64,000 nucleotides of DNA. It comes from a virus. The stretch is taken from positions 1 through 64,000 of the IMG/VR virus record IMGVR_UViG_3300008216_000009; one strand, given 5' to 3'. Below the pieces are notes generated by a model. It was not told the origin of the DNA. It saw only the letters and a program-made list of their open reading frames with translations, and did no database searches. Each line of letters starts with the position of its first letter. Positions within the stretch are counted from its first letter, which is position 1. Shown here in pieces: positions 1-64,000 of the stretch. A program made the translations under genes and the position numbers.

Positions 1-24
1 CCCTCTTATGTATACATAAGAGGG
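1..24. repeat. 24-bp perfect palindrome
   Basis: CCCTCTTATGTA is followed directly by its exact reverse complement. There is no T-run on either side, so an operator or replication/recombination site is as likely as a terminator. The core TGTATACA recurs in the palindrome at 18043-18054. Confidence 0.75.
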
Positions 25-31
25 GTGGAGT

Positions 32-93
32 TATAGTGCTAGTAAATCAGGGCTAAATTTGACAGTGAGCAGGATTGGTATAGTGCTAGTAAA
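32..93 (+). promoter_or_regulatory. Two copies of a promoter-like -10 box
   Basis: TATAGTGCTAGTAAA occurs at 32-46 and 79-93. Rightward promoters elsewhere carry similar text after the -10 (TATACTGCTAGTAG at 28992). A TTGACA lies at 59-64 but only 14 bp from the second box, so promoter activity is uncertain. Confidence 0.45.
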
Positions 94-150
94 GTCTTTA
101 TGAATGATATTCTGTGCAAATCTCTTGCTCCGTATATCATTCATAAAGAC
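94..150 (+). repeat. 17-bp perfect inverted repeat
   Basis: GTCTTTATGAATGATAT (94-110) and its exact reverse complement (134-150) are separated by 23 nt. It starts about 10 nt after the second -10-like box, so a plus-strand transcript would begin with this hairpin and could end at the terminator at 295-318. Function unknown. Confidence 0.7.
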
Positions 151-249
151 ACCCTGGGTTTCGGCCTGGGTTACCATATCGTTAGAGCCACTAGAATGGC
201 CCCCGGCTGGGGATGAAGGTCCTGGACCCATGAGCAGGACCCTGAACCC

Positions 250-264
250 GTAAGGGAAAGATGT
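250..264 (+). repeat. Intercassette motif, copy a
   Basis: GTAAGGGAAAGATGT with CCCG (247-250) and CGGG (271-274) arms. It lies beyond the terminator of the first leftward cassette. Confidence 0.8.
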
Positions 265-294
265 AGATCCCGGGCGGCCAGGTACGGGAATAGG

Positions 295-318
295 AAAAGC
301 CCCCTAAAGGGGGCTTTT
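295..318. terminator. Bidirectional intrinsic terminator
   Basis: GCCCCC-TAAA-GGGGGC hairpin with AAAA on the left and TTTT on the right. It ends the leftward Hsp20 group and could stop rightward transcription from about 90. Confidence 0.85.
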
Positions 319-337
319 CAAGTTTATGAATCAATTA

Positions 338-435
338 CGGAGCAGGGAACGGGATAATATTGTGAGTCCCTGGTGAGAGTTTCACAGTGCACACCGTCGC
401 ACCCTTTCGTATATACACCTCTACGCCCTGCTCCG
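338..435 (-). ncRNA. Candidate structured RNA after the Hsp20 gene
   Basis: A 10-bp closing stem, CGGAGCAGGG (338-347) with CCCTGCTCCG (426-435), encloses about 78 nt with further short hairpins. It lies between the Hsp20 stop codon and the terminator. The same strand also encodes a possible 27-aa peptide (GTG at 418, stop at 335), so RNA versus small gene is unresolved. Confidence 0.4.
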
Positions 436-438
436 GGA

Positions 439-459
439 TAAACCCCCGTAGGGGGTTTA
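439..459 (-). terminator. Small hairpin over the Hsp20 stop codon
   Basis: TAAACCCCC-GTA-GGGGGTTTA hairpin whose arm contains the stop codon of 457-912. The U-run is short, so it may attenuate or protect the 3' end rather than fully terminate. Confidence 0.5.
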
Positions 460-912
460 CTCTACTGTCACCTCTATGATCCGAGGCTTGGTAGCCACAT
501 CCTCTGGGAAGGTTATGGATAGGATTCCAAGTTCAAGTGTCGCCTTCGGGTCCTCGGAGACATCCGCCCCACCTGGGATAGATACGGCGTATTGCTGTTT
601 GACCACTTCCTTGTTCTCATCGACCTCGATACTGTATTCCTTGACCACTACTCCCAGGGTACGGCCCACGGGGTCAACCCTGACCTCTATGTCCTCTTTC
701 TTAGTCCCAGGGACTTCTAGAGACAGAGTGTATCCATCAGTGTCATGGAAGAAGCCGGGAGTGTCCAGCATGGAAGCCCACCTGGCATTGCCCAATCGGC
801 TTATGAATGACTGAGGAATATTCCTATAGTCATCAGAGAGGAAGGCATTGTAAATCTTTTGTCTCGATAGGTTCTTCACTTTGTTCACCTTAACTACTGC
901 GTTATATACCAA
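457..912 (-). CDS. hsp20: Small heat-shock protein, Hsp20/alpha-crystallin family
   Basis: ATP-independent holdase that binds unfolding proteins and prevents aggregation in the cytoplasm. The 151-aa product has a short N-terminal arm and an alpha-crystallin domain from about residue 52. LEVPG at 65-69 and ATLELGILSITFPE at 124-137 match the conserved strands of the family, and the length is typical. It is the last gene of a leftward group with 929-1069 and 1066-1500, and a hairpin overlaps its stop codon. Hsp20 genes are established in T4-like cyanophages, so a phage copy is not anomalous; here it probably protects host or virion proteins during infection (inference). Confidence 0.93.
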   Translation of the reverse strand: MVYNAVVKVNKVKNLSRQKIYNAFLSDDYRNIPQSFISRLGNARWASMLDTPGFFHDTDGYTLSLEVPGTKKEDIEVRVDPVGRTLGVVVKEYSIEVDENKEVVKQQYAVSIPGGADVSEDPKATLELGILSITFPEDVATKPRIIEVTVE

Positions 913-928
913 TCTATTTTCTCCTTAG

Positions 929-1069
929 TTAGACTTTATTAGGTTTTACATTTACCCATGTCGTTTGGTTGTCCTTCGAGTTCTGTTTCAGAATGACAAA
1001 CAGGGTCGTCCATACGCCTGTACAAATCCCAAAGGTTCCAATAATCAATAGAACCTCGGCTATGCTCAT
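929..1069 (-). CDS. Small single-span membrane protein
   Basis: 46-aa product starting MSIAEVLL with one strongly hydrophobic segment (about 3-27) and a short polar tail. The start at 1069 is chosen because GGAGGT and AGGAG sites precede it and its ATG overlaps the stop of 1066-1500 as ATGA; the longer frame to 1129 lacks such a site. Function unknown; small phage membrane proteins often act on the host envelope, but nothing here identifies a target. Confidence 0.75.
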   Translation of the reverse strand: MSIAEVLLIIGTFGICTGVWTTLFVILKQNSKDNQTTWVNVKPNKV

Positions 1070-1500
1070 ACTCCTGACCTCCCTTCTAAGCCCTCTGTCT
1101 GCTCCGTAGAGCCGTTTTTTTGTATCCAAGCACCCTTGGTATCCAAAACTACTATTGGAGCCGATTTAACGACCTTCTCTGTTTCGACCTCATAGAAGTG
1201 GTCGGCACGGTAAGGGTTGTACTTGACCTGTACGTCGCACGGAGTCTCGAATGTCGTGAGGCTTGGCAGTGGTGCTATAACGCCTCGGACGAATGCATGG
1301 ACATTTTTTCGCTTCTCCGTCAGGACTCGCTTCCTACCACCAGGCTGAACTACGAATGTGGCATCCTTCACCAGTACGTTGTCCGAGTGAGTTATCACTC
1401 GTCCAGTAGTCCTGCTCCGTATGCTCCATGTGTTCTTGTGGAGGTTCTTATATACGTCCACCCTCACAGCGGACATAGGCATGTCGGTAATATCATTCAT
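1066..1500 (-). CDS. Conserved small phage protein, function unknown
   Basis: 144 aa. YKNLHKNTWSI near 17-27 and GRKRVLTEKRKNVHAFVRG at 55-73 resemble a family of uncharacterised tailed-phage proteins known to me only as hypothetical. An AAGGAG site precedes the ATG by about 10 nt. The gene is translationally coupled to 929-1069 by an ATGA overlap. A nested hairpin (1539-1604) separates it from the upstream gene, so expression may depend on readthrough from the promoter at 1832-1860. Confidence 0.8.
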   Translation of the reverse strand: MNDITDMPMSAVRVDVYKNLHKNTWSIRSRTTGRVITHSDNVLVKDATFVVQPGGRKRVLTEKRKNVHAFVRGVIAPLPSLTTFETPCDVQVKYNPYRADHFYEVETEKVVKSAPIVVLDTKGAWIQKNGSTEQTEGLEGRSGV

Positions 1501-1538
1501 AAACCATTAACTCCTTTTTGAATCATAACCATAAGCAT

Positions 1539-1604
1539 AAAAATAGGACTTACACTAACCGCTGTACTCAAACCCTTGCAAAGGACGGTTAGATGCCTAT
1601 TTTT
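1539..1604 (-). promoter_or_regulatory. Nested hairpin, terminator or attenuator
   Basis: Three nested pairings: AAAAATAGG/CCTATTTTT (1539-1547/1596-1604), CTAACCG/CGGTTAG (1555-1561/1586-1592) and apical CCTT/AAGG (1574-1584). On the minus strand it ends in a T-run, so it can act as a terminator or attenuator between 1604-1792 and 1066-1500. Confidence 0.65.
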
Positions 1605-1792
1605 TACGATGCCTTGGCTAGGCGTTTGATATCCGCCTTGTCCACCTTGCTTGTCCACAAGGCGACCCCTTTATGATCAACGAGGGATACCTCATACCAA
1701 CTATGCTGTTTAACACCGACTGCGATGTTGTACTGCTCGTTATCCTCAAATATCAATGTTGAATTCTTCTCTGCTGGTATCGTAATCTTCAA
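1604..1792 (-). CDS. Small protein of unknown function
   Basis: 62 aa, starting at a TTG codon (1792) six bases after AAGGAG. The frame stays open to an ATG at 1864, but that extension runs through the promoter at 1832-1860 and cannot be translated from it. The product is soluble, beta-strand-rich in its middle part and lysine-rich at the C-terminus. No family recognised. It is the first gene of its transcript. Confidence 0.7.
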   Translation of the reverse strand: MKITIPAEKNSTLIFEDNEQYNIAVGVKQHSWYEVSLVDHKGVALWTSKVDKADIKRLAKAS

Positions 1793-1831
1793 GTCGTACT
1801 CCTTCTCTGTATCTCTATTTGAACTATCTAC

Positions 1832-1860
1832 AGTATATAGGAAGACGACACACTTGTCAA
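1832..1860 (-). promoter_or_regulatory. Sigma70-type promoter
   Basis: -35 TTGACA (1855-1860), 17-bp spacer, -10 TATACT (1832-1837). Drives 1604-1792 and possibly the Hsp20 group. Confidence 0.88.
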
Positions 1861-1991
1861 GCACGTCTACACCGATACATGTGATACGAGCTAACTCAAG
1901 TTTACTGCTATGGATATTTCAAGTCAAGGATTTGTCTGGGTCCTGTCACCTGGGTCGAGGTCCCGGGGCGGACGTGGACCTCGAAGCTCAC

Positions 1992-2006
1992 GTAAGGGAA
2001 AGATGT
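1992..2006 (+). repeat. Intercassette motif, copy b
   Basis: GTAAGGGAAAGATGT. Direct arms are only CAC/GTG, but a separate 7-bp hairpin (GAGGTCC/GGACCTC) lies just to its left. Confidence 0.8.
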
Positions 2007-2033
2007 TGTGGGACCTGGGAGGGATCCCGGGCA

Positions 2034-2067
2034 ATAAAAAACCCGGAACCATAAAGATTCCGGGTTT
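2034..2067 (-). terminator. Intrinsic terminator
   Basis: ACCCGGAA/TTCCGGGT hairpin followed on the minus strand by a T-run. Ends the cassette 2092-4193. Confidence 0.9.
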
Positions 2068-2091
2068 CATTGGACCTGGGCTAGGGGCTAG

Positions 2092-2289
2092 TTAATCGTC
2101 ATCTGCCGGGTCGTCATCACTTGAGATGTTGTCCAGGGTGATTCCATCATTTGAATGGACGCTAACCCTTCCGTCATCGCTAACTGGAGCAAGGTACTGT
2201 TGAATCAGTTCCTCTGCTACAGCATAGGACTCAGCCTCTATCTCAAGGTCTACTTGCATGGATACGTCTGCTCTGTACGTGTAAGCCAT
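2092..2289 (-). CDS. Small acidic phage protein, function unknown
   Basis: 65 aa with a very acidic tail (SSDDDPADDD). An AAGGAT site precedes the ATG, which overlaps the upstream stop as TAATG. It is the last gene of a seven- to eight-gene leftward operon read from the promoters at 3718-3746 and 4222-4250. No motif assigns a function. Confidence 0.75.
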   Translation of the reverse strand: MAYTYRADVSMQVDLEIEAESYAVAEELIQQYLAPVSDDGRVSVHSNDGITLDNISSDDDPADDD

Positions 2290-2750
2290 TACTTTATCCT
2301 TTCGTTGAGTATGTCGATCTTGTCGCCGTGTGATTTGAGTAGGTAAGACTTCACGGTGTCGTCGTACTTTCGCTTCATTACGTGGTACTCACCGTCCTCA
2401 TAGACTTCGTCTGGAATACGAAAGAGTGTCTGAGTCTTGCATTTTCGCTTTAGGTCACGCTGCTCTTGGACATCGTCCACTAGCTCACCTATGTACGAAT
2501 CCAAGTCATGGTTAAGTTGTTTGTTTTCATACGACCAAGTGTGTGTTGCTGCTTCAGTTTCCATTTTCTGAAGTAAGTCCCTGTTCCAGCGACCATCCTT
2601 GTCTCGAACATCTACATCATTAGCACCACCATGACCATTGTTCTTGGCCTCTCCGACCTTTTTGCCATCAATGTAGACTGAGGCATTGAAGGCAATAGTC
2701 TCTTCGGATAGACCTGCGTAAATCTTGACGTTCTTTAGAGTGATGTCCAT
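2289..2750 (-). CDS. Uncharacterised phage protein with YIDGKKVGEAKN motif
   Basis: 153 aa. The N-terminal part has VYIDGKKVGEAKNNGHGG at 26-43, a Gly-rich turn I recall from several uncharacterised phage and bacterial proteins. The C-terminal half is charged and helical. It overlaps both neighbours by a base or two, implying translational coupling. Role unknown. Confidence 0.78.
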   Translation of the reverse strand: MDITLKNVKIYAGLSEETIAFNASVYIDGKKVGEAKNNGHGGANDVDVRDKDGRWNRDLLQKMETEAATHTWSYENKQLNHDLDSYIGELVDDVQEQRDLKRKCKTQTLFRIPDEVYEDGEYHVMKRKYDDTVKSYLLKSHGDKIDILNERIK

Positions 2751-3169
2751 TATGCTGTCACCTTTTCCTTTTCTCGGCTCTTCTCGAACATCTCGGCAAT
2801 TTGGATATTGCGGTTGATGTTCTCTACAGTAAACTTGTAGCTTTTACCTGTTCGGGTGTTATCGGCACTGACAGGATACTTCCGCCTTCTCAGGTTAAAG
2901 CCAGTGACTTTGAACTCCTCTCCGTTGGAGTTGAATACATGGCCCACATTGAACTTTGCCCCTATGTACTCGGCATCCCTGTTAGCGACCTTCTCCGCCA
3001 TAGCAGGAACATCTACCTTGAACGAGAGGGTAGCGGTATGACCTGCGTACCTGCCAGTGGCATATGATGCCGTCAAGCCGTACTTGTTCAAGGTACGCTG
3101 GATCACTACTTCTAGTTCATCACTGAGTATCCTGCACTCTGCTTTACCTATACTTTTGATCTTAGCCAT
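2750..3169 (-). CDS. Uncharacterised phage protein
   Basis: 139 aa, basic, mixed alpha/beta. A central segment (GFNLRRRKYPV near 90-100) resembles hypothetical phage proteins. The ATG overlaps the stop of 3169-3372 (TAATG). No catalytic motif visible. Confidence 0.75.
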   Translation of the reverse strand: MAKIKSIGKAECRILSDELEVVIQRTLNKYGLTASYATGRYAGHTATLSFKVDVPAMAEKVANRDAEYIGAKFNVGHVFNSNGEEFKVTGFNLRRRKYPVSADNTRTGKSYKFTVENINRNIQIAEMFEKSREKEKVTA

Positions 3170-3372
3170 TAGTTCACCTCACGGTTGTATTCTAATATGT
3201 CGTTGCGTAACTCTTGCATTGTTGGCATACCCTCTCCACCACCTGACCACGTTTCATTTATTAGGTCAGTTAGTTTGGTCAAGGCATCGGGATATTTATT
3301 GCCGTCACTAGCATGGTCAACTAACCACTTCTCGACTGCGACCTCAGATACTTGAATTGCGATTGTACTCAT
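3169..3372 (-). CDS. Small helical phage protein
   Basis: 67 aa, probably all-helical, with a Gly-rich WSGGGEGMP turn at 42-50. It starts directly after the stop of 3373-3477 and shares the GAGGTGAACTAA-type ribosome-binding context repeated in this operon. Function unknown. Confidence 0.75.
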   Translation of the reverse strand: MSTIAIQVSEVAVEKWLVDHASDGNKYPDALTKLTDLINETWSGGGEGMPTMQELRNDILEYNREVN

Positions 3373-3477
3373 TTAGTTCACCTCTTCCTCGCATGAGGGA
3401 CACGGACTATCAGTGGTATCTAAAAAATACTCCCCATGATCTTCGCATTCTCCGATTCCTATTCCTTTATTAGCCAT
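3373..3477 (-). CDS. 34-aa zinc-ribbon-like microprotein
   Basis: 34 aa (MANKGIGIGECEDHG... ending CPSCEEEVN). Cys11 and His14 with Cys26 and Cys29 form a likely zinc knuckle. It fills the gap between two overlapping genes: its ATG overlaps the stop of 3477-3692 and its stop abuts the start of 3169-3372. A GAGGTGAAC site precedes the start. Confidence 0.75.
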   Translation of the reverse strand: MANKGIGIGECEDHGEYFLDTTDSPCPSCEEEVN

Positions 3478-3692
3478 TAGTTCACCTCTATCTTGGACGG
3501 CTCTAGAATCTCCACAGGGAAGTTAAAGAGTTCATCCTTTAGGTACTGCATATCTGCTATGTCGCCACTCTCTCTGTGGACACCTTCCACCTTGCTCAAC
3601 TCTTTGATGCCGTAGTGCAAGGCACGGGCCATCATCAGCTTCCCTCGTGTACTCGATAAGAACCTTACAGCGTCTTCGGTTTCAATTGCCAT
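3477..3692 (-). CDS. Small phage protein, function unknown
   Basis: 71 aa beginning MAIETEDAV. AAGGAG lies six bases before the ATG at 3692; the frame extends further upstream only through the promoter at 3718-3746. Predicted helical and acidic. It may be the first gene of a sub-transcript covering 2092-3692. Confidence 0.75.
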   Translation of the reverse strand: MAIETEDAVRFLSSTRGKLMMARALHYGIKELSKVEGVHRESGDIADMQYLKDELFNFPVEILEPSKIEVN

Positions 3693-3717
3693 AACCACTC
3701 CTTTTCTATTTGTTAGT

Positions 3718-3746
3718 ATTATACCACCAGTTAGATTATTTGACAA
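3718..3746 (-). promoter_or_regulatory. Internal sigma70-type promoter
   Basis: -35 TTGTCA (3741-3746), 17-bp spacer, -10 TATAAT (3718-3723). It overlaps the end of 3736-3945 and would boost the downstream genes. Confidence 0.75.
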
Positions 3747-3945
3747 GCACATTAGTTGGATAGGCTTCTACTTCATCTGCATCAAGGTCATATGGTCTTA
3801 CTTCACAAACCTCGCAAATGTTTGAGTCATAAGCATTAGCCCTGCGCCCATAATTTAGGTCATTAGCAATCAGGTAGGTGCAGACTACGCACTCCCTCAC
3901 TTCGTATTGTTCCCTTACCGCATCAGTTACCATTTGTATCCACAT
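3736..3945 (-). CDS. Zinc-ribbon microprotein
   Basis: 69 aa. CVVC (19-22) and CEVC (44-47) are paired knuckles of a zinc ribbon. GGGGAG precedes the ATG, which overlaps the stop of 3945-4193. Such ribbons usually mediate protein or nucleic-acid contacts; no partner is evident. Confidence 0.75.
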   Translation of the reverse strand: MWIQMVTDAVREQYEVRECVVCTYLIANDLNYGRRANAYDSNICEVCEVRPYDLDADEVEAYPTNVLVK

Positions 3946-4193
3946 TAGGCTCCCCTTGCTTTTTTCTGCTCTGGAGTCTCACGCTCTTTGCATGATTTCA
4001 AGTCCTCGCAGAACGCTATCAGCATCCCTATGTCAGTAGGCTCCAAGTCAAAAACTCGCTTGTAGGCTCTGTCCCCCAACATACCGCTTGCTCGTGCTGC
4101 CAGCATGGCGAATCGTACATCGGGATGTATTGGGATGGAAATCTTCTCTCCGGTGTCCAACCTCTCTTGTAGCGTCTTTGTGTCTGTACTCAT
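3945..4193 (-). CDS. Small phage protein, function unknown
   Basis: 82 aa from ATG 4193 (MSTDTKTLQERL), with AAGGAG before it; upstream extension would cross the promoter at 4222-4250. Contains an IPIHPDVRFAMLAARASGM stretch and a basic C-terminus. First gene of the cassette ending at the terminator 2034-2067. Confidence 0.75.
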   Translation of the reverse strand: MSTDTKTLQERLDTGEKISIPIHPDVRFAMLAARASGMLGDRAYKRVFDLEPTDIGMLIAFCEDLKSCKERETPEQKKARGA

Positions 4194-4221
4194 TGACTCT
4201 CCTTCTCTATTTGATATCTTA

Positions 4222-4250
4222 ATTATATATGATAACACGCAACGTGTCAA
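4222..4250 (-). promoter_or_regulatory. Sigma70-type promoter
   Basis: -35 TTGACA (4245-4250), 17-bp spacer, -10 TATAAT (4222-4227). Confidence 0.88.
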
Positions 4251-4317
4251 GCACCACCCTGGATTTTCCTGGATCCGGTCCGCACTCGCAGCAGTGGACC
4301 AGGTCCCCCGGGGAGAC

Positions 4318-4332
4318 GTAAGGGAAAGATGT
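4318..4332 (+). repeat. Intercassette motif, copy c
   Basis: GTAAGGGAAAGATGT in the loop of CCCGG (4307-4311) / CCGGG (4333-4337). Confidence 0.82.
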
Positions 4333-4358
4333 CCGGGCTACCCAGGTCCGCACGAGAC

Positions 4359-4392
4359 AAAAAAAATCCCCCGGAAACTCCCAGGGGATTTT
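4359..4392 (-). terminator. Intrinsic terminator
   Basis: AATCCCC/GGGGATT hairpin with a T-run of eight on the minus strand; ends 4417-5211. Confidence 0.9.
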
Positions 4393-4416
4393 ACTTGAAT
4401 AGAATTGATGTTTACA

Positions 4417-5211
4417 TCAATCTATCTTGCGTTCGATGGCAGCGTTGGCTTTTCGATGTGCTCCATGAGTAGACAAACCTATAACCATGTTACGTTCCTT
4501 GAGTAGATTCAAGTCGGCGCATTTCATGCACATCGCACACGTTACAGCTTTATTGAAGTTGTTAGGGCATGGCAGCACTTTGACAGAATCACGATCATGA
4601 ACCTTGCGAGACATATGCTTTTCATACGTCCACTCGCATGCATAGCCTAGTGCCCTAGCACGAGCTATTTGTTCGGCGGATTCGCAACTTGCCAGAACAT
4701 TAGCACCATTCCAAGCTGATTCTGGTACTGGAATAGGCTCGTTCCAAGCATGAGTATAAGTATAAGCTTGAGAACCATTAGGTGAACGAGATTCATAACG
4801 ATTCATAGCGTCGCCTATGATACCAGCAGCAATGCTATTACTAGCATCTCCAACTACATGTACTCGCAGTTTGCGATCAGCGGGCAATTCGTCAATTTTG
4901 CGAGCTTCGATCTCAGCGAATTGAATCTGGATGTGCATCCGAGTTTCGATGTCGTCCACATCTCCGAATATCTCAGGGTAGAACGGGCACGACGTAGGAC
5001 ACGTTAGTTGTGGTGCATAGGTGGCGTTCATCACGCCGACCTTGCCATTGGCAGAATCGATTACAGTCGTTACGGCAGTCTCATCGACTTCGACAAGTGC
5101 CCGCTGATTGATGCGATTCGTGGTGTGTTGAACCATGCCAAAATTGGTATAGCATCCGTTGTTAGTCAACACCTGACCAATCCAGTTGGTAGCCTTTTCT
5201 TTAGTAGTCAA
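4417..5211 (-). CDS. GP88-like protein with cysteine clusters
   Basis: 264 aa. It resembles the Gene 88 (GP88) family of uncharacterised actinophage proteins: TCPTSCPFYP near 70-79, then CPNNF and TCAMCMKCADLNLLKER in the C-terminal third, followed by a conserved GLSTHGAHRKA-type end. The seven or so clustered cysteines suggest zinc or iron-sulfur binding; a metal-dependent enzyme is possible but unproven. Translation starts at TTG 5211 behind GGGGG. It is the only gene of its cassette, with its own promoter (5246-5274) and terminator. Confidence 0.8.
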   Translation of the reverse strand: MTTKEKATNWIGQVLTNNGCYTNFGMVQHTTNRINQRALVEVDETAVTTVIDSANGKVGVMNATYAPQLTCPTSCPFYPEIFGDVDDIETRMHIQIQFAEIEARKIDELPADRKLRVHVVGDASNSIAAGIIGDAMNRYESRSPNGSQAYTYTHAWNEPIPVPESAWNGANVLASCESAEQIARARALGYACEWTYEKHMSRKVHDRDSVKVLPCPNNFNKAVTCAMCMKCADLNLLKERNMVIGLSTHGAHRKANAAIERKID

Positions 5212-5245
5212 TTGAAATCCCCCTACTGATTTAATCTACCCTGTA

Positions 5246-5274
5246 AGTATACACTAAAATACGCAACCTGTCAA
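5246..5274 (-). promoter_or_regulatory. Sigma70-type promoter
   Basis: -35 TTGACA (5269-5274), 17-bp spacer, -10 TATACT (5246-5251); drives the GP88-like gene. Confidence 0.88.
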
Positions 5275-5315
5275 GCACAAGTTTGGCCTGGATATTATTT
5301 TACTCTGGGGAGGGG

Positions 5316-5330
5316 GTAAGGGAAAGATAT
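5316..5330 (+). repeat. Intercassette motif, copy d
   Basis: GTAAGGGAAAGATAT between CTGGG (5305-5309) and CCCAG (5339-5343). Confidence 0.8.
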
Positions 5331-5354
5331 AGAAGCGGCCCAGGATCCACAAGA

Positions 5355-5388
5355 CAAAAAAATCCCCGGTCCATAAAGAACCGGGGAG
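5355..5388 (-). terminator. Intrinsic terminator
   Basis: TCCCCGGT/ACCGGGGA hairpin followed by a minus-strand T-run. Confidence 0.9.
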
Positions 5389-5391
5389 TTT

Positions 5392-5474
5392 GGCTTCATG
5401 ACTTACAACGTCTTATGGTGTACGTCACATAGAGTAGGTGATGTGTTGGCTACTCACGGCATTTGCATGAAGCC
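5392..5474 (-). ncRNA. Candidate multibranch RNA in the 3' region
   Basis: GGCTTCATG (5392-5400) pairs with CATGAAGCC (5466-5474). Inside are GAGTAG/CTACTC (5432-5437/5450-5455) and TATGGTG/CACATA (5414-5420/5426-5431). It fills the 100 nt between the last stop codon and the terminator and has no open frame. It does not match a tRNA cloverleaf. Confidence 0.5.
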
Positions 5475-5478
5475 TCGT

Positions 5479-5676
5479 TCATAGACCAATCCCAGGGTAG
5501 TTCATGTTACCCTTTTTGACCTCGGCCCGTTCTGTTTTAACAGCTTCGTAATAGTTCGGGTTTGTTCGTTCCTCATCATCACACTTTGGGCATATCAAGT
5601 CAGTGTTGAAGAAACTCATTGTGTGGACATAAGATGCTATTCCGCACTTGTGGCAGTTACCGTTCCAATCACGCAT
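5479..5676 (-). CDS. Zinc-ribbon phage protein
   Basis: 65 aa. CHKC (8-11) and CPKC (29-32) form a zinc ribbon, followed by an amphipathic helix and a GNMNYPGIGL tail. The pattern matches a widespread uncharacterised phage ribbon family. Last gene of a five-gene cassette; overlaps 5669-5929. Confidence 0.8.
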   Translation of the reverse strand: MRDWNGNCHKCGIASYVHTMSFFNTDLICPKCDDEERTNPNYYEAVKTERAEVKKGNMNYPGIGL

Positions 5677-5929
5677 TAGTTATGGACTCCCTTGCTTGTT
5701 CTAGATTTAGTGTACATAGCCACGCATCTCCCATAGCTTGACGTTGTTCATCATCACTTAGTTTGCTGAACACTTCGTGGAGATGGCGTTTGGCATGATT
5801 GATTTCATCATTGGCCCTTGAGCTATCTCCGAGGGAGATAAGCTCTTGTGCGTCCGATAGAGTCGTGAACGCTTGCCAGAGTTCCCCTGCCATTGTTTGG
5901 TCGATTGCGGTCATGCCTGGAATCTCCAT
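5669..5929 (-). CDS. Small helical phage protein
   Basis: 86 aa, acidic and predicted all-helical, with no recognised domain. GGAG precedes the ATG and the start overlaps the upstream stop (TAATG). Confidence 0.75.
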   Translation of the reverse strand: MEIPGMTAIDQTMAGELWQAFTTLSDAQELISLGDSSRANDEINHAKRHLHEVFSKLSDDEQRQAMGDAWLCTLNLEQARESITNA

Positions 5930-6168
5930 TAGTTGCTCTCCCTAGATATTGTTGGTGGTGTAACGCTATGATTTGTTGTTGACAAGAACATGGCTAGACA
6001 TGCACTACACTGTTGGCCCCTATCGGTATTTATTAGGTTGGTAACCTCGTCCTCGGTGTCAGCTATGACATAGCCTATGCCCATTTCATCACCACAAGTG
6101 GCACACTCCATAACGTCATCGTCTTGATCCGACCTGTACTGCCAGATGCTGTAAGAAAATATGTTCAT
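5929..6168 (-). CDS. Zinc-ribbon phage protein
   Basis: 79 aa from ATG 6168 (MNIFSYSIW). CATC and CSAC pairs about 30 residues apart form a zinc ribbon. GGGAG precedes the start, which overlaps the stop of 6168-6389 as TGATG; the longer frame to 6231 has no such support. Confidence 0.75.
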   Translation of the reverse strand: MNIFSYSIWQYRSDQDDDVMECATCGDEMGIGYVIADTEDEVTNLINTDRGQQCSACLAMFLSTTNHSVTPPTISRESN

Positions 6169-6389
6169 CAGTTGCTCCCGCATCCACAATCGCACTGGAT
6201 TCCAATAGAGGGTTCCTCTTTGGCAGTGCATAAGTGGTCATAAGCCATGTCGCCAGCAGTAACCATAAAGGCTACTTGTGCGTCCCAGCTATCGATTCCT
6301 TCATCGTAAGCAACTAGAGCACAATCGTCACAAATGTCGAGTTTCCTGTTCTTGTTGATCACGCAGTTGATTAGCCCTTGGGTGGTCAT
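6168..6389 (-). CDS. Cys-rich phage protein
   Basis: 73 aa from ATG 6389 (MTTQGLINC). CDDC at 20-23 and a CDCGC cluster at the C-terminus suggest metal binding. GGGGGAG precedes the start. The promoter at 6427-6455 lies immediately upstream. Confidence 0.75.
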   Translation of the reverse strand: MTTQGLINCVINKNRKLDICDDCALVAYDEGIDSWDAQVAFMVTAGDMAYDHLCTAKEEPSIGIQCDCGCGSN

Positions 6390-6426
6390 CGTCCTTGCTC
6401 CCCCTTTTAATTTCCTAACTATTAGT

Positions 6427-6455
6427 ATTATACCAAACTTAACGACAAGTGTCAA
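6427..6455 (-). promoter_or_regulatory. Sigma70-type promoter
   Basis: -35 TTGACA (6450-6455), 17-bp spacer, -10 TATAAT (6427-6432). No terminator separates it from 6461-6610, so that gene's transcript also reads through. Confidence 0.87.
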
Positions 6456-6460
6456 GCACC

Positions 6461-6610
6461 TCAAGCCGAAGTAGCTTGAGCACTTTTAATCACTCCAGCC
6501 TTTTCCAGTATGATACGTTGGAGTACCTTAGTTCCTACTCCACTCACTCGCATCCGCCTTCGGGCGTTCCGCTTGTTGTCTCGCCTGTCCCACTTATTGT
6601 TCTGGCCCAT
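6461..6610 (-). CDS. Small basic phage protein
   Basis: 49 aa from ATG 6610 (MGQNNKWDRR). The N-terminal half is Arg-rich, suggesting nucleic-acid binding. GGAGG precedes the ATG; the longer frame to 6670 crosses the promoter at 6638-6666. Confidence 0.7.
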   Translation of the reverse strand: MGQNNKWDRRDNKRNARRRMRVSGVGTKVLQRIILEKAGVIKSAQATSA

Positions 6611-6637
6611 GTCGTTCCTCCAATTCGATATACTATA

Positions 6638-6666
6638 AGTATACAGGAAAACATGACATCTGTCAA
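6638..6666 (-). promoter_or_regulatory. Sigma70-type promoter
   Basis: -35 TTGACA (6661-6666), 17-bp spacer, -10 TATACT (6638-6643). Confidence 0.88.
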
Positions 6667-6727
6667 GCACTTCGACCCGGCTCGACCCGGTTTATCTTAA
6701 ATGGATCCTGAAAGGACCACCTGGGAG

Positions 6728-6742
6728 GTAAGGGAAAGATGT
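6728..6742 (+). repeat. Intercassette motif, copy e
   Basis: GTAAGGGAAAGATGT looped out by GGAGG (6724-6728) / CCTCC (6743-6747). Confidence 0.82.
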
Positions 6743-6773
6743 CCTCCGGCGGAATGGACCTATTCCGGGCACA

Positions 6774-6809
6774 GAAAAGCCCCACCCAGGACGATGGCCC
6801 AGGTGGGGC
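6774..6809 (-). terminator. Intrinsic terminator
   Basis: GCCCCACC/GGTGGGGC hairpin followed by TTTT on the minus strand; ends 6914-7607. Confidence 0.88.
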
Positions 6810-6913
6810 GTTGGAGAGCCTTTTCAACTCTTGCTCAGGAGCCAGGAGGACTGACAGAGCAGTTTCATGTCACGGGAGTGACCAGCCCCCGACTCATGCT
6901 CAGGAGAGGGATA
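6810..6913 (-). other. Unassigned 3' region with a hairpin and a 10-bp direct repeat
   Basis: About 100 nt between the stop of 6914-7321 and the terminator. It holds a GTCAC/GTGAC hairpin and two copies of TGCTCAGGAG. No gene seen; a 3' RNA element like those in other cassettes is possible. Confidence 0.4.
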
Positions 6914-7321
6914 TTAGCTTATAGTCACCTTCACGTTGTTTTCCTTTACTGCCATCAGCTTGACGTACTCGGCAATGGACTTGTCCGCAAGAATGAGGCG
7001 GTGGTAGCGTTTCGGTACTGCCACCAGTACCTCTTTGAGTGTGACCAGCTTGCCGTTCGGGATGAAGTTCTCGGCCATGACTTTTGCCTTCATGCCGTTT
7101 CGTATGTATTCGCCACCGAGGTCTTTGACTTCGTCCAGCAGTGCCTCTTTAAGTACCTTCAAATCGGCATCTAGAGCCTTCTTAGCCTCTTGCATTGCGA
7201 CTACCTTGTCGAACACTTCATCGATGCTCTGAGGCTCTCTGGAGCGTACTGTAGTGGAATCCAGAGTTCCCGTGGTCACCTTGATTTGGGTCTTGCCGTT
7301 CTTGTTAGCCATTTCTGTCAT
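6914..7321 (-). CDS. Uncharacterised phage protein with coiled-coil segment
   Basis: 135 aa. A charged helical segment (about 35-70, VFDKVVAMQEAKKALDADLK) suggests a coiled coil, followed by a beta-rich C-terminus. AAAAGGAG lies close to ATG 7321; the in-frame ATG at 7312 (MANKNG) is an alternative start. The ribosome-binding region shares 13 nt of complementarity with the candidate small RNA near 20025. Function unknown. Confidence 0.75.
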   Translation of the reverse strand: MTEMANKNGKTQIKVTTGTLDSTTVRSREPQSIDEVFDKVVAMQEAKKALDADLKVLKEALLDEVKDLGGEYIRNGMKAKVMAENFIPNGKLVTLKEVLVAVPKRYHRLILADKSIAEYVKLMAVKENNVKVTIS

Positions 7322-7353
7322 TTCTCCTTTTCTTGTTTTTACCTTCTAGAGAT

Positions 7354-7382
7354 AGTATATCAGGTTACTGAACACCTGTCAA
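7354..7382 (-). promoter_or_regulatory. Sigma70-type promoter
   Basis: -35 TTGACA (7377-7382), 17-bp spacer, -10 TATACT (7354-7359); internal to the two-gene cassette 6914-7607. Confidence 0.87.
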
Positions 7383-7391
7383 GCACATCCT

Positions 7392-7607
7392 TTATCCTAC
7401 TGGAACTGCCCCAGAGGCGTTCGGAGCGGCCTCTTTGAGTGCCTTCACTGATAGGACGAATTTTGCCAGGGTGTCCAGTTCCTCGGAGGATGCGTTCAGA
7501 ATCTTGTTGTAGCCTACTTTGCCGACTACGTCCCCAGCACGGACTCCCGTTACGAACGCCATCAGGTCTGGTTTCTCTATCCTCAGTTCAATCGCTTGTA
7601 GGGTCAT
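7392..7607 (-). CDS. Small phage protein, function unknown
   Basis: 71 aa from ATG 7607 (MTLQAIELR), behind AAGGAGG; the longer frame crosses the promoter at 7637-7665. Mixed alpha/beta with an Ala-rich tail. No family recognised. Confidence 0.72.
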   Translation of the reverse strand: MTLQAIELRIEKPDLMAFVTGVRAGDVVGKVGYNKILNASSEELDTLAKFVLSVKALKEAAPNASGAVPVG

Positions 7608-7636
7608 GTCGTCCTCCTTCTTTGGTTTACTCTCTA

Positions 7637-7665
7637 AGTATACTCCTATTCTTAACACCTGTCAA
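7637..7665 (-). promoter_or_regulatory. Sigma70-type promoter
   Basis: -35 TTGACA (7660-7665), 17-bp spacer, -10 TATACT (7637-7642). Confidence 0.88.
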
Positions 7666-7717
7666 GCACATTCTGAGATGAATATCCTGGGTCTTGGACC
7701 CCGGTATTGCCCGGGAG

Positions 7718-7732
7718 GTAAGGAAAAGATGT
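7718..7732 (+). repeat. Intercassette motif, copy f
   Basis: GTAAGGAAAAGATGT in the loop of a perfect 7-bp stem, CCCGGGA (7710-7716) / TCCCGGG (7732-7738). First copy with A at position 7. Confidence 0.88.
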
Positions 7733-7767
7733 CCCGGGTAAGAGATCCGGCTCCTGGGAACTGGGAA

Positions 7768-7795
7768 TAAAAAAAGGGATGGGAAATCCCATCCC
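7768..7795 (-). terminator. Intrinsic terminator
   Basis: GGGATGGG/CCCATCCC hairpin with a minus-strand T-run of seven. Confidence 0.9.
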
Positions 7796-7830
7796 CCGTT
7801 CGGGGCACTTAAATTAAAATGGAGAGCGAG

Positions 7831-8271
7831 CTACTTCGTGTGTAGCAGAGAGAGGTAAATACGTGGAATATTCTCAATCAATAGATGTTCTACATCTGCC
7901 CGGAAATTCTCTAGGTTCTCTTTTTCTTCCTCATAATGTTCCAGGTTGTTCTTTTTCTTGATTTGTAGGGGTTTGCCATCCCTCATAGGGGTAATAAAAG
8001 TTTTATCAAACTGTTCATCCCATCTGTAAGAGGTGTAGCCATAGCGAGGAAGCTCTTCCGTTATCAGTTCTTGTACCAGGCTAATAGTGCTTTTCCACGC
8101 TTTCTCGTCTCTCCTGGTTTCGTAATGGAACTGACTAGGAACTAACTGCCAAAGTCTAGTTCCTAGAGATACTAATGTATTGTGGAATTCAATGATTACG
8201 GGTTTCAATATTGTCCTCCTGAACATATCGGTCAGTAATGCAGTAGGAGGGTACAGGGCTAGGTTGGTCAT
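7831..8271 (-). CDS. Uncharacterised phage protein
   Basis: 146 aa from ATG 8271 (MTNLALYPP), preceded by GGAG and overlapping the stop of 8268-8756 as ATGA. Helical and charged, with a Lys/Glu-rich segment near 110-125. No domain recognised. Second gene of a two-gene cassette. Confidence 0.75.
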   Translation of the reverse strand: MTNLALYPPTALLTDMFRRTILKPVIIEFHNTLVSLGTRLWQLVPSQFHYETRRDEKAWKSTISLVQELITEELPRYGYTSYRWDEQFDKTFITPMRDGKPLQIKKKNNLEHYEEEKENLENFRADVEHLLIENIPRIYLSLLHTK

Positions 8272-8756
8272 GCTGCTACTCCATTTAGGGGGCACGTTTC
8301 CATAATCGCTGACATAGCTTCTGAGATGTTAGTCAAATCTATAGTCCTCATTAGGTTCCATGATTGGCCTTCATGTTTATAAACTATGAGGGTATCATCG
8401 GATTCATTAAAGACATAGGCCCATTCAATAAAGACATTGTCTTTGTCCTCTACTGAGTCTACGGTCCATTCCTCCTCGTTCCTGTCGCCGTGGCAGTAGC
8501 ACTGTGGTTTGTCCTTGTTAGGGGAGTTAAAGTCTTCTACGAATCCAATTTCCTGCGTCCAATCACAGGACGCTATGTTAGACCAGCCCGCAGTATGGTC
8601 GTCCAATAATACTTTTTTACCCTCAGTTAGTCCGAAGTGATTCAAAGCTCTTAGAATACCTATACCGACCCCGGACGGGTATCCGTCCCAGTGACTGTAC
8701 CTTCCTACAAACGCATCGCCTTCAGTCTGTCTTGCAATCGTAGCCCTGGTGCTCAT
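8268..8756 (-). CDS. Conserved phage protein with YSHWDGYPSGVG motif
   Basis: 162 aa. The N-terminus (MSTRATIARQ, then GRYSHWDGYPSGVG at 18-31) matches a hypothetical family common in phages of Actinobacteria and other bacteria, known to me without an assigned function. GAGGAGGAG precedes the ATG. First gene of its cassette. Confidence 0.82.
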   Translation of the reverse strand: MSTRATIARQTEGDAFVGRYSHWDGYPSGVGIGILRALNHFGLTEGKKVLLDDHTAGWSNIASCDWTQEIGFVEDFNSPNKDKPQCYCHGDRNEEEWTVDSVEDKDNVFIEWAYVFNESDDTLIVYKHEGQSWNLMRTIDLTNISEAMSAIMETCPLNGVAA

Positions 8757-8783
8757 GTCTCCTCCTCTTATCAGTATACTAGT

Positions 8784-8812
8784 AGTATACCGTTAAGATA
8801 GGGGTATGTCAA
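8784..8812 (-). promoter_or_regulatory. Sigma70-type promoter
   Basis: -35 TTGACA (8807-8812), 17-bp spacer, -10 TATACT (8784-8789), followed by ACTAGTATACTG. Confidence 0.88.
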
Positions 8813-8872
8813 GCACATATAGGGCCGTAAATGCTGGAACTGGTCCAGCGGGTGTGTAGTTTACGGGGATTG

Positions 8873-8887
8873 GTAAGGAAAAGATAT
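8873..8887 (+). repeat. Intercassette motif, copy g
   Basis: GTAAGGAAAAGATAT. Only a weak GCGG/CCGC pairing flanks it. Confidence 0.75.
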
Positions 8888-8915
8888 AGCCGCCGGGGTC
8901 CTTTTCCGGGCAAAG

Positions 8916-8953
8916 AAAAACCCCGGAATCTTGATTTACCAGGATTCCGGGGC
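8916..8953 (-). terminator. Intrinsic terminator
   Basis: CCCCGGAATC/GATTCCGGGG hairpin followed by TTTTT on the minus strand. Confidence 0.9.
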
Positions 8954-8976
8954 TTTATTTGTACCTAAGTTGCTCT

Positions 8977-9630
8977 TTATGCTATGAGCCACTCCCTTCT
9001 GTCAGTTGCTATGGGTCTGACTGAGCGAACAAAGCTGTAAGCGGTGTCCAAACCCATACTCTTGTTCCTGACCAAGTACCATACGGTAGCCAAGACTGAG
9101 CGTTCCATGCCCATCGAGCAGTTGACCACTACCTTTTTCTCAGTAGCCATCGCCATCTCCATCGTATTCACAATGGACTCCAAGGTCTGCAAGACCTTGC
9201 TGGACTTCTTGATGCCCCATGTAGCATTGCTAGGTTCGATAGGCATCTTGACCGTAGTCTCGATGTCCAACTCACCTGCTACATTGATGGTGAAGTGCCC
9301 TTGCTTGATAGCCTCTTCGGCTCCCTCGGCTCCAGTAACGCCCAAGTTGGGCAGTACCCACGAAATCTCATGTGGGTCGAAATTGTCTGGAACTTCGTGC
9401 CCGACCATACTCTTCAGAACCTTGATTCTATCTCTGGAATCGTTGGAGTAGTCGTGCCGGGTTGGAGTTACGTACTTCTCATCCTTCCACCATTGGGTGG
9501 TAGATGCAGTAGCTGAGTTATCTATCACGTTGACATCAATCTCTTCCCACTCGCCATCTACGGCTTCATCTGCATAGATTAAGCCATTCTCAGTCAGAAC
9601 TTCGTTCGCATCCCATTTTCCGTTTTCCAC
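8977..9630 (-). CDS. Dual-specificity-phosphatase-like protein
   Basis: 217 aa. The C-terminal half contains the cysteine-phosphatase signature CSMGMERS (Cys171, Arg177; CX5R), which in this fold removes phosphate from proteins or small molecules through a phospho-cysteine. The usual His before the Cys is Asn170 here, so activity may be altered. About 100 residues of mixed N-terminal sequence precede it. GTG start at 9630 behind AAGGAGAAGG. A paralogue lies at 26731-27267 and shares the GHEVP..FDPHEISWV-type region before the catalytic domain. Substrate unknown. Confidence 0.8.
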   Translation of the reverse strand: MENGKWDANEVLTENGLIYADEAVDGEWEEIDVNVIDNSATASTTQWWKDEKYVTPTRHDYSNDSRDRIKVLKSMVGHEVPDNFDPHEISWVLPNLGVTGAEGAEEAIKQGHFTINVAGELDIETTVKMPIEPSNATWGIKKSSKVLQTLESIVNTMEMAMATEKKVVVNCSMGMERSVLATVWYLVRNKSMGLDTAYSFVRSVRPIATDRREWLIA

Positions 9631-9658
9631 AGTCCTTCTCCTTTTCAGTTATACTATA

Positions 9659-9687
9659 ATTATAGCATACAATCATACACTTGTCAA
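9659..9687 (-). promoter_or_regulatory. Sigma70-type promoter
   Basis: -35 TTGACA (9682-9687), 17-bp spacer, -10 TATAAT (9659-9664). Confidence 0.88.
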
Positions 9688-9701
9688 GCACCATCATAAC
9701 A

Positions 9702-10064
9702 TCAATTCAAGACATACAGGTTTTCCTGTAGCCACTTGGAGTGACCGAATTTTTCGCATTGCACTTCTCTGGTTTTGTGCGTCCAATCCTGGAATTCTTC
9801 CAGGGTCTTCATTGCACCATTCCGTACTTGCACACGAATACACACGCCACAAAATGCTGAGTGATTGAGGAACTCTACAGGGTTCTGAGCCTTCTTCATC
9901 TCGGTGGCGAAGTGGTCGCCTTCGTCAAATATGATGTTAACCTCGGCAAGTTGCTTTTTCAGACTTGGAGTCATATCCATATCCATCCCCTTTACCTCTT
10001 TAACTTTATTTAGTGTATCTATCAGATGCTGGTAGTCGGTCTTCGATGCTTTCAGTTGACGCAT
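9702..10064 (-). CDS. Uncharacterised phage protein
   Basis: 120 aa, helical, with CGVC at about 72-75 and further Cys/His downstream that could bind metal. TAGGAG precedes the ATG. First gene of the transcript that continues into the phosphatase-like gene; no terminator lies between them. Confidence 0.75.
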   Translation of the reverse strand: MRQLKASKTDYQHLIDTLNKVKEVKGMDMDMTPSLKKQLAEVNIIFDEGDHFATEMKKAQNPVEFLNHSAFCGVCIRVQVRNGAMKTLEEFQDWTHKTREVQCEKFGHSKWLQENLYVLN

Positions 10065-10094
10065 GACAGTCTCCTATCCAAATCCTTTACAGAT

Positions 10095-10123
10095 AGTATA
10101 CAGGAAAAACAGTATCGTGTCAA
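10095..10123 (-). promoter_or_regulatory. Sigma70-type promoter
   Basis: -35 TTGACA (10118-10123), 17-bp spacer, -10 TATACT (10095-10100). Confidence 0.88.
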
Positions 10124-10165
10124 GCACATATTCCCGGTAAAGGACCCCCTGGGGACCCGGGAGGG

Positions 10166-10180
10166 GTAAGGAAAAGATGT
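10166..10180 (+). repeat. Intercassette motif, copy h
   Basis: GTAAGGAAAAGATGT between CCCGG (10156-10160) and CCGGG (10182-10186), with GGG/CCC continuing beyond one mismatch. Confidence 0.83.
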
Positions 10181-10206
10181 GCCGGGACCCTGGAGGATCC
10201 CAGGCA

Positions 10207-10232
10207 AAGAAAAAGCCCGGTATTAACCGGGC
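10207..10232 (-). terminator. Intrinsic terminator
   Basis: GCCCGGTT/AACCGGGC hairpin followed by TTTTT on the minus strand; lies just past the tRNA. Confidence 0.9.
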
Positions 10233-10242
10233 CAGGTGTGTG

Positions 10243-10330
10243 TGGTGGGGAGTGCAGGATTCGCACCTGCGTATCTCAAACGAGAGCCAGTTTTACAGAC
10301 TGGTGCTTTTGTCTACTCAGCCAACTCCCC
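10243..10330 (-). tRNA. trnY: tRNA-Tyr (anticodon GUA)
   Basis: Full type II tRNA of 88 nt. Acceptor GGGGAGT pairs with ACTCCCC; the anticodon arm CCAGT-CTGTAAA-ACTGG places GTA at 10294-10296; there is a long variable arm (as in bacterial tRNA-Tyr), a GCAGG/CCTGC T-arm, and an encoded CCA end (10243-10245). It sits in the slot between the last gene and terminator, so it must be cut from a mRNA. It would supply host-independent decoding of UAC/UAU. Confidence 0.95.
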
Positions 10331-10341
10331 GTAAGTGGAAT

Positions 10342-10548
10342 TCATCTGGCCTGATAGCCATAGATGTATGCCCATACCCAATCGTACATCGCTCGTTTGG
10401 ATAACCGAGGGCTAACCTCCACTGAGCCGTTTTCCTTAACTAGCCTATAGCCACCGTAAGCCTTGTCATAGCTGTAGTCACGAGTGTTGTTAGTCGCTCG
10501 ATTTAGAGCCGACAGTGCATCGTCTAGGTTTGATTTAAGTATTCTCAT
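10342..10548 (-). CDS. Small phage protein, function unknown
   Basis: 68 aa, basic, predicted helix-strand mix ending in WVWAYIYGYQAR. Start overlaps the stop of 10548-10895 (TGATG) behind GGGAG. It lies 12 nt upstream of the tRNA in the same transcript. Confidence 0.75.
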   Translation of the reverse strand: MRILKSNLDDALSALNRATNNTRDYSYDKAYGGYRLVKENGSVEVSPRLSKRAMYDWVWAYIYGYQAR

Positions 10549-10895
10549 CAGTACGCTCCCTGTTCGGATTGTGCATACGCTTCAGCGTGACCATTAGCAT
10601 CCCAATCACCGTGACCGATGCCATCATAACCATAAGCGTGTGGATTTTCAGCTATCTGGCGAATGACCGCCGTATTTATTCCAACTTGGTCAGCCAGATT
10701 CAACCAGAATTCTCCATCTTTGGAGTTCAGCCACTCTATGTCCTCGCCCCCACGTAGTTCTGGGCGATTCATTCTGCCGTTAGCCAGCCTATAAGTGTTC
10801 TCAGGTTCAATGGCAGTGCCAATGACGGCTCCGATTAGCTGGGCCATTCCATCGTGTATCCCTTTTGCGTCTATGTCCGAGTTAGCCTGATTCAT
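10548..10895 (-). CDS. Uncharacterised phage protein
   Basis: 115 aa, acidic, with a Gly/His-rich C-terminal segment (YGYDGIGHGDWDANGHAEA). No domain recognised. First gene of the cassette that carries the tRNA. Confidence 0.75.
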   Translation of the reverse strand: MNQANSDIDAKGIHDGMAQLIGAVIGTAIEPENTYRLANGRMNRPELRGGEDIEWLNSKDGEFWLNLADQVGINTAVIRQIAENPHAYGYDGIGHGDWDANGHAEAYAQSEQGAY

Positions 10896-10928
10896 CTAGT
10901 CCCCTCTCTTAGTTAGTCTACACCTCTA

Positions 10929-10957
10929 AGTATAAAGCATTAGCCTACATCTGTCAA
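10929..10957 (-). promoter_or_regulatory. Sigma70-type promoter
   Basis: -35 TTGACA (10952-10957), 17-bp spacer, -10 TATACT (10929-10934). Confidence 0.88.
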
Positions 10958-10966
10958 GTAAATTCC

Positions 10967-10998
10967 GTAGCTAACGAAACCAATCTGAAAGCAATTTT
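10967..10998 (-). promoter_or_regulatory. Repeated upstream promoter element, copy 1
   Basis: Plus-strand TAGCTAACGAAACCAATCTG-AAAGCAATTTT directly upstream of the -35 box. Related copies occur at 12411-12441 and 16557-16588 in the same place relative to the promoter. Activator site or UP-like element is a guess. Confidence 0.5.
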
Positions 10999-11091
10999 AC
11001 GTCTATCTGGAATATAGTTACTGGGAATTGCGGAGGCTGTGGCAATATGCCTTCGAGGTGCTCTTGGTCTGCGAGCTAAGGACCCGGAGGG

Positions 11092-11106
11092 GTAAGGAAA
11101 AGATGT
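11092..11106 (+). repeat. Intercassette motif, copy i
   Basis: GTAAGGAAAAGATGT inside a composite stem: GGACC (11080-11084) with GGTCC (11113-11117), and GGGG with CCCC (11108-11111). Confidence 0.84.
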
Positions 11107-11132
11107 TCCCCAGGTCCAGAAGTCCCAGACAC

Positions 11133-11160
11133 AAAAAAAGCCCCAGCTTTTGCCGGGACT
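11133..11160 (-). terminator. Intrinsic terminator
   Basis: AGTCCCGGC/GCTGGGGCT (9 bp with wobbles) and a T-run of seven on the minus strand. Confidence 0.87.
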
Positions 11161-11167
11161 TGGGTTT

Positions 11168-11247
11168 AGAAGTAGAAGTCTGTGGTTTCTGTGGGCCACT
11201 CCCCTAGGTCATGCTAGGTAGGGGTCATTCCCCCGACTTTTACTTCT
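11168..11247 (-). ncRNA. Four-helix RNA element A, copy 1
   Basis: P1 AGAAGTAAAAGTC/GACTTCTACTTCT, P2 GGGG/CCCC, P3 CCTAG-CATGAC-CTAGG, P4 GTGG/CCAC. Shares the fold and core CCCCTACCT-CATGAC-AGGGGA with copies at 12298-12367 and 15262-15325, with compensatory changes in P3 and P4. This copy lies after 11265-11507 and before its terminator. Confidence 0.65.
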
Positions 11248-11264
11248 GTGGGGCTATCTGGGGC

Positions 11265-11507
11265 TTACATGGCCCCCAGCCCTTCGGGGCCGCAGCAGCC
11301 ACAGGCGGGAGCATCTTCGCACATCCCGTTGCCTTGGATGGCCCTGCCGTTGGCCCAACGGACTCCCCCGTCGAACTTGTCGTGGCAGTCCATCCCGTAG
11401 ACCCGCCCCCGTCCGTACCAGCGACCCTTAGAGCCGACAGGGAGCGATGCTCCACATTGGGTGTCGGCGCACTTGCCAGCGAACTTGAGAGTGATAGTTT
11501 TTGCCAT
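11265..11507 (-). CDS. Cys-rich zinc-ribbon phage protein
   Basis: 80 aa from ATG 11507 (MAKTITLKFAGKC) behind AGGGGA. Cys at 12 and 17, CH near 41, then a CGCC cluster near the C-terminus suggest one or two metal sites; KGRWYGRGRVYG at 26-37 resembles small ribbon proteins of other phages. The frame extends upstream only through the promoter. Confidence 0.78.
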   Translation of the reverse strand: MAKTITLKFAGKCADTQCGASLPVGSKGRWYGRGRVYGMDCHDKFDGGVRWANGRAIQGNGMCEDAPACGCCGPEGLGAM

Positions 11508-11540
11508 GAGGTGTCCCCTTTTCAATTTTGGTATACTCAC

Positions 11541-11569
11541 AGTATACACTATTATCAGACATCTGTCAA
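11541..11569 (-). promoter_or_regulatory. Sigma70-type promoter
   Basis: -35 TTGACA (11564-11569), 17-bp spacer, -10 TATACT (11541-11546). Confidence 0.88.
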
Positions 11570-11626
11570 GTGCCTATTTGAAACGAAGGACCAGTCCGAG
11601 GCGGAGGACCTGGTACCCCGGGAGAG

Positions 11627-11641
11627 GTAAGGAAAAGATGT
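11627..11641 (+). repeat. Intercassette motif, copy j
   Basis: GTAAGGAAAAGATGT looped out by GGAGAG (11621-11626) / CTCTCC (11647-11652), with outer CTGGT/ACCAG pairing. Confidence 0.87.
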
Positions 11642-11667
11642 GGGATCTCTCCAGGACCAGCGGGCAC

Positions 11668-11692
11668 AAAAAAAGCCCGGGATTTCCCGGGC
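11668..11692 (-). terminator. Intrinsic terminator
   Basis: GCCCGGGA/TCCCGGGC hairpin with a T-run of seven on the minus strand. Confidence 0.92.
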
Positions 11693-11718
11693 ATAAGTTT
11701 CTGACGGACCGGTCCAGA

Positions 11719-12063
11719 TCAGAATGGTTTAGGTGATACGTCTATCCTTCGATATGAATCTATTAGCTTCTGGACTTGTGTGATATCGGCTTCAGTCCAC
11801 TCACTTTCAGTCTCCATAAACTCTCGGAATTTAGGAGCATCTGGAAACTTCTGATCAACATATTGGATTCTATCTGCCAGATAGGCATCCCACTTGTCAT
11901 CGTCAAAGTCCTCGGCACTACGTTCTGTCATGGCTTCTATTGTATCGTTGCATGGCCCACACATATAACAGTCCATGTAGTCACGACCACACGGAATTCG
12001 ATTCACCCATCCATCGTATTGGGTATCGGCTCCGCATTCAAAACAAAGTGTTGTGTCAATCAT
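11719..12063 (-). CDS. Zinc-binding phage protein
   Basis: 114 aa from ATG 12063 (MIDTTLCFEC). CFEC at 7-10 and CYMCGPC near 31-37 form a zinc site; the rest is acidic and helical. AAAGGA precedes the start, which follows the stop of 12065-12259 by one base. Confidence 0.78.
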   Translation of the reverse strand: MIDTTLCFECGADTQYDGWVNRIPCGRDYMDCYMCGPCNDTIEAMTERSAEDFDDDKWDAYLADRIQYVDQKFPDAPKFREFMETESEWTEADITQVQKLIDSYRRIDVSPKPF

Positions 12064-12064
12064 T

Positions 12065-12259
12065 TTAGTTAGTCCTTTCAGTTCTGATCTGATCCAGCCG
12101 TTCAGCCATATCCCGAACCAGTTTCCGACCCTCCTCCTTGCCTTGTTCGCCCTCACCGTTCTCGATGAGCATGATGGCGACCTTTGCCTGAAATGCCCAG
12201 TCTGGGGCGATATTGACGGTGGTGACTATGTTGCCACTCCCAGTGTAGATGTCGGTCAT
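12065..12259 (-). CDS. Small phage protein, function unknown
   Basis: 64 aa; AAAAGGAG precedes the ATG. The C-terminal half is a charged helix (GEGEQGKEEGRKLVRDMAER). Its mRNA has a long leader holding RNA element A copy 2, so expression may be controlled there. Confidence 0.75.
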   Translation of the reverse strand: MTDIYTGSGNIVTTVNIAPDWAFQAKVAIMLIENGEGEQGKEEGRKLVRDMAERLDQIRTERTN

Positions 12260-12297
12260 CTTGTCTCCTTTTGCTTATGGGTTGATGGTTGATTTGC

Positions 12298-12367
12298 GTG
12301 GAGTCCGTGGTGTCCGTTTGTCCACTCCCCTCGGTCATGCGAGGTAGGGGTTCTTCCCTAACTCCAC
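12298..12367 (-). ncRNA. Four-helix RNA element A, copy 2 (5' leader)
   Basis: P1 GTGGAGT/ACTCCAC, P2 TAGGG-AAGAA-CCCCTA, P3 CCTCG-CATGAC-CGAGG, P4 GTGG/CCAC. It begins right after the transcription start and lies in the leader of 12065-12259, a riboswitch-like position. Confidence 0.68.
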
Positions 12368-12373
12368 CTTCTA

Positions 12374-12402
12374 AGGATACACTAAAACGTAACATCTGTC
12401 AA
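12374..12402 (-). promoter_or_regulatory. Sigma70-type promoter
   Basis: -35 TTGACA (12397-12402), 17-bp spacer, -10 TATCCT (12374-12379). Confidence 0.83.
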
Positions 12403-12410
12403 GTATTTCT

Positions 12411-12441
12411 ATAGCTGAGAAAAGCAATATCAAAGCAATTT
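12411..12441 (-). promoter_or_regulatory. Repeated upstream promoter element, copy 2
   Basis: Plus-strand ATAGCTGAGAAAAGCAATAT-CAAAGCAATTT just upstream of the -35 box; see 10967-10998. Confidence 0.5.
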
Positions 12442-12494
12442 GGACGGTCCGGTCCAGGACCCCGTTCCCTGGACCCCCACGGCAGGAGGTATAG

Positions 12495-12509
12495 GTAAGG
12501 AAAAGATGT
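12495..12509 (+). repeat. Intercassette motif, copy k
   Basis: GTAAGGAAAAGATGT inside a perfect 8-bp stem, GGACCCCC (12471-12478) / GGGGGTCC (12513-12520). Confidence 0.87.
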
Positions 12510-12535
12510 ACCGGGGGTCCCGGCTTCGCCAGGGC

Positions 12536-12562
12536 AAAAAAATTCCCCTCTTAAAAGAGGGG
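12536..12562 (-). terminator. Intrinsic terminator
   Basis: CCCCTCTT/AAGAGGGG hairpin followed by a short minus-strand T-run. Confidence 0.87.
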
Positions 12563-12573
12563 ATGTATTCTAC

Positions 12574-12622
12574 ATGCCTCATATGTTTTTTAGGCTCCCA
12601 GAGGCATTCTGGGGCGGTCATG
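12574..12622 (-). ncRNA. 3' RNA element B, copy 1 (pseudoknot-like)
   Basis: Minus strand: stem CCCAGA-ATGCC-TCTGGG, then AGCCTAAAAAACATAT, then GAGGCAT, which can pair with the loop ATGCC. About 90% identical to 13210-13258. Lies between the stop of 12633-12962 and its terminator. Confidence 0.6.
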
Positions 12623-12632
12623 GCGATGGGTA

Positions 12633-12962
12633 TCAGCCGTGCTGCTCTGCGAGGCGACCCCAGAGTTTGTCAGCCCGCCGAACAGATTTCTCAGCTTCGC
12701 TAACTAGCTCACGGTACTTACCTAGCTCTGCCTGCCACCGCCGTAGCTGCTGCTTCTCGAATCGGTACACATCGTAAGCAGCATCGACGACTGCGTCGGC
12801 GTGAGGGAAGTTCGCAGCGCAACCTTCGCACTCGTCCCCGTACCAACCGCCGTCAGTTGGGCAATTAGCCTCGCCGTATTCGTTGACAACGAGCTTCTCA
12901 CCGCAGCCGTAGGGGCAATCGAGAGTAGCTATGTTTACTTTCTCGTTAGTAGTTGTGACCAT
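12633..12962 (-). CDS. Zinc-binding phage protein with helical tail
   Basis: 109 aa. CPYGC (16-20), Cys34 and CEGC (45-48) form an N-terminal zinc region; residues 55-109 are a long charged helix. AAGGA lies 11 bases before the ATG. Leader and 3' element are nearly the same as those of the unrelated gene 13274-13495. Confidence 0.78.
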   Translation of the reverse strand: MVTTTNEKVNIATLDCPYGCGEKLVVNEYGEANCPTDGGWYGDECEGCAANFPHADAVVDAAYDVYRFEKQQLRRWQAELGKYRELVSEAEKSVRRADKLWGRLAEQHG

Positions 12963-13022
12963 TTGGTTTTTTTCCTTCCCCAGAAGCCCGACGACTGAGT
13001 GACCCCTGTAAATTACGACTAC
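12963..13022 (-). promoter_or_regulatory. Shared leader C, copy 1
   Basis: Leader begins ATAGGTAGTCG and ends TCTGGGGAAGGAAAAAAACC before the ATG. It can form CAGGGG/CTTCTG. The leader at 13496-13553 shares both ends and the pairing (CAGAGG/CCTCTG). Confidence 0.6.
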
Positions 13023-13026
13023 CTAT

Positions 13027-13055
13027 AGGATACACTAAAATAGGTGCTATGTCAA
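13027..13055 (-). promoter_or_regulatory. Sigma70-type promoter
   Basis: -35 TTGACA (13050-13055), 17-bp spacer, -10 TATCCT (13027-13032). Confidence 0.83.
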
Positions 13056-13127
13056 GTAGGTCGGAAAACTGAGACTCCAGATATTCCTGGCTTTGTATAG
13101 CCTGGGTAGTTCCCGGTGAGCCAGGTC

Positions 13128-13142
13128 GTAAGGAAAAGATGT
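13128..13142 (+). repeat. Intercassette motif, copy l
   Basis: GTAAGGAAAAGATGT with inner CCAG (13121-13124) / CTGG (13144-13147) and outer CCCGG/CCGGG pairing. Confidence 0.82.
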
Positions 13143-13169
13143 ACTGGGGTCCGGCTCCGCCGGGGCAAA

Positions 13170-13192
13170 GAAAAACCCCTCTTTTGAGGGGT
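13170..13192 (-). terminator. Intrinsic terminator
   Basis: ACCCCTC/GAGGGGT hairpin followed by TTTT on the minus strand. Confidence 0.87.
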
Positions 13193-13209
13193 AGTGGTAG
13201 TTTTATAGT

Positions 13210-13258
13210 ATGCCTCATATGTTTTTTAGGCTCTCAGAGGCGTTCTGAGGCGGTTATG
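13210..13258 (-). ncRNA. 3' RNA element B, copy 2 (pseudoknot-like)
   Basis: Stem CTCAGA-ACGCC-TCTGAG (compensatory change against copy 1), the same A-rich linker and GAGGCAT. Lies after 13274-13495. Confidence 0.6.
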
Positions 13259-13273
13259 CCACCCTACCCTACC

Positions 13274-13495
13274 TTAGGCTGGAGTGACGACGTGCCACAC
13301 CTTACCAGCGTAGGGACCGACATCCGCAACCTCTAATCCAGCGGCTGACCCGTCGGCTACTCCCATGGTGGACTCGCAAGCTGTGCAGATAGTCCATGAC
13401 GGGCTAACTACGATGGTTGCAGGGTTCTTGCACCCTTGTGCAGTCCACGCTTTGGAGTCATCTATGTGACTCATGTGCTCGCATTGGCAGTTCAT
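13274..13495 (-). CDS. Cys-rich phage protein
   Basis: 73 aa. CQCEH near the N-terminus, Cys22, and CTAC (37-40) suggest a zinc site. AAAGGA precedes the ATG. The protein is unrelated to that of 12633-12962 although promoter, leader C and 3' element B are shared. Confidence 0.75.
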   Translation of the reverse strand: MNCQCEHMSHIDDSKAWTAQGCKNPATIVVSPSWTICTACESTMGVADGSAAGLEVADVGPYAGKVWHVVTPA

Positions 13496-13553
13496 TTGGT
13501 TTTTGTCCTTTCCCAGAGGGCGAGAGAGTGCCTCTGTAATATCCGACTACCTA
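13496..13553 (-). promoter_or_regulatory. Shared leader C, copy 2
   Basis: ATAGGTAGTCG start, CAGAGG/CCTCTG hairpin and CTGGGAAAGGACAAAAACC end; close relative of 12963-13022. Confidence 0.6.
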
Positions 13554-13554
13554 T

Positions 13555-13583
13555 AGTATAAAGGAAAACACGCAATATGTCAA
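13555..13583 (-). promoter_or_regulatory. Sigma70-type promoter
   Basis: -35 TTGACA (13578-13583), 17-bp spacer, -10 TATACT (13555-13560). Confidence 0.88.
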
Positions 13584-13631
13584 GTGTCTGCCTCGAATAC
13601 TCCTGGGAGGATCCTAGTCCTCCCGGGAAGG

Positions 13632-13646
13632 GTAAGGAAAAGATAT
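13632..13646 (+). repeat. Intercassette motif, copy m
   Basis: GTAAGGAAAAGATAT; CTCC (13620-13623) and GGAG (13660-13663) can pair around it. Confidence 0.78.
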
Positions 13647-13679
13647 GCCAGGTCCCCCAGGAGCCTCGAAGCTCCCAGC

Positions 13680-13709
13680 AAAAAAAATCCCGGTAAAATA
13701 CCGGGATTT
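13680..13709 (-). terminator. Intrinsic terminator
   Basis: ATCCCGGTA/TACCGGGAT hairpin with a T-run of seven on the minus strand. Confidence 0.92.
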
Positions 13710-13732
13710 CTTCAACAGTTAGGGCTGTCTAT

Positions 13733-13819
13733 TTATTTAATTGTTTTGTTCCATGCCTTAGTTAGCTCACGTTTCAGTTCAGATACCTTGCATTTAATTA
13801 CGAATTGTCGCTTATGCAT
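13733..13819 (-). CDS. 28-aa basic microprotein
   Basis: MHKRQFVIKC then KVSELKRELTKAWNKTIK: a basic amphipathic helix. Its ATG overlaps the end of 13812-14072 by 8 nt and AGAGG lies about 7 nt before it. Small size leaves doubt. Confidence 0.5.
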   Translation of the reverse strand: MHKRQFVIKCKVSELKRELTKAWNKTIK

Positions 13820-14072
13820 ATGCTGCCTCTGGATTGAATATACTTTCCCATTTACCCATCATGTCACTCCAACGCCCTCGGACTGCATTCTCAGTGTCAT
13901 GGACTTCGTAGTCTACGAACCCTTGGTCATCCTCTAGGATGATGCCATAGAGGCCGTCAGTGATGATTAGGGCTGACCAGAATCCCTCTACCTGACAGGA
14001 GCCATACTCTTCCTCTGCAAAGCCGTTCATTGCTACGTCGTTTAGCTTTTCCGAAATTGCGTCGTACTTCAT
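13812..14072 (-). CDS. Small acidic phage protein
   Basis: 86 aa from ATG 14072 (MKYDAISEKL), AAAGGG before it, ATGA overlap with 14069-14287. Acidic, with a GIILEDDQGFVDYEVHDTENA stretch compatible with a small beta sheet. Function unknown. Confidence 0.75.
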   Translation of the reverse strand: MKYDAISEKLNDVAMNGFAEEEYGSCQVEGFWSALIITDGLYGIILEDDQGFVDYEVHDTENAVRGRWSDMMGKWESIFNPEAAYA

Positions 14073-14287
14073 TCTAGTTCCCTTTCGTTGCTGAGTTCTC
14101 CACACACACATTCTGTGATTCTAGGGATGAATTTCAAGCTACATTCGCATATGTTCAACTTGGTGTCTTCTACGAAAGACTTACACTCAGGACACTGGAA
14201 TAGCCTACGGTCTTCGCATTCCGTGTAGTGCTTCTCGTCCACCCAAGGTGGGTCTACTGGTAGGTCAACTACGATGTCTTGGTTCAT
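14069..14287 (-). CDS. Zinc-ribbon phage protein
   Basis: 72 aa from ATG 14287 (MNQDIVVDLP). CPEC at about 32-35 with paired CEC and CVC further on suggest one or two zinc sites. AGGAG precedes the ATG; the frame extends to 14374 only inside the upstream gene. Confidence 0.75.
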   Translation of the reverse strand: MNQDIVVDLPVDPPWVDEKHYTECEDRRLFQCPECKSFVEDTKLNICECSLKFIPRITECVCGELSNERELE

Positions 14288-14289
14288 TT

Positions 14290-14463
14290 TTATGCTCCTA
14301 TGTAATCGCTGGCTGAGCAATCCCAGCATATGGTCAGAGTCTCGTCTAGGTTCGTCCCCGTACATTCTGGGCATTCTCGATTGGCCCGCATTAGTTGTTT
14401 CTTGAGTTTAGCTACTAACTTCATTGTGTCGTTTACTAGGCTATTTCTTTGTATGTTATTCAT
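14290..14463 (-). CDS. 57-aa zinc-ribbon microprotein
   Basis: N-terminal basic helix (MNNIQRNS...KLVAKLKKQL) followed by CPEC and CWDC knuckles about 12 residues apart. AAGG precedes the ATG, which overlaps the upstream stop (TGATG). Below usual ORF cut-offs but well supported by packing and the zinc motif. Confidence 0.78.
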   Translation of the reverse strand: MNNIQRNSLVNDTMKLVAKLKKQLMRANRECPECTGTNLDETLTICWDCSASDYIGA

Positions 14464-14612
14464 CAGTTTCTCACCTTACTTGTTTTGATCTTGATGTCCT
14501 TGATAGCATCTTGATCACGGATGACATCGTTGATGTCGATGTCGCTCTCACTGACCTTGCCATCGTACTCCATCTCGTAGATTACCGTGACCTTGACCTT
14601 TGTGTTTTCCAT
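14463..14612 (-). CDS. 49-aa phage protein, paralogue of 16302-16487
   Basis: TKVKVTVIYEMEYDGKV near the N-terminus and NDVIRDQ in the middle align with TKVKVVVEYELVYDEKI and NDIVRDP of 16302-16487. GGGAGGG precedes the ATG. First gene of a five-gene cassette. Role unknown. Confidence 0.78.
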   Translation of the reverse strand: MENTKVKVTVIYEMEYDGKVSESDIDINDVIRDQDAIKDIKIKTSKVRN

Positions 14613-14647
14613 GGATTCGCCCTCCCTTGTGTTTGGTCTACCCTCTG

Positions 14648-14676
14648 ATTATACTCTCATTCTTTACATGTGTCAA
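14648..14676 (-). promoter_or_regulatory. Sigma70-type promoter
   Basis: -35 TTGACA (14671-14676), 17-bp spacer, -10 TATAAT (14648-14653). Confidence 0.88.
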
Positions 14677-14740
14677 GTGTTTATTTGACCAATTTTACTT
14701 GGATTTGGACCCCGTCCCGGTTCCTGGTAGAGCTTAGAGG

Positions 14741-14755
14741 GTAAGGAAAAGATAT
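14741..14755 (+). repeat. Intercassette motif, copy n
   Basis: GTAAGGAAAAGATAT between TCCTG (14722-14726) and CAGGA (14764-14768). Last copy of the A7 class. Confidence 0.8.
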
Positions 14756-14780
14756 GTCCCGGGCAGGAGGATTCCAGGGC

Positions 14781-14808
14781 AAAAAAAATCCCGGCTCGAA
14801 GCCGGGAT
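14781..14808 (-). terminator. Intrinsic terminator
   Basis: ATCCCGGC/GCCGGGAT hairpin with a T-run of eight on the minus strand. Confidence 0.92.
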
Positions 14809-14826
14809 AGGGGGGGATTACGAGGA

Positions 14827-15201
14827 TTACTCGTAGTGGGGCCGATAGGCGGGGTATTCTTCGCCAGGATGGTCTTCTACCCTGATTTCATAGCTACCAG
14901 ATGTTACCAACTCGCCTGGGAATTCTGTTGGGACATCCATCGTATCCAGATAGTTTACGCCGTTAGCGTCGTGTGTGTAGCTGTAGGCATATTCTGATTT
15001 GTTGGAATATTTGGCACTCAGAATAGATTCCCAGTGTCCCGCAGGACATAGGTCGCCGTGGACATACTCGGACTCAGACTCGACACAGGTGGTCGCCTTG
15101 CTCACAACTGGAGTACCACATGTGTAGTACCAGCCACCCTCCTCTGCACCGCCGTAGCGACGTTCGGTAGAATATACATTTACGAAAACTGTGTTGCTCA
15201 T
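14827..15201 (-). CDS. Uncharacterised phage protein with RRYGGAEEGGWYY motif
   Basis: 124 aa, Tyr-rich. ERRYGGAEEGGWYYTCGTPV at 13-32 resembles a hypothetical phage family. Two or three Cys may bind metal. It has a 140-nt leader holding RNA element A copy 3, and its own promoter and terminator. Confidence 0.78.
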   Translation of the reverse strand: MSNTVFVNVYSTERRYGGAEEGGWYYTCGTPVVSKATTCVESESEYVHGDLCPAGHWESILSAKYSNKSEYAYSYTHDANGVNYLDTMDVPTEFPGELVTSGSYEIRVEDHPGEEYPAYRPHYE

Positions 15202-15261
15202 TTTATCTCCCTGTGTTTTGGTTCTGGGCAGTAGCTCGGATGTGACATTGGACTGGGTTGA

Positions 15262-15325
15262 GAGCCTCTAGGGTCTGATGGCTAGTCCCCTGAGTTATGT
15301 CAGGTAGGGGGCACTCCCCCGACTC
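15262..15325 (-). ncRNA. Four-helix RNA element A, copy 3 (5' leader)
   Basis: P1 GAGTC/GGCTC (plus CTGGG/CCCAG outside), P2 GGGGG-AGTG-CCCCC, P3 CCTGA-CATAAC-TCAGG, P4 CTAG/CTAG. Helices differ from the other copies by paired changes while the loop and the CCCCTACC / AGGGGA core persist. Confidence 0.68.
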
Positions 15326-15351
15326 CCCAGCCCCATCCTCACTACATTAGT

Positions 15352-15380
15352 AGTATACCACGATTCCTTACATGTGTCAA
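15352..15380 (-). promoter_or_regulatory. Sigma70-type promoter
   Basis: -35 TTGACA (15375-15380), 17-bp spacer, -10 TATACT (15352-15357). Confidence 0.88.
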
Positions 15381-15449
15381 GTCTTTTGGTCCCGGGTTTT
15401 TAACTTGAGTCCTGGGCCAGGAGGAACTTGCAGTAAATGCAATATGGGT

Positions 15450-15464
15450 GTAAGGGAAAGCTGT
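15450..15464 (+). repeat. Intercassette motif, copy o
   Basis: GTAAGGGAAAGCTGT between CAGTA (15431-15435) and TACTG (15464-15468). First copy of the C12 class. Confidence 0.8.
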
Positions 15465-15472
15465 ACTGGATC

Positions 15473-15512
15473 CTTTGAGTTTTTACCCGGGTAAAAAGCC
15501 TTACCAGGGTTC
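15473..15512 (-). terminator. Weak terminator-like hairpin
   Basis: CCCTGGTAA/TTACCCGGG (one mismatch) just past the stop of 15517-15783; no proper T-run follows on the minus strand. Confidence 0.5.
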
Positions 15513-15516
15513 CTCT

Positions 15517-15783
15517 CTATTTTAGATACTCCCTCACAATGGCTTTTAGGTCTACCATTCCTCGCTTTGGCTCCCCTAAGATGAAGTCTAGGCACTTTTG
15601 GATATTCTGGAGGGACATGCTGCCGTGAGTGCAGAAACGCTTTATTCGTTCAATTCCTTCGACTACTGTTACGAATTGACCGATTGCCACGATTTCGTAA
15701 TTCCCTACTTGTAGACTATGATTCCAGTCTCCATCTCGGATTTCGTTCAGGCTTAGAGGATTTCCGTTCTTTGTGATTGCCAT
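15517..15783 (-). CDS. Small phage protein, function unknown
   Basis: 88 aa; GAGGAG precedes the ATG. Beta-rich N-terminus (WNHSLQVGNYEIVAIGQFVTVV) and helical C-terminus. Unlike its neighbours it has no TTGACA box upstream; only a weak GATAAT is seen, so its expression may differ. Confidence 0.72.
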   Translation of the reverse strand: MAITKNGNPLSLNEIRDGDWNHSLQVGNYEIVAIGQFVTVVEGIERIKRFCTHGSMSLQNIQKCLDFILGEPKRGMVDLKAIVREYLK

Positions 15784-15934
15784 AGTTTTTCTCCTCTTAG
15801 TTACTTTTCTTATCTACTCTCATTATCTATGACGACGCCCAGAAGTCGGCCAGTACCTACCCAGTATCCATCCAGATGTGAGGCAGGTTTGGCCCAGAGA
15901 TGGCCCAGTTCCTGGAGGTATAGTGCACGATGGG

Positions 15935-15949
15935 GTAAGGGAAAGCTGT
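15935..15949 (+). repeat. Intercassette motif, copy p
   Basis: GTAAGGGAAAGCTGT inside CCTGGAGG (15911-15918) / CCTCCCAGG (15954-15962), 8 bp with one bulge. Confidence 0.84.
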
Positions 15950-15979
15950 GTTCCCTCCCAGGGACCGAAATCCGGGCAC

Positions 15980-16036
15980 AAAAAAGCCCTGACCTCATAG
16001 CTTCGCCTTTTGTAGGCTCCACGGTTCGTCAGGGCT
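15980..16036 (-). terminator. Intrinsic terminator with long apical loop
   Basis: AGCCCTGAC/GTCAGGGCT with about 34 nt in the loop and TTTTTT on the minus strand. A separate ACTCCGT/ACGGAGT hairpin follows at 16038-16055. Confidence 0.82.
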
Positions 16037-16055
16037 GACTCCGTTAGTACGGAGT

Positions 16056-16141
16056 TTCGGTAACTGCCCCTGCAGTGTATGTATATTTAATGGTAGTCAG
16101 ACTTTAACTTCGCATTTCAATACTCCTCAGTGCTGCTGTCG
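16056..16141 (-). other. Possible broken small gene
   Basis: A frame overlapping the stop of 16142-16300 as ATGA reads MTTAALRSIEMRS, TAA, then SLTTIKYTYTAGAVTETPY and a stop at about 16046. It may be a remnant interrupted by one stop codon, or noise. Confidence 0.25.
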
Positions 16142-16300
16142 TCATTCTGATTTGTCCTTCCGTTTTCCCCATCCTGCCAGTTCCCGTTGTTTAGCTACTT
16201 CGGGATCTGAGGTAGCAAACCTGCGTATTCGTTCTGTTACTTCACGCTGCCTGATTTCCTCTTTGGCCTGTTCGATGGACATGTATGTAATTGTTGGCAC
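16142..16300 (-). CDS. 52-aa basic helical phage protein
   Basis: Starts at GTG 16300, five bases after AAGGAG and one base after the stop of 16302-16487. Highly charged helix (EQAKEEIRQREVTERIRRF). An internal ATG (MSIEQ) six codons in is less well placed. Function unknown. Confidence 0.72.
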   Translation of the reverse strand: MPTITYMSIEQAKEEIRQREVTERIRRFATSDPEVAKQRELAGWGKRKDKSE

Positions 16301-16301
16301 A

Positions 16302-16487
16302 TTAGCTCCTTACAGTCTTAAATTCTACGTCATGTATAGAGACGATATTGCGGGGGTCTCGAACAATATCATTGAAGTCCACGATGTCGCTGACGTTGTC
16401 CTTATCTATTTTCTCATCATAGACCAATTCGTACTCCACGACCACTTTGACTTTGGTTCCTGTCTGCTTCTTGAGTAGCCCTAGCAT
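16302..16487 (-). CDS. Small phage protein, paralogue of 14463-14612
   Basis: 61 aa. TKVKVVVEYELVYDEKI and NDIVRDP align with the 49-aa product of 14463-14612. AAGGAG precedes the ATG. First gene of its cassette. Function unknown. Confidence 0.78.
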   Translation of the reverse strand: MLGLLKKQTGTKVKVVVEYELVYDEKIDKDNVSDIVDFNDIVRDPRNIVSIHDVEFKTVRS

Positions 16488-16519
16488 TGCGTCACTCCTT
16501 CTTAATTGGTTCTACAGTC

Positions 16520-16548
16520 ATTGTACACCTATTTCCTACATGTGTCAA
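16520..16548 (-). promoter_or_regulatory. Sigma70-type promoter
   Basis: -35 TTGACA (16543-16548), 17-bp spacer, -10 TACAAT (16520-16525). Confidence 0.85.
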
Positions 16549-16556
16549 GCATTGCC

Positions 16557-16588
16557 TATAGCTAAGAAAACCAATCTCAAAGCAATTT
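16557..16588 (-). promoter_or_regulatory. Repeated upstream promoter element, copy 3
   Basis: Plus-strand TATAGCTAAGAAAACCAATC-TCAAAGCAATTT upstream of the -35 box; see 10967-10998. Confidence 0.5.
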
Positions 16589-16646
16589 CCTACTCCCCCT
16601 ACCCGACCTGGGAGAACCCGTGAATCGGTCCCTCCGCCCGGGAGGG

Positions 16647-16661
16647 GTAAGGGAAAGCTGT
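16647..16661 (+). repeat. Intercassette motif, copy q
   Basis: GTAAGGGAAAGCTGT; CCTGGG (16607-16612) and CCCAGG (16667-16672) can enclose it. Confidence 0.8.
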
Positions 16662-16713
16662 GGTGGCCCAGGTGTTCGTGCCAGGGGCTGTTTTGGGGTT
16701 TGTCCGGGGCTAT

Positions 16714-16760
16714 GCCACAAAAGTGGCACAAAAAAACCCCAGGCAGAAATGCCTGGGGCT
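16714..16760 (-). terminator. Intrinsic terminator with a second hairpin
   Basis: CCCCAGGC/GCCTGGGG (16737-16758) followed by a T-run of seven on the minus strand, then a GCCAC/GTGGC hairpin (16714-16727). Confidence 0.92.
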
Positions 16761-16790
16761 TGTGCGGTGTTTGCTGTATTTTAAGTGTAC

Positions 16791-16967
16791 TTAGGCACTC
16801 CGTTTCCTCTTGTACTCTCGATACTCTGAATTGCTGAGTCCGTTGATGTACTCTCGATGTACCTTGAGTAGCAACTTAAAGTCGTGGAGTAGTTCCTCTC
16901 TTGGGTTCAATTCTCCATCGTTGAAATATCCCATTGCGTCGCCTAGTGTTAGTTCGTCTTCACGCAT
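16791..16967 (-). CDS. Small phage protein, function unknown
   Basis: 58 aa from ATG 16967 (MREDELTLGD), overlapping the end of 16960-17193 by 8 nt, with GGAG eight bases upstream. Acidic N-terminus, basic C-terminus (YREYKRKRSA). Last gene of a four-gene cassette. Confidence 0.74.
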   Translation of the reverse strand: MREDELTLGDAMGYFNDGELNPREELLHDFKLLLKVHREYINGLSNSEYREYKRKRSA

Positions 16968-17193
16968 TTCCGTTTCTCCGTTTCTGCCAGTAGGTGTCAA
17001 AGATTTCTCCCTGCTCTACCCGTCTGCCCAATGTTGTCTCAAGTTTAATCCATTCCCTGAGAATCTCATTCTCCCGCTTACGGGATTCTGATGGAGATGC
17101 TTCGCCGTCCATGTGTAGATTCTCTGGCTCCAATCGGATTACCAGATTGAAAAACTTACTGAATAGCTCGTTAGGTATGGTCGTCTTTATCAT
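16960..17193 (-). CDS. Small phage protein, function unknown
   Basis: 77 aa, helical and charged, with no motif recognised. GGTGAG precedes the ATG; it ends inside the next gene's start. Confidence 0.74.
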   Translation of the reverse strand: MIKTTIPNELFSKFFNLVIRLEPENLHMDGEASPSESRKRENEILREWIKLETTLGRRVEQGEIFDTYWQKRRNGNA

Positions 17194-17194
17194 T

Positions 17195-17380
17195 TTAGTT
17201 TCTCACCATCCGTTCAATTCCTTTAATCATCCGACTATGTTTTCTCATCCTAGCCGGAGAAACATGGTTCCAGTTGCAATCCCCACAGCATAATCCTTCT
17301 GCAACTGGAGATGCATCGTAGCCCCATGAACCCTTAACTGAGTGATTTGCTATGGGATTCTTGCAGATAACGCATTGCAT
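17195..17380 (-). CDS. Zinc-binding phage protein
   Basis: 61 aa. CVIC (3-6) and CCGDC (31-35) plus His39 form a treble-clef-like zinc site reminiscent of HNH-type folds, but too short for a nuclease. GGGTGAG precedes the ATG. Confidence 0.76.
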   Translation of the reverse strand: MQCVICKNPIANHSVKGSWGYDASPVAEGLCCGDCNWNHVSPARMRKHSRMIKGIERMVRN

Positions 17381-17381
17381 G

Positions 17382-17666
17382 TCAGTCTCTCACCCTTCTC
17401 TCCCGCTGGCTCCACAGGCCCGTGTATACCTCTTTAATCATCTTTGCAGCCTCGTCCTGATTCGACCCGTAGACCACTACTCGCCCCAACTCATCGACAC
17501 TGAGCCTCTCAACGCCGTCTGCGGGGCATTCTAGGATGGTTACCCACTTGCCAGAGAGTGTGGCGGGATAGTTGTCGGCAGCGTCCAGTTCCGACTCTCC
17601 CATTGACCAGTAGCCCTCGTCAGACCTTATCACGAACAATTTCTCCGCTGTAGCCGATGTCTTCAA
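17382..17666 (-). CDS. Small phage protein, function unknown
   Basis: 94 aa starting at TTG 17666 behind AAGGAG. Mixed alpha/beta; contains GYWSMGESELDAADNYPATL. No family recognised. First gene of the cassette. Confidence 0.74.
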   Translation of the reverse strand: MKTSATAEKLFVIRSDEGYWSMGESELDAADNYPATLSGKWVTILECPADGVERLSVDELGRVVVYGSNQDEAAKMIKEVYTGLWSQRERRVRD

Positions 17667-17705
17667 AGCAGTCTCCTTCGCCGTCAGGGTTGTGTTACAT
17701 CTCTA

Positions 17706-17734
17706 ATTGTACACTATAACAAGACACGTGTCAA
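17706..17734 (-). promoter_or_regulatory. Sigma70-type promoter
   Basis: -35 TTGACA (17729-17734), 17-bp spacer, -10 TACAAT (17706-17711). Confidence 0.85.
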
Positions 17735-17825
17735 GCACAATTCAAGGGCAATTTTACCTGTATTTGGAAATTGGTCAGTCTCCCCTGCCCGGATACCCCC
17801 GTGGACCCTGGGTGGCCCGGGGGCG

Positions 17826-17840
17826 GTAAGGGAAAGCTGT
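17826..17840 (+). repeat. Intercassette motif, copy r
   Basis: GTAAGGGAAAGCTGT in the loop of an 11-bp stem, GGCCCGGGGGC (17814-17824) / GCCCCTGGGCC (17845-17855). Strongest hairpin and last copy of the array. Confidence 0.9.
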
Positions 17841-17972
17841 AGTGGCCCCTGGGCCTTCCCCGCTCCACCCTCGCTCCATCGTTTGTGGCAATGCCACACC
17901 TTTTTCGTAGCTGTTGCCCTGGGTACGCCCCACCTATGCCTCATCTGTGTCGGAGCTATATAAAGTTTTATA

Positions 17973-18005
17973 TAAAAAAATCCCGGCCCCTTTTGGACTG
18001 GGATT
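17973..18005 (-). terminator. Intrinsic terminator
   Basis: AATCCCAGTCC/GGGGCCGGGATT stem with one mismatch and a T-run of seven on the minus strand. Ends the 18164-19598 cassette. Confidence 0.88.
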
Positions 18006-18019
18006 CTCCCCTTTTATCC

Positions 18020-18162
18020 AATTGTCGGAATTGCTCTGCGTACCTGTATACAGGGTTGGATAACTCACATAGAGCAATTCGGACAATTCTTAGAGCAATT
18101 CTCAACCAATATTCTTATACTCCCTGCTTGATCTTATAGCGATCCCAGTATAGCGATCCCAG
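18020..18162. repeat. Inverted, palindromic and tandem repeats
   Basis: Near-perfect 18-bp inverted repeat (AATTGTCGGAATTGCTCT, 18020-18037, with 18071-18088), the palindrome CCTGTATACAGG (18043-18054) inside it, a third AGAGCAATTC at 18092, and an exact 14-bp tandem duplication TATAGCGATCCCAG (18135-18162). Located between gene 18164-18436 and the terminator. Confidence 0.75.
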
Positions 18163-18163
18163 T

Positions 18164-18436
18164 TTAGGCATTGATAACCTTCTGGTATTCTCCGTATTTA
18201 TTGAAGTGTCCGATGTGCCAGTACCGATGCCTCTGACAGAAGTAGGCATTCATACTGGCAAACAATATTCTGTGGTTGTATTCTGCTGCAGCTTGGACAG
18301 CCTCTTCTTCAGACTCATAGAGGCCAGTCTTCTTGCAGGATCGTTTCCCTGTGTAGAACCTTTCTGTCTTCTCTGCCCTTCTGGTCTTTTTTTCTCTAGT
18401 CGCACTTCTTTTAGACCACTTGGCAGTCCTCTTCAT
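18164..18436 (-). CDS. Basic phage protein of the WHIGH-type
   Basis: 90 aa. Very basic N-terminus (KRTAKWSKRSATREKKTRR), then YESEEEAVQAAAEYNHR and CQRHRYWHIGHFNK. The last segment resembles SCKIHDGWHVGHPK in 26161-26382 and a general small phage family. Possible nucleic-acid binding. ATGA overlap with 18433-18897. Confidence 0.78.
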   Translation of the reverse strand: MKRTAKWSKRSATREKKTRRAEKTERFYTGKRSCKKTGLYESEEEAVQAAAEYNHRILFASMNAYFCQRHRYWHIGHFNKYGEYQKVINA

Positions 18437-18897
18437 GACCCCATTTCAGAGGCCATTCTCCTCATCTCCTCTTTCAAAGTCTGTTGCCTAGCTTTAGCAC
18501 TACTGCCGTAGTCTTGGAATTCCATATCCAGATCCTTCTTCGTATTGTTAAGCTCCCTCTTCATCTCCTCTAACGTCTTATTCAGAGTCTTAAATATTTC
18601 TTGATTGGTAGCAAACAGTTTCTCGTATTCACTGATAGATGCTGCTTGCAGATCCTCTTTAGCCTTAGTACGTGCCTGGAGCCTCTGGCTCTCATATTTC
18701 TGAGTGTCGTATTCTGCCCTACTGGCTGTATCCTTCAGAACCCCATAGGCTTCGTATACTTCTTTAATCCTGATGACAGCATCTGGCGAATCATTTCGGT
18801 CTGGATGATACTTCAGAGCCATCTTACGAAATGCCCGTCTTATCTCTTCTGGAGATGCAGTAGGCTCCACCTCTAAAGTTTTATAGTGATCATTCAT
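18433..18897 (-). CDS. J-domain (DnaJ-like) co-chaperone
   Basis: 154 aa. N-terminal J-domain (4-65) with the invariant HPD at 31-33 that stimulates host Hsp70 (DnaK) ATPase; residues 75-154 form a charged coiled coil instead of the G/F and zinc domains of full DnaJ. Such proteins recruit DnaK to specific clients; here the coiled coil may select a phage or host complex (inference). Coupled by overlaps to neighbours on both sides. Confidence 0.92.
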   Translation of the reverse strand: MNDHYKTLEVEPTASPEEIRRAFRKMALKYHPDRNDSPDAVIRIKEVYEAYGVLKDTASRAEYDTQKYESQRLQARTKAKEDLQAASISEYEKLFATNQEIFKTLNKTLEEMKRELNNTKKDLDMEFQDYGSSAKARQQTLKEEMRRMASEMGS

Positions 18898-19372
18898 TTG
18901 ATTTCTCTGTTCTTGACTTGAGTTCGTCTTGTAGCAAGAATAAACTTATTGCCAGATTGGCCTGTTTCATCCTTACAATAATCCTGTCTTCAGGTTCGGG
19001 GGTATTATCAACTTCGAAAGGAACTGGAAATTCCTCTGTCATTTTATTCAGGTCTTCTATCTGTGCTGCTATGGTGTCCGCAAGGCTATCCGTTGTAAAA
19101 GTAGCTATCTCTCGGCTAATGCTCATCACTTTATTCATATCCCATCCACTCTTGAGTAGCAGATTGGTTAGTAGTTGTCTCCGTTTTTTGCCATATAATT
19201 CAGACACTTCAAGGTCAAAATTATCCAGACACTCCTCACACAGTATGGATGGTAGTGTTGATTCTAAATTCCGAGGAACCTTAAAATCTAAACACGGTTT
19301 GAAGTCAAGACACACTTCACAGATCGTAATGACTTCGTCGTGTCCGGGTTGGGGCAGGATGTCACTACACAT
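18890..19372 (-). CDS. Zinc-ribbon phage protein, function unknown
   Basis: 160 aa. CEVC (18-21) and CEEC (45-48) form a zinc ribbon; the remainder is helical with an acidic linker (about 115-130). It sits between the J-domain gene and 19365-19598 with 8-nt overlaps, so it may act with the J-protein. Confidence 0.78.
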   Translation of the reverse strand: MCSDILPQPGHDEVITICEVCLDFKPCLDFKVPRNLESTLPSILCEECLDNFDLEVSELYGKKRRQLLTNLLLKSGWDMNKVMSISREIATFTTDSLADTIAAQIEDLNKMTEEFPVPFEVDNTPEPEDRIIVRMKQANLAISLFLLQDELKSRTEKSNE

Positions 19373-19598
19373 CTAAAAATATACTCTCCGTGCGAAGAAT
19401 ACCCCGCTTTAAAAATATCCTCTCCGTTCTTCCATCCTGTATCTCCTCCACATAAAGCGACCTCTCCACAGAATTGCTACTGATTTCTTGTAAGGCATTG
19501 AACCTCTCTTGTCCCGCTTCAGTAGCCTCCTCATAACTGTCTGCTTCGACCACGTCGCTCCAGTCCGCCACAATCCTAACTTCGTACCGTTTTACCAT
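19365..19598 (-). CDS. Small phage protein, function unknown
   Basis: 77 aa. The beginning (VKRYEVRIVADWSDVVEADSYEEA) is the beta-alpha start seen in many tiny phage proteins. GAGGAGGAG precedes the ATG. First gene of the J-domain cassette. Confidence 0.76.
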   Translation of the reverse strand: MVKRYEVRIVADWSDVVEADSYEEATEAGQERFNALQEISSNSVERSLYVEEIQDGRTERIFLKRGILRTESIFLDV

Positions 19599-19630
19599 AT
19601 CGTCTCCTCCTCGCTTGATTCCCTGTAGTC

Positions 19631-19659
19631 ATACTACATTAATCTACTACACTTGTCAA
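19631..19659 (-). promoter_or_regulatory. Sigma70-type promoter
   Basis: -35 TTGACA (19654-19659), 17-bp spacer, -10 TAGTAT (19631-19636). Confidence 0.8.
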
Positions 19660-19678
19660 GCACTCCCATACTTCATTT

Positions 19679-19906
19679 CTATTCTATGAATTCCTCAAGT
19701 TTTGTATAGCATTCCTCGCATTGGTATACATGACTGCTGTCTGTGGGCACCTCGTCGTGTTTGACTAGTAGCTCTGTGTTCTTCCAGTCAGTGTTGGTGT
19801 AGCAGGAGCGTGTCTCGTTGGGGAGTCCGTCTTCGTTACCTTTGAGTACCCATTCCAATAGTCTGTCCATCTGTGCTGTCGTCCAACCCCCTCTTGACCA
19901 GTTCAT
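19679..19906 (-). CDS. Small phage protein with CEEC motif
   Basis: 75 aa; TTAQMDRLLEWVLKG near the N-terminus is a helix, and CEEC near residues 63-66 with Cys35 may bind zinc. GAGGAG precedes the ATG. No canonical -35 is seen upstream (only TATATA/TATAGT near 19935). Confidence 0.74.
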   Translation of the reverse strand: MNWSRGGWTTAQMDRLLEWVLKGNEDGLPNETRSCYTNTDWKNTELLVKHDEVPTDSSHVYQCEECYTKLEEFIE

Positions 19907-19982
19907 TGTTTATCTCCTCGTTTTAGATGCTTACTATATATACGTACTGACCAGGAGATTCGTTACAGGATAAAAACACAAT

Positions 19983-20020
19983 AAAAAAACACAACGCCCG
20001 TCACGGGGACGGACGCTGTG
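19983..20020 (-). terminator. Intrinsic terminator
   Basis: 13-bp stem CACAGCGTCCGTC/GACGGGCGTTGTG with a T-run of seven on the minus strand. Confidence 0.92.
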
Positions 20021-20065
20021 CAAGAAAAGGAGACATCCACTGTCAGGCTAATAACAGTAGAGTCT
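19983..20065 (-). ncRNA. Candidate small RNA with pyrimidine tract
   Basis: A promoter (20072-20100) and terminator bracket about 83 nt without an open frame. The RNA would have a 5' hairpin (ACTGT/ACAGT), a single-stranded GTCTCCTTTTCTTG tract and the terminator hairpin. The tract is complementary to AAGAAAAGGAGA-type ribosome-binding sites of this phage. Confidence 0.65.
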
Positions 20066-20071
20066 ACTCGT

Positions 20072-20100
20072 AGTATACCGTTCCTACTTCAATTAGTCAA
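20072..20100 (-). promoter_or_regulatory. Sigma70-type promoter of the small RNA
   Basis: -35 TTGACT (20095-20100), 17-bp spacer, -10 TATACT (20072-20077). The -35 overlaps the stop codon of 20097-20315. Confidence 0.83.
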
Positions 20101-20315
20101 TCCCCTTCATCATCCTTTTTGGCACTCTTGGCTAGCCATCCAGCAATGGCTCCCAGTACCCCGGCTATAGCCAATTTGACTAGGTTTATCACACTGTAGG
20201 ACATTGGTCGGTTATTCACCTGTGACTGTATGATGTCCTGTGCTACCACGATAGCTAACAGCCCCAACAGGGCTATCACCATAAGGATGAAAAATGAATG
20301 GATCCCTTTAAACAT
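20097..20315 (-). CDS. Small two-span membrane protein
   Basis: 72 aa with hydrophobic segments at about 6-26 and 43-61 and a charged KSAKKDDEGD tail. Size and layout fit a small holin or another phage membrane protein, but no lysin gene is adjacent. Overlaps 20308-20655. Confidence 0.75.
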   Translation of the reverse strand: MFKGIHSFFILMVIALLGLLAIVVAQDIIQSQVNNRPMSYSVINLVKLAIAGVLGAIAGWLAKSAKKDDEGD

Positions 20316-20655
20316 ACACCGCCCCAGAGGTGCCTACATTTTTTATGCCTTCCCAACAGACCCGGCAGTACACCTCACTGCCCTCTCTGGGGGTGAATGG
20401 TACTACAGTCGCCCTATAACAGTGATGGCACTCCACCTGACTGGTGGGAGATGGGCTACTGTGGGACTGCCTAGACCCCTCCTGGGTGGACTGTGCTTTA
20501 CGCTCTGCCCTGCAGGGTGGGCACCTCTTGGGCAGATCCAGCCCTCGTTGTGCAAAGAAGTCCTGCTCCCCTTCTCGAAGACTAAATACATCACCACACA
20601 TCATGCATGTAATGCTGCTACTATCCCTCATGCTGCTATGCTCGTCTATCATCAT
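20308..20655 (-). CDS. Double zinc-ribbon protein
   Basis: 115 aa. First ribbon: CMMCGDVF then LREGEQDFFAQRGL and CPPCRAERK, matching the probable zinc-ribbon (zf-trcl) pattern. Second ribbon: CHHC and CRVC. A Ser/Thr/Gln-rich linker separates them. Such modules are typical of regulators or nucleic-acid adaptors; target unknown. Confidence 0.82.
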   Translation of the reverse strand: MMIDEHSSMRDSSSITCMMCGDVFSLREGEQDFFAQRGLDLPKRCPPCRAERKAQSTQEGSRQSHSSPSPTSQVECHHCYRATVVPFTPREGSEVYCRVCWEGIKNVGTSGAVYV

Positions 20656-20664
20656 TGTGTTCTA

Positions 20665-21093
20665 CTACCTCCAGTAGTAATCCCCGTCTGCGTCACACAC
20701 CATAGAGTAGGTGTGGTTGGACGGACACTCGACAAACATTTCCCGCTCACTGAGCGAACGATTGATCTCCCGTTTTGGTTGTGCCCAGGTACGTGACTTA
20801 GTCACTCCCCCACACCATGGGCACTTCATGATCAAGGCTGGCATGGGGCTGCTACGATCAGCAAAGGCCAGCATGTAGCGCACCGTTAGGTGTCGCAGCC
20901 CATTGACCTCATCGTGTCTGCCCCTAGCCCTGTACCTGGCTGTGTGCGTGGTACGGGTCTTGCTGCCCTGTGTGGTGTGGGTAGGCGGTACATCCACATG
21001 CTCCCCGCACACGGGGCAATACATCCCCTCGTCATCGTAGCTTGGTGCGACCATGAGTGACCCACACCTGGGACACCTATCGGCTATGCCCAT
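20665..21093 (-). CDS. Multi-zinc-ribbon protein
   Basis: 142 aa. CPRC (7-10) and CPVC (26-29) form an N-terminal ribbon; CPWC (91-94) and later Cys residues form a second. The middle is Arg/Thr/His-rich. The gene has GC-rich composition unlike the AT-rich genes beyond 22 kb. Confidence 0.8.
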   Translation of the reverse strand: MGIADRCPRCGSLMVAPSYDDEGMYCPVCGEHVDVPPTHTTQGSKTRTTHTARYRARGRHDEVNGLRHLTVRYMLAFADRSSPMPALIMKCPWCGGVTKSRTWAQPKREINRSLSEREMFVECPSNHTYSMVCDADGDYYWR

Positions 21094-21559
21094 GGCTTGT
21101 TACCGTGACATGGGGTGTAGGGTGGGCTACCCCCGGGGCGTGTGGGGCTGGCCTACCGCCCCCTATAGGCACCCTAGGGGTGATGGCCCCTGGGCTATGT
21201 GATGGTGTGGTTGATGCTATGGATCCATTGATACACCCCCCTACCCCCCTGGTGTGTGGGGTAGCGATTGATAGTGCATGGATGCCCCCTATGGGGGCAC
21301 GGTCTATACTCATTCTGTATTGCACCCCCCTACCCCCCCCAAGGGGCACCCCACTAGTGTTAGTGGGTGATGTGTATGTGATGATGTGATCATTGGACCA
21401 CACCCCTTGGATGTATTGTGTAATGATTGATGGTGTATTGATGCGATGTAGCCCCACTGTGGGTGTAGGGGCATTTAACCCTACTGTCCCCTCCCCTACC
21501 CACCATGTGAGGCTAGGCACCCCTCTATGGGGCTTAGTGGGGTCAATGTGACCATCCAT
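21077..21559 (-). CDS. Doubtful open frame of biased composition
   Basis: 160 codons, rich in Gly, Pro, Thr, His and Ile with very few Lys, Glu or Asp. No ribosome-binding site, and it overlaps 20665-21093 by 17 nt. A rightward frame (21057-21389) is also open. The biased sequence itself lacks stop codons, so this is probably not a gene. Confidence 0.15.
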   Translation of the reverse strand: MDGHIDPTKPHRGVPSLTWWVGEGTVGLNAPTPTVGLHRINTPSIITQYIQGVWSNDHIITYTSPTNTSGVPLGGGRGVQYRMSIDRAPIGGIHALSIATPHTRGVGGCINGSIASTTPSHSPGAITPRVPIGGGRPAPHAPGVAHPTPHVTVTSHGHSR

Positions 21560-22063
21560 GCCGTACCATCCATTGGATCCTCACCCATTTCTCAAGATAC
21601 TCAATATCGAAATTCTGATTAGAGCCTATGGCCCCTGGGGGGCCAAAAACACCCCCACCACCATCATTGAGAAATGAGAGAGAATCACCCCACTCTCACT
21701 CATTTCGCATGGCCTACCCTGCCAGAGCCAACCCTGCAGCATCAGCACCCCTATAAGAACTGGGGGTATTATTTTTTTTAAAGGAAAAGTTTAATTTAGG
21801 CATGGGACTCCTACGGGTATCCCATACGGGGGTATTTGAAAAAAAATTTGGAATATATATCTACACCAACATTATTTTATGACGAGTCAGATAATTTATA
21901 TTTCAGTATGAGCATTGAAAAAAATCTGGGATACTTAAAGCCTCACATTTATTTTATAACAAGTTAGATAAGACTATATGCCTTTTGTGACAGAGACATG
22001 TACAGGAAGGGTTGCTGCAGTCTTTATGGTTGTTATAGGTGCAGATTAAAGTTATAGCCATTT
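21094..22063. other. Long region without a convincing gene
   Basis: About 970 nt. The left part (to about 21560) has many CCCC/GGGG runs, TGATG words and almost no A-runs; a G-rich tract with five G-runs lies at 21112-21147. From about 21760 it becomes AT-rich, with an ATGGGA/TCCCAT hairpin and the diverged tandem repeat below. Candidate origin, packaging or control region. Confidence 0.6.
21836..21978. repeat. Diverged tandem repeat of about 78-79 bp
   Basis: Two units starting at 21836 and 21915, each TTGAAAAAAA followed about 35 bp later by a TTATTTTATGACGAGTCAGATAA-like block (second copy TTATTTTATAACAAGTTAGATAA, differing at three positions). AT-rich; no gene. Confidence 0.6.
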
Positions 22064-22285
22064 TTACAGGTCGAATTTAGACTGTATATCCTTATATTTA
22101 AAATTTGTTTCTTCTATGGCCTTTTCTTTGATTGGAATCTCACTAATTTGAGCGATAGCCTCTTTGAGGGTTATGTGTTCGGATTTAAAATCTTCTAAAA
22201 TTCTATGTAAGGAATAAGGGGGTTTGAAGAAGTGGCCTTGAAATCCAAAATTGCTCTCACTTTGGAATTTCCTGGTCTTCTCCAT
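22064..22285 (-). CDS. Small phage protein, function unknown
   Basis: 73 aa, Phe-rich at the N-terminus, then charged helix. It abuts 22286-22543. Last gene of the AT-rich leftward block (22.06-28.9 kb). No family recognised. Confidence 0.68.
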   Translation of the reverse strand: MEKTRKFQSESNFGFQGHFFKPPYSLHRILEDFKSEHITLKEAIAQISEIPIKEKAIEETNFKYKDIQSKFDL

Positions 22286-22543
22286 TTATAGCCCCTCCCT
22301 ACTGTGTGGTTTTCTGTACCTTATCATCTCTTCGGGAAGACCGTCCAACTTCTTCACAGTGGGTTTTTCATCGTCCTTTAAGATACAGACAAGATGATCA
22401 ACCATATGAGCAAGAGTTAACTGGGAAGCAACTAGATGTGTGGTCTCGACATGAGATTTTAACGTCTTGTCCTGCTCAAGCAATGCTCTATACTGCTTGA
22501 ACATCTGAAAGACCTTATCGTTACTTTGGATGAAACTAGTCAT
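22286..22543 (-). CDS. Small helical phage protein
   Basis: 85 aa, predicted helical with LTLAHMVDHLVCILKDD near 42-58. No domain recognised. About 120 nt of non-coding DNA with a GGCTCTA/TAGAGCC hairpin (22591-22613) lies upstream. Confidence 0.68.
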   Translation of the reverse strand: MTSFIQSNDKVFQMFKQYRALLEQDKTLKSHVETTHLVASQLTLAHMVDHLVCILKDDEKPTVKKLDGLPEEMIRYRKPHSREGL

Positions 22544-22664
22544 AGTTTTACCATTTAGCTACAAAATATCGAGTTTTTACCCCCATTTTAAGCTTAATAG
22601 GCTCTAGGATCCCCTTAGAGCCGTTTTACTGGGGTAAGTGATACCTAAGTATACCTCAACCATT

Positions 22665-23249
22665 TTAAAGGACATGTTTTTCTGACTCAGTGAAGGGTGG
22701 AAACCCGTGAATGTCGATTCCGGCCCTTCGTCGCATAAATTCGATCTCTTTTTCCAGAAATCTCTGTGCTTCCGATAATTCAATGGTCGAGTCCGGGTCT
22801 CCCCAATGCTCTCTCCACTCTTCAGCCCTCTTTTTGCGGGTTTCGGTTATCTCTTCACTGACCCAGATTTCTGGGGGACCTTTGTCTGAGGATGTGAGGC
22901 TCTGTCTGGAACGTCTGATACTTTCTGGAGAAGTTGCCCTGGACATGAACCAGATTACCCATGCGCCCGGATCTCCCGTACTCAAAACTTTTTCCAGCCC
23001 GTCTTCTTTCCACATCAAAAATATGAGCAAGAGATCGTCTTCCACAACCATATGATTTAGTTTTTCTAAATTGCGTATCCTGTTACGGACATCAAATCTT
23101 TTTCTCCGGGTTGTAGGCTTGGCAGTTTTTGATTTTTTTGGTTCTGGTTCTGGTTGATCGGGATTATCGAATAATCCGAGTTGGCCTACAGCCAGTTTAA
23201 ATCCCTGTTTTCTTTGAGTGTTAAATGTTTTTTTCTGTTGAGTTGACAT
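22665..23249 (-). CDS. Uncharacterised basic phage protein
   Basis: 194 aa. Low-complexity basic N-terminus (QPEPEPKKSKTAKPTTRRKR near 32-51) followed by a helical, charged body. Its start overlaps the SET-domain gene by 29 nt, so the two are co-expressed; it could be a partner or substrate (inference). Confidence 0.75.
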   Translation of the reverse strand: MSTQQKKTFNTQRKQGFKLAVGQLGLFDNPDQPEPEPKKSKTAKPTTRRKRFDVRNRIRNLEKLNHMVVEDDLLLIFLMWKEDGLEKVLSTGDPGAWVIWFMSRATSPESIRRSRQSLTSSDKGPPEIWVSEEITETRKKRAEEWREHWGDPDSTIELSEAQRFLEKEIEFMRRRAGIDIHGFPPFTESEKHVL

Positions 23250-23580
23250 TTTTTAAGGGACTCCTGTGGAACTCTGGAGGATAAAGTGTGTACCTACAGG
23301 TCAATTCAGTACCTTTAGGAATTTTTTTGATGGTTCTTAGTACCTTGGTTGCTATGAAATTCGATCCCGTAAAACTATCTGTAATAAAGCAGTTCGGATC
23401 TTCGCTGTGATTATAAAACCCCCCTAGCGGAGTTCGAATCCAGGATTGTGGGAATCCTTCATTGAACACATGAGAGATACCCAGATATGTATCCATTGGT
23501 ATGTCTTGAGTGGCAAATAATCCATTTCCGTGAATGGGTGAGGATTGTATAGTCAGGTATTCTGGTAATGGCCTGTACAT
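23221..23580 (-). CDS. SET-domain protein (lysine methyltransferase-like)
   Basis: 119 aa, essentially one SET domain. HGNGLFA (17-23) is the SAM-side start, NHSEDPNC (57-64) the conserved NHS-x-x-PNC core, and KGTELTCRYTLY (89-100) the catalytic-Tyr end. SET proteins methylate lysines with SAM. Short stand-alone SET proteins are known from algal viruses (vSET) and some bacteria and phages. Target unknown; a host nucleoid protein or the overlapping basic gene product are possibilities (inference). Confidence 0.85.
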   Translation of the reverse strand: MYRPLPEYLTIQSSPIHGNGLFATQDIPMDTYLGISHVFNEGFPQSWIRTPLGGFYNHSEDPNCFITDSFTGSNFIATKVLRTIKKIPKGTELTCRYTLYPPEFHRSPLKNVNSTEKNI

Positions 23581-23586
23581 GGCGAG

Positions 23587-23877
23587 TTAGGCGGGGATAG
23601 AACACTTCTGGCAGTATGTTCTCCCCTCGTTTGAAATGCGTAACATGCGATCAGAAACAGGTTCTTCGCATTCGTAGCACCTAACCCCAAACGGACTTAA
23701 CAGATTTGTTTTAAAAGCAGCTATAATCTCAGTACATTCCCCACAACTATGTGTAGAAAGATGGGCTATTGCCTCTTCCATGAGTTTTCCTAGATTTCTT
23801 GGTTTTGGCTGATAGTTAATTTTTCTTCCCTTTCCACGAGTGCCTCGTTTTTGAATATATGTATAGTATTTATTCAC
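23587..23877 (-). CDS. Zinc-finger phage protein
   Basis: 96 aa. Basic N-terminus, then CGEC (45-48), CYEC (67-70) and CQKC (89-92), compatible with two zinc sites; the last part resembles the DksA/TraR-type CxxC...CxxC finger. Could bind host RNA polymerase, but only by analogy. Confidence 0.75.
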   Translation of the reverse strand: MNKYYTYIQKRGTRGKGRKINYQPKPRNLGKLMEEAIAHLSTHSCGECTEIIAAFKTNLLSPFGVRCYECEEPVSDRMLRISNEGRTYCQKCSIPA

Positions 23878-23909
23878 TTTATGGGGAACTTCTATTATTC
23901 TTAGGCTCC

Positions 23910-24356
23910 CTAAGTAGACAAGATTTCAATTTTAATTTTTGCAAGTGCGAACAGGGGCAAAGTATTTTGGGAGTATTGAGAAATTGAGACTACTCTTTTC
24001 ACATTTGAATTGCATATGAGTCGTGTGCATGCAATGCAAGGAGTAGTTGTCGTGTACATCGTGAGCGAATGATCGTCGCTGCGACATTGGAGAAAAGCGT
24101 TGCTTTCTGCATGGATCGCATTGCATTTGTCTAGCCCCTCCCCCGATGGATAGTTGGCCCCCTCGCAAGGTTGGTCGATACAGTGTACAAAACCTTTTGC
24201 TACGCCATTGAATCCAGTAGCGACTATGTGGTCATTCGAATCGACTAGGACACAACCTACTTGTCTTCGTGCACAGGTTCCACGTTCTGATACAACCGTT
24301 GCAATTTTTAGAAAATATTCATCTTTGCTGAGTCTCACATTTATAGCCCTAACCAT
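23910..24356 (-). CDS. dCMP deaminase
   Basis: 148 aa. Converts dCMP to dUMP for dTTP synthesis. The zinc site HAE (82-84) with PCIAC (Cys107, Cys110) and the upstream GFNG and CEGANYPSGEG segments fit the phage dCMP/CMP deaminase family. Length is normal. With MazG at 26384-26749 it suggests nucleotide-pool remodelling during replication. Confidence 0.93.
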   Translation of the reverse strand: MVRAINVRLSKDEYFLKIATVVSERGTCARRQVGCVLVDSNDHIVATGFNGVAKGFVHCIDQPCEGANYPSGEGLDKCNAIHAESNAFLQCRSDDHSLTMYTTTTPCIACTRLICNSNVKRVVSISQYSQNTLPLFALAKIKIEILST

Positions 24357-24574
24357 TCCGTGTTTCGCTGAGCTATAAAAACTGTGGCTTCTACATCAGG
24401 ATTTAAACTTTCATCCTTGTGTAGAGACCAAAGTACCTGGGTAACGATATAATTTTCTTCCATATCAGGAAAATTGGTTATACGTACAACATCTCCTATT
24501 CGTGGTACATCGGAATGACGTACCACTGTTTGATCCTCTCCAGAGGAGTCTTTGTACATATATATAACTTTCAT
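24341..24574 (-). CDS. Small phage protein, function unknown
   Basis: 77 aa, beta-rich (GDVVRITNFPDMEENYIVTQV), possibly an SH3-like barrel. Overlaps the dCMP deaminase gene by 16 nt. Confidence 0.72.
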   Translation of the reverse strand: MKVIYMYKDSSGEDQTVVRHSDVPRIGDVVRITNFPDMEENYIVTQVLWSLHKDESLNPDVEATVFIAQRNTEWLGL

Positions 24575-24585
24575 CTTCTATGTAT

Positions 24586-24819
24586 TTAATTTCCCAAGTT
24601 TGATCGTTGTCTTTTCATAGACTCTATTTGATCTTCAGTTCGTTTGACACGTAATTCTATTTTTTTGATCGCATCATCGTGTCGAGATTTGTTGCGCTCC
24701 AAAGTTTGTTTCATGCCGTCTATCTGTACACGTCCACGTTGAACTTGATATTCTGCTCTTCGTATTCGTGAATTCAAACCCTGAAGTCGTCGTTGTTGTA
24801 AATACTCTTCTCTTCTCAT
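24586..24819 (-). CDS. Coiled-coil protein
   Basis: 77 aa, almost wholly charged heptad-like helix (RRAEYQVQRGRVQIDGMKQT and on). Its ATG overlaps the stop of 24816-25235. Probably forms a dimer; function unknown. Confidence 0.74.
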   Translation of the reverse strand: MRREEYLQQRRLQGLNSRIRRAEYQVQRGRVQIDGMKQTLERNKSRHDDAIKKIELRVKRTEDQIESMKRQRSNLGN

Positions 24820-25235
24820 AAAGTCTCTCCTCCCACTGCGGTAAATTTTTTAATCCAACTTCGTAGAGTAGTTTCTGGAAGCTTGTAGTGCTTACGCACA
24901 ACGGCACGTCCTTCGGATAGTGCCTGTTTAACAACCCTGATCTTGAATTCTGTTGTGTACGTATGTGGAAATTTATGTTCTTTTATTTTTTCGGGTGGAG
25001 CCTTGTGTTTCTTTATTATTTTCATGGGAGTGTGATTAAGAAGAAATTGTTTGACTTTGAGGCGTGTGCCGTCAATCGGTAGGAAACGAGTGCTGGCAGA
25101 GTTGTCTCTATCAAAAGCAATAGTGACCATTACATCAGTAAGTGTGGGTTTGCATTTGGTAACAAGCCCTTCGCCAAAGGTAGTATGGCGAATTCTATCT
25201 CCGATATTGATATTCTTTACTCTTAGCTCATTCAT
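24816..25235 (-). CDS. UvrD-tail-like domain plus transposase-type HTH
   Basis: 139 aa from ATG 25235 (MNELRVKNINIGDRIRH), overlapping the upstream stop as ATGA. Residues 9-55 (GDRIRHTTFGEGLVTKC...VTIAFD) look like the small barrel at the end of UvrD/PcrA helicases, a module that binds RNA polymerase or nucleic acid. Residues 93-135 (YTTEFKIRVVKQALSEGRAV, then YKLPETTLRSWIKKF) form a helix-turn-helix of the IS3 OrfA/Psq type. The same HTH ends 25232-25624. Likely DNA-binding regulator. Confidence 0.78.
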   Translation of the reverse strand: MNELRVKNINIGDRIRHTTFGEGLVTKCKPTLTDVMVTIAFDRDNSASTRFLPIDGTRLKVKQFLLNHTPMKIIKKHKAPPEKIKEHKFPHTYTTEFKIRVVKQALSEGRAVVRKHYKLPETTLRSWIKKFTAVGGETL

Positions 25236-25624
25236 GAATAGAGTTTTACCCAACTGCGTAGTGTGGTTTCAGGAATTTTGTATTTCTTCCTAACTTCGGT
25301 GCGTCCGTAAATACTAACTTCTTGAACTACCTTCATTTTAAATTCTGTTTTGTATTTTGATCCATTTGATGGAGATAATTCTGGTTCCCTTTGTGAAAGA
25401 AATTCTTCTTTTGTTACGATTTCGTTTTTTTTGTCTCTACCCTTTTTAGGTGGACCAGTCCATGAAGTTTCAGGCATTGAATTTTTAAATGCATCTATTT
25501 CTTTACATTTATTACAAGTGCCTAGGCTCCATGGGCCATTCGGGGGTTCAATGATCCAGTGGTGCGAACACGGTTTATTTGTAGTTGTCACTATCCTGTT
25601 GTGACCCTCCTTTGTCCTCAACAT
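25232..25624 (-). CDS. Zinc ribbon plus transposase-type HTH protein
   Basis: 130 aa. N-terminal CSHHWIIEPPNGPWSLGTC-x2-C zinc ribbon (about 19-41), a Lys/Glu linker, and a C-terminal HTH (YKTEFKMKVVQEVSIYGRTE, then YKIPETTLRSWVKLY) nearly the same as in 24816-25235. A GTG at 25591 is an alternative start that would shorten the overlap with 25575-25955. Probable DNA-binding regulator. Confidence 0.78.
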   Translation of the reverse strand: MLRTKEGHNRIVTTTNKPCSHHWIIEPPNGPWSLGTCNKCKEIDAFKNSMPETSWTGPPKKGRDKKNEIVTKEEFLSQREPELSPSNGSKYKTEFKMKVVQEVSIYGRTEVRKKYKIPETTLRSWVKLYS

Positions 25625-25955
25625 CTCTAAATTTCTTAGGAAGTATTTGCTGCACCACAGTTAATTTTTCTTCAGTTCCTGCGGCACTAATGGCAATTCC
25701 CTTACTTACGCTGAGTAATTCTTCGTTTACTGCTAATAGCCGCATAGATACCTCTAGAATTCTGTCGTTTATGCTCAGTAAATTTAAAGTAATCCTCAAT
25801 ATTCTCCAATTTAACCAGGAAAGGAAAACCATGAGTATTAATTGGACAATAAGAACTGCTCCAATAATACTTGTATTTAGACTATCGATGGTCTTGTCAG
25901 TCCCTTCTTTTCTATTTGATCCCTGCAATAAATTGCTAGATCCTTTAACGACCAC
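25575..25955 (-). CDS. Single-span membrane protein with coiled coil
   Basis: 126 aa. One hydrophobic segment (about 30-52, IIGAVLIVQLILMVFLSWL) followed by a leucine-rich heptad region (55-90). The first start is a GTG and overlaps 25877-26161 by about 79 nt; an in-frame TTG ten codons later is possible. Function unknown. Confidence 0.68.
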   Translation of the reverse strand: MVVKGSSNLLQGSNRKEGTDKTIDSLNTSIIGAVLIVQLILMVFLSWLNWRILRITLNLLSINDRILEVSMRLLAVNEELLSVSKGIAISAAGTEEKLTVVQQILPKKFRDVEDKGGSQQDSDNYK

Positions 25956-26161
25956 AGGGGTTCTTTCCCAACATTAGCAATAACATCGTCATTGGCTTGC
26001 TCAAGATGTTGTGCTAGTACCCACATCGCTTTTGCCAGTTGTCGTTCACAGATAAGTTTTTGTTCCTCTTCTATCGTTTCTATGTCTTCATGCATTATGG
26101 ATGCATGGATTTCTTGTGGTGTCATTAAAAGATCAGCGAGGTTAACATTAAAATAATCCAT
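25877..26161 (-). CDS. Small helical phage protein
   Basis: 94 aa, acidic and helical (EDIETIEEEQKLICERQLAK). Its start abuts the stop of 26161-26382. No domain recognised. Confidence 0.72.
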   Translation of the reverse strand: MDYFNVNLADLLMTPQEIHASIMHEDIETIEEEQKLICERQLAKAMWVLAQHLEQANDDVIANVGKEPLWSLKDLAIYCRDQIEKKGLTRPSIV

Positions 26162-26382
26162 TATTTATTCGTCCTAATTTGATCTAGAAGCGCATTTAAC
26201 CGCTCTGCGGGATTTAAATCTTCTGGTTGTTTGGGATGGCCCACATGCCATCCATCGTGGATCTTGCAAGAATAAGGTGAAATAAAGTCTTTCTCTTTTA
26301 ATAAAGGATTCTTGTTATAAGAGTCAGCGTAATCCTTCGCTATTTTTTCTGTTGAATGTCTCTTTTTTGAGGAGCAATCCAC
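26161..26382 (-). CDS. Small phage protein of the WHVGHP-type
   Basis: 73 aa. YSCKIHDGWHVGHPKQ near 37-52 resembles the end of 18164-18436 and a common small phage family with a Cys/His knuckle. Start directly follows the MazG gene. Confidence 0.74.
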   Translation of the reverse strand: MDCSSKKRHSTEKIAKDYADSYNKNPLLKEKDFISPYSCKIHDGWHVGHPKQPEDLNPAERLNALLDQIRTNK

Positions 26383-26383
26383 A

Positions 26384-26749
26384 TCACACCACTTTATTAC
26401 CGTGTCTGTATGGACGAGTTTCGTTATAAGACATTTTTTCAGTTATGGCTTTTTCCAGGTCTAGTTTAAACTCCCCACACAGATCTGCTATACGTATAAC
26501 GACATCAGCAAGTTCTATAACAAATCCTTCGGGTTTCCCTTCCTGTGCCTCATACCACACATTATCTAGATGTTCCATTCCTGTCTCCCTGTATGCCTCC
26601 AGGGCTTCACTCACTTCACTGTGTATTAGAGCTAAAAGTTCGGGAATGTTTCTAGAGGAACTGGGCAACTCCGTTGAATCCCACCACCCCTTCTCTATGG
26701 CATTTTTATGGGATTTCTTTATGAGAGTTTTTATATCCATGTAAGCCAC
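26384..26749 (-). CDS. mazG: MazG-like nucleotide pyrophosphohydrolase
   Basis: 121 aa. Hydrolyses NTPs or dNTPs (possibly ppGpp) to monophosphates. The metal-binding EXXE (E45-E48 in HSEVSEALEAYR) and EXXD (E79-D82 in ELADVVIRIADL) motifs are intact, and the C-terminal KMSYNETRPYRHGNK is typical. MazG is frequent in phages, where it is thought to tune host nucleotide or alarmone pools. Confidence 0.9.
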   Translation of the reverse strand: MAYMDIKTLIKKSHKNAIEKGWWDSTELPSSSRNIPELLALIHSEVSEALEAYRETGMEHLDNVWYEAQEGKPEGFVIELADVVIRIADLCGEFKLDLEKAITEKMSYNETRPYRHGNKVV

Positions 26750-27267
26750 TGTTCTCTATTGCAAACTATTGGTCGGGCTTGCATAGTATCTTTATAGGCA
26801 TCTTTTATTGACAGACCTTCATTCTTATGAAGATACCAGACCACTGCTAGGGGTGCTCTTTCCATACCCATTGCACAATGGAGAACAACGCTTTGATCCG
26901 TATCATCAAGAATCTCACCGATCTTGTTGGAGATCTTACTTAACGTGTCTTTAAAATTAGATTCGTAGGGCTGCAATCCCATAATTATATCAGAGCCTAT
27001 GCCAATTTCCGGGGCTACAGTAATAACATAGTGATCCAGAGCTATTGCTTCACAGGCACCTTCCCAGTCCGTTATACCTATCCTAGGACGTACCCAGGAT
27101 ATCTCATCTGGATTAAAATCTTTGGGTATAGATCTACCGACCATCCTGCTGAGGCCCGGTTGACCGTTGCTTCCATGCAGCCTCAGTTTAGAGGGTTGGC
27201 TGTTTTTAAGTTGGGGCAGTGTTAATGGCATTTTTTCTTTCCGTGCTTCCTTTACCATATCCGCCAT
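26731..27267 (-). CDS. Dual-specificity-phosphatase-like protein, paralogue of 8977-9630
   Basis: 178 aa. HCAMGMERAP (His130, Cys131, Arg137) is a complete HCX5R phosphatase loop. The segment FNPDEISWVRPRIGITDWEG (51-70) matches FDPHEISWVLPNLGVTGAEG in the 8977-9630 product. Both probably hydrolyse phosphoester substrates in the host cytoplasm; the target is unknown. Overlaps the MazG gene by 19 nt. Confidence 0.82.
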   Translation of the reverse strand: MADMVKEARKEKMPLTLPQLKNSQPSKLRLHGSNGQPGLSRMVGRSIPKDFNPDEISWVRPRIGITDWEGACEAIALDHYVITVAPEIGIGSDIIMGLQPYESNFKDTLSKISNKIGEILDDTDQSVVLHCAMGMERAPLAVVWYLHKNEGLSIKDAYKDTMQARPIVCNREQWLTWI

Positions 27268-27270
27268 ATA

Positions 27271-27840
27271 TTAAATTCTTACATCTACATCGTGAGCTAC
27301 GTATCCGTTGGGAGTCCATTTGGTCCAGGTGCCATCACAGTACCTTTTAGTCCAGCCACCCTCAGGGTTTCTTACGCTCTTAATCTTTTTGCCACCACAG
27401 TTGTATGAGCATCCTTCTTCGACAGCCCATTCACCCATCTCGCCTTTAGAACCGCCCATATACCATCGGGCATGCCCCTCGTCTATGAGAGCCTTGTTCA
27501 CATTCAAGCCTTCACCCGTGTTGGAGTTGATCCAGATCTCACCCAGGATTCGTCCAAATTTCCCCTTGCCATGTTTTGAAGTCTTGAGGATTACGTCCTT
27601 CTTGCCTCGCTTCTTGGGGAGCACATTAGCCGAAGCTATGAGTTCTTTGATCCTGTATTTCGCAGCCAGCCCCAGAACCTTTTCCTTCTTATTAGAGGTA
27701 AAGCTCTCAGGGGTATCTAACCCAAGAAGGCGAATGCGCTCTTCGTATATTATCTTGAAGCCCATGTCGATTCGAGCATCGACGGTATCACCATCAACTA
27801 TCCTCGTAATCACCACTGGAAACTGGAAACTGGGTCCCAT
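27271..27840 (-). CDS. Thermonuclease-like (SNase-family) nuclease
   Basis: 189 aa from ATG 27840 (MGPSFQF), behind GAGGAG. IVDGDTVDARID (14-25), RLLGLDTPE (37-45) and KFGRILGEIW carry the calcium and catalytic residues of staphylococcal nuclease (Asp18, Arg37, Asp42, Thr43, Glu45 and the later Arg). The C-terminal 45 residues (CSYNCGGKKIKS to the end) add a Cys-containing basic extension. No signal peptide, so it acts inside the cell, perhaps on host DNA or RNA. Confidence 0.87.
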   Translation of the reverse strand: MGPSFQFPVVITRIVDGDTVDARIDMGFKIIYEERIRLLGLDTPESFTSNKKEKVLGLAAKYRIKELIASANVLPKKRGKKDVILKTSKHGKGKFGRILGEIWINSNTGEGLNVNKALIDEGHARWYMGGSKGEMGEWAVEEGCSYNCGGKKIKSVRNPEGGWTKRYCDGTWTKWTPNGYVAHDVDVRI

Positions 27841-27863
27841 GGATGCGTCTCCTCTCAAAAGAA

Positions 27864-27892
27864 ATTATATGCGTTACTTCTATACATGTCAA
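27864..27892 (-). promoter_or_regulatory. Sigma70-type promoter
   Basis: -35 TTGACA (27887-27892), 17-bp spacer, -10 TATAAT (27864-27869); drives the nuclease and probably the genes beyond. Confidence 0.88.
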
Positions 27893-27913
27893 GTACCTGC
27901 CATATTGCTACAG

Positions 27914-28882
27914 TTATCTGCTATTTAAAAATGTGGTAGTTAATTTGACATATTTCTTGTCTAGTCCTGATATGTTTTTGTAGTCATCCAACGATGTAAT
28001 CAACGTTTGTTTGTCTAGGGTGGTTACACTATAGTATTTCTGAATGGCTGCGATCCATTTACCAGAAATATTATTGGAATTCTGATTAGAGTTTATATAT
28101 TTTCTGTACTGGTCTTCAAGCTGATCTGGAACGTAAACAACAGTATTCGTGCCGTCTCTTGAAGCACATAATCTACATAACCATCTAATATTAAGTGGCT
28201 GAGTGTAGTCAGTATGGATAGCTTGAGTTTTGGGAGCGGCACATACTTCGCAGGGTTGTCTTATTAACACACCATCTTTGATGGCTTTAAAGACTTTGTA
28301 GTATGCCCTGCGTCGTTCCGGGTGCTTATTTATGAGAGCCTTGACTATTTTCTTATGTTTTTCTCTCCCGTGTTGAGTCTTGTTGTAATCTCTCTGCCAG
28401 TCGGACCTGCAGACAAGACATCTATGTTCATATCCCGAAGGAGATCGTTTACTTCGTGTGAACTCAGATAGGTTTTTAAATTTGTTGCAGGTTTTGCAAC
28501 GGTATTTATACCCTTCAACCCTATTGTCCTTTTTGTGTGAGTGTTTCCGGCATGCACTCGCATTTTTGGTTATCTCTACCTCACAAATTGGGCAACTTTT
28601 AACTACGTGGCCCGTTCTTTTATGGCGTATTTCACCTATCTCATCGAGTATTTGAGAGACTCTCTGCCTGGTGACACCAACTAATTTGCTGAGTTCTGAG
28701 GTGTTGATCTTTTTTAAATTGGTATTGAGTTCGAGATACTGTTGTATGGTTTCTTTAGGAGTCCCGCCTAGGGAATATTTATAGTGCTCAGTGGTAGGCG
28801 GAATAGATAAATCTGATTTTTGATTCTGGACTTGCTGGAGACCCAGTGGGTTTGTATTAGGTTGTTTTGAGGTATTAATCAT
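27914..28882 (-). CDS. HTH and multi-zinc-finger protein, degenerate HNH-like
   Basis: 322 aa. An HTH (TSELSKLVGVTRQRVSQILDE, first 20 residues) near 60-81 is followed by CPIC...C-x-KH, YRCKTCNKFKNLSEF and HRCLVCRSDWQRDY knuckles, then PCEVCAAPKTQAIHTDYTQP with WLCRLC. That last part has the layout of phage HNH endonucleases, but key His residues are missing. Likely a DNA-binding regulator derived from a homing-type nuclease. It is the first leftward gene at the direction switch. Confidence 0.75.
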   Translation of the reverse strand: MINTSKQPNTNPLGLQQVQNQKSDLSIPPTTEHYKYSLGGTPKETIQQYLELNTNLKKINTSELSKLVGVTRQRVSQILDEIGEIRHKRTGHVVKSCPICEVEITKNASACRKHSHKKDNRVEGYKYRCKTCNKFKNLSEFTRSKRSPSGYEHRCLVCRSDWQRDYNKTQHGREKHKKIVKALINKHPERRRAYYKVFKAIKDGVLIRQPCEVCAAPKTQAIHTDYTQPLNIRWLCRLCASRDGTNTVVYVPDQLEDQYRKYINSNQNSNNISGKWIAAIQKYYSVTTLDKQTLITSLDDYKNISGLDKKYVKLTTTFLNSR

Positions 28883-28926
28883 GTGTCGTATCCAGGTTTA
28901 CTAGGCTACTAGGCAATTTTTACAGC

Positions 28927-28955
28927 ATTATACCTGACATCAAGACAAATGTAAA
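28927..28955 (-). promoter_or_regulatory. Leftward promoter at the switch region
   Basis: -35 TTTACA (28950-28955), 17-bp spacer, -10 TATAAT (28927-28932). Confidence 0.85.
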
Positions 28956-28968
28956 CTAAAATCCGTGA

Positions 28969-28997
28969 TTTACTCTTTTTGTTGATTATGGTATACT
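28969..28997 (+). promoter_or_regulatory. Rightward promoter at the switch region
   Basis: -35 TTTACT (28969-28974), 17-bp spacer, -10 TATACT (28992-28997), back to back with the leftward promoter. Two GGAATTC boxes (29020-29026, 29034-29040) lie just downstream and could be operator half-sites. Confidence 0.83.
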
Positions 28998-29169
28998 GCT
29001 AGTAGAAATCTTTAATTCTGGAATTCAAAAATCGGAATTCGTACCTAAACAATAATCCAACATTTCGGTAAATACACTGTATATATATTTAAAATAAGAG
29101 GAAATACTTATAGATACAATAGACATGTATAATGGTTGATAGAATTAGGTATGTGTCAAGGAGTGGCGT

Positions 29170-29382
29170 GTGACTATAATAATTGCCGAACAGATCGAGG
29201 ATGGGGAGAAACAGGAATGTTGCCCTATATGTGGATCTCTTGGGGTAGTTCATTTCGAGGATACCTCTACCATCCCAGATATGCAGCATAGATGCCTCAG
29301 GTGCAATGGAGGGTGGGATGGATGTGTGGTTAGTAACAGCAACACTCTTGCAGAGAGGCTATCAAACTCAGAACAGAAGTAA
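29170..29382 (+). CDS. Zinc-ribbon phage protein
   Basis: 70 aa starting at GTG 29170 behind AAGGAG. CCPIC (17-21) and CLRC (42-45) form a zinc ribbon. First rightward gene after the switch, with a leader of about 165 nt. Function unknown; position suggests an early regulator. Confidence 0.76.
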   Translation: MTIIIAEQIEDGEKQECCPICGSLGVVHFEDTSTIPDMQHRCLRCNGGWDGCVVSNSNTLAERLSNSEQK

Positions 29383-29390
29383 TTTTTTCA

Positions 29391-29645
29391 ATGAAAGATG
29401 ATCAGAGGGGACGTAAATTCAGGAGAATGCCCGAAATATCCTATGGCAAATGTATTCGTAAGGAGTGTAGATCGGTATCGGATCTGGCGGACGGTCTATG
29501 CATGGTCTGTTGGGATCGTACATCTTACAAGTGTGATCTGTACGAGGAGGGTGAGGATTTTATAGGGGAGGTTGAGGACTCTGAAAATGAACCTGGAGAA
29601 CAGAGAACTGGAAATAAGAGCCATATGAGTAATTTTCGATATTGA
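29391..29645 (+). CDS. Cys-rich phage protein
   Basis: 84 aa. Basic N-terminus, CIRKEC and CMVCW about 15 residues apart, then a strongly acidic tail. Probable zinc site. Function unknown. Confidence 0.74.
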   Translation: MKDDQRGRKFRRMPEISYGKCIRKECRSVSDLADGLCMVCWDRTSYKCDLYEEGEDFIGEVEDSENEPGEQRTGNKSHMSNFRY

Positions 29646-29665
29646 ACTATTTTCCATATATGTGC

Positions 29666-29694
29666 TTTACATCCCTTCTGTCTTATGGTATACT
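29666..29694 (+). promoter_or_regulatory. Sigma70-type promoter
   Basis: -35 TTTACA (29666-29671), 17-bp spacer, -10 TATACT (29689-29694); drives the AAA+ operon. Confidence 0.87.
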
Positions 29695-29731
29695 ACTAGC
29701 AGATTAAGAAAAGGAAGAAGGAGTAAGGCTA

Positions 29732-31303
29732 ATGTTTGCAGAAGATCTGAAATCGTACATAAAGGCGGGTCAGCCTTTAATCTATGTGACTGCTCTAGAA
29801 TTGCCCCGTGCGGCTTACAGCATTGAGACAATATGCAAGTCGTTGAATGGGGAAGGGTATCCTTTCCATGAGTGGAAGGTAACCACTGGTTGGGACGGCA
29901 CGGGGTCTGGTGACGATCCCGCTGAAGTTTTCGACTGGATAGACAAGTTTGACGACAACAGTGTGTGCTTGCTGTACAACTTTCATGGGTTTATCGGTGA
30001 GAATCCCGATATGCCTACAGTACAGAATTTCATTGATGGCTATGCACGATGGAAGGGGATTCGTCCTCGCACCGTGATAGTTCTGTCTCCCATATACAAA
30101 GTTGCCCCGGAGTTTGAGCGGCTTTTCCTGTCTGTTCCTTACGAACTTCCCACTCCTGTTCAGATTGAAGAGATAGTGGATGTGGTAACTAATGAATGGG
30201 TAGAACAGGGATTGTTCTCAGGGTGGGAGTCCGATGATGATAAGAGGCGTGTCATAGCCAATGCTGGAGGTATGACTGAGAATGAGGTTGAGAACGCACT
30301 AGCCTTATCGATGATAAAGACAAAGACATCTGTTGATCCTAAAATCATTATGTCCGAGAAGGCTAAGATTTTAGAGAGTTCTGGTGTATTGGAGTACACT
30401 CCCTTTGATGGAGATATGTCTTCTGTGGGTGGTCTGCAACTCCTCAAAGAGTGGCTGATTAGGCGTAAGAATGTAATATTTGACCCACGGTCAAAAGATT
30501 TTGGAATAGCTAACCCCAAGGGAGTTTTTCTTCTTGGCCCTCCAGGAACAGGCAAGAGCCTTACGGCAAAATGTATTGCCCAGGAATTCGGTTTACCTTT
30601 GATCAAGTTCGATATGAGCAAGGTCTTCAGTAAGTTTGTAGGCTCAAGCGAAGAGCGCATGAGGATGGTATTTAATCAGATAGAGAGTCTTGCCCCTGCA
30701 GTGTTGTGGGTGGATGAGATTGAAAAGGCAATGGCAGGTGCAAGTGGTGGCGGAGAACAGGACTCTGGCGTAAGCAAGCGTGTTTACGGACAGATGATTA
30801 CCTGGATGGAAGAACGCTCCAAGGACAAGCTGATTTATATAGTGGCTACTGCTAACAGCATACAGGGGCTTCCTGCTCCACTTCTCAGGCGGTTCGATGA
30901 AGTCTTCTGGGCCGACCTCCCTACACAGGCCAACAGAGAAGAAATCTTAGAGATTCATCTGACAAAGCGTGGCAAGGAAATGCCCTCTAAGTCCAGTGTG
31001 GGTAAAGTAGTTAGTCTTATGCAGGGTTTTTCCGGGGCCGAGATTGAGAAGGTCGTGGATGCTGCTCTAGTTGATGCATTTGCAGACGATCCAGATAGCC
31101 CTATTTTAAAAGGCAATCATTTAGAGGTAGCTGCATCAGCCATAGTGCCTCAGGCTAGGTTAAACCGTGAGGAAATAGAATCTTCTCGGACATGGGCATT
31201 CGGCAGGTGCAAAGAGGCTCAAGAAGGAGAGCCAGTACGTTTGGACAACATCAATATAGATAAAATGAATCTTATGGCAAGCCGTAGGGTGAGTTTGAAC
31301 TAG
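29732..31303 (+). CDS. ycf46: Ycf46-like AAA+ ATPase
   Basis: 523 aa. An N-terminal domain (1-200) typical of Ycf46 proteins precedes one AAA+ module: Walker A GPPGTGKS (269-276), Walker B VLWVDEIEK (324-332), and a second region of homology ending LLRRFDEVFWADLP. Ycf46 is a conserved cyanobacterial/plastid ATPase of poorly known function, structurally close to FtsH/p97-type unfoldases. Start behind GGAGTAAGG. It heads the 29.7-33.1 kb operon with DUF3150-like, SWIM, DUF1257-like and DUF2997-like genes, suggesting one energy-dependent complex (inference). Confidence 0.9.
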   Translation: MFAEDLKSYIKAGQPLIYVTALELPRAAYSIETICKSLNGEGYPFHEWKVTTGWDGTGSGDDPAEVFDWIDKFDDNSVCLLYNFHGFIGENPDMPTVQNFIDGYARWKGIRPRTVIVLSPIYKVAPEFERLFLSVPYELPTPVQIEEIVDVVTNEWVEQGLFSGWESDDDKRRVIANAGGMTENEVENALALSMIKTKTSVDPKIIMSEKAKILESSGVLEYTPFDGDMSSVGGLQLLKEWLIRRKNVIFDPRSKDFGIANPKGVFLLGPPGTGKSLTAKCIAQEFGLPLIKFDMSKVFSKFVGSSEERMRMVFNQIESLAPAVLWVDEIEKAMAGASGGGEQDSGVSKRVYGQMITWMEERSKDKLIYIVATANSIQGLPAPLLRRFDEVFWADLPTQANREEILEIHLTKRGKEMPSKSSVGKVVSLMQGFSGAEIEKVVDAALVDAFADDPDSPILKGNHLEVAASAIVPQARLNREEIESSRTWAFGRCKEAQEGEPVRLDNINIDKMNLMASRRVSLN

Positions 31304-31313
31304 GATGATGTGC

Positions 31314-31342
31314 TTGACGTATTATCTAAATTAAGGTAAAAT
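31314..31342 (+). promoter_or_regulatory. Sigma70-type promoter
   Basis: -35 TTGACG (31314-31319), 17-bp spacer, -10 TAAAAT (31337-31342). Confidence 0.82.
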
Positions 31343-31373
31343 ATAGGAAATAAAGAAAAGGAAGGGATTAGGA

Positions 31374-32225
31374 ATGGTTTTAACATCGGTTTCGGTTAAC
31401 GGTACGGGCGAATCAAGGGAGCTTGGGGGTATATGGAATAAGGGAATTCTTTGCCGCATACAGGGCGGCATTTGGTCCATGGAAGCCCGCCTTGATCCTG
31501 GAGACTTAAATATGCGGGGAGAAGAGCTTCCAGATTTTGTGAGGCTTGGATCAAAGCGACTACTTCCCAGCAAGGTCAAGCACGACTTTCTGAATACGAT
31601 TGGCAGGGCACGTAATGCTGCTGATCGCTATGGGTTTCCATTTTTCATAGGTGGCACCTCTTTCATACCATTCGAGAATTTTGATCTGCTGAAAGAGGCC
31701 ATAGAGAAAGAACGAACGACTTTTTTTGAGCATGTTGATAAGTTCATAAGTAGGTATGAAGATCATCGAAACGAGTATCTGGAAGCGTATCCTCAACATG
31801 CAGGTTCTCTGGCTATGCACTATCCAGATGTTGATTTTGTTCGGAGTAAGTTCAAGTTTGAGACAATCTACTATGCTGCGAACATTGGGAGTGTTATGGG
31901 GGCCGATGGCACGGCAGAGGATATGTATCTGTCTTGGGCCGTAAATTCAATGAACACTCTTAGGGCTGAAGCACGTCAGATAGCCGATAGAATAATAGAG
32001 GCGGATGCGAACGGCGGTAAGATAGATGGTCGTAATATGCGTCCCGTCCAGGGTCTGAGAGATAGAGTATCTGCAATGGATCTGTTGGAAGATCCTGATC
32101 TTAAGAGAGCAATCTTAGCATTGTCAGTGTCTCCTCCTGAGGGCATGAAGGAATATGCCAAAGAGTTGAAGGATGCTGCTGTGGATGTAAATCCTCTGTT
32201 TGTTAGAAGGATTTTAATAGATTAA
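31374..32225 (+). CDS. DUF3150-like protein
   Basis: 283 aa. Opening WNKGILCRIQGGIWSMEARL, LGSKRLLPS and ADRYGFPFFIGGTSFIP segments follow the DUF3150 pattern of phage and plasmid proteins often found beside AAA+ ATPases; that assignment is from memory of the pattern. Mostly helical. Ends FVRRILID, almost the same as the end of the next gene (FIRRILID). Confidence 0.68.
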   Translation: MVLTSVSVNGTGESRELGGIWNKGILCRIQGGIWSMEARLDPGDLNMRGEELPDFVRLGSKRLLPSKVKHDFLNTIGRARNAADRYGFPFFIGGTSFIPFENFDLLKEAIEKERTTFFEHVDKFISRYEDHRNEYLEAYPQHAGSLAMHYPDVDFVRSKFKFETIYYAANIGSVMGADGTAEDMYLSWAVNSMNTLRAEARQIADRIIEADANGGKIDGRNMRPVQGLRDRVSAMDLLEDPDLKRAILALSVSPPEGMKEYAKELKDAAVDVNPLFVRRILID

Positions 32226-32235
32226 AAAGGGAGAC

Positions 32236-32493
32236 ATGATGGGAAAGGCTATACAAGAAATTCAAAGTCAGAACGGCAACGGTACATATAACATAGTTCT
32301 TGGTAAGGATTATCGAATCTATTGCACATGCAAGGCTTGGCAGTTCAGTAGGCCACCGATCAAAGAGTGCAAGCACCTACGAGAGCTATTCGATGTAGCT
32401 ATTGAGGGACAGAGCGTTATGGTGGCCCTCCAGAAGCCGAAAGAGCCAAAGAGAAACGAGGGAATGTTCATCCGTAGGATTCTCATAGATTAA
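32236..32493 (+). CDS. SWIM zinc-finger protein
   Basis: 85 aa. Cys30-x-Cys32 and Cys45-x-His47 (CTCKAWQ ... ECKHL) form a SWIM zinc finger, a module for DNA or protein contacts. Gly/Asn-rich start and a FIRRILID end matching the preceding protein. GGGAG precedes two adjacent ATGs; the first is used here. Confidence 0.83.
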   Translation: MMGKAIQEIQSQNGNGTYNIVLGKDYRIYCTCKAWQFSRPPIKECKHLRELFDVAIEGQSVMVALQKPKEPKRNEGMFIRRILID

Positions 32494-32510
32494 TAAAAAA
32501 ATTGAAGTGC

Positions 32511-32539
32511 TTGACTTGTATAGATATTTCCTATATAAT
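32511..32539 (+). promoter_or_regulatory. Sigma70-type promoter
   Basis: -35 TTGACT (32511-32516), 17-bp spacer, -10 TATAAT (32534-32539). Confidence 0.87.
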
Positions 32540-32566
32540 GGGAACAAAGAAAAGGAAGTTTAGAAA

Positions 32567-32875
32567 ATGCCGTGCTACATAACATATCGAACTTACACAA
32601 CTATTAAGGATTCTGATTACGTTTCATTTTTGGATGCTGTCAGGTCTCTTGGTTACCAAGTGTCCACACTAGGATCGGTTATTGAGATAGATGGTGGTCG
32701 TGTAACTCTTAATCAATCGGGTGGCGGGTATGAGCTTGTTGGAGATAGAACTTTATGCGGTAAGTTTTTGCAGGAGCATAAACTCCGTAAGGCCGAAAAG
32801 GACGCAAGAAAGAAGGGTCAACGCACTAAGAGGTTGGTCAAGGCTAATGGTGATATAGCATTGGAGATTGCATAA
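32567..32875 (+). CDS. DUF1257/Ycf35-like protein
   Basis: 102 aa. Opening (ITYRTYTTIKDSDYVSFLDA then VRSLGYQV) and the following beta segments fit the DUF1257 (Ycf35) family, small proteins of unknown function in cyanobacteria, plastids and phages. A basic C-terminal tail is present. Overlaps the next gene by one base. Confidence 0.7.
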   Translation: MPCYITYRTYTTIKDSDYVSFLDAVRSLGYQVSTLGSVIEIDGGRVTLNQSGGGYELVGDRTLCGKFLQEHKLRKAEKDARKKGQRTKRLVKANGDIALEIA

Positions 32876-33069
32876 TGGCAAATAAGAAATTGATTTTGAC
32901 ATTCTCAGCTTCTGGTACTGAAATAACGGCGGAGCTTGAGGGGTTCCCTCCTGGGGCTACTGCTGAGAAAGAGGCGGATAAGTACCTAAAGGGTATAGCT
33001 GTTAAGGATAAGGTCGGACATCGCCCGCACAAACATACAAAGGAAGGTCAGGTAGTCTACACAGGCTAG
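32875..33069 (+). CDS. DUF2997-like protein
   Basis: 64 aa. KLILTFSASGTEITAELEGF is the beta-hairpin start of DUF2997 proteins, which commonly neighbour DUF1257 genes; pairing with the preceding gene supports the call. Lys/His-rich C-terminus. Confidence 0.68.
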   Translation: MANKKLILTFSASGTEITAELEGFPPGATAEKEADKYLKGIAVKDKVGHRPHKHTKEGQVVYTG

Positions 33070-33071
33070 TT

Positions 33072-33689
33072 ATGAATACTTTTAATGACAAAAACATAGA
33101 GCATTCACGTTCGAAGACTCAGAAGCTGCATCCCAAGGAAACGTCTGCTTCAGCGGTTGATACGTGGTCTGGGATATCTTTTGTCAGTACGCCCACCTCT
33201 GAGACTATTCCAGCCAAATGGGTATTCGTCTTTTTTGATTTACCTAGTGAGGAGTTTACTAGACGAGTAGCCTTACATAGGCAGTTCCGTAAGGTCGGTT
33301 TGGCAATGCATTCTCAGAGTGTTTACTTTATGCCGTATAGCCGACTGGCCTATAAAGCTGTTAGTGGCATAGATGAGAGCCTCATGGTGATAAGGGCAAA
33401 TATTGAAGACAATAAATCAGTCCTTCTCGTTGGTTTGTATCAAAGGCTTATAGAGTCTCTGTTTCTAGAGGTTGAGAATAAGGTAGAGGAGCTTGCAGAG
33501 GCTAAGGCCGATTCTGATAATACTCGTGGATATACAAAGAGGTATAAGAAAATGTTGGAGCGTCTTGACGATCTAAAATCTGTTGTCAAGTCTGTCCCAT
33601 CTGATTCATATACACAACGCATCAAATTATTGGAGTTAATGGTAGAAGAGATTGATGAAAGAGCACCCGGGGTGGGAGTTAGTTATTAA
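33072..33689 (+). CDS. Possible ChrB/PaaX/Cas2-like ferredoxin-fold protein
   Basis: 205 aa. After a 45-residue polar N-terminus, KWVFVFFDLPSEEFTRRVAL, FRKVGLAMHSQSVYFMP follow the beta-alpha-beta layout of ChrB N-terminal, PaaX C-terminal and Cas2 domains (a hydrophobic strand, DLP turn, helix, S-x-Y-x-x-P strand). The C-terminal 90 residues are helical. There is no CRISPR array nearby. Assignment is by pattern only. Confidence 0.5.
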   Translation: MNTFNDKNIEHSRSKTQKLHPKETSASAVDTWSGISFVSTPTSETIPAKWVFVFFDLPSEEFTRRVALHRQFRKVGLAMHSQSVYFMPYSRLAYKAVSGIDESLMVIRANIEDNKSVLLVGLYQRLIESLFLEVENKVEELAEAKADSDNTRGYTKRYKKMLERLDDLKSVVKSVPSDSYTQRIKLLELMVEEIDERAPGVGVSY

Positions 33690-33699
33690 GGAGAATTGA

Positions 33700-33828
33700 A
33701 TGTCAGTAACTAGACAGCCTATAGAAGACAAGCAAGCATATACGATATTACTAGAGTGTAAATATGCTCCAATCTTAGATTGGTTTAATTATTGTCCAAT
33801 GTGTGAGCATCCTGTTAAGAAAGGATAG
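33700..33828 (+). CDS. 42-aa zinc-knuckle microprotein
   Basis: Starts MSVTRQPIEDK behind AAGGAG and ends CPMCEHPVKKG. Cys20, Cys32-x2-Cys35 and His37 could bind zinc. Its stop lies one base before the GTG start of the next gene. Confidence 0.72.
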   Translation: MSVTRQPIEDKQAYTILLECKYAPILDWFNYCPMCEHPVKKG

Positions 33829-33829
33829 G

Positions 33830-34465
33830 GTGGAGTCCATAGAAAAAATCGCCACATTTCCCGATGCTCCAGCTATAGAGTATCAGGATTTACGTGTTCC
33901 ATTTTTAGAGATAAATACTCGTGAACAGTGGCAATATTTTGTCAGAAATATAGACAATGGAACATACATCCTGGTTCACGATGTGGATGTTTGGCATAGA
34001 ACACGAGGAGTGATTCGTCCAGAACAAAGATGTTTTTTATATGATAAAATTTTACGGAAATTGGGATCCTGGGATGGATCCCATATTATTTCTAGGCATG
34101 ATTCTCGTAAACGTTTGTGGGTTACTGTTTCCCTTCCTGATTATTTTTGTGATGTTTGTGGTAAGCGCATTAAGCCCTATAGAAAAGTATGTCAGTCATG
34201 CCGTATAAAGCAATATCATAGGGACAGGCCGTTTTTTCCCAGAAGAGAGCCTGTTGAGATTAGCATTGGAGACTATGATCTTGAATCGGCCTACCGCCAA
34301 TTTAAGATGATTTCGAGGCATCAACGTTTAGTTGTTACTCATTTGGACTGCAATGGAGTGGATAGGTGCCTTCATGTACGGTATTATTTCCATAGATACC
34401 GCCAAACATTGCCTAAGCGTACTTCCAAAGTGTCTGGTAATATAACTGAGGTAGTTCAACTTTAA
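33830..34465 (+). CDS. Zinc-finger phage protein
   Basis: 211 aa from GTG 33830, just behind AAAGGATAGG; an upstream GTG at 33803 lies inside the preceding gene and lacks a site. A CDVC...CQSCR zinc finger lies in the middle (about 107-125), flanked by beta-rich N-terminal and basic C-terminal parts. Function unknown; nucleic-acid binding likely. Confidence 0.7.
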   Translation: MESIEKIATFPDAPAIEYQDLRVPFLEINTREQWQYFVRNIDNGTYILVHDVDVWHRTRGVIRPEQRCFLYDKILRKLGSWDGSHIISRHDSRKRLWVTVSLPDYFCDVCGKRIKPYRKVCQSCRIKQYHRDRPFFPRREPVEISIGDYDLESAYRQFKMISRHQRLVVTHLDCNGVDRCLHVRYYFHRYRQTLPKRTSKVSGNITEVVQL

Positions 34466-34614
34466 TGTGTGTGATATGTGGGGAGTCTGTTGATCGTCAG
34501 GAATGTGATTTTTGTGGCGAATCAGTGTGTGATGATTGCATTATAGAGTCAGAAGGCATTTCAAACGACAGCTTTTGTTCTGAGGATTGTGCTAGGGATT
34601 TTGGTGAAGGTTAG
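34465..34614 (+). CDS. 49-aa RING/ribbon-like microprotein
   Basis: Four Cys pairs (CVIC, CDFC, CDDC, CSEDC) in 49 residues suggest two interleaved zinc sites. ATG overlaps the preceding stop (TAATG). Adaptor role is possible but unproven. Confidence 0.75.
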   Translation: MCVICGESVDRQECDFCGESVCDDCIIESEGISNDSFCSEDCARDFGEG

Positions 34615-34625
34615 AGGTGTTTCAA

Positions 34626-34660
34626 AAAGCTCACTTTTTTCGGTGAGAAATTGTTTTACA
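34626..34660 (+). terminator. Weak terminator-like hairpin
   Basis: CTCAC-TTTTTTCG-GTGAG followed by AAATTGTTTT. It closes the 29.2-34.6 kb group before the virion promoter. Confidence 0.5.
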
Positions 34661-34683
34661 TTTAACATTTAAATAGGTATACT
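34655..34683 (+). promoter_or_regulatory. Sigma70-type promoter
   Basis: -35 TTTACA (34655-34660), 17-bp spacer, -10 TATACT (34678-34683). The leader contains three tandem GGTAA units (34702-34716) as ribosome-binding site. Confidence 0.86.
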
Positions 34684-34720
34684 CAGAATAATCGCTGTGG
34701 CGGTAAGGTAAGGTAAGGCT

Positions 34721-34960
34721 ATGGAATGGGAAGATCGGTTTGATACATCTGTAAAGGCGTTAGTTAGGGAAATACTGACTATTTTGGAGAGTGTTATAGT
34801 TGTGGATAGCCAAAGGAAGGCTCTCCGTACAATAATGCGGAAAACAATTTATACTATTACAGATAACTTAAAAGAGGATATTATTTCTGAGGTCGGACCC
34901 ATAAAACCTGCTTCTGTCGCAGATAAGCAGGAATTCACGTTCCCCAGAGGAGAACAGTAA
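34721..34960 (+). CDS. Small helical protein of the virion module
   Basis: 79 aa, predicted helical (VKALVREILTILESVIVV near 10-27). First gene after the promoter at 34655-34683 and overlapped with the next by one base. It carries the short amphipathic helix type that recurs in the following head-associated proteins. Function unknown. Confidence 0.72.
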   Translation: MEWEDRFDTSVKALVREILTILESVIVVDSQRKALRTIMRKTIYTITDNLKEDIISEVGPIKPASVADKQEFTFPRGEQ

Positions 34961-35535
34961 TGCCTGATCACCAGGGAAGACAGGATTTTCCAGAGGTAGC
35001 CGACGAAAAAATTAATATAGGTACTTTTAACGAGTGGGCACCTTTGGGGGTTTCAGATATATATTCTCCCAAGGAGGAGCCAAAGTTGCGGGATCAGGTG
35101 ATGCTTGATCAAGCTGCCATGCTCAAAGAAATTGTAAGCATGATCGAAAGTTTTAGTGGCAAGAAGTCCACCGCTAAGAAAGTTGAAGATCCCTATAAAG
35201 GGTCTTCAATCAAGAAGGCCACCGGGTGGACTATGGATAAGCAAAATCCTGAAGTTCAAAGTGAGGGCTTCGGAAATGATGCTTATTATAGACCTCCCAG
35301 TAAGAAAGAACTTTCCACAGGTCATGCTTCTATGAGGGGCGAAAAGTCTGAATGGGATACTCATGGTAAGCCAAAAACATCTGGGGTTAATAAACAGGAG
35401 TTTGAAAAGTCTGGATTTGAGATGTGTGCAAAGTGTGGAGACAAGTTGGAGAAGGGCGGTGGTTGCCCTCCCTGCGACGAAAAAGAAACTTTAGAGAAGT
35501 CAATTGTTAAGTCTATAAATACTTATCTGAGGTAA
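34960..35535 (+). CDS. Head-associated protein with C-terminal zinc ribbon
   Basis: 191 aa, polar and probably partly disordered, with CAKCGDKLEKGGGCPPC near 156-172 (zinc ribbon) and a final SIVKSINTYLR helix. Sits in the run of acidic proteins before the capsid gene, so a structural or assembly role is inferred. Confidence 0.65.
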   Translation: MPDHQGRQDFPEVADEKINIGTFNEWAPLGVSDIYSPKEEPKLRDQVMLDQAAMLKEIVSMIESFSGKKSTAKKVEDPYKGSSIKKATGWTMDKQNPEVQSEGFGNDAYYRPPSKKELSTGHASMRGEKSEWDTHGKPKTSGVNKQEFEKSGFEMCAKCGDKLEKGGGCPPCDEKETLEKSIVKSINTYLR

Positions 35536-35540
35536 ATATA

Positions 35541-36173
35541 GTGCCAGCCGAATCTGAGTCCCAGAGAAGGGCTGCTGGTGCGGCTTTAGGAGCAAAACGG
35601 GGTGGTTCTGTTAAAAGCCTTCGTGGGTCTTCTAAAGGTATGTATGAAAGTATGACTGAGGACGAACTGGAAGATTTCGCCAGCAAATCCCTTCAGTCGT
35701 CTCCTTCCAGGGAGGGAGAACCAAGCCACGTCCCTTCGTTGCCTAAAGCTACTGAATCTTTGAGTACCTTAGATAAATCTGCCAGTTTAAATATTCTCGT
35801 TAAGACTATAGATTTTTACTTGAAAGAGGGTTCTCAATCCTCTATTGCCGGGTTTACCTCTAAGAATTTTGATATTTGTCCTAATGCTGTAAATGTTTTC
35901 AGGAAGTTAGAGGGTAGTGTCAATTCGAAGACGAAAGACTCCATTGTATTTGCGGCTAAGGCGACTGATGATTTTTTGGGCGTAGAGAAAAAGGCAGTAT
36001 CAAGCAAGTCTGCTTCTCTGGATGATATAGAAAATATGGTAAACCTCATGCAAGCCGCCCATTTTCATTCTGGAGAGGTAAGTAGTCTCATAGGAGAAGA
36101 TCTATCTACCGATTTTTCCTTTTCTACTGGGCATCTTATTACGGTAATGGGGCATTATGAGTCGGAACAGTAG
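35541..36173 (+). CDS. DUF3008-like N-terminus, helical body
   Basis: 210 aa from GTG 35541. PAESESQRRAAGAALGAKR and MTEDELEDFASK near 33-44 follow the DUF3008 pattern (small lysine-rich phage/bacterial proteins). Residues 84-97 form the recurring amphipathic helix (NILVKTIDFYLKEG), and the C-terminal half is helical. Likely minor head or assembly protein (inference from location). Confidence 0.65.
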   Translation: MPAESESQRRAAGAALGAKRGGSVKSLRGSSKGMYESMTEDELEDFASKSLQSSPSREGEPSHVPSLPKATESLSTLDKSASLNILVKTIDFYLKEGSQSSIAGFTSKNFDICPNAVNVFRKLEGSVNSKTKDSIVFAAKATDDFLGVEKKAVSSKSASLDDIENMVNLMQAAHFHSGEVSSLIGEDLSTDFSFSTGHLITVMGHYESEQ

Positions 36174-37749
36174 GAGACCCCGTACCACTGTTTCAGAATT
36201 AGAAGTCTCTATCATAGGGGCTATAGATGGGTATTTTTTAAAATATGGGTGGGGCGATGAGGATTTTGTAGATGGTGACATGGGTGATGCGGGCAGATGG
36301 GTTACTACCACTCCCGATGTTAAGGAAACTAAACAAGTAGCCTCCCCTAGTGACACTCCAGTGGAGTCCCCAGAGCTTCCAGCCGACGTTGAAATGCCAG
36401 AAGCCGTAGGTAAGGACTGGAGCAGCGGGAAAACTCCTGCCCCAGTCAGCCAGAGCTATAGCATGGACTTCTACGGCGGTGGAAATGAGGAGGATTTTGC
36501 AGCCGCCCCAGAGTGGATAACCCAGGAGCGGGAGGGTGGGTACTCCGCAGGAGCCGTTTCAACCCCGAAGGTAACATCACAACCTGTTCAAACGACGGAG
36601 GAGTATTATGATGCTGATATTGCGGAGGAGACACTTACGCCTTATGTAGCCCCAGTATCCACTGTGGACACTTCTAGTTATGAGGATGCAGATGCTTATG
36701 CATCCGAATATGAGTCAAATATACCCATTCCCCCTACCGTAGAACCTTCTCCGACTAGTGACCTGGATTCGGATGTGGCGGCTTATGAACCTTATGATAG
36801 TCAAGAAGAATGGTTGGGGGGGTATGTAGCCCCTGCCGCAGGGTCATCATCGGTTGACCCAGTCGATACCTATTCGTCTGGACAATGGGATGATGACCCT
36901 GAGGCAGATATTCACGGAGATTTCCCTAATTATGGTGGGGGATCACCCATTACTTCCCAGCCTTCACCTATCCCTGTAGACACTTCTAGTTATGAGGATG
37001 CTGATACCGAATGGACATATGATTTTCCTAGTCAGACAACTGACCCCCTCCCTCCTGTTAGCAATGCAGATCCTACACCCGATTATGGGGATGCTGATCA
37101 GAGCTATGACCCGAATTTAGAGCCACTTATACCAATAACAGACAACACTGTGGGGAGTGTAGATCCTATAGATACAGTAGCTATAGGAGTTACCGATCCC
37201 GATAATGTTGCCATAGATCATAGAGGTCCCGGTTCGTCTGGTTCTAGTGGTAATATGGGTGGTTCCTCAGGAACCATTGATAATGATCAAACCGACTCCG
37301 TTGTCCCTGGAGAACATGAAGACGACGGCGGCAACTGGTTCACGAATTTCCCAGGTAATGTTGTCGATGTTGGTGGTGATGTGGTTAGTGGTGGAAAAGA
37401 TCTTGTTTCGGGTGCCTATAATACTGTCACCGATGCGGCGGGTAAGGTTTATGACCTAGCGTCTGCTGGGGTGGGCAGTGGGATTGATATCGCAGGTAAT
37501 TTCGTAGATACTGCTGCATCAGCAGCAGGTTTACTGCCGTGGACTGAGTCCAACCTGAATATACATGATTCAGGCACCACATCATCCGCCAACACTGCTG
37601 TTGCTCACCTGGGCACAGGTGGGTCTGGCCCAGGTACTCCTGCTTACATACCCGACAGGGACGGCTACGATAAGAGTAAGAGTCGTACATGGGGCCATGA
37701 AGATGATAGTATAAAGGAAATAACCAGCTATTTAGAGCGGTACGGATAG
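36157..37749 (+). CDS. Large acidic low-complexity head-region protein
   Basis: 530 aa, rich in Asp, Ser, Pro, Tyr and Gly, with repeated DTSSYEDAD units (about 172-180 and 272-280). Short amphipathic helices cap both ends (SIIGAIDGYFLKYG at 13-26 and SIKEITSYLERYG at the C-terminus). The middle-to-end region has glycine-rich GDVVSGGKDLVSGAYNTVTD repeats like membrane-active or scaffold helices. No known family; long, flexible linker protein of the virion or prohead is the best guess. Confidence 0.62.
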   Translation: MSRNSRRPRTTVSELEVSIIGAIDGYFLKYGWGDEDFVDGDMGDAGRWVTTTPDVKETKQVASPSDTPVESPELPADVEMPEAVGKDWSSGKTPAPVSQSYSMDFYGGGNEEDFAAAPEWITQEREGGYSAGAVSTPKVTSQPVQTTEEYYDADIAEETLTPYVAPVSTVDTSSYEDADAYASEYESNIPIPPTVEPSPTSDLDSDVAAYEPYDSQEEWLGGYVAPAAGSSSVDPVDTYSSGQWDDDPEADIHGDFPNYGGGSPITSQPSPIPVDTSSYEDADTEWTYDFPSQTTDPLPPVSNADPTPDYGDADQSYDPNLEPLIPITDNTVGSVDPIDTVAIGVTDPDNVAIDHRGPGSSGSSGNMGGSSGTIDNDQTDSVVPGEHEDDGGNWFTNFPGNVVDVGGDVVSGGKDLVSGAYNTVTDAAGKVYDLASAGVGSGIDIAGNFVDTAASAAGLLPWTESNLNIHDSGTTSSANTAVAHLGTGGSGPGTPAYIPDRDGYDKSKSRTWGHEDDSIKEITSYLERYG

Positions 37750-37776
37750 GGTGTTCAATCTAAAGGTAAGGGGATT

Positions 37777-38103
37777 GTGGGAATTATGACTTTAGTCAAC
37801 AAGGTTAAGAGATCAAAGGGAATACAGGAAGTAGAGAAAAAACGAAAACTTAACATAGCCTGGATCCTTGAAAATAAGGGAGATCTGTTAGAGAATTATC
37901 CTAATCGTTGGGTAGTAGTGGACGATGAGTCAATACAGTTGGTAGAGATTGATTTCTCTAATATGTATCGAAATATGAGAAATCGTGGATTGAATGACAC
38001 ATTGGTTTATTATTACGTTATTGAGTTGGATCCGCCCCCAATATTTGTGACCCCAGTGGAGATAGAATATGACTGGTCAGAAAAAGCCGGATGGTACAAT
38101 TGA
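37777..38103 (+). CDS. DUF5678-like protein
   Basis: 108 aa. WILENKGDLLENYPNRWVVV (29-48) and the later RNRGLNDTLVYYYVI fit DUF5678, a small alpha/beta family of unknown function. GTG 37777 follows AAGGGG; an ATG three codons later is an alternative. Confidence 0.65.
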   Translation: MGIMTLVNKVKRSKGIQEVEKKRKLNIAWILENKGDLLENYPNRWVVVDDESIQLVEIDFSNMYRNMRNRGLNDTLVYYYVIELDPPPIFVTPVEIEYDWSEKAGWYN

Positions 38104-39046
38104 TAGGACATTTCTTCAGGGATTAGACCTAATGCTTGGGTCTTTGATACAGAAGAATGATGTTCTGGGGGAAGAACCTATCCCAGATTCAAATGGGGAT
38201 GTTGATGTTGGCTCTGTACTTGAAGATGCTGATAATGGGGCAATGGACAAGCAAAAAGATGATGAATCTTCAGAATCTGCTACATCTGAAACAGATTCAC
38301 TTGAAGTCGCTACTGATCTAGGAGACAAGACCAATCTTCCTCCAGAGATGGGGCGTAAAGAGGACAAGGGCGAGGAGGGACTTGTTGACGATGGGTCAAT
38401 AGCTGAGCCTATGTTACGTCGTAGGGAAATTCGAAAAGCTGTATTGGGGGGTATGGATCGTGGTGTAGATCTTTTTCAATTATGGGCTGATGTAGACAAG
38501 GTAATAGAGAAATCTTCAGATTATTCTCCTCATACATCGGATGTAGATATTTTGAAATCATTCGATTTATGTGAGTGCACTAAAACTGAGGACATAGTTG
38601 AGGGAACCCTCGTTTATAAGATGCTTACAGATAGAGGTAGCCGACCTTCCAGTGAGTGGTGGAATGAATGTGTTACGTTTGCAAAGAGTATAGAGGGCAT
38701 GGAAGAACCTGCATTTTTTGCAGCTTTTATGTATTACGAGCCTGATAATTTCAATCCTGAGAATTTTATGAAGGGATTGAATGACACTGGGGGCACGCCG
38801 AGGGCATCTGGACGTGGGGTATCTCACGATACCGAAATAGATGAGAATATAGGGGCGGCTGGTGGTCAGGCTATTGACGGTCTGGGTATGTCTAATGACG
38901 GAGAAGGGTTCGACAAGGAGTTTATGGAGGGCGGGGGCAACACTTCGGGCGGCTCTGCGTCTGTTAAGCATTGCAGTCATGACGGCAAGAATTTTGAAGA
39001 TGAATGTGACTGCCCAAACCATGAAGATCCTGTACACAAGACTTGA
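38069..39046 (+). CDS. Acidic head-region protein with Cys/His tail
   Basis: 325 aa. Acidic low-complexity N-terminal third, a folded middle (about 110-235, with PSSEWWNECVTFAKSIEGME), a Gly-rich linker, and a final CSHDGKNFEDECDCPNHED segment that may bind zinc. GGAG precedes the ATG. Unrecognised; location suggests prohead assembly. Confidence 0.62.
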   Translation: MTGQKKPDGTIDRTFLQGLDLMLGSLIQKNDVLGEEPIPDSNGDVDVGSVLEDADNGAMDKQKDDESSESATSETDSLEVATDLGDKTNLPPEMGRKEDKGEEGLVDDGSIAEPMLRRREIRKAVLGGMDRGVDLFQLWADVDKVIEKSSDYSPHTSDVDILKSFDLCECTKTEDIVEGTLVYKMLTDRGSRPSSEWWNECVTFAKSIEGMEEPAFFAAFMYYEPDNFNPENFMKGLNDTGGTPRASGRGVSHDTEIDENIGAAGGQAIDGLGMSNDGEGFDKEFMEGGGNTSGGSASVKHCSHDGKNFEDECDCPNHEDPVHKT

Positions 39047-39055
39047 GCGTAGTTT

Positions 39056-39076
39056 CGCTTCGACGTGATCGAAGTG
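39056..39076 (+). promoter_or_regulatory. Hairpin before the protease-fusion gene
   Basis: CGCTTCGA-CGTGA-TCGAAGTG, 8 bp with one wobble, ends four bases before the GAGGAG ribosome-binding site of 39085-42735. It could limit translation of the protease. Confidence 0.5.
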
Positions 39077-39084
39077 AGGAGCAT

Positions 39085-42000
39085 ATGACACAAGAGCTAC
39101 TTAAACATGTTGATGAGATGATTGAATCTGTGATTGTCTCAGAGCTTGGGTTCTTTCAGGACAATAATTACACCATCGATCTTTCTGTGAAGACTGAAGA
39201 TGGTGAGGATTCTTTTTTTGTGCGCCGGAACGGTGCTGTTCTCTATGCTGGACCTGACGGAGCGAAGGCCGCTTCCCAGTTTTATTCTCAGATAGCTCAG
39301 GTTCATGAGGATGACCAGAACGGTGCTGATCCAGATTTTGCTACTCTGAGAGAAATTTTAGAGGCTCGAAACCAGCATGTGAAAGAGGCTCTTTCTCAAC
39401 TGGGCCACACGGATTTGGCCCGGTCTTTGAGTAAACTTACTTTCAAATCTATTGATAATGAATGGCACGATATATTCTTTTCTCCCGATGCTACAGAGGA
39501 GATAATCAAGGGAGAGCGTGTAGAGAAGCTTATACCTGCCGTTATCGGAGCGGCTTTAGGGGCAGTGGGCCAGGTTGCGGGTACAGTAGTGGATGCTGCT
39601 ACGAATGTGGAAGCTTCGGATCCAGATGAGACCAAGCCAAAAAGTAAGGCTCCTAAAGTGGGGGGTGTAGATAAATCTGTTTCTGACAATCTTATTTACA
39701 CTGAGGATGATCGTTCTGAGGAAGCAAAAGATTTAGAGAGTCCAGCCAATTTTGATGAGGCTGCCAGCAAACCCAATCTTATTATGCGTCAGGAGCTTGA
39801 GAACACTTCTGAATACCAGGGAGTGTTCTTCTTCATTAAAAATTCTTTTGAAGAGCTTCTCTTTGTGAAGCGCACTGGTGCTCCTTATTGGGAACTTCCC
39901 GGCGGATTAAAGAAGGAGGACGAATCTCTTAGAGATGCATTGAAGCGTCAGATTGCCCTATTAAACTTAAAAGCACGACAGGCAAAACAACTTGGCTCTG
40001 TCAGTATGGGTGAGGGCCATGTAAGTGGGATGATATTTGCGGTATCGGTGTCTGGTCAGATAGTTCTTCCTGATAAATATGATTCACTCACATGGGTCTC
40101 CGTAGGAAGTTTGGCGAATGTGCCATTGGCCCCTGATTACAATATCGATGAATTAAAGGACATGATCACTACCTCTATGGATGATCCTGAGGATAGGCTT
40201 TATCTGTCCACCAATGTTAGCAATGATATTTACAAACAACGAGATATAACTGATTTAGGTGATCCATTTCAGTCGGTGGGCGATAATTATGTTCCTCCTG
40301 GGGTTCGTGGCTCAGTTGTTCAAGATGGGGTTCGTGGAGGTGTCCAAGCTAGAGAGATAGGGGACAATCTGAAACATCTTCGTAACCAAGTCGGACTTAA
40401 ACACCATGAGGAGTCTGAGGGTGTTTTTAAGTACCCAGACAATAATCCAATACCTGAGGGTGAGGATGAAGATCTGGATCCCGGAAGGGAGCATGTTGAG
40501 GAGGAGAATAACCCCTATCTACATAAGAGTCGGGACGGTTCTCGACAGTCATATATGGGTCTTAGACAGTCATATATGGGCCTTAGACAGCCAGTAAATA
40601 AGGAATCTCCTGTGTGGGAGACGGAGACCGATAGTGAGTATGTCGAGAAATTCGATACCCAAGGTTGGGATCCCGGTCACCCAGAAACAATAAATGATAG
40701 TCGCATGCAACCTAGAGGTATTCCTCAGGAGCGGCTAAGTGAGCGTATTGAGAAGGGTGAAGATGAGGGAATAGGGGCTAAAAGAACACTTGTAAAGGTT
40801 AATGAGTACTCTAAAAGACTTATAGATATTTTAGGTGACAATGAAGAAATAGATTTTTGGGTTCTCGATAAGATTTCTCGTACAGGCTCCTATATGAGCG
40901 ATATATATCATCATTTGACTGATTCTAGGAAACTTGATGTTCAGCAGAAAGCATATCCTTTCACGGTAGACAGGCCGGAAGATATGCAGGATCCGATTTC
41001 TGCTCAACGCAAAAAAGACAAATTATCTCCTGCCAGTGAGGAAGCTCTTTCCAGTGCAGAGGCTGGGACCGGTACTCAAGCTTTTAGTTCTGGAGCAGTA
41101 GTAGATTTACCTGAATCTATGGATGCTGAGATAGGTGTTCAACCGCATGCCGTACAGGGTTCTGGATCTGAGGGTGTTGAGGGGGGTGGAGATGGGAGCA
41201 TAGATATGATTCCAACTCCAGATGCCTCTATGAATATTGATGAGGCCGAGAAGGCTTCGGAGTTCGATTCAAGATTGAGATCCCTTAGAAAGAAAGATCC
41301 ACTTGTTAGAAAAGATACTGTTGGATCATATGATGATCACCATCATGATAGATTATCCAAAGTAAATACTTTTGAATCTAGGTTGGTTGAGTTAAAAGAA
41401 GGTGGAGGTGATGGTGGGGGAGGTGGCAGTTTTGGTGGGGATGGCGGTAGTGGAACTGCTATGACCTCTGGTGGAACTCACACTGCTACATATGGTGGTG
41501 GGGGGACTTCTACTGCTTATGACAGTTCTTTGAAGCCCAAATCAGCCGAAGTAACTAAATCTGATTCTGACAAAGAAGAAGAAAAAGAGTCTGAAGTAGA
41601 AACTATATTTGAGAATGTAGCTGAAACTGTAGATAGCAGTTTGGAGAAAAATGCTGATGTTTACGGCACTACGGAGGGGCTATCTCAGCTACCAGCCCCA
41701 GACGTGCCTGAGCTTGGACAGACCAAAGATCCTAAAAAATCTAATTCAATAGATAGGCATAGGCCGGGGGATTCAGAGTCTAGAAGAAGGATGGACGGTA
41801 GGGGTGTTCGTAATGAACCGTTTCCTCCTGGGCAGGAGCCTATAGGGGATGATGTCAGTAATTTAGTTATTGCTGAGAATGAGGATACTTACAAGCCCGC
41901 AGAGCTTGAAGAGAGGGCCGAGAACGAAATTGTCCGAAGAAAATTCATAGACGAAGATTCTCATAGGATTCGTACTAATGATATGGCTGCGGAGCAATAT

Positions 42001-42735
42001 ACGAATTTATCCTATGATACTCGTCTTACACCTGAGAACCAGCTAGGCGACGCTGTTTCGGGTGTTGTAGCGACTTTGCTTTCTCCCATGCTGGCAAAGA
42101 GTGGAGACGATCCTAGTAATATAGATGTGGGTCTTATGAAAGTCCTGGTTCCCGATGGTATCGAGAAACAGACTGATTTCATGGACACCAAGAATACTCT
42201 GGTTGTTGCTGGGTGGGGGAATTATTACGTCATAGATCAAGAGGGCCACAGAATTGGTATAGAGGGAATGAGGCGAGCTTTAGAGGAATTTTTAAAGCGT
42301 CCAGAATATGCCAATGTGAATATTTTCCATTCTGGGATACAGGTAGGTCAGATTCTTCCAGAATTCACTGATGAGCACGGTAAATTATGGAAAACTGAAG
42401 TAAGACCTGAGGGAATGTTTGTTGTGGCTGCCATTAGAAATGATCTTGAAGTTGCTCGTAAGGCTATGAGAGAGATAATGAAAGGCACTTTACGGGGATT
42501 CAGTATTGCGGGTAATGCTAAAGATAAAGAGTTGAAGTGTGACCATGGTAAATGCTGGACCGAGGTTACAGATATGGAAATGTATGAAGTCACCCTTTGT
42601 GTTCAGCCTATGAATCAAAATTCTTACATAACAGACATTCTTCAAATGCCGGACGCACAAGTATGCCCAGATTGCTATGAGGGTGTTCAAGTTGAGTACG
42701 ATTCGAACCTTAATATTCAGGGTGTTAGTATCTAA
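39085..42735 (+). CDS. Giant fusion: Nudix-like domain and capsid maturation protease
   Basis: 1216 aa from ATG 39085 behind GAGGAG (the frame is open to a TTG at 39043). Residues about 240-365 resemble a Nudix fold, but the Nudix box (GGLKKEDESLRDALKRQIAL) lacks the REUXEE core, so it is probably inactive. Long acidic and Gly-rich linkers follow. Residues about 1015-1185 resemble the XkdF/prohead serine-protease family: FHSGIQVG (His near 1082) and RGFSIAG (Ser near 1140). Placed just before scaffold and capsid genes, it probably cleaves the prohead from within and may itself serve as core scaffold. Confidence 0.75.
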   Translation: MTQELLKHVDEMIESVIVSELGFFQDNNYTIDLSVKTEDGEDSFFVRRNGAVLYAGPDGAKAASQFYSQIAQVHEDDQNGADPDFATLREILEARNQHVKEALSQLGHTDLARSLSKLTFKSIDNEWHDIFFSPDATEEIIKGERVEKLIPAVIGAALGAVGQVAGTVVDAATNVEASDPDETKPKSKAPKVGGVDKSVSDNLIYTEDDRSEEAKDLESPANFDEAASKPNLIMRQELENTSEYQGVFFFIKNSFEELLFVKRTGAPYWELPGGLKKEDESLRDALKRQIALLNLKARQAKQLGSVSMGEGHVSGMIFAVSVSGQIVLPDKYDSLTWVSVGSLANVPLAPDYNIDELKDMITTSMDDPEDRLYLSTNVSNDIYKQRDITDLGDPFQSVGDNYVPPGVRGSVVQDGVRGGVQAREIGDNLKHLRNQVGLKHHEESEGVFKYPDNNPIPEGEDEDLDPGREHVEEENNPYLHKSRDGSRQSYMGLRQSYMGLRQPVNKESPVWETETDSEYVEKFDTQGWDPGHPETINDSRMQPRGIPQERLSERIEKGEDEGIGAKRTLVKVNEYSKRLIDILGDNEEIDFWVLDKISRTGSYMSDIYHHLTDSRKLDVQQKAYPFTVDRPEDMQDPISAQRKKDKLSPASEEALSSAEAGTGTQAFSSGAVVDLPESMDAEIGVQPHAVQGSGSEGVEGGGDGSIDMIPTPDASMNIDEAEKASEFDSRLRSLRKKDPLVRKDTVGSYDDHHHDRLSKVNTFESRLVELKEGGGDGGGGGSFGGDGGSGTAMTSGGTHTATYGGGGTSTAYDSSLKPKSAEVTKSDSDKEEEKESEVETIFENVAETVDSSLEKNADVYGTTEGLSQLPAPDVPELGQTKDPKKSNSIDRHRPGDSESRRRMDGRGVRNEPFPPGQEPIGDDVSNLVIAENEDTYKPAELEERAENEIVRRKFIDEDSHRIRTNDMAAEQYTNLSYDTRLTPENQLGDAVSGVVATLLSPMLAKSGDDPSNIDVGLMKVLVPDGIEKQTDFMDTKNTLVVAGWGNYYVIDQEGHRIGIEGMRRALEEFLKRPEYANVNIFHSGIQVGQILPEFTDEHGKLWKTEVRPEGMFVVAAIRNDLEVARKAMREIMKGTLRGFSIAGNAKDKELKCDHGKCWTEVTDMEMYEVTLCVQPMNQNSYITDILQMPDAQVCPDCYEGVQVEYDSNLNIQGVSI

Positions 42736-42766
42736 ATTTTCAATTTATAGACTTTTTGCAAAAAAC

Positions 42767-42796
42767 TTTACATCTGTAACACTTAGTCGTTATAGT
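42767..42796 (+). promoter_or_regulatory. Promoter of the scaffold-capsid pair
   Basis: -35 TTTACA (42767-42772), 18-bp spacer to TATAGT (42791-42796), or 17 bp to TTATAG. Gives the capsid genes their own transcription. Confidence 0.72.
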
Positions 42797-42826
42797 ATTT
42801 AGTAACCTTTGAAGGAGGTATGAGGA

Positions 42827-43885
42827 ATGGCAAATCGCCAAGAAGAACTGTTGCCTATTCTCAAGGCTCTTCGGGAGTATATATCCAAGGAGTATGCGGT
42901 AAATTATCCCCCGCATGTCCGTGGTGAAGATGCTTCCAACAAGGAACTTCCTGCTAACTGGCAGGATAAGCTCGACCCCATCACGGGTGGAGACACTGTG
43001 GGTAGGGACAAATTCGGATCTCAGGGCCAGAATACGACAAAAGCTGGCTCACAGTCCGAAGATGCCTATATCCATAAGTCTGAATTGGAGCAGATCCTTA
43101 AGGATTTTGTTTCCAAGCACTACGTGGATGGTATGGACGTTCAGCAACGTGGCGCACGTGGCGACAATGCTGGATTTGCCTACCCGGGTGAAGAGCGAAG
43201 AGTTCCTGAGGGCTTAGAGAAGCACCATGGGGAAGAGATGGAGAAGAACGAGGAAGAGTTGAACGGGAACGGATTCCCGCCGCCAGCAGAAGAGGAAGAG
43301 AATGGTCTTCCTACTATGGAAGAGGCTGGCGAAGAGGAAGAAGATGACGTGCTGGGCGAGGAAGAGGAAGACGAGGAGATAGAGGGCGTTGCTGCGGGCA
43401 ATATGGCCTATAGCAAGGACCGAGCAGTTTCAAATCTTCTCAAAGATATTAAGGGTCTTCTAGTTCAGAAGCAGACCGAGAGGTCTGAGTTTGGCAGTCT
43501 TAAGAAAGAGTTGGACATCATAAAGAAGTCCATGCCCAATCAGATCAAGCAGGGTGTCACTGCTGGGATGAAGAAGTTCAATTTGAATCCTAGTGTTAGT
43601 GATCAGGCTACAAGGGTTCCAGTTGGGGCGGCTTCCCCTCCTGCAGCCTCGCCTATGCCTGACAAGAGAATCGGCGTTGAGGGAGAGTCTTTTGCTAAGA
43701 CGGATCCCGAAGCCAATTGGGCAGCCCAGGAACAGTTTACTAACGCCGTTGAGACGATTTTGAGCGGTAACGACGCTGACGACATTCGAGGCACCTTCAA
43801 GAAGGTTAACTCGATGAGGAATCAGTCTGGTGAGCTTACGCCGCAAACCCTGTACTACTATCCTAGGAACGGGGGCGCACAGTAA
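42827..43885 (+). CDS. Acidic scaffold-like protein
   Basis: 352 aa. N-terminal LPILKALREYISKEY and ELEQILKDFVSKHY helices match the recurring amphipathic motif; residues 140-190 are a glutamate-rich tract (EEEEDDVLGEEEEDEEIEG); the C-terminal part has PNQIKQGVTAGMKKFNLNP. Strong acidity, position directly upstream of the capsid gene and the one-base overlap fit a prohead scaffold. GGAGG precedes the ATG. Confidence 0.68.
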   Translation: MANRQEELLPILKALREYISKEYAVNYPPHVRGEDASNKELPANWQDKLDPITGGDTVGRDKFGSQGQNTTKAGSQSEDAYIHKSELEQILKDFVSKHYVDGMDVQQRGARGDNAGFAYPGEERRVPEGLEKHHGEEMEKNEEELNGNGFPPPAEEEENGLPTMEEAGEEEEDDVLGEEEEDEEIEGVAAGNMAYSKDRAVSNLLKDIKGLLVQKQTERSEFGSLKKELDIIKKSMPNQIKQGVTAGMKKFNLNPSVSDQATRVPVGAASPPAASPMPDKRIGVEGESFAKTDPEANWAAQEQFTNAVETILSGNDADDIRGTFKKVNSMRNQSGELTPQTLYYYPRNGGAQ

Positions 43886-45201
43886 TGACAACGCAGAATG
43901 ATCTCTCCATAGCTGAATATATCGGTGCTGCCGAGCGAAACCTTCGCTCAAGTCTGATGCCGCCTGGGTACTTTGCTAAGCAGACGTACCTGCAGGTATC
44001 GGACGTGTTCACGGCGACTTATGGCCGCAAGGTCTGGGACGCATTGAACAACCAGACCCGGTTCTGGAACATACTTCGAAAGGTACAGTGGGGTCCCACA
44101 ACTGGTTGGCGTGTTCGCTCCGACAGGGGTTCGAACCGCTCTCGACCAGTGACTGAGACTGGAGCACTTCCTACTGTCGATGTCTCTGCCTATCAGGCAG
44201 TCGATTCGGCACCAAGGATTATGGCTACAGACTTTGGTGTCTCACTCAAGTCCCAGATTATGTCTGGGTTGGAAGGTGGCATGGGCGACAACCTTGCGGT
44301 TGAGCAAGAAGCTGCTGCAAGGGACCACATCAAGGAGCTTAACTCTGAGCTTCTTCTTCGCTCCAACGGAATTGTCACCACAGGTGGTGCCTCTGCTACA
44401 GGGGCAGTGTTAGGTGCTGGTAATACGTTCCGAATTGGTGACACCATTAGTGACACGGGTCTCAGTGATGCTTCAAAGGTAATTTCGGGCATCTCTGGTA
44501 ACGTTCTTACTTATACTGGTGGTGGAAACCTTACAGACGGTGCTATCGCTTATGCGAAAGCCCGTGCTGGTCTGACCTCGATTGATGACATCGTTGAGCA
44601 GGACGCTCGTACTATTGCGGGTGTTACCCTAGGCTCTGGCATCGGGGCAGATGTTTACAACCAGTCCACTAGGACGGCGGGTGCGTGGAATGCTGCTGCA
44701 ACTGTTCTTGCGAATAGTGGCACAGGCAGGAACCTTACCCTGTCTCTCCTAGACCAGGCCATTAGGGAAGTTCGTATCAATGGTGCGGATCCCGACGTAA
44801 TCCTTATGGGTTACGACCAGTTCGACAGGCTTTCTTCACTCCTACAGGCGCAGCAGCGTTACATGGACTGGGGCGAGTTCGTTGTAAAGGTTGGCGACGA
44901 GAGTACCCTTCCCGGTTCGCATGCTGGGTTCCAGGTTTCGACCTATAGGGGTATTCCAGTCATCGTGGATCCCGACATCCAGACTTCCTACACGGCTGCG
45001 GATGCCGAACTTGGCTCTAACGTGTACGTGCTTGACACGAGGTATCTGGAACTCGCTATTGCTGCTCCTACGCAGTACATCGATAACAGGGACTTCTTCC
45101 AGGCGAACGCCTTTGTCCTTCGTGGACTCTTCTACACCATTGGTGAGTTGAGGGCACTTCGTATGGATACACACTCCAAGATCACGGATTTGAATGCTTA
45201 G
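43885..45201 (+). CDS. Major capsid protein, HK97-like
   Basis: 438 aa. An N-terminal helical stretch leads into FWNILRKVQWGPTTGWRVRS, a spine-helix region with MSGLEGG and EQEAAARDHIKELNSELLLR, a glycine/serine-rich middle that could be an inserted domain (about 160-240), and MGYDQFDRLSSLLQAQQRYM to AFVLRGLFYTIGEL at the end. This layout follows HK97-fold capsid proteins of related phages. It follows the scaffold gene and is followed by a strong terminator, so it is highly expressed. Confidence 0.85.
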   Translation: MTTQNDLSIAEYIGAAERNLRSSLMPPGYFAKQTYLQVSDVFTATYGRKVWDALNNQTRFWNILRKVQWGPTTGWRVRSDRGSNRSRPVTETGALPTVDVSAYQAVDSAPRIMATDFGVSLKSQIMSGLEGGMGDNLAVEQEAAARDHIKELNSELLLRSNGIVTTGGASATGAVLGAGNTFRIGDTISDTGLSDASKVISGISGNVLTYTGGGNLTDGAIAYAKARAGLTSIDDIVEQDARTIAGVTLGSGIGADVYNQSTRTAGAWNAAATVLANSGTGRNLTLSLLDQAIREVRINGADPDVILMGYDQFDRLSSLLQAQQRYMDWGEFVVKVGDESTLPGSHAGFQVSTYRGIPVIVDPDIQTSYTAADAELGSNVYVLDTRYLELAIAAPTQYIDNRDFFQANAFVLRGLFYTIGELRALRMDTHSKITDLNA

Positions 45202-45220
45202 TTAGGGGTTTATTAGTGGG

Positions 45221-45264
45221 TAGGTAGGGGATCTCAAAGTCCCCTACCTACTCTAGAGTTTTAA
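45221..45264 (+). terminator. Intrinsic terminator after the capsid gene
   Basis: 11-bp stem TAGGTAGGGGA/TCCCCTACCTA followed by CTCTAGAGTTTT. Confidence 0.85.
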
Positions 45265-45359
45265 CAACAAAATTTAGTCAGTTTTTCTTGTCATGAGTAT
45301 CCGAGGGAAACCTTGGAGAGGTTGGTATAGGTGGAAGTGGCAGGAAAAGGAGTTTTTAG

Positions 45360-45746
45360 ATGGCTGTTACATGGACAACGACAATAATTCACCGAAGTGT
45401 TTTTGGTAACAAGAGAATTGTTACCGCAGACATAGAAGCTACTGGCACGAGCACCGTCACAGCGACGGGAGATGCCTATGCTCCATCTGAGCTAGGTCTT
45501 ACAGGCTTTGACATAGTCATGATGAGTGGATTCACCCTCAGTAATACGGGAGGGGCTACTCAAACAGCGGCACAGTCTGTGACTGCTGCTGATACAGGAT
45601 ATTTCCCTGTATATAACTATACCCAAGAGTCAATATCTACCCATCATCTGGGGCCAGCAGATCTGTCTTCGGTGGGTCCTAGCATTGTTGCTACTGGCAT
45701 CAATATAACTGGTGCCAAGATAAGGCTCATGGCAGTAGGTTACTAG
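45360..45746 (+). CDS. Beta-rich virion protein, possible decoration protein
   Basis: 128 aa, Thr/Ala/Gly-rich beta strands throughout and a short basic patch near residue 15 (FGNKRIVTADIEAT). Located between two terminators directly after the capsid gene, the usual place of head decoration or stabilisation proteins. No family recognised. Confidence 0.65.
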   Translation: MAVTWTTTIIHRSVFGNKRIVTADIEATGTSTVTATGDAYAPSELGLTGFDIVMMSGFTLSNTGGATQTAAQSVTAADTGYFPVYNYTQESISTHHLGPADLSSVGPSIVATGINITGAKIRLMAVGY

Positions 45747-45819
45747 TTTTTACAACTGAATATTGGGTTTTGGGGTGGTACGAGTCAGCTCGACTACTGA
45801 ATTTTTGACTAGAATTAGA

Positions 45820-45855
45820 AAAATGGGGTAGTCGTTTTGGCTACCCCATTTTGTA
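45820..45855 (+). terminator. Intrinsic terminator
   Basis: AAAATGGGGTAG/CTACCCCATTTT, 12-bp stem with a T-run. Confidence 0.9.
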
Positions 45856-45865
45856 TTGGAGAGAT

Positions 45866-45970
45866 ATGGCAAGACGTAACTGGACACAGTGTAAGTGCGG
45901 AGCAAAGTTGCACGTGAAGAAGGGCGAAAAGATGTGTTATCCGTGTAGGGTTAAGGAGAGGAAAGAATAG
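45866..45970 (+). CDS. 34-aa zinc-ribbon microprotein
   Basis: MARRNWTQCKCGAKLHVKKG... with CKC and CYPC pairs. TTGGAG precedes the ATG. Basic, possibly nucleic-acid-binding. Confidence 0.75.
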   Translation: MARRNWTQCKCGAKLHVKKGEKMCYPCRVKERKE

Positions 45971-45979
45971 GGTAGGGTT

Positions 45980-46174
45980 ATGAAAAATTTAAGTTTATTT
46001 ATGGGCAAAATAAGACCTCAAATTTTCTTAGCACTATGTATTTTAGGAATAGTGGCGATATTAGGAATTTGGCACGGTCTTAATGAGGTCACGGTTGGCT
46101 GTATAGCGGGTATAATTGCGTTAGCAAAAGATGTTTTACAGGTAGATTCTGGTAATGGGGCTGAGGAAGAGTAG
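45980..46174 (+). CDS. Small membrane protein, holin candidate
   Basis: 64 aa; hydrophobic segments at about 14-30 and 36-49 and an acidic tail. Size and layout fit a class II holin, but no endolysin was found next to it. Confidence 0.68.
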   Translation: MKNLSLFMGKIRPQIFLALCILGIVAILGIWHGLNEVTVGCIAGIIALAKDVLQVDSGNGAEEE

Positions 46175-46185
46175 GGGGTTAAGGT

Positions 46186-46539
46186 ATGGTGGAGGAGCAA
46201 GAATCTACAAAGGAAGAAGTTGGTTTAACAAGGAGAGAGTTAGAGACTGAGCTTGTAGGTGCGAAAGCTAAAATTGTAGAGCTTGAAGCAAAGACTAAAA
46301 CTACACTTACAGGCTCTCAATTTCTGACAATCGTACTCGTAGGCCCGTTATTTTTGGCTTTCGTAACACTTGGAGTGTTGATTGTGTGGAAAACGACATC
46401 AAAACCTGCAGAAATTGCGCCACACCTGGATATAATTCTTGTAGCGTTCGCAATTTTCGCCAATCCTGTGACGGCAGCGGCTGGTGTGATTGTGGGTATG
46501 ATGCAGGATGACGTGAGAAAGAAGAATGAGGAAAAGTAA
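46186..46539 (+). CDS. Membrane protein with N-terminal coiled coil
   Basis: 117 aa. Residues 1-42 are a charged coiled coil, followed by two hydrophobic segments (about 46-69 and 81-104) and a charged end. Adjacent to the small membrane gene; may form a lysis or membrane complex with it (inference). Confidence 0.7.
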   Translation: MVEEQESTKEEVGLTRRELETELVGAKAKIVELEAKTKTTLTGSQFLTIVLVGPLFLAFVTLGVLIVWKTTSKPAEIAPHLDIILVAFAIFANPVTAAAGVIVGMMQDDVRKKNEEK

Positions 46540-46575
46540 GTGACTGAGTAGACCGATTGTCTCTAAGGAGTAATC

Positions 46576-47481
46576 ATGAGTGACGATAAACAAAAGAAAT
46601 TTAGAAATAAAAAGTTTTCTTTGCGTCTTCCTTCTTTTACAAGTATTAAGCTGGGGGGATTTGGGTCTTTTAAGCTCCCTGTTTTTGGGAAAATACGTAA
46701 TCCTTTCCCGACAGGGCTTTATCTTGGTGGCGGGAAACTAATTGTAATTTCTCTTGCTACCGTGTCTCTTGGATTCGTAGCGTCTATGTTCCTTTTGCTA
46801 AGTAAAGGAGAGCAGGAGATTACTTGGCCCATGACTGGGGCGGTTTACGAAGCTCCTAGTATGATTGGGGCCAGAGTTGTAGACGAAGAAACTCCTATGG
46901 AAGCCTCACAGACGTTGCAGATTAACCTTCCAGGCGGAATACGCCTGGATGAGATTAATCTGGTAAACATTTCTCTGGGTAAGGCTGCTCTAGCTACTGC
47001 TTTTCAGATTGCTGGAACTAGTACGGCTTACATTGTTGTTGATGATTTAATAATTAAAAATTCAGAGTTCCCAAGTATGGACTTTGCGAATTCTGAGTTC
47101 TACGCCATTAATGCAACCACCTCTGTAGTAGCTGCAGGTCATACTTTTAACATGACGGCTACAACTACTCTCTCAGACATCACTATTGGTAGTGGTAGGG
47201 GTGTTGCTTCTTACGATGCTAAGGACATGGTAGTTGACAGAATTATAATTGAATGCACAGGCAGTTCAGATTGCGTCATTGATACGATAACTATTGATGG
47301 TGTCAAAACATGGATAGGCACCTTTGACTTGGATTATGTTAAAGCCGGAACACTTACCCTAGAAACCCTTAGAGTTGGTGATGATGGAGACATTAATTCG
47401 GCTGATCTTGTGATTAACAGTACAGTTTATTTCACCTCTGTAACGGATGGCGTGGTAGAGGAGCCTGTAAATATAAAATAG
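46576..47481 (+). CDS. Membrane-anchored beta-rich protein
   Basis: 301 aa. Basic cytoplasm-like N-terminus (1-52), one hydrophobic span (about 53-75, LIVISLATVSLGFVASMFLL), then a beta-rich ectodomain with repeated Thr/Ile strands. Could be a host-surface or virion membrane-contact protein. Unrecognised. Confidence 0.65.
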   Translation: MSDDKQKKFRNKKFSLRLPSFTSIKLGGFGSFKLPVFGKIRNPFPTGLYLGGGKLIVISLATVSLGFVASMFLLLSKGEQEITWPMTGAVYEAPSMIGARVVDEETPMEASQTLQINLPGGIRLDEINLVNISLGKAALATAFQIAGTSTAYIVVDDLIIKNSEFPSMDFANSEFYAINATTSVVAAGHTFNMTATTTLSDITIGSGRGVASYDAKDMVVDRIIIECTGSSDCVIDTITIDGVKTWIGTFDLDYVKAGTLTLETLRVGDDGDINSADLVINSTVYFTSVTDGVVEEPVNIK

Positions 47482-47523
47482 GCTGAGGGTATTATTAATA
47501 GGTTAAGGTAAAGGGAGAGAGAG

Positions 47524-47700
47524 ATGGTTATTTTAGGAGCGATACGTTTGGGATTGGCAATAGCAAGTAGGTTGAAAGATATGGAGGATCGTATCTCATT
47601 ATTAGGTACGCTGACTTTAGCTGTGGGTGATGATGGAAAAGTTACGCCTATTGAGTGGGCTACTATAGGTAAACGCCTAGGTGTGTTTGATGTTAAGTAA
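47524..47700 (+). CDS. 58-aa small phage protein
   Basis: Starts MVILGAIRLGLAIASRLKDM behind GGGAGAG; an amphipathic helix is followed by a polar C-terminal half. The end overlaps the start of 47690-47878. Function unknown. Confidence 0.72.
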   Translation: MVILGAIRLGLAIASRLKDMEDRISLLGTLTLAVGDDGKVTPIEWATIGKRLGVFDVK

Positions 47701-47878
47701 ATTGATGTCCTGGTTTGTTGGAAGAAGCGGTAAATTGAAGGGCCATGAATTTGGTGTAGTCAGGTTTGGCCCCCAAGAATTGCCTATGGTTCCTTTCAAG
47801 CATCCTCATATAGGAAAGGTTAAACTTTTTTATGTGGACGCTAAGGTCAGGGACAGACTGTCAAAGGTAAATAAATAA
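47690..47878 (+). CDS. Small phage protein, function unknown
   Basis: 62 aa from ATG 47690 (MLSKLMSWFVG), overlapping the previous gene by 11 nt; the longer GTG frame has no better site. Basic, beta-rich. Abuts 47878-48207. Confidence 0.7.
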   Translation: MLSKLMSWFVGRSGKLKGHEFGVVRFGPQELPMVPFKHPHIGKVKLFYVDAKVRDRLSKVNK

Positions 47879-48207
47879 TGCCAGCACCTACTTTACGTAC
47901 AAATATTGAATTGATGCAGCCCCTACCTAATTACAGGGGGTTTACCACTACTACTTCTAGTGCGTCTGCTACTACTGTTATTGATGTTTCCTCTGTTATG
48001 GAGGAAGCCAACAGAATCACATTCGTAGTGGAGTTAGGGGATCTGTACATCAATTTTAATGGTGCGGCTACCAGTGACGGTACTTCTATGATAGTTCCAG
48101 CCGGGACCGGTTATACAGAGGAGATGATGCGGATAACTGGGTTGATTTCAATTATGCGGGTTGGGACTACAAATGGTCGTATTCGTGGTTGTGTGTGGGG
48201 GAGGTAG
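47878..48207 (+). CDS. Beta-rich virion protein, tandem paralogue 1
   Basis: 109 aa. IELMQPLPNYRGFTTTT, then DLYINFNGAATSDGTSM and PAGTGYTEEMMRITGLISI align well with the next gene. Likely small trimeric tail or head-surface protein. Confidence 0.72.
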   Translation: MPAPTLRTNIELMQPLPNYRGFTTTTSSASATTVIDVSSVMEEANRITFVVELGDLYINFNGAATSDGTSMIVPAGTGYTEEMMRITGLISIMRVGTTNGRIRGCVWGR

Positions 48208-48567
48208 GTGACTTATCCACACGCAGGAAAATCTGATGAAGTAATAAAGCTTCGCCTAGATATAGAGTTGATGCAGCCGTATGAGGCTTTTAAACCTTTT
48301 ACGTTGACCACTAGTGGAGATACCGCAGAAACGATTTTTACAGTTTCAGAATTTATGACAGAAGCGAATCACATTACGTTGGTTGTTGATCGGGCAGATA
48401 TGTATATAAATTTTAACGGAGATGCCACAACATCTGGTACTTCTATGTTGCTCCCCGCTGGTACTGGGTACACAGAGGAGTTCATTAGGCTGACTGGGAA
48501 GATTTCAGTGGTACGTGCGGGTTTATTAAATGCGAGGATAATTGGTGCTGTTTGGGGCACAAACTAA
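48208..48567 (+). CDS. Beta-rich virion protein, tandem paralogue 2
   Basis: 119 aa from GTG 48208 behind GGGGGAGG. IELMQPYEAFKPFTLTT, DMYINFNGDATTSGTSM and PAGTGYTEEFIRLTGKISV mirror the preceding gene, so the pair arose by tandem duplication. Confidence 0.72.
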   Translation: MTYPHAGKSDEVIKLRLDIELMQPYEAFKPFTLTTSGDTAETIFTVSEFMTEANHITLVVDRADMYINFNGDATTSGTSMLLPAGTGYTEEFIRLTGKISVVRAGLLNARIIGAVWGTN

Positions 48568-48588
48568 TAGAGTTATGGGGGGCTTAGA

Positions 48589-49551
48589 ATGCCATTAGAC
48601 AAAGGTTTTGAGTTTCGTTTTGGGGAGCACGAATTTCGGACAGTACGGGAATCGATTGCTGCTCCAGTTAAGTTTGTTCCTTTTAGTAAGACTTTAGCAA
48701 CTACTAATACTGCTGAGGATTTGTTGACCACTGATCCTGATGTACCTGCGTATAATTTGGTTACTAATCCCCATATGGTTGGCAGCGGGACTCCTCCTGC
48801 AGGATGGACTGCTGTCAGTGCTACGGTGACTAGGGTAACCACTACTCCTAGGGTAGGCAGTCATTCCATGTCAGTTGAGACAGGCAATGCGGTGGCTGCT
48901 GAGGGTGCTTACTTTGAAGCAGCAGATATTCCACCCGGGAATTACGCCTTATCTGTCTATTTGAGGCGTGATGGTGGGGGGACTGCATATGTTAGGGCTT
49001 CCAGTGATGGTGGTACTACATTTACTAATGGCAATGTAGTCACTATGGCAAATAACTGGAACGGTAGAAGTACAGTATTTCATAAGGTTAAGACTACCGA
49101 GACGAGTATTAGGCTTTATGTAGTTACCAATACCCAACAAAATATCACGTACTTAGTAGATTCTGCTCAAATAGAGCCATCGTGGCACGTAGTTATGGGG
49201 AGTGGAACTTCAACTAGGGATCCCAATCCTCCCGTAGCGGCAGTTACTGCAGTTGTAGATCCTCTCAGTGACAGATTCTCACGGTGGCTTGGTACTACTG
49301 ATGCGTCTAATTCAGTTCGTGAGCCAGGATTGAATGAGATTCATTACGTATATATGTGGGCAAGCCATGATACCTACGTAGATTTTGATAGGACGGTAGC
49401 TATTCGCACGGCTACTCCGTTGGGATATTATTTGACCGCTGGGATAGCCTATGCCCTAGATATACATAAAATAGTTAAGAATAATATTTCCTTTGTTAAT
49501 GCGTCAGGAAGTGAAACACCTAAGGTCATCGGTTATGCGATGGGCTTTTAG
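48589..49551 (+). CDS. Tail/adhesin protein with carbohydrate-binding-like domain
   Basis: 320 aa. Residues about 58-205 (NLVTNPHMVGSGTPPAGWTA, RVGSHSMSVET, PPGNYALSVYLRRDGGG) follow the beta-sandwich layout of CBM4/9-type carbohydrate-binding modules. The C-terminal 100 residues are separate. Probably a receptor-binding or fibre-associated protein. Confidence 0.72.
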   Translation: MPLDKGFEFRFGEHEFRTVRESIAAPVKFVPFSKTLATTNTAEDLLTTDPDVPAYNLVTNPHMVGSGTPPAGWTAVSATVTRVTTTPRVGSHSMSVETGNAVAAEGAYFEAADIPPGNYALSVYLRRDGGGTAYVRASSDGGTTFTNGNVVTMANNWNGRSTVFHKVKTTETSIRLYVVTNTQQNITYLVDSAQIEPSWHVVMGSGTSTRDPNPPVAAVTAVVDPLSDRFSRWLGTTDASNSVREPGLNEIHYVYMWASHDTYVDFDRTVAIRTATPLGYYLTAGIAYALDIHKIVKNNISFVNASGSETPKVIGYAMGF

Positions 49552-49563
49552 GGAGGATCCTAG

Positions 49564-50250
49564 ATGGGACTTTTCAATGTATATACAGTTTCGAACGCCT
49601 ACAGGAGTGATTATTTTCAGTATCTGAGCGAACAGTGGGCAAACGACACCGATGAATTCACTGGGGCTTGGAATCGTAGCAGCACTTCTTTAATTACTCG
49701 TGTCAAAACTGATACGGATATGCCGAAGGCGCAGATTGCATTAACGTCTAACACGGCTGCACGTCTTCGAACTATTTTTACTTTTAGGGCCACTCCCGGT
49801 AAGTTTACTGGAGCGGGTTCTACTACCATGGTTCGGGGTACTTTCATTGAGTGGGAAGCTAAATTATCTAATGTAGCTAACGTAGATAACTCCATTTTCT
49901 TTATGGGAGTGAATGCTTCTGCATCAGCTACGAGAGCAACCACTAATTTAATTGCATTTGGGTTATCCAGTGATAGTTTAATGGCTGTTTCTGATAATGC
50001 GGGTACTGAGACTACCACCGCTATTTCAGGTATAACTTTGGCTGATCGTAATATGTATCGTCTGTCTATAACGGGTGGACAGATAGAATATTCTGTTAAT
50101 GGAAATATTCTGGCTACTCACACTACTAATATTCCCGATGTAATTGGGTATCTTCAATTTAACCACGATACAGAGGCAGGGGCTTCTAATTTAGATATAG
50201 GTTTTGTTCATGTGTTTTATCGTGGTGTTGAGGATACTAGATCCTTTTAG
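49564..50250 (+). CDS. Lectin-like virion protein
   Basis: 228 aa, beta-rich with FIEWEAKLSNVANVDNSIFF, NMYRLSITGGQIEYSVNGN and a closing IGFVHVFYRG strand, typical of concanavalin A-like/LamG jelly-roll domains. Placed between the CBM-like protein and the giant fibres; likely host-surface binding. Confidence 0.7.
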   Translation: MGLFNVYTVSNAYRSDYFQYLSEQWANDTDEFTGAWNRSSTSLITRVKTDTDMPKAQIALTSNTAARLRTIFTFRATPGKFTGAGSTTMVRGTFIEWEAKLSNVANVDNSIFFMGVNASASATRATTNLIAFGLSSDSLMAVSDNAGTETTTAISGITLADRNMYRLSITGGQIEYSVNGNILATHTTNIPDVIGYLQFNHDTEAGASNLDIGFVHVFYRGVEDTRSF

Positions 50251-50262
50251 GGGGGGCTATAG

Positions 50263-53200
50263 ATGCCTGTTGATCTGAGACAAATATCATTTTATCCGCT
50301 AAAGCGGCAATATATCGTTAGTGATTCTGAGCCTGGAATAGAGGTCGTTCAGAGCGGAAGCGGTGCCTATTTAAAATGCACTGATGAGAATGATGCGGTT
50401 GTTTTCCAAGTAGCGAATGATGGATTAATCTCATCTGCTGCTGGAGCGGCTGAGTATTCGACACTCCAGTCCTCCTCTGGAACTCCAATCACACTGGTTG
50501 CTCAGGGATCCAATCAGGATGTGCGGTTTATGCACACCGCCAACAGCACTGCCAATGTGATGATGTTCCTTGACGGGGCCACCAAGCATATGAGTATAGG
50601 TGGTGCCCATGACTCTACTCCTGACAGTAGGCTCCATGTTTTTGGTGCTACCGCAGGAAGTGTTACAGCAGTAACAGATACAATCATAACTGCTGAGAAT
50701 GATGATAATGCTTTTATCAGCCTCTTAGCTCCAACCTCTAGCGGAATTCTATTCGGAGATGTGGCTGATGCGGATATAGGCCGTATCACCTACACCCATT
50801 CTGATAATGCTTTAAATCTTTATGTATCTGCTTCTCAACAGTTTGCTTATACCGACGCTACTTTGCAGTTCAAAAAGGCTACGAGTCTTACAACCAGTGC
50901 TGGTGCATTAACTATTGCCCCAGTATCGGGTGCTCATTTAGATCTTACTCTGGGTGGTGCGGGTGATCTTAGGGTAAACACAAGTCAACTCTATGTGGAC
51001 ACGAGTGCTGCCAGGGTTGGTGTGAATACGGCTACTCCTTCTGCTGGGTTAGAGGTAGTGGTTTCTGAATCTGCTACTGTCCCTGCTCTTATGGTTCAGA
51101 ATTCTTTTAATGCTGCTTCTAATCAGGTAGCAGTTTTTAGGGGGTCTAATAGAGGCACGGCTGCAGATAACGATAGTTCTTACATCACTTATGAGATGGA
51201 AGATTCGGCTGGAAATATGGTGGAAGTTGGTCGCCAGATATGGCAGATCAATGATGTAACCAGCAATACGAAAGATTCTAAGTTCACCTGGCAGGTTATG
51301 GTGAACAATACTTTAACTGACATGTTGGAGATTAGTTCTTCAGCCGCTGCTGTACCAACTGCCACGTTTGCCAGCGGTGATGCCATATTCAATGACAATG
51401 TTTCTATTAGATTAGGGACTGCTGGTGTAGAGGCCGATCTTTCTTCCAATGGGACCGATGTTAAGTGGGAATTTGCTGCTACTGCTGATCTTCTCATTGG
51501 TAGAGCTAGTTCACCTGCTCCTGATGGGCTTGTACACATATGGGCAGCGACTGCTGGTTCGGTGCAAGCTCCTACGGATTCATTGCTCACTCTTGAGAAA
51601 GATGACAATGCATACATTACTTTTTTGGCTCCTACTGTCAGCGGTATTAATTTTGGCGATGCTGCCGATAATAATGTTGGTAGTATTACTTATACTCATT
51701 CAAGCAATACTTTAAATACCACCATCAATGCCGCTTCCCAGTTAAATCATACTGATGGGGCATTTGCCTTTGCCAAAGCCACAACGGTCAGTACTTCTTC
51801 TGGAACTCTGACTATAAATGCATTCACCGCTGGCGGTGCCATAAATTTTGCTAGTCAGGCAATGACTAGTGTAGATATAAACTCTGGGACTATTGGCGGG
51901 GTTACGATTGATGGTACTTCTACGGCTACGGCTGATGTTACTTTCAATGACAATGTAAAAGTGACATTAGGCACTGGTGGAGATGTAGATGTCTACTATG
52001 ACGCTACTGATATGGTCATCAATACCCGGGTTGCTGGCACTGGAGATTTAGTAACACACAGTCAGATTGTCTGGGGTACTGGAGTAGCTGTAACAGCCGC
52101 TGACTATTCCATAGGCAGGGATGCTGATGGTACGAATCAGATGCATCTTAATGTGCCCTCCAGTTCTGGATGGGAATTTTCGATAAATGACACTGCCAAG
52201 CTCACTTATGCTACTGGTGCATTTAACTTTACTGAAGCTACTTCGATTACCACTTCTGCAGGTCAATTGACTATTGATGGTGCTGGTGGGGTTGTTATTA
52301 ATGAGGACGGAGATGATGAGGATTTTCGCATTGAGACTAATAGCAATGCCAATACCTTAGTTATAGATGCCAACACATTTGGTGGTACGGGTTCGATTGG
52401 ACTAGGAAATGCAGTAGTAAATACTGCTTACCTACGAATAGCTCCCATAGCGATTACATCGACTGCTGACCAGCCGTATGCTGCGGTACGAATCGCTCCT
52501 GTTGGTGTAACGGTTCCTAGTGGAACATCCTCAGTAGTCTCTAGCCTTACTGTAGTAGAGCCAGTTATATCTGCCACAGGCACGGTGACGGTTGCTGCTA
52601 CAGTTTATATTCAGAATGCACCTACTGAGGGTACTAATGATTATGCTCTCTTTGTAGATGCTGGGGCTACTCGACTTGATGGAACCTTAACCGCTAGTGG
52701 CGGCGGAGCACTAACTGGAACATGGTCTGATCTTGGAACTGTAAGCACCATAGATATAAATGGTGGGTCTATAGATGGGATTACATTAGGGACTAATGCT
52801 GCTGTTACTCAAGCTGTAATTGATGATATTGACCTAAACGGCAAGGTCATCACCATGACAGGCAGTAGCAGCGACACGGCAGTATTCACTGCTGGCACTA
52901 ACGGCACGTTAAGTATAGTAACCACTGACGCTGCCGCTGCCGCCGCAAATATTCAGATCACTGCTGATGGCACAGTGGACATAGATTCGGCTGGGGTACT
53001 CACATTAGATTCTGGAGCAGCTATTAATTTAGAACCTGCAGCAGGGTCAGCTATTCTTCTTGACGGGACAATCAGCATTGATGGCGGTGCAGTGACAGGG
53101 GTGGTAAGTATTTTCCAAACCGATGTAAAAATTGGTGAGGATGATGAGACCAAGATAGATTTTGAGACTGTTAACACTATTAATTTCTATGTAAACAATG

Positions 53201-56200
53201 CTAAAGATTTAGTTTTATCTGAAAATGCCTTAACTCCCGGCACAAGTGATGGCACTGCTTTGGGAACTACGTCTCTGATGTGGTCTGACTTATTCCTAGC
53301 AAGTGGGAGTGTAGTCAACTTCAATAATGGAGATGTAACGCTCACTCATTCAGCTAATACTCTTACCTTAGCGGGGGGGACACTAGCTGCTGCCGCCATA
53401 ACAGGCACCACGATTGATGCTTCGACTGACTTTACGATTGGAAGTACGGTTATTACAGACGATGTAATAACTTTCACCCCAAGCTCCAGCGATACCGTAA
53501 CACTGACCTCTTCTACAAATGGAGCCTTTTCACTTGTAACAGTTGATGACGCTGCGGCAGCAGCTAACATTCAGATTACCGCCGATGGGACAGTAGATAT
53601 AGATTCTGCAGGAGTGCTGACCTTAGATTCTGGTGCCGCTATTAATTTAGAGCCAGCGGGGGGATCTGCCATTCTGCTTGATGGGACAATCAGCGTTGAC
53701 GCTGGGGTAGTAACAGGCGCAACAAGCATTACATCCACAGCATTTCTAGGGACTCTTGATGGAGTTGTGGGAGGGAATACTCCCGCTGCAATTACAGGCA
53801 CAGCCATTATAGGCACAACAATAGATGCCACTACCGATTTTACTATCGGTTCTCTTGTTATTACTGATGATTCAATAGTAATGACTCCAACTGCCAGTGA
53901 TACAGTAACTATTGCTGGTGCCGCTAATGGAGCCTTCTCTATTGTTACTGTAGATGCTGGTGCTGCAGCGGCTAATATTCAGATTACTGCCGATGGAACG
54001 GTAGATATAGATTCTGCGGGTGTTCTCACTCTGGATTCAGGAGCGGCGATCAATCTAGAACCTGCGGCAGGGTCTGCGATCCTTTTGGATGGAACTATAA
54101 GTGTCGATGCGGGGGTGGTCACTAATGCGACTAGTATTACTTCAACAGATTTTGTTGGAAATATAACTGGAACCGTTCTTACTGCGACTCAAAACAGTAT
54201 TACCACCATGACGGGTTTGGTTACCACTGGAGCTTTGAATGCTGGTTCTATCACCTCTGGATTCACTTCTATAGATGTAGGATCAGGAGCCATAACCACA
54301 ACTGGCACCGTTACGACTGGTGCGCTTGCCATAAATGGCAACATTACTACAGCCGCTGCTCGTACCTGGACTCTGTTGGATAACGATGCCACTGCTCTTA
54401 GTTTTGATGCTTCTGGTAAAACAGGTATGCTCGTTTTTGATACTAGAAATGGTTCTGAACGAGTAACTCTGAGTGGCAATGTGTTGGTATCTGGAGACTT
54501 TGAGGTAGCTGGTTCTAGTACAACAGTCAGTACGACTGTCATAGTTGCCGATCCATTAGTAGCTCTGGCAACGACTAACACTGGCAATGCAGTTGATATT
54601 GGATTTTTTGGTAGGTATCGCACAAATGGTACAAACCTCTACACAGGGTTTGTTTGGGATGCAAACGTTTCCAAGTACATTCTTTTCCATGGAAATCAGG
54701 CTGCACCTGACACAACTGTAAACACAGGTGGAACAGGGTACACCGCTTCTACACTAGTTCTTGGAACTCTTGAGTCATCGAATATTGCTGCCCATACCTT
54801 AACGGGTAAGCTGACTGCTGGTTCTGTAGAGATAGAAGGATCAGGTTTCGATATAAATGGCGGAGATATGACTGGTGTCACTATCTCTGGAGCTTTGACA
54901 TGGTCTGCTGCCCAGGATTTAAACAATCAGGCGTTAACTAATATCAATGTGGATTCGGGTGCTATAGATGGAGTAACTCTAGGCACTAACTCTGCAATAA
55001 CTAATGCAGTTATTGATGATGTGGCTATCAATGGCAAGGTAATCACTATGACAGGTAGTGCCAGTGATACTGCGACCATGACCGCAGCCACTAACGGTGC
55101 TTTTTCTCTCGTTACGGTTGATGCTGCTGCCGCTGCTGCAAATATCCAAATCACGGCAGACGGAACAGTGGATATAGATTCCGCTGGAGCATTAACACTG
55201 GATTCTGGGGCTGCGATTAATCTGGAACCTGCCTCTGGGTCTGTAATCTTGTTGGACGGCACAATAAGTGTTGATGCTGGTGTAGTAACGGGAGTTACGG
55301 CGTTTACCTCCGCTACGATTGATGCTACTACTGATTTTACGATTGGTTCCCTTATTATTACTGACGATCAGATACAAATGACTCCAACTGCCAGCGATAC
55401 AATAACTATTGCTGGCGCAGCTAATGGAGCCTTTTCTATTGTTACCGTCGATGACGCAGCGGCTGCTGCCAACATTCAGATCACTGCTGATGGTACGGTA
55501 GACATTGATTCAGCGGGAGTCCTGACATTAGACTCAGGTGCTGCTATCAATATAGAACCTGCGGGTGGGTCCGCTATTTTACTTGATGGCACTATTAGTA
55601 TAGATGCGGGAGTGGTGACCGGGGCGACCAGCATCACTTCTACGGCATTTCTAGGTACTCTTGATGGCGTTATAGGAGGAAACACCCCTGCGGCGATTAC
55701 AGGTACAACCATTGATGCAACTACTGACTTTACTATAGGTAGTACGGTTATTACTGACGATGTAATCACATTTACTCCAAGTTCTAGTGACACTGTAACT
55801 ATGACCTCCAGTACGAATGGAGCCTTTTCCTTAGTTACAGTTGACAATGCCGCTGCTGCTGCAAATATCCAAATTACAGCGGATGGAACTGTAGATATAG
55901 ACTCAGCGGGTGTTCTCACTCTGGATTCAGGAGCGGCTATTAACATAGAACCTGCTGGTGGTTCTGCCATTCTGCTCGACGGAACTATCAGTATTGATGC
56001 AGGTGTGGTTATTGGAGCAACCAGCATCACTTCCACTAATTTTGTAGGAACTGTCACTACAGCTACTCAAAATAGTATTACCACTATGACGGGCTTGGTT
56101 ACTACAGGAGCCTTGAACTCAGGTTCAATAGCCAGTGGGTTTGGGGCAATAGATATTGGTTCGGATAACCTAACTGCCACAGGCACGATATCGCTGGGAG

Positions 56201-57459
56201 CGACCAGTTTTAACGATCAGAACCTGACAAATGTAGGGGGCATAGCATTAGATACGATTACTTCTGATGCTGGTGCTGGAATCACTATTACGCCTACTAC
56301 GGATACTTTCTTTTCTAATGGTACTGGTGTGGTAATAGGACATACGGCTCAGTTGACTGTTTCCGCTGCAGACGGTGCTACTCCCCGTCAACCAGAGTTT
56401 CAGATAGCTGGAACTGTAGGCACTATAGATGGGGCAGCATTGATTACCACCTTCAATACGAATGGGGCGGGTATTGGGAACGCATCGACATTGAATTTCG
56501 CTAAGAGTAGAGGCAGTTTTGGTACTGTTGGCACGGCAGTGGGGGTTACTGATTCTCTTGGTACGATAGTTGCATATGGTGATGATGGTACTGATATGTA
56601 TTCACCTGCCGCAGCCATTCATTTTGAGGTTGATGGCACAGTTGGAACGGGTGTAATGCCAGGGAAAATAGCGTTCTACACGACTCCAGCTAGTTCAGAA
56701 GCTTTAGCAGAGAGAGTGCGTATTGATGCTCTTGGTCGTGTCTTTATAGGGGACACTACTATTGGCACTTCGGTAGATATGGATACAGCGGGATTGGTCA
56801 TAAATCAAGCAGGTGGGGATAAGCATATATTGGCTCTTAAATCATCCGATGTGGGTCATGGTATGACCACCGTTGCCGAGACTGATACTTATGGTTTTAT
56901 TGAGAAGAGCGATACTATGGGTGGTTTACGTATAGAAGGTCTTAAAGCTTCTGGTGGCACTCATTCTGGATTATCCATGAGGGGTGTCATAGATGGTACG
57001 CAAAACAGCACTAAAGGGACTGCTGGGACTGGCACTATAACTTTAGATACTGCCATTAGGAATGGAACTGGGGTAACAGCAGTAGGAGCTAACGGTAATA
57101 TATTTTCTATTCGAAATAATGGAGCGACTAGGTTCATATTTGATGCTGAAGGCGATTTTTATTCAGATGCCAGTATCAATGCTGATTTCTACGATGACTA
57201 CAATGACCCTGTGCTAGTAAGAGATTTGGATTTAGCCATTACGCAGCGGTTTGATCAGTGGACTCAGTACAACAGGGCAGATGTGGAGAGAGCCAAGTTA
57301 GTTCACTTCGATGAGAAGGATCAGCCCTTCGTTAACTGGACTAGGGTATGGAAGCTCCACAATGGTGCAATCTGGCAATTATATGAGAAAATGGAGAGGT
57401 TAGAAGAAGAGAATAAGTCCTTGAAAGAAAATCTCTCAAAGATGTTGACGGAGGGTTAA
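50263..57459 (+). CDS. Giant tail-fibre protein 1
   Basis: 2398 aa of repetitive beta structure. A unit of about 60 residues centred on NIQITADGTVDIDSAG and LTLDSGAAINLEPA, SAILLDGTIS occurs six times between about 52930 and 56010; other short repeats (DDNAFISLLAPTSSGI type) occur in the first third. The C-terminus (NKRF-like LAITQRFDQW, then KMERLEEENKSLKENLSKML) ends in a coiled coil for trimerisation. Fibre role is inferred from size, repeats and location. Confidence 0.85.
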   Translation: MPVDLRQISFYPLKRQYIVSDSEPGIEVVQSGSGAYLKCTDENDAVVFQVANDGLISSAAGAAEYSTLQSSSGTPITLVAQGSNQDVRFMHTANSTANVMMFLDGATKHMSIGGAHDSTPDSRLHVFGATAGSVTAVTDTIITAENDDNAFISLLAPTSSGILFGDVADADIGRITYTHSDNALNLYVSASQQFAYTDATLQFKKATSLTTSAGALTIAPVSGAHLDLTLGGAGDLRVNTSQLYVDTSAARVGVNTATPSAGLEVVVSESATVPALMVQNSFNAASNQVAVFRGSNRGTAADNDSSYITYEMEDSAGNMVEVGRQIWQINDVTSNTKDSKFTWQVMVNNTLTDMLEISSSAAAVPTATFASGDAIFNDNVSIRLGTAGVEADLSSNGTDVKWEFAATADLLIGRASSPAPDGLVHIWAATAGSVQAPTDSLLTLEKDDNAYITFLAPTVSGINFGDAADNNVGSITYTHSSNTLNTTINAASQLNHTDGAFAFAKATTVSTSSGTLTINAFTAGGAINFASQAMTSVDINSGTIGGVTIDGTSTATADVTFNDNVKVTLGTGGDVDVYYDATDMVINTRVAGTGDLVTHSQIVWGTGVAVTAADYSIGRDADGTNQMHLNVPSSSGWEFSINDTAKLTYATGAFNFTEATSITTSAGQLTIDGAGGVVINEDGDDEDFRIETNSNANTLVIDANTFGGTGSIGLGNAVVNTAYLRIAPIAITSTADQPYAAVRIAPVGVTVPSGTSSVVSSLTVVEPVISATGTVTVAATVYIQNAPTEGTNDYALFVDAGATRLDGTLTASGGGALTGTWSDLGTVSTIDINGGSIDGITLGTNAAVTQAVIDDIDLNGKVITMTGSSSDTAVFTAGTNGTLSIVTTDAAAAAANIQITADGTVDIDSAGVLTLDSGAAINLEPAAGSAILLDGTISIDGGAVTGVVSIFQTDVKIGEDDETKIDFETVNTINFYVNNAKDLVLSENALTPGTSDGTALGTTSLMWSDLFLASGSVVNFNNGDVTLTHSANTLTLAGGTLAAAAITGTTIDASTDFTIGSTVITDDVITFTPSSSDTVTLTSSTNGAFSLVTVDDAAAAANIQITADGTVDIDSAGVLTLDSGAAINLEPAGGSAILLDGTISVDAGVVTGATSITSTAFLGTLDGVVGGNTPAAITGTAIIGTTIDATTDFTIGSLVITDDSIVMTPTASDTVTIAGAANGAFSIVTVDAGAAAANIQITADGTVDIDSAGVLTLDSGAAINLEPAAGSAILLDGTISVDAGVVTNATSITSTDFVGNITGTVLTATQNSITTMTGLVTTGALNAGSITSGFTSIDVGSGAITTTGTVTTGALAINGNITTAAARTWTLLDNDATALSFDASGKTGMLVFDTRNGSERVTLSGNVLVSGDFEVAGSSTTVSTTVIVADPLVALATTNTGNAVDIGFFGRYRTNGTNLYTGFVWDANVSKYILFHGNQAAPDTTVNTGGTGYTASTLVLGTLESSNIAAHTLTGKLTAGSVEIEGSGFDINGGDMTGVTISGALTWSAAQDLNNQALTNINVDSGAIDGVTLGTNSAITNAVIDDVAINGKVITMTGSASDTATMTAATNGAFSLVTVDAAAAAANIQITADGTVDIDSAGALTLDSGAAINLEPASGSVILLDGTISVDAGVVTGVTAFTSATIDATTDFTIGSLIITDDQIQMTPTASDTITIAGAANGAFSIVTVDDAAAAANIQITADGTVDIDSAGVLTLDSGAAINIEPAGGSAILLDGTISIDAGVVTGATSITSTAFLGTLDGVIGGNTPAAITGTTIDATTDFTIGSTVITDDVITFTPSSSDTVTMTSSTNGAFSLVTVDNAAAAANIQITADGTVDIDSAGVLTLDSGAAINIEPAGGSAILLDGTISIDAGVVIGATSITSTNFVGTVTTATQNSITTMTGLVTTGALNSGSIASGFGAIDIGSDNLTATGTISLGATSFNDQNLTNVGGIALDTITSDAGAGITITPTTDTFFSNGTGVVIGHTAQLTVSAADGATPRQPEFQIAGTVGTIDGAALITTFNTNGAGIGNASTLNFAKSRGSFGTVGTAVGVTDSLGTIVAYGDDGTDMYSPAAAIHFEVDGTVGTGVMPGKIAFYTTPASSEALAERVRIDALGRVFIGDTTIGTSVDMDTAGLVINQAGGDKHILALKSSDVGHGMTTVAETDTYGFIEKSDTMGGLRIEGLKASGGTHSGLSMRGVIDGTQNSTKGTAGTGTITLDTAIRNGTGVTAVGANGNIFSIRNNGATRFIFDAEGDFYSDASINADFYDDYNDPVLVRDLDLAITQRFDQWTQYNRADVERAKLVHFDEKDQPFVNWTRVWKLHNGAIWQLYEKMERLEEENKSLKENLSKMLTEG

Positions 57460-60400
57460 ATGGGAATCTCTCTATCAGGTTTAACTGAATCATCTACTGG
57501 AAATCTGACCATCTCTGCTGGATCAGGTAATGATGTCCTGATTGGGAATGGTTCAACTCAGATTTTTATAGATGGCGGCACTGATACTTTAGGTATTGGT
57601 GGCACTGCGGTATCAGGATCACGCCTTAACATCGAGACTGGGGCGGTTGCCCTAGATTTTATTACTTCTACTGGCACGGCGGTCAATGTGATCGCTGACA
57701 CTGTCAATGATACTAGCGGTGCAGCTACGCTTGCTATTGTTCCTACTGTCCAGATAGGGGTAATGACATATACCTCTACCAACTCTATGACTTATACCGA
57801 CACAGCTTCTTTATATATTGCTGGGATTCCCGCTGCTTCCACTAATGTAACGTTCACGAATGCTGCATATGCGCTCTGGGTTGATGCTGGAGCAGTTAGA
57901 TTTGATGATCGCACATTCTGGATCGGTGGCATCGCTTACGAATTTCCCGCAGACAATGGCAATGCAAATGAGATGTTGTTAACTGATGGGAGCGGGAACC
58001 TTTCCTGGTCGTCAGTAGCCAGTGCTTCCGTGGCTACTACGGTAACGGTTACAGACAATGAGGACACAAATGAGAACAATCTGATTCCATTTGTAGCCAA
58101 CGCAGCTACTTCTACTGGCAATCATGGACTGGAGATGGATGGAGATTTCACCTACAGTCCCAATACAGGAAGGCTTACTGCTACCCAGCTATCTGGAACC
58201 CTGCAAACTGCGGCTCAAGGTAATGTTACTAGTCTTGGAACTTTGACTGGGTTGGGTTTATCGGGCGACATTTCACTTGCTGCTGCTGCTATCGTTTGGA
58301 CGAGTGGCGCAACTACCGTTGGTAGTGAATATAGTATTCAGCAAGACTCTGCTGGGACTGACCATCTTCAGTTTAATGTGCCAAGTGGTAAGGGATTCAA
58401 GTTCTCCATAAATGCTGTTGAAGAGGTTATTTGGTCTACAGGGGCACTTGCTTTTCAGCAAGCAACGACTCTCAGTACAACGGCAGGTAACTTAACTCTT
58501 TCTGCTGCTACTGGAGCGGATGTACTGATTGGTGATAACGCTACGATTTTATATGTGGATGGTGGTACAGGTACTGTAGGTATTGGAGCAGCAGCCACTG
58601 CGATCAATCAGGTAAAGATTGCAAGTGCACTTGAAACTGCAGACAGCAATATGCTCTACGCCTATAGGAGTTACACGGACGCTACCAATAACACCATTCA
58701 GGGCATTAGGGTAGAGCAACAGAGAGGTAGAACCAGTGCAGCCTTTACAGGCAGTTCTCTTGGTATAAAAGTCACCAATCAGTTAGCGGATGGCAACAGG
58801 CAAGCATGGACTAGAGCGGTTGGTGGTTTAGTTGGCGTTGATGTGTTGTTGGGTTCTGGTGGCGCAAACGCTACAGGTACTGTGACGGCAGCGGTAGGAT
58901 TTAACTCCTATATTACGATGGCTGGCTATGGTGCTAATGCGACTACCACCAATTATATAGGCTTTAGGGACGCTGGCTTGGGTAATGGGACAACTACCAA
59001 TAGGTATGGTTTTTATGTAGCCGAAACTTCTGGAACAGTTACCAACAATTACGGACTTTATGTAGAAGAATTAACTCAAGGTAGCTCCCTAGACTATTCT
59101 ATCTATACCGCTGGTGCTACGCCAAGCTATTTTGGTGGCAATGTAACTCTAGCTGGCAGTAGTAATAACAACACTGTCTTAGATATACAGGTTCCCGGTA
59201 CTGGTGATCCGACAATAACCTTTACTGGTGCTGGTACTTCAGTTGATTGGCATATAGGTGTTGATAACAGTCATGCTAGCGAGGGTTTATATCTTGGTAA
59301 GGGAACTGCGGTTGGAACTGATGCTTATATAAGACTTGATGGAAGATACTCTGCTGGGAGTTTCCTAATAGGGTTGGCCCATGACCCTGCCGCTATCACT
59401 TTAGCTGAAGCATCTAATTCTCGTCTATATATGACATACATTGCGGGAAATACCGTAAGGTTCACTGGCGGCACACAGATGACTTCAGTAGACGGGTCTA
59501 CTCTTTATGTAGATGCACCCAGTCTTGTAAGTGGAAATAATGCTGCCATAACAATAGATGCATATAACACTATCTATACAAAAACTCCTCGTGAAAATGA
59601 TGGTTACGTTGCCCTCACTACTGCCGCAGCAATAAGAATTTCTGATGGCGGCAATGCTAGTCATCCCGCTGCAAATAACATTGGTTTATATGTAGAAAGT
59701 TTAACTACTGGTACTAATGATTATAGTGTTTATACTGCTGGTACTACACCAAGTAATTTTGGTGGGGCCATCCACGCTGACGGTGCTATAACTGGTGCTA
59801 GTTCATTGGATATTGCTGGTAGGGCTGCTATCGGTTCTGGCGCAAGCGTTGGAGCAACTACTGGGCTGCATGTCAACGAGCAACAGACAGACCCTGCTGG
59901 CCTTGTAGGAACCATCTCGTACATTATTCCCACACTGTCTTCTGGAGCGAGTGCGAATATCTTTCAAGGCTTCCGTGTAGTCAACGATCTACGTGGTAAC
60001 CAGAACTATACAGAGACAGAGAATGGGGCGCAGACAGGGAATGCTGGCATCAGCATAGATATGATTAATCGGGCTACTGCCACTGTCACTGAAATGTTCG
60101 GAGTGACTGCCCATATCAGGAAATTTTCAACTGGAGCGGTGACAACCGCAGCAGCTTACAAGGTCGGAACTTGGGGAAACTTCAACTCAACTAATGCCAT
60201 TACTACTTTAAGCGGATTGCATGTTACCAACCCGACTGCGACAGGAGGGATAACTACCCTCTATGGTATCAAGATAGATGACCTGACGACTGCTGGTACG
60301 GAGTGGTCAGTCTACACTGGTTCAGCCCCAAGTTATTTTGGTGGGTCGGTTACTGCAACTAGCACGATTTCCCATACCGGGGCATCCCACAACCACGAAC

Positions 60401-62031
60401 TCGATGGTAGCGGCGGCTCTGTCTCGCATCTAATCTCAAACACCGGGACGGCTGCGAATGATGTGGCGTATCTGGAGTTAAAGACCGCAGGGGTTACTCA
60501 CGGGACATATACGGCTCCACATGTTCGCTTTACCACTGGCGCAGGGGCATCACCACATAATTGGTACACAGGCACTGACCTGACGCAGTACGAAGCTGAC
60601 ACGTTCCATATCGGGACTGGCACTACCGTTGGGAGCAATGCGAGGGTTTCCATCAGTAGCCAGAATGGTCGTAATGTACCGGGGTTCCGAATAGACCCAA
60701 CAGACTGGACTTCTAGCGGGACGACCAGCGATGTGGGTGGGTACACGTTCAGAACTCTGGCGCATAACATCACTTGGAGCAGCGACCCAGGTGATAACAA
60801 TGGGGCGAAGTGGCAGATTAACTCGATGGCGGGCGGGACGATGGTGAACAGTTCCTCCGCTCAGACGTTTGGTTCGGCGATGGGAGCGACTACACTTCAC
60901 GTCACCCCGCCTTCGGCTGGTTCTAACATCACGTTCACCCACGCTTCGGGTATCAATATCGCCAACGTCGCATCGGCAGGGACGACCACGAATCTGTACG
61001 GCATATATATTGATGACCTGAGTGGCGGTGCCACTAACTATGCTATTTATACCGCTGGGAGTGATGCCGTTAGTCTTGGTGGTGTCGTAACTATTCGTGG
61101 TAGTCAATCGTACCTTGAAGTTTTGGAGGCTCCTCAAAATAATGGTGTAACCATAAAAGGGAACGCTAATCCAGCCTTGCTTATTCAAGAAGACAGTCAA
61201 GAACAGTGGATACTCTATGGTGCTGGTAGTGGGTTATATTTGAAGCGGGATGGGACTATACAGTGGGCTTTCTTTGCAGATGGTGACATGCACCCCTACG
61301 GTCATATAAGGATGAAAAATAGTAAAGCTATTTATGATGTAGGAGCTAGTGGTAACAACTGGACGGCAAATGCTCTGACTATTACAGGTACATATAACGG
61401 TGAACAGAGTCTCCAGGTTTGGAATACGGATAATGATGTGTCACACACAACCTCTCATTCACTGCTGTATCTGGTGACTTTTGGGTCAGGCGACTCTAAA
61501 ATTAAATACGCCACTGGGGTCAATTTTTCACATGGAATTGACCATAGCGAAAGCCGTTGGGTGCTGTCTCGTGGTCATGCTCTTGGCAGCACTGATGTCA
61601 TGCGTGTTACTACTGCCGGGGCAACTACATTCGACTCCGTAGGTTCAGAGTTTACCCCTGACTATGTTTGTGATAGTTGTGGCAGGGCCGAGATAGAATC
61701 CTTTGAGTGCTGTGGCACAGTAGCATGGCATGATGATGTTCTGGCCCTCAGAGAGATGAAACTTAGCCAATCAGGTATTGACCATATGGCTAAACTTGGT
61801 GTCCTTGAGATTGATGGCCCCGATGATGCAGACCCCGGCTGGACGGGCATCAACTATCAGAAGGCGCAGTACTTCACTTGGGCTGGCATGTACCAGAACC
61901 GCCAGCGGATGGATGCTCAGTACGATGAACACGAAAGTCGTTTTGGTGAAAAAATACGGAAATTAGAAACCCTTCTCAAAAAGATGCTGGGTGAAAAAGA
62001 ATATACCTTACTCATGGATCAGATTGAGTAG
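57460..62031 (+). CDS. Giant tail-fibre protein 2
   Basis: 1523 aa starting directly after fibre 1; GGAGGG lies in the end of that gene. Related beta repeats (GNDVLIGNGSTQIFIDGGTD, TNNYGLYVEELTQGSSLDYS-type) fill most of the length. Near the C-terminus CDSCGRAEIESFECCG looks like a zinc knuckle, followed by a long helix and coiled coil (ESRFGEKIRKLETLLKKML). Composition rises in GC in 60.0-61.0 kb. Distal receptor-binding fibre likely. Confidence 0.84.
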   Translation: MGISLSGLTESSTGNLTISAGSGNDVLIGNGSTQIFIDGGTDTLGIGGTAVSGSRLNIETGAVALDFITSTGTAVNVIADTVNDTSGAATLAIVPTVQIGVMTYTSTNSMTYTDTASLYIAGIPAASTNVTFTNAAYALWVDAGAVRFDDRTFWIGGIAYEFPADNGNANEMLLTDGSGNLSWSSVASASVATTVTVTDNEDTNENNLIPFVANAATSTGNHGLEMDGDFTYSPNTGRLTATQLSGTLQTAAQGNVTSLGTLTGLGLSGDISLAAAAIVWTSGATTVGSEYSIQQDSAGTDHLQFNVPSGKGFKFSINAVEEVIWSTGALAFQQATTLSTTAGNLTLSAATGADVLIGDNATILYVDGGTGTVGIGAAATAINQVKIASALETADSNMLYAYRSYTDATNNTIQGIRVEQQRGRTSAAFTGSSLGIKVTNQLADGNRQAWTRAVGGLVGVDVLLGSGGANATGTVTAAVGFNSYITMAGYGANATTTNYIGFRDAGLGNGTTTNRYGFYVAETSGTVTNNYGLYVEELTQGSSLDYSIYTAGATPSYFGGNVTLAGSSNNNTVLDIQVPGTGDPTITFTGAGTSVDWHIGVDNSHASEGLYLGKGTAVGTDAYIRLDGRYSAGSFLIGLAHDPAAITLAEASNSRLYMTYIAGNTVRFTGGTQMTSVDGSTLYVDAPSLVSGNNAAITIDAYNTIYTKTPRENDGYVALTTAAAIRISDGGNASHPAANNIGLYVESLTTGTNDYSVYTAGTTPSNFGGAIHADGAITGASSLDIAGRAAIGSGASVGATTGLHVNEQQTDPAGLVGTISYIIPTLSSGASANIFQGFRVVNDLRGNQNYTETENGAQTGNAGISIDMINRATATVTEMFGVTAHIRKFSTGAVTTAAAYKVGTWGNFNSTNAITTLSGLHVTNPTATGGITTLYGIKIDDLTTAGTEWSVYTGSAPSYFGGSVTATSTISHTGASHNHELDGSGGSVSHLISNTGTAANDVAYLELKTAGVTHGTYTAPHVRFTTGAGASPHNWYTGTDLTQYEADTFHIGTGTTVGSNARVSISSQNGRNVPGFRIDPTDWTSSGTTSDVGGYTFRTLAHNITWSSDPGDNNGAKWQINSMAGGTMVNSSSAQTFGSAMGATTLHVTPPSAGSNITFTHASGINIANVASAGTTTNLYGIYIDDLSGGATNYAIYTAGSDAVSLGGVVTIRGSQSYLEVLEAPQNNGVTIKGNANPALLIQEDSQEQWILYGAGSGLYLKRDGTIQWAFFADGDMHPYGHIRMKNSKAIYDVGASGNNWTANALTITGTYNGEQSLQVWNTDNDVSHTTSHSLLYLVTFGSGDSKIKYATGVNFSHGIDHSESRWVLSRGHALGSTDVMRVTTAGATTFDSVGSEFTPDYVCDSCGRAEIESFECCGTVAWHDDVLALREMKLSQSGIDHMAKLGVLEIDGPDDADPGWTGINYQKAQYFTWAGMYQNRQRMDAQYDEHESRFGEKIRKLETLLKKMLGEKEYTLLMDQIE

Positions 62032-62058
62032 AGAATAATTTATTTAAAGGAGGTTAAG

Positions 62059-62256
62059 ATGACAAACGATGAAGCATTAGAGATATTAAGGATTAAAGTA
62101 AATGCGGTAAATGACGCAATTAATGATATTAATAAATATAGAGCAGAATCAGTTAGCTGGCTTAATGATTATAAGACTACTGTTAAGGATTTAGTTAAAG
62201 CAAATGCAGTTACTGTAGGGGCTAACCTTTCTGCGTGGGAAGGGTTGGATAGCTAA
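62059..62256 (+). CDS. Small helical protein after the fibres
   Basis: 65 aa, helical (EALEILRIKVNAVNDAINDI), behind a perfect AAAGGAGG site. Could be a fibre chaperone or connector; no family recognised. Confidence 0.72.
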   Translation: MTNDEALEILRIKVNAVNDAINDINKYRAESVSWLNDYKTTVKDLVKANAVTVGANLSAWEGLDS

Positions 62257-62296
62257 AAGGTAGTAAAATAATATGATAGGGGAGATGTAACTTTTT

Positions 62297-62794
62297 ATGT
62301 CTGATGTACATAATGAGGATATGATTCTTAGTTTGAACACCGCTCTTTCTAGTGTGAGAGAGGCATTGGATACAACTGTTAAAATTGAGCAAGATCCTAG
62401 TATGTCTACGAGTGATCGTAATTCCAATGTAGTTATAGTGAAAGCTGCCGTCGCCAATGCGATAAGTACTTTACAGAACTGTGGCAGTGAGAACTTTTTA
62501 GGTACTGCATCTCCCGATCCTCAGGTCACAACGCTCAATGTGATTGGGGCGGGTACTTTTGTGGCAGGTTCCGGTGATGTTAATTTACTTGCTGCGGCTG
62601 ACTTTATGGATCATAATGGGGTTGTTACCGCCACTTCCGAAGAGGTGACCGTGGTTTGGGCTAGTTCGGATAGCAGTATAGGTCCTGTAAATTCATCTAG
62701 TGGTATTTTTACTCCGTTAGCTCCAGGAAATATCACAATCTCTGCTAGATATGTTAATGGAGCAGTCGCTAGTGTTCCGATGATTGTTACATAA
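62297..62794 (+). CDS. Virion protein with bacterial Ig-like domain
   Basis: 165 aa. Helical N-terminal 70 residues, then a beta domain ending EEVTVVWASSDSSIG, GIFTPLAPGNITISARY, the signature of Big_2-type Ig-like domains found on phage surface proteins. Weak binding to host surface is the usual role. Confidence 0.75.
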   Translation: MSDVHNEDMILSLNTALSSVREALDTTVKIEQDPSMSTSDRNSNVVIVKAAVANAISTLQNCGSENFLGTASPDPQVTTLNVIGAGTFVAGSGDVNLLAAADFMDHNGVVTATSEEVTVVWASSDSSIGPVNSSSGIFTPLAPGNITISARYVNGAVASVPMIVT

Positions 62795-62856
62795 GATGAA
62801 GTATAATGTTGTTAGGTTAGGGACGGAATTATTTTATAAAGGTTGGAGGTAAGGAC

Positions 62857-63435
62857 ATGGTTACGGGAAAAGCAGATATAAATGTAGTGTCGGATGATGA
62901 GGATAGGGGGCCATTGGTAGAGGATGAGGATTTTGCTGCAGCGAAAGCTTCTATAGAAGAGAAGGCAGAGAGTCTTGGTGACAGTCCTGAAGATGTACTG
63001 GCCTTTTTAGAGGCCGATGAGGATGAGGAATCAGAGGAGTCGTATTACGATTCACGTGTCCCTATTGCTAGGGATATACGTCCTGTGATTGCGGCATGGC
63101 ATGAGTATAAGAATGCTATGGCGCAGGTCAAGACAACTTATAAGTTGTGGAAAATAGAAGCTAATGATCTTGGTGGAGAAAGTGATCAGCGTCGAGATGC
63201 AATAGTACAGAATGCCGCTAGGATTAAAAGGGCTTTGGATGTTATTGAAAAAGAACTTAAGGAAGTATTCCCTAAGCTAAAAGGAGCCGCTTTTTTGACC
63301 CGTTCTGAAATCATAGTTTTGCCTAGGTGGATGCATAAATTGTTAGGAATAACTATTGAAGCCAGTGCCGATGAACGTGAATCGGCCCAGGCAGACCTAC
63401 AAAAACAATTGGATGGAGCAAACGAAGCAGAATGA
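62857..63435 (+). CDS. Acidic helical protein, function unknown
   Basis: 192 aa. Acidic N-terminal third (DDEDRGPLVEDEDF, then EADEDEESEES) and a helical, more basic body (HEYKNAMAQVKTTYKLWKIE). GGAGG precedes the ATG. Possibly a tail assembly or scaffold-type protein. Confidence 0.7.
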   Translation: MVTGKADINVVSDDEDRGPLVEDEDFAAAKASIEEKAESLGDSPEDVLAFLEADEDEESEESYYDSRVPIARDIRPVIAAWHEYKNAMAQVKTTYKLWKIEANDLGGESDQRRDAIVQNAARIKRALDVIEKELKEVFPKLKGAAFLTRSEIIVLPRWMHKLLGITIEASADERESAQADLQKQLDGANEAE

Positions 63436-64000
63436 TACCCTGGGATTCAATATATCTGTGGGATAGCAGCGCAAATGCGTATGTTGATTTAGAGTTTTCA
63501 GCGTCGGATATTCCCGGCACTGCTACTGAAATCATGGGGCAGACTACGGATAAAATTTATCTGGGTCTGGACAGAAAGTTTCCCGCAGCTTTCTTTGAGC
63601 TAGATACTCTGGGTTCGTATAACGATACTCCTGATTATGAGTATTACAATGGATCTGCCTGGGCCAATCTTCCTTTACTTAAGACCTATGCGTTTGATGC
63701 GGATGGCGTAGTGCAGTGGAGAATGCCCAGTAATTGGTCAACTGTTCTTTTAGCTGGAATAGAGAATACAAATACTAACCTAAAATCAGGTTCTACTGGG
63801 GATACGACAAGTGGTACTGCTCGTTATTGGATTCGAGTAAGTGTTTCAACTGTAACAACTGCAGCTACTTTGTCTAGATCGTATCCTTTTCCCTCGTATG
63901 CTTATACTACTCCCACACTAATTTCTCAGTTTCTGCAATTACGGACTGATTTCTCAGCTACTACTTCGCCATCTAAAGCAGAAGTGGAGTCCTTGATACA
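63432..64000 (+). CDS. Virion protein, truncated by the window end
   Basis: Open from ATG 63432 (overlapping the previous stop as ATGA) to the last base; at least 189 aa, starting MIPWDSIYLWDSSANAYVDL. Beta-rich and Tyr/Thr-rich, like a tail or baseplate surface protein. No family recognised. Confidence 0.72.
   Translation, partial: MIPWDSIYLWDSSANAYVDLEFSASDIPGTATEIMGQTTDKIYLGLDRKFPAAFFELDTLGSYNDTPDYEYYNGSAWANLPLLKTYAFDADGVVQWRMPSNWSTVLLAGIENTNTNLKSGSTGDTTSGTARYWIRVSVSTVTTAATLSRSYPFPSYAYTTPTLISQFLQLRTDFSATTSPSKAEVESLI

Follow-up and report, generated by a model that had tools for sequence, protein, structure and literature searches.

The locus lies in the left arm of an uncultured marine phage, whose virus record is 95.6 kb long; we analysed its initial 64,000 nucleotides (hereafter the window). 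Short operons follow one another on the minus strand of the left arm; most of them begin with a TTGACA-N17-TATACT promoter and many are closed by an intrinsic terminator. Between genes 20097-20315 and 19679-19906 there is no minus-strand open reading frame of at least 40 amino acids, and the following features were recognised at and next to this gap.

20072-20100, minus strand: sigma-70-type promoter of the small RNA, TTGACT-N17-TATACT (profile score 17.4, rank 25 of 127,912 positions)
19983-20065, minus strand: predicted small RNA of about 83 nt, its start inferred about 7 nt past the -10 box, with a predicted fold
20031-20065, minus strand: 5′ hairpin of the RNA (predicted fold, compared with shuffles)
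20021-20034, minus strand: anti-Shine-Dalgarno-like tract GUCUCCUUUUCUUG, of which CCUUUUCUU is unpaired in the predicted fold
19989-20021, minus strand: intrinsic terminator, a 14-bp stem followed by U7 (stem -23.3 kcal/mol)
19679-19906, minus strand: downstream gene of 75 amino acids, function unassigned, with a good Shine-Dalgarno (SD) sequence; no promoter matching the profile separates it from the terminator, which keeps alive a reading of the RNA as its leader

Promoter, predicted fold and terminator of a probable small RNA unit

A preliminary description of this DNA had proposed that a canonical promoter and a strong terminator bracket some 83 nt without a gene, and this arrangement was confirmed on the minus strand. 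For scoring the promoter, a profile was derived from 23 left-arm promoters of the phage that did not include the promoter of the small RNA itself. Pairing of a promoter with a strong terminator at a distance of 30-160 nt occurs once in the window and in none of 150 randomised windows generated with a first-order Markov model. The predicted folding energy of the whole 83-nt RNA is -39.7 kcal/mol, compared with -16.86 ± 2.77 for shuffled sequences (z -8.25), and the 5′ part by itself reaches -15.9 against -6.4 ± 2.1, a value equalled by none of 1000 shuffles. In the predicted layout, the CUCCUUUUCUU tract forms an open linker that joins two hairpins. The single-stranded tract had been described as GTCTCCTTTTCTTG; an open tract does exist, but it is shorter than this, since only the 9 nt of CCUUUUCUU are unpaired in the predicted fold, with the leading GUCU closing the 5′ hairpin and the last G belonging to the terminator stem.

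Having its own promoter, its own terminator and no coding sequence, the locus shows at the sequence level what is expected of a stand-alone gene. It is likely to be a small RNA gene in its own right, a conclusion that the sequence supports well and in which expression is predicted. A reading of CAAGAAAAGGAGAC on the plus strand was ruled out, because ATG, GTG and TTG are absent at a usable distance downstream. When the whole window was searched with Rfam covariance models at the gathering score, only a tRNA-Tyr was matched, and the c4 antisense RNA was not. This tRNA-Tyr gene is located at 10243-10330 on the minus strand, with an intrinsic terminator (10233-10214) directly 3′ of it.

Complementarity of the tract to ribosome-binding sites

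We examined the pairing of the tract with 93 leaders that contain an SD sequence, out of 113 genes called mechanically by our own ORF calling, using a helix-energy calculation and a separate run that counted the folding of both partners. Averaged over the 93 leaders, the tract pairs at -13.10, compared with -10.71 ± 0.71 for full shuffles (P 0.0007), -11.95 for tracts in which the core was kept between random flanks (P 0.0007) and -12.46 ± 0.23 for tracts in which the core was kept and the flank letters were shuffled (P 0.03). The margins over these breadth controls (P about 0.0007-0.03) are modest. The mean for a Bacillus-type 16S tail is -12.16 and control regions within genes average -9.11, and of the 38 CTCCTT 14-mers that occur naturally in the window, the tract ranks first by mean leader pairing. 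When the folding of both partners is counted, 23 leaders fall below -8 kcal/mol, whereas the mean for tract shuffles is 13.9 and 1 of 120 shuffles reaches 23. The complementarity of the tract to ribosome-binding sites is real, yet it is largely a consequence of the resemblance between the tract and the 16S anti-SD. Its breadth, like the promoter, the terminator and the predicted fold, can be read directly in the DNA.

Two individual sites were considered as candidate targets:

7323-7335, minus strand: perfect 13-bp complement before gene 6914-7321 (exact 13-mer CAAGAAAAGGAGA, just before the ATG at 7321)
8755-8769, minus strand: best predicted target when accessibility is taken into account, around the translation start of gene 8268-8756 (two G-U pairs among 15 bp)

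The 13-nt complementarity before gene 6914-7321 had been pointed out earlier together with shorter stretches before genes 8977-9630 and 12065-12259, and all of these exist; as specific targets, however, the genes named fail or barely pass the controls. A duplex as good as the 13-bp match is formed by 6% of full shuffles, by 7.5% of core-kept tracts with random flanks and by 11% of control tracts in each of two further schemes, so that it is equalled at a rate of 6-11% in four of the five schemes; tracts with pyrimidine-only flanks, the fifth scheme, never reached it. When folding is included, gene 6914-7321 drops to ninth place. Gene 8268-8756 then becomes the best predicted target, at nominal significance: its predicted duplex spans the SD sequence and the start codon at -16.7 kcal/mol with folding, and 5 of 120 tract shuffles do equally well. 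Since the mean pairing over all leaders exceeds that of the controls and the single best matches, including the one named earlier, exceed theirs barely or not at all, it is the breadth of pairing, and not a dedicated target, that finds support. The original suggestion of an antisense RNA blocking translation starts is partly supported: the predicted pairing extends over many leaders, and the genes named as targets do not stand out.

A candidate small RNA with a proposed action on translation initiation

We read the locus as encoding a broad anti-SD tract that would work like the rhizobial NfeR1 RNAs but is unrelated to them. As the exposed tract resembles the tail with which the ribosome finds mRNA, it could be a weak obstacle to translation initiation on many mRNAs. 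Because the tract is anti-SD-like and pairs with AAAGGAG leaders, our preferred reading, tentative and falling a little short of an even chance, is a free-standing small RNA of about 83 nt that probably lowers initiation on those mRNAs, several in number, whose leaders are A-rich and of the AAAGGAG type. We infer the following course, from synthesis of the RNA to its pairing inside the cell, the resulting repression and the mRNAs affected by it. Host RNA polymerase would transcribe the RNA from a promoter of the phage's own type and would stop at the intrinsic terminator, giving a product of about 83 nt, in which the CUCCUUUUCUU tract, held open by the two hairpins, could pair with A-rich AAAGGAG leaders. 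Such pairing would probably reduce initiation on a set of phage left-arm mRNAs and perhaps host mRNAs, and several mRNAs with such leaders are probably affected, rather than one dedicated target.

In Sinorhizobium, the anti-SD tract of the small RNA NfeR1 can silence mRNA at the initiation region, and the alpha-r14 ('cuckoo') small RNAs of rhizobia fold into three hairpins, in every one of which an unpaired region contains CCUCCUCCC (PMC10746234). The phage RNA likewise displays its anti-SD motif in an unpaired region, its action in trans and its silencing of initiation regions being predicted. Unlike alpha-r14, it has two hairpins, a single pyrimidine tract in the linker and no CCUCCUCCC, and it has no sequence relation to NfeR1 or alpha-r14; membership in the alpha-r14/cuckoo family was rejected, as the defining three-hairpin CCUCCUCCC structure is absent. 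Base-pairing small RNAs of phages include lambda PreS, VP882 VpdS and the c4 RNA of P1/P7, the last of which pairs with and blocks the ant ribosome-binding site (PMC12197685). The RNA described here similarly belongs to a phage genome, but PreS, VpdS and c4 have demonstrated targets or partners, whereas here no dedicated target stands out and Rfam provides no match. To our knowledge, phage small RNAs of known function are few and come mainly from phages of few cultured hosts. Should an uncultured marine phage encode a compact anti-ribosome-binding-site RNA, this would point to RNA pairing as a means by which phages tune the translation of whole gene sets.

An unlikely alternative is that the RNA binds Hfq or another protein, with the U-rich tract and the U7 tail constituting the binding module, and that it acts through a seed elsewhere or by competing for the chaperone. 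In Hfq-binding small RNAs the module has two elements, an internal U-rich sequence that precedes the terminator hairpin and, after the hairpin, a tail of at least 7 U (PMC5558911). Both are present, the tract lying directly before the terminator and the tail being U7, and this likeness to the SgrS-type module is one of layout, Hfq binding being putative. Competition for Hfq has a precedent in the phage RNA VpdS (PMC12197685). However, such a module could do without the CUCC core and leaves the top rank of the tract in leader pairing unexplained, and U5-U8 tails follow many terminators of this phage. Protein binding of this kind would be compatible with the anti-SD small RNA that we prefer.

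The main structural rival to a free-standing small RNA, also unlikely in our view, is a leader or attenuator, in which the promoter serves gene 19679-19906, the terminator is bypassed under some condition and transcripts that do stop there make up the 83-nt RNA. Between the terminator and the start of that gene, which as noted is well provided for ribosome binding, the profile finds no promoter (best score 1.2 vs 17.4), although a different type of promoter could lie in an AT-rich stretch upstream of it. The RNA also contains an 11-codon AUG frame that ends within the terminator loop, but this frame lacks an SD sequence. Moreover, the terminator is highly stable and dominates the fold ensemble, and the RNA has one dominant fold, with no alternative antiterminator fold evident in a non-exhaustive look.

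It is rather improbable that the terminator is an ordinary 3′ end, closing the operon that contains gene 20097-20315, with a promoter match that is weak or arose incidentally and without any functional small RNA. The distance from the stop codon to the terminator (76 nt) is consistent with this, as other operons here have roughly 20-110 nt, and so is a conservation that reaches no further than one near-identical contig, but the promoter ranks among the other promoters of the phage and the 5′ hairpin itself is far more stable than shuffled sequences. To a similarly low degree we credit a soluble mimic of the 16S anti-SD tail that acts as a general initiation brake on many A-rich AAAGGAG leaders, which, if true, would reshape phage and host translation simultaneously. 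A dedicated antisense regulator is the least probable reading, since the perfect 13-bp match at gene 6914-7321 is matched by too many control tracts and loses its rank with folding, and the 15-bp duplex across the SD sequence and start codon of 8268-8756 has its equals among shuffles.

Distribution of the unit and other features of the phage

Protein and DNA searches of IMG/VR recovered the locus in one other contig, which in a comparison of ~20 kb is 99.98% identical and thus offers no covariation evidence for the RNA. A DNA search of phage records gave no match to the locus, and in IMG/VR neither the tract plus stem nor the hairpin recovered anything besides this near-identical contig and L004, an unrelated match. 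An 88% match in G005 was rejected as a homologue, being isolated and without promoter or terminator. For the sample of relatives, 67 capsid-related loci were fetched, and no comparable promoter-terminator pair with this tract was present in the relatives sampled; the unit is absent from G004, G006, G008, G009 and G014, which keep some left-arm genes, and from L094 and L096, in which the neighbouring gene 20308-20655 has a homologue. The RNA would accordingly be of recent origin or confined to this lineage of phages. A search of genomes by capsid protein alignment, aimed at the host, found no relative.

Dual-specificity phosphatase domains occur in two proteins of the phage, encoded by 8977-9630 and 26731-27267 (minus strand). 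Near the major head protein gene, 39043-42735 (plus strand) encodes a protein of 1230 amino acids; its residues ~261-379 form a weak NUDIX-like stretch, and its C-terminus is prohead-protease-like. The hairpins CCTAGCATGACCTAGG and CCTCGCATGACCGAGG, at 11203-11218 and 12329-12344 (minus strand), have an identical loop and differ by a compensating change from A-T to C-G; of the two, one is located 3′ of gene 11265-11507 and the other within the leader of gene 12065-12259, and the short pattern by itself does not exceed chance expectation.

The spacers between left-arm terminators and promoters contain a repeat. Its motif core, A[TG]CTTTYCCTTA, is present in all 14 other spacers read, and the small RNA unit, the fifteenth, lacks it. 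The window holds 18 copies between 250 and 17839, all on the minus strand and in most cases flanked by a terminator and the promoter that follows it (for example 1992-2005, 4318-4331, 10166-10179 and 14741-14754), and the repeat is asymmetric, with 19 near matches against about 1 expected. No copies were detected in the other 31.6 kb of the genome or in 15 other relative records sampled, some of them in part, and an IMG/VR search for further left arms by terminator plus repeat gave, besides the two known phages, mostly chance matches. In the distant relative G008 (L103/L104) there are 23 copies on a single strand, often directly after a terminator. Copies that are asymmetric, repeated, intergenic and of one orientation resemble the stoperators of mycobacteriophages (PMC9283540), a likeness of arrangement only, and the repeat could be a site for a repressor or another protein.
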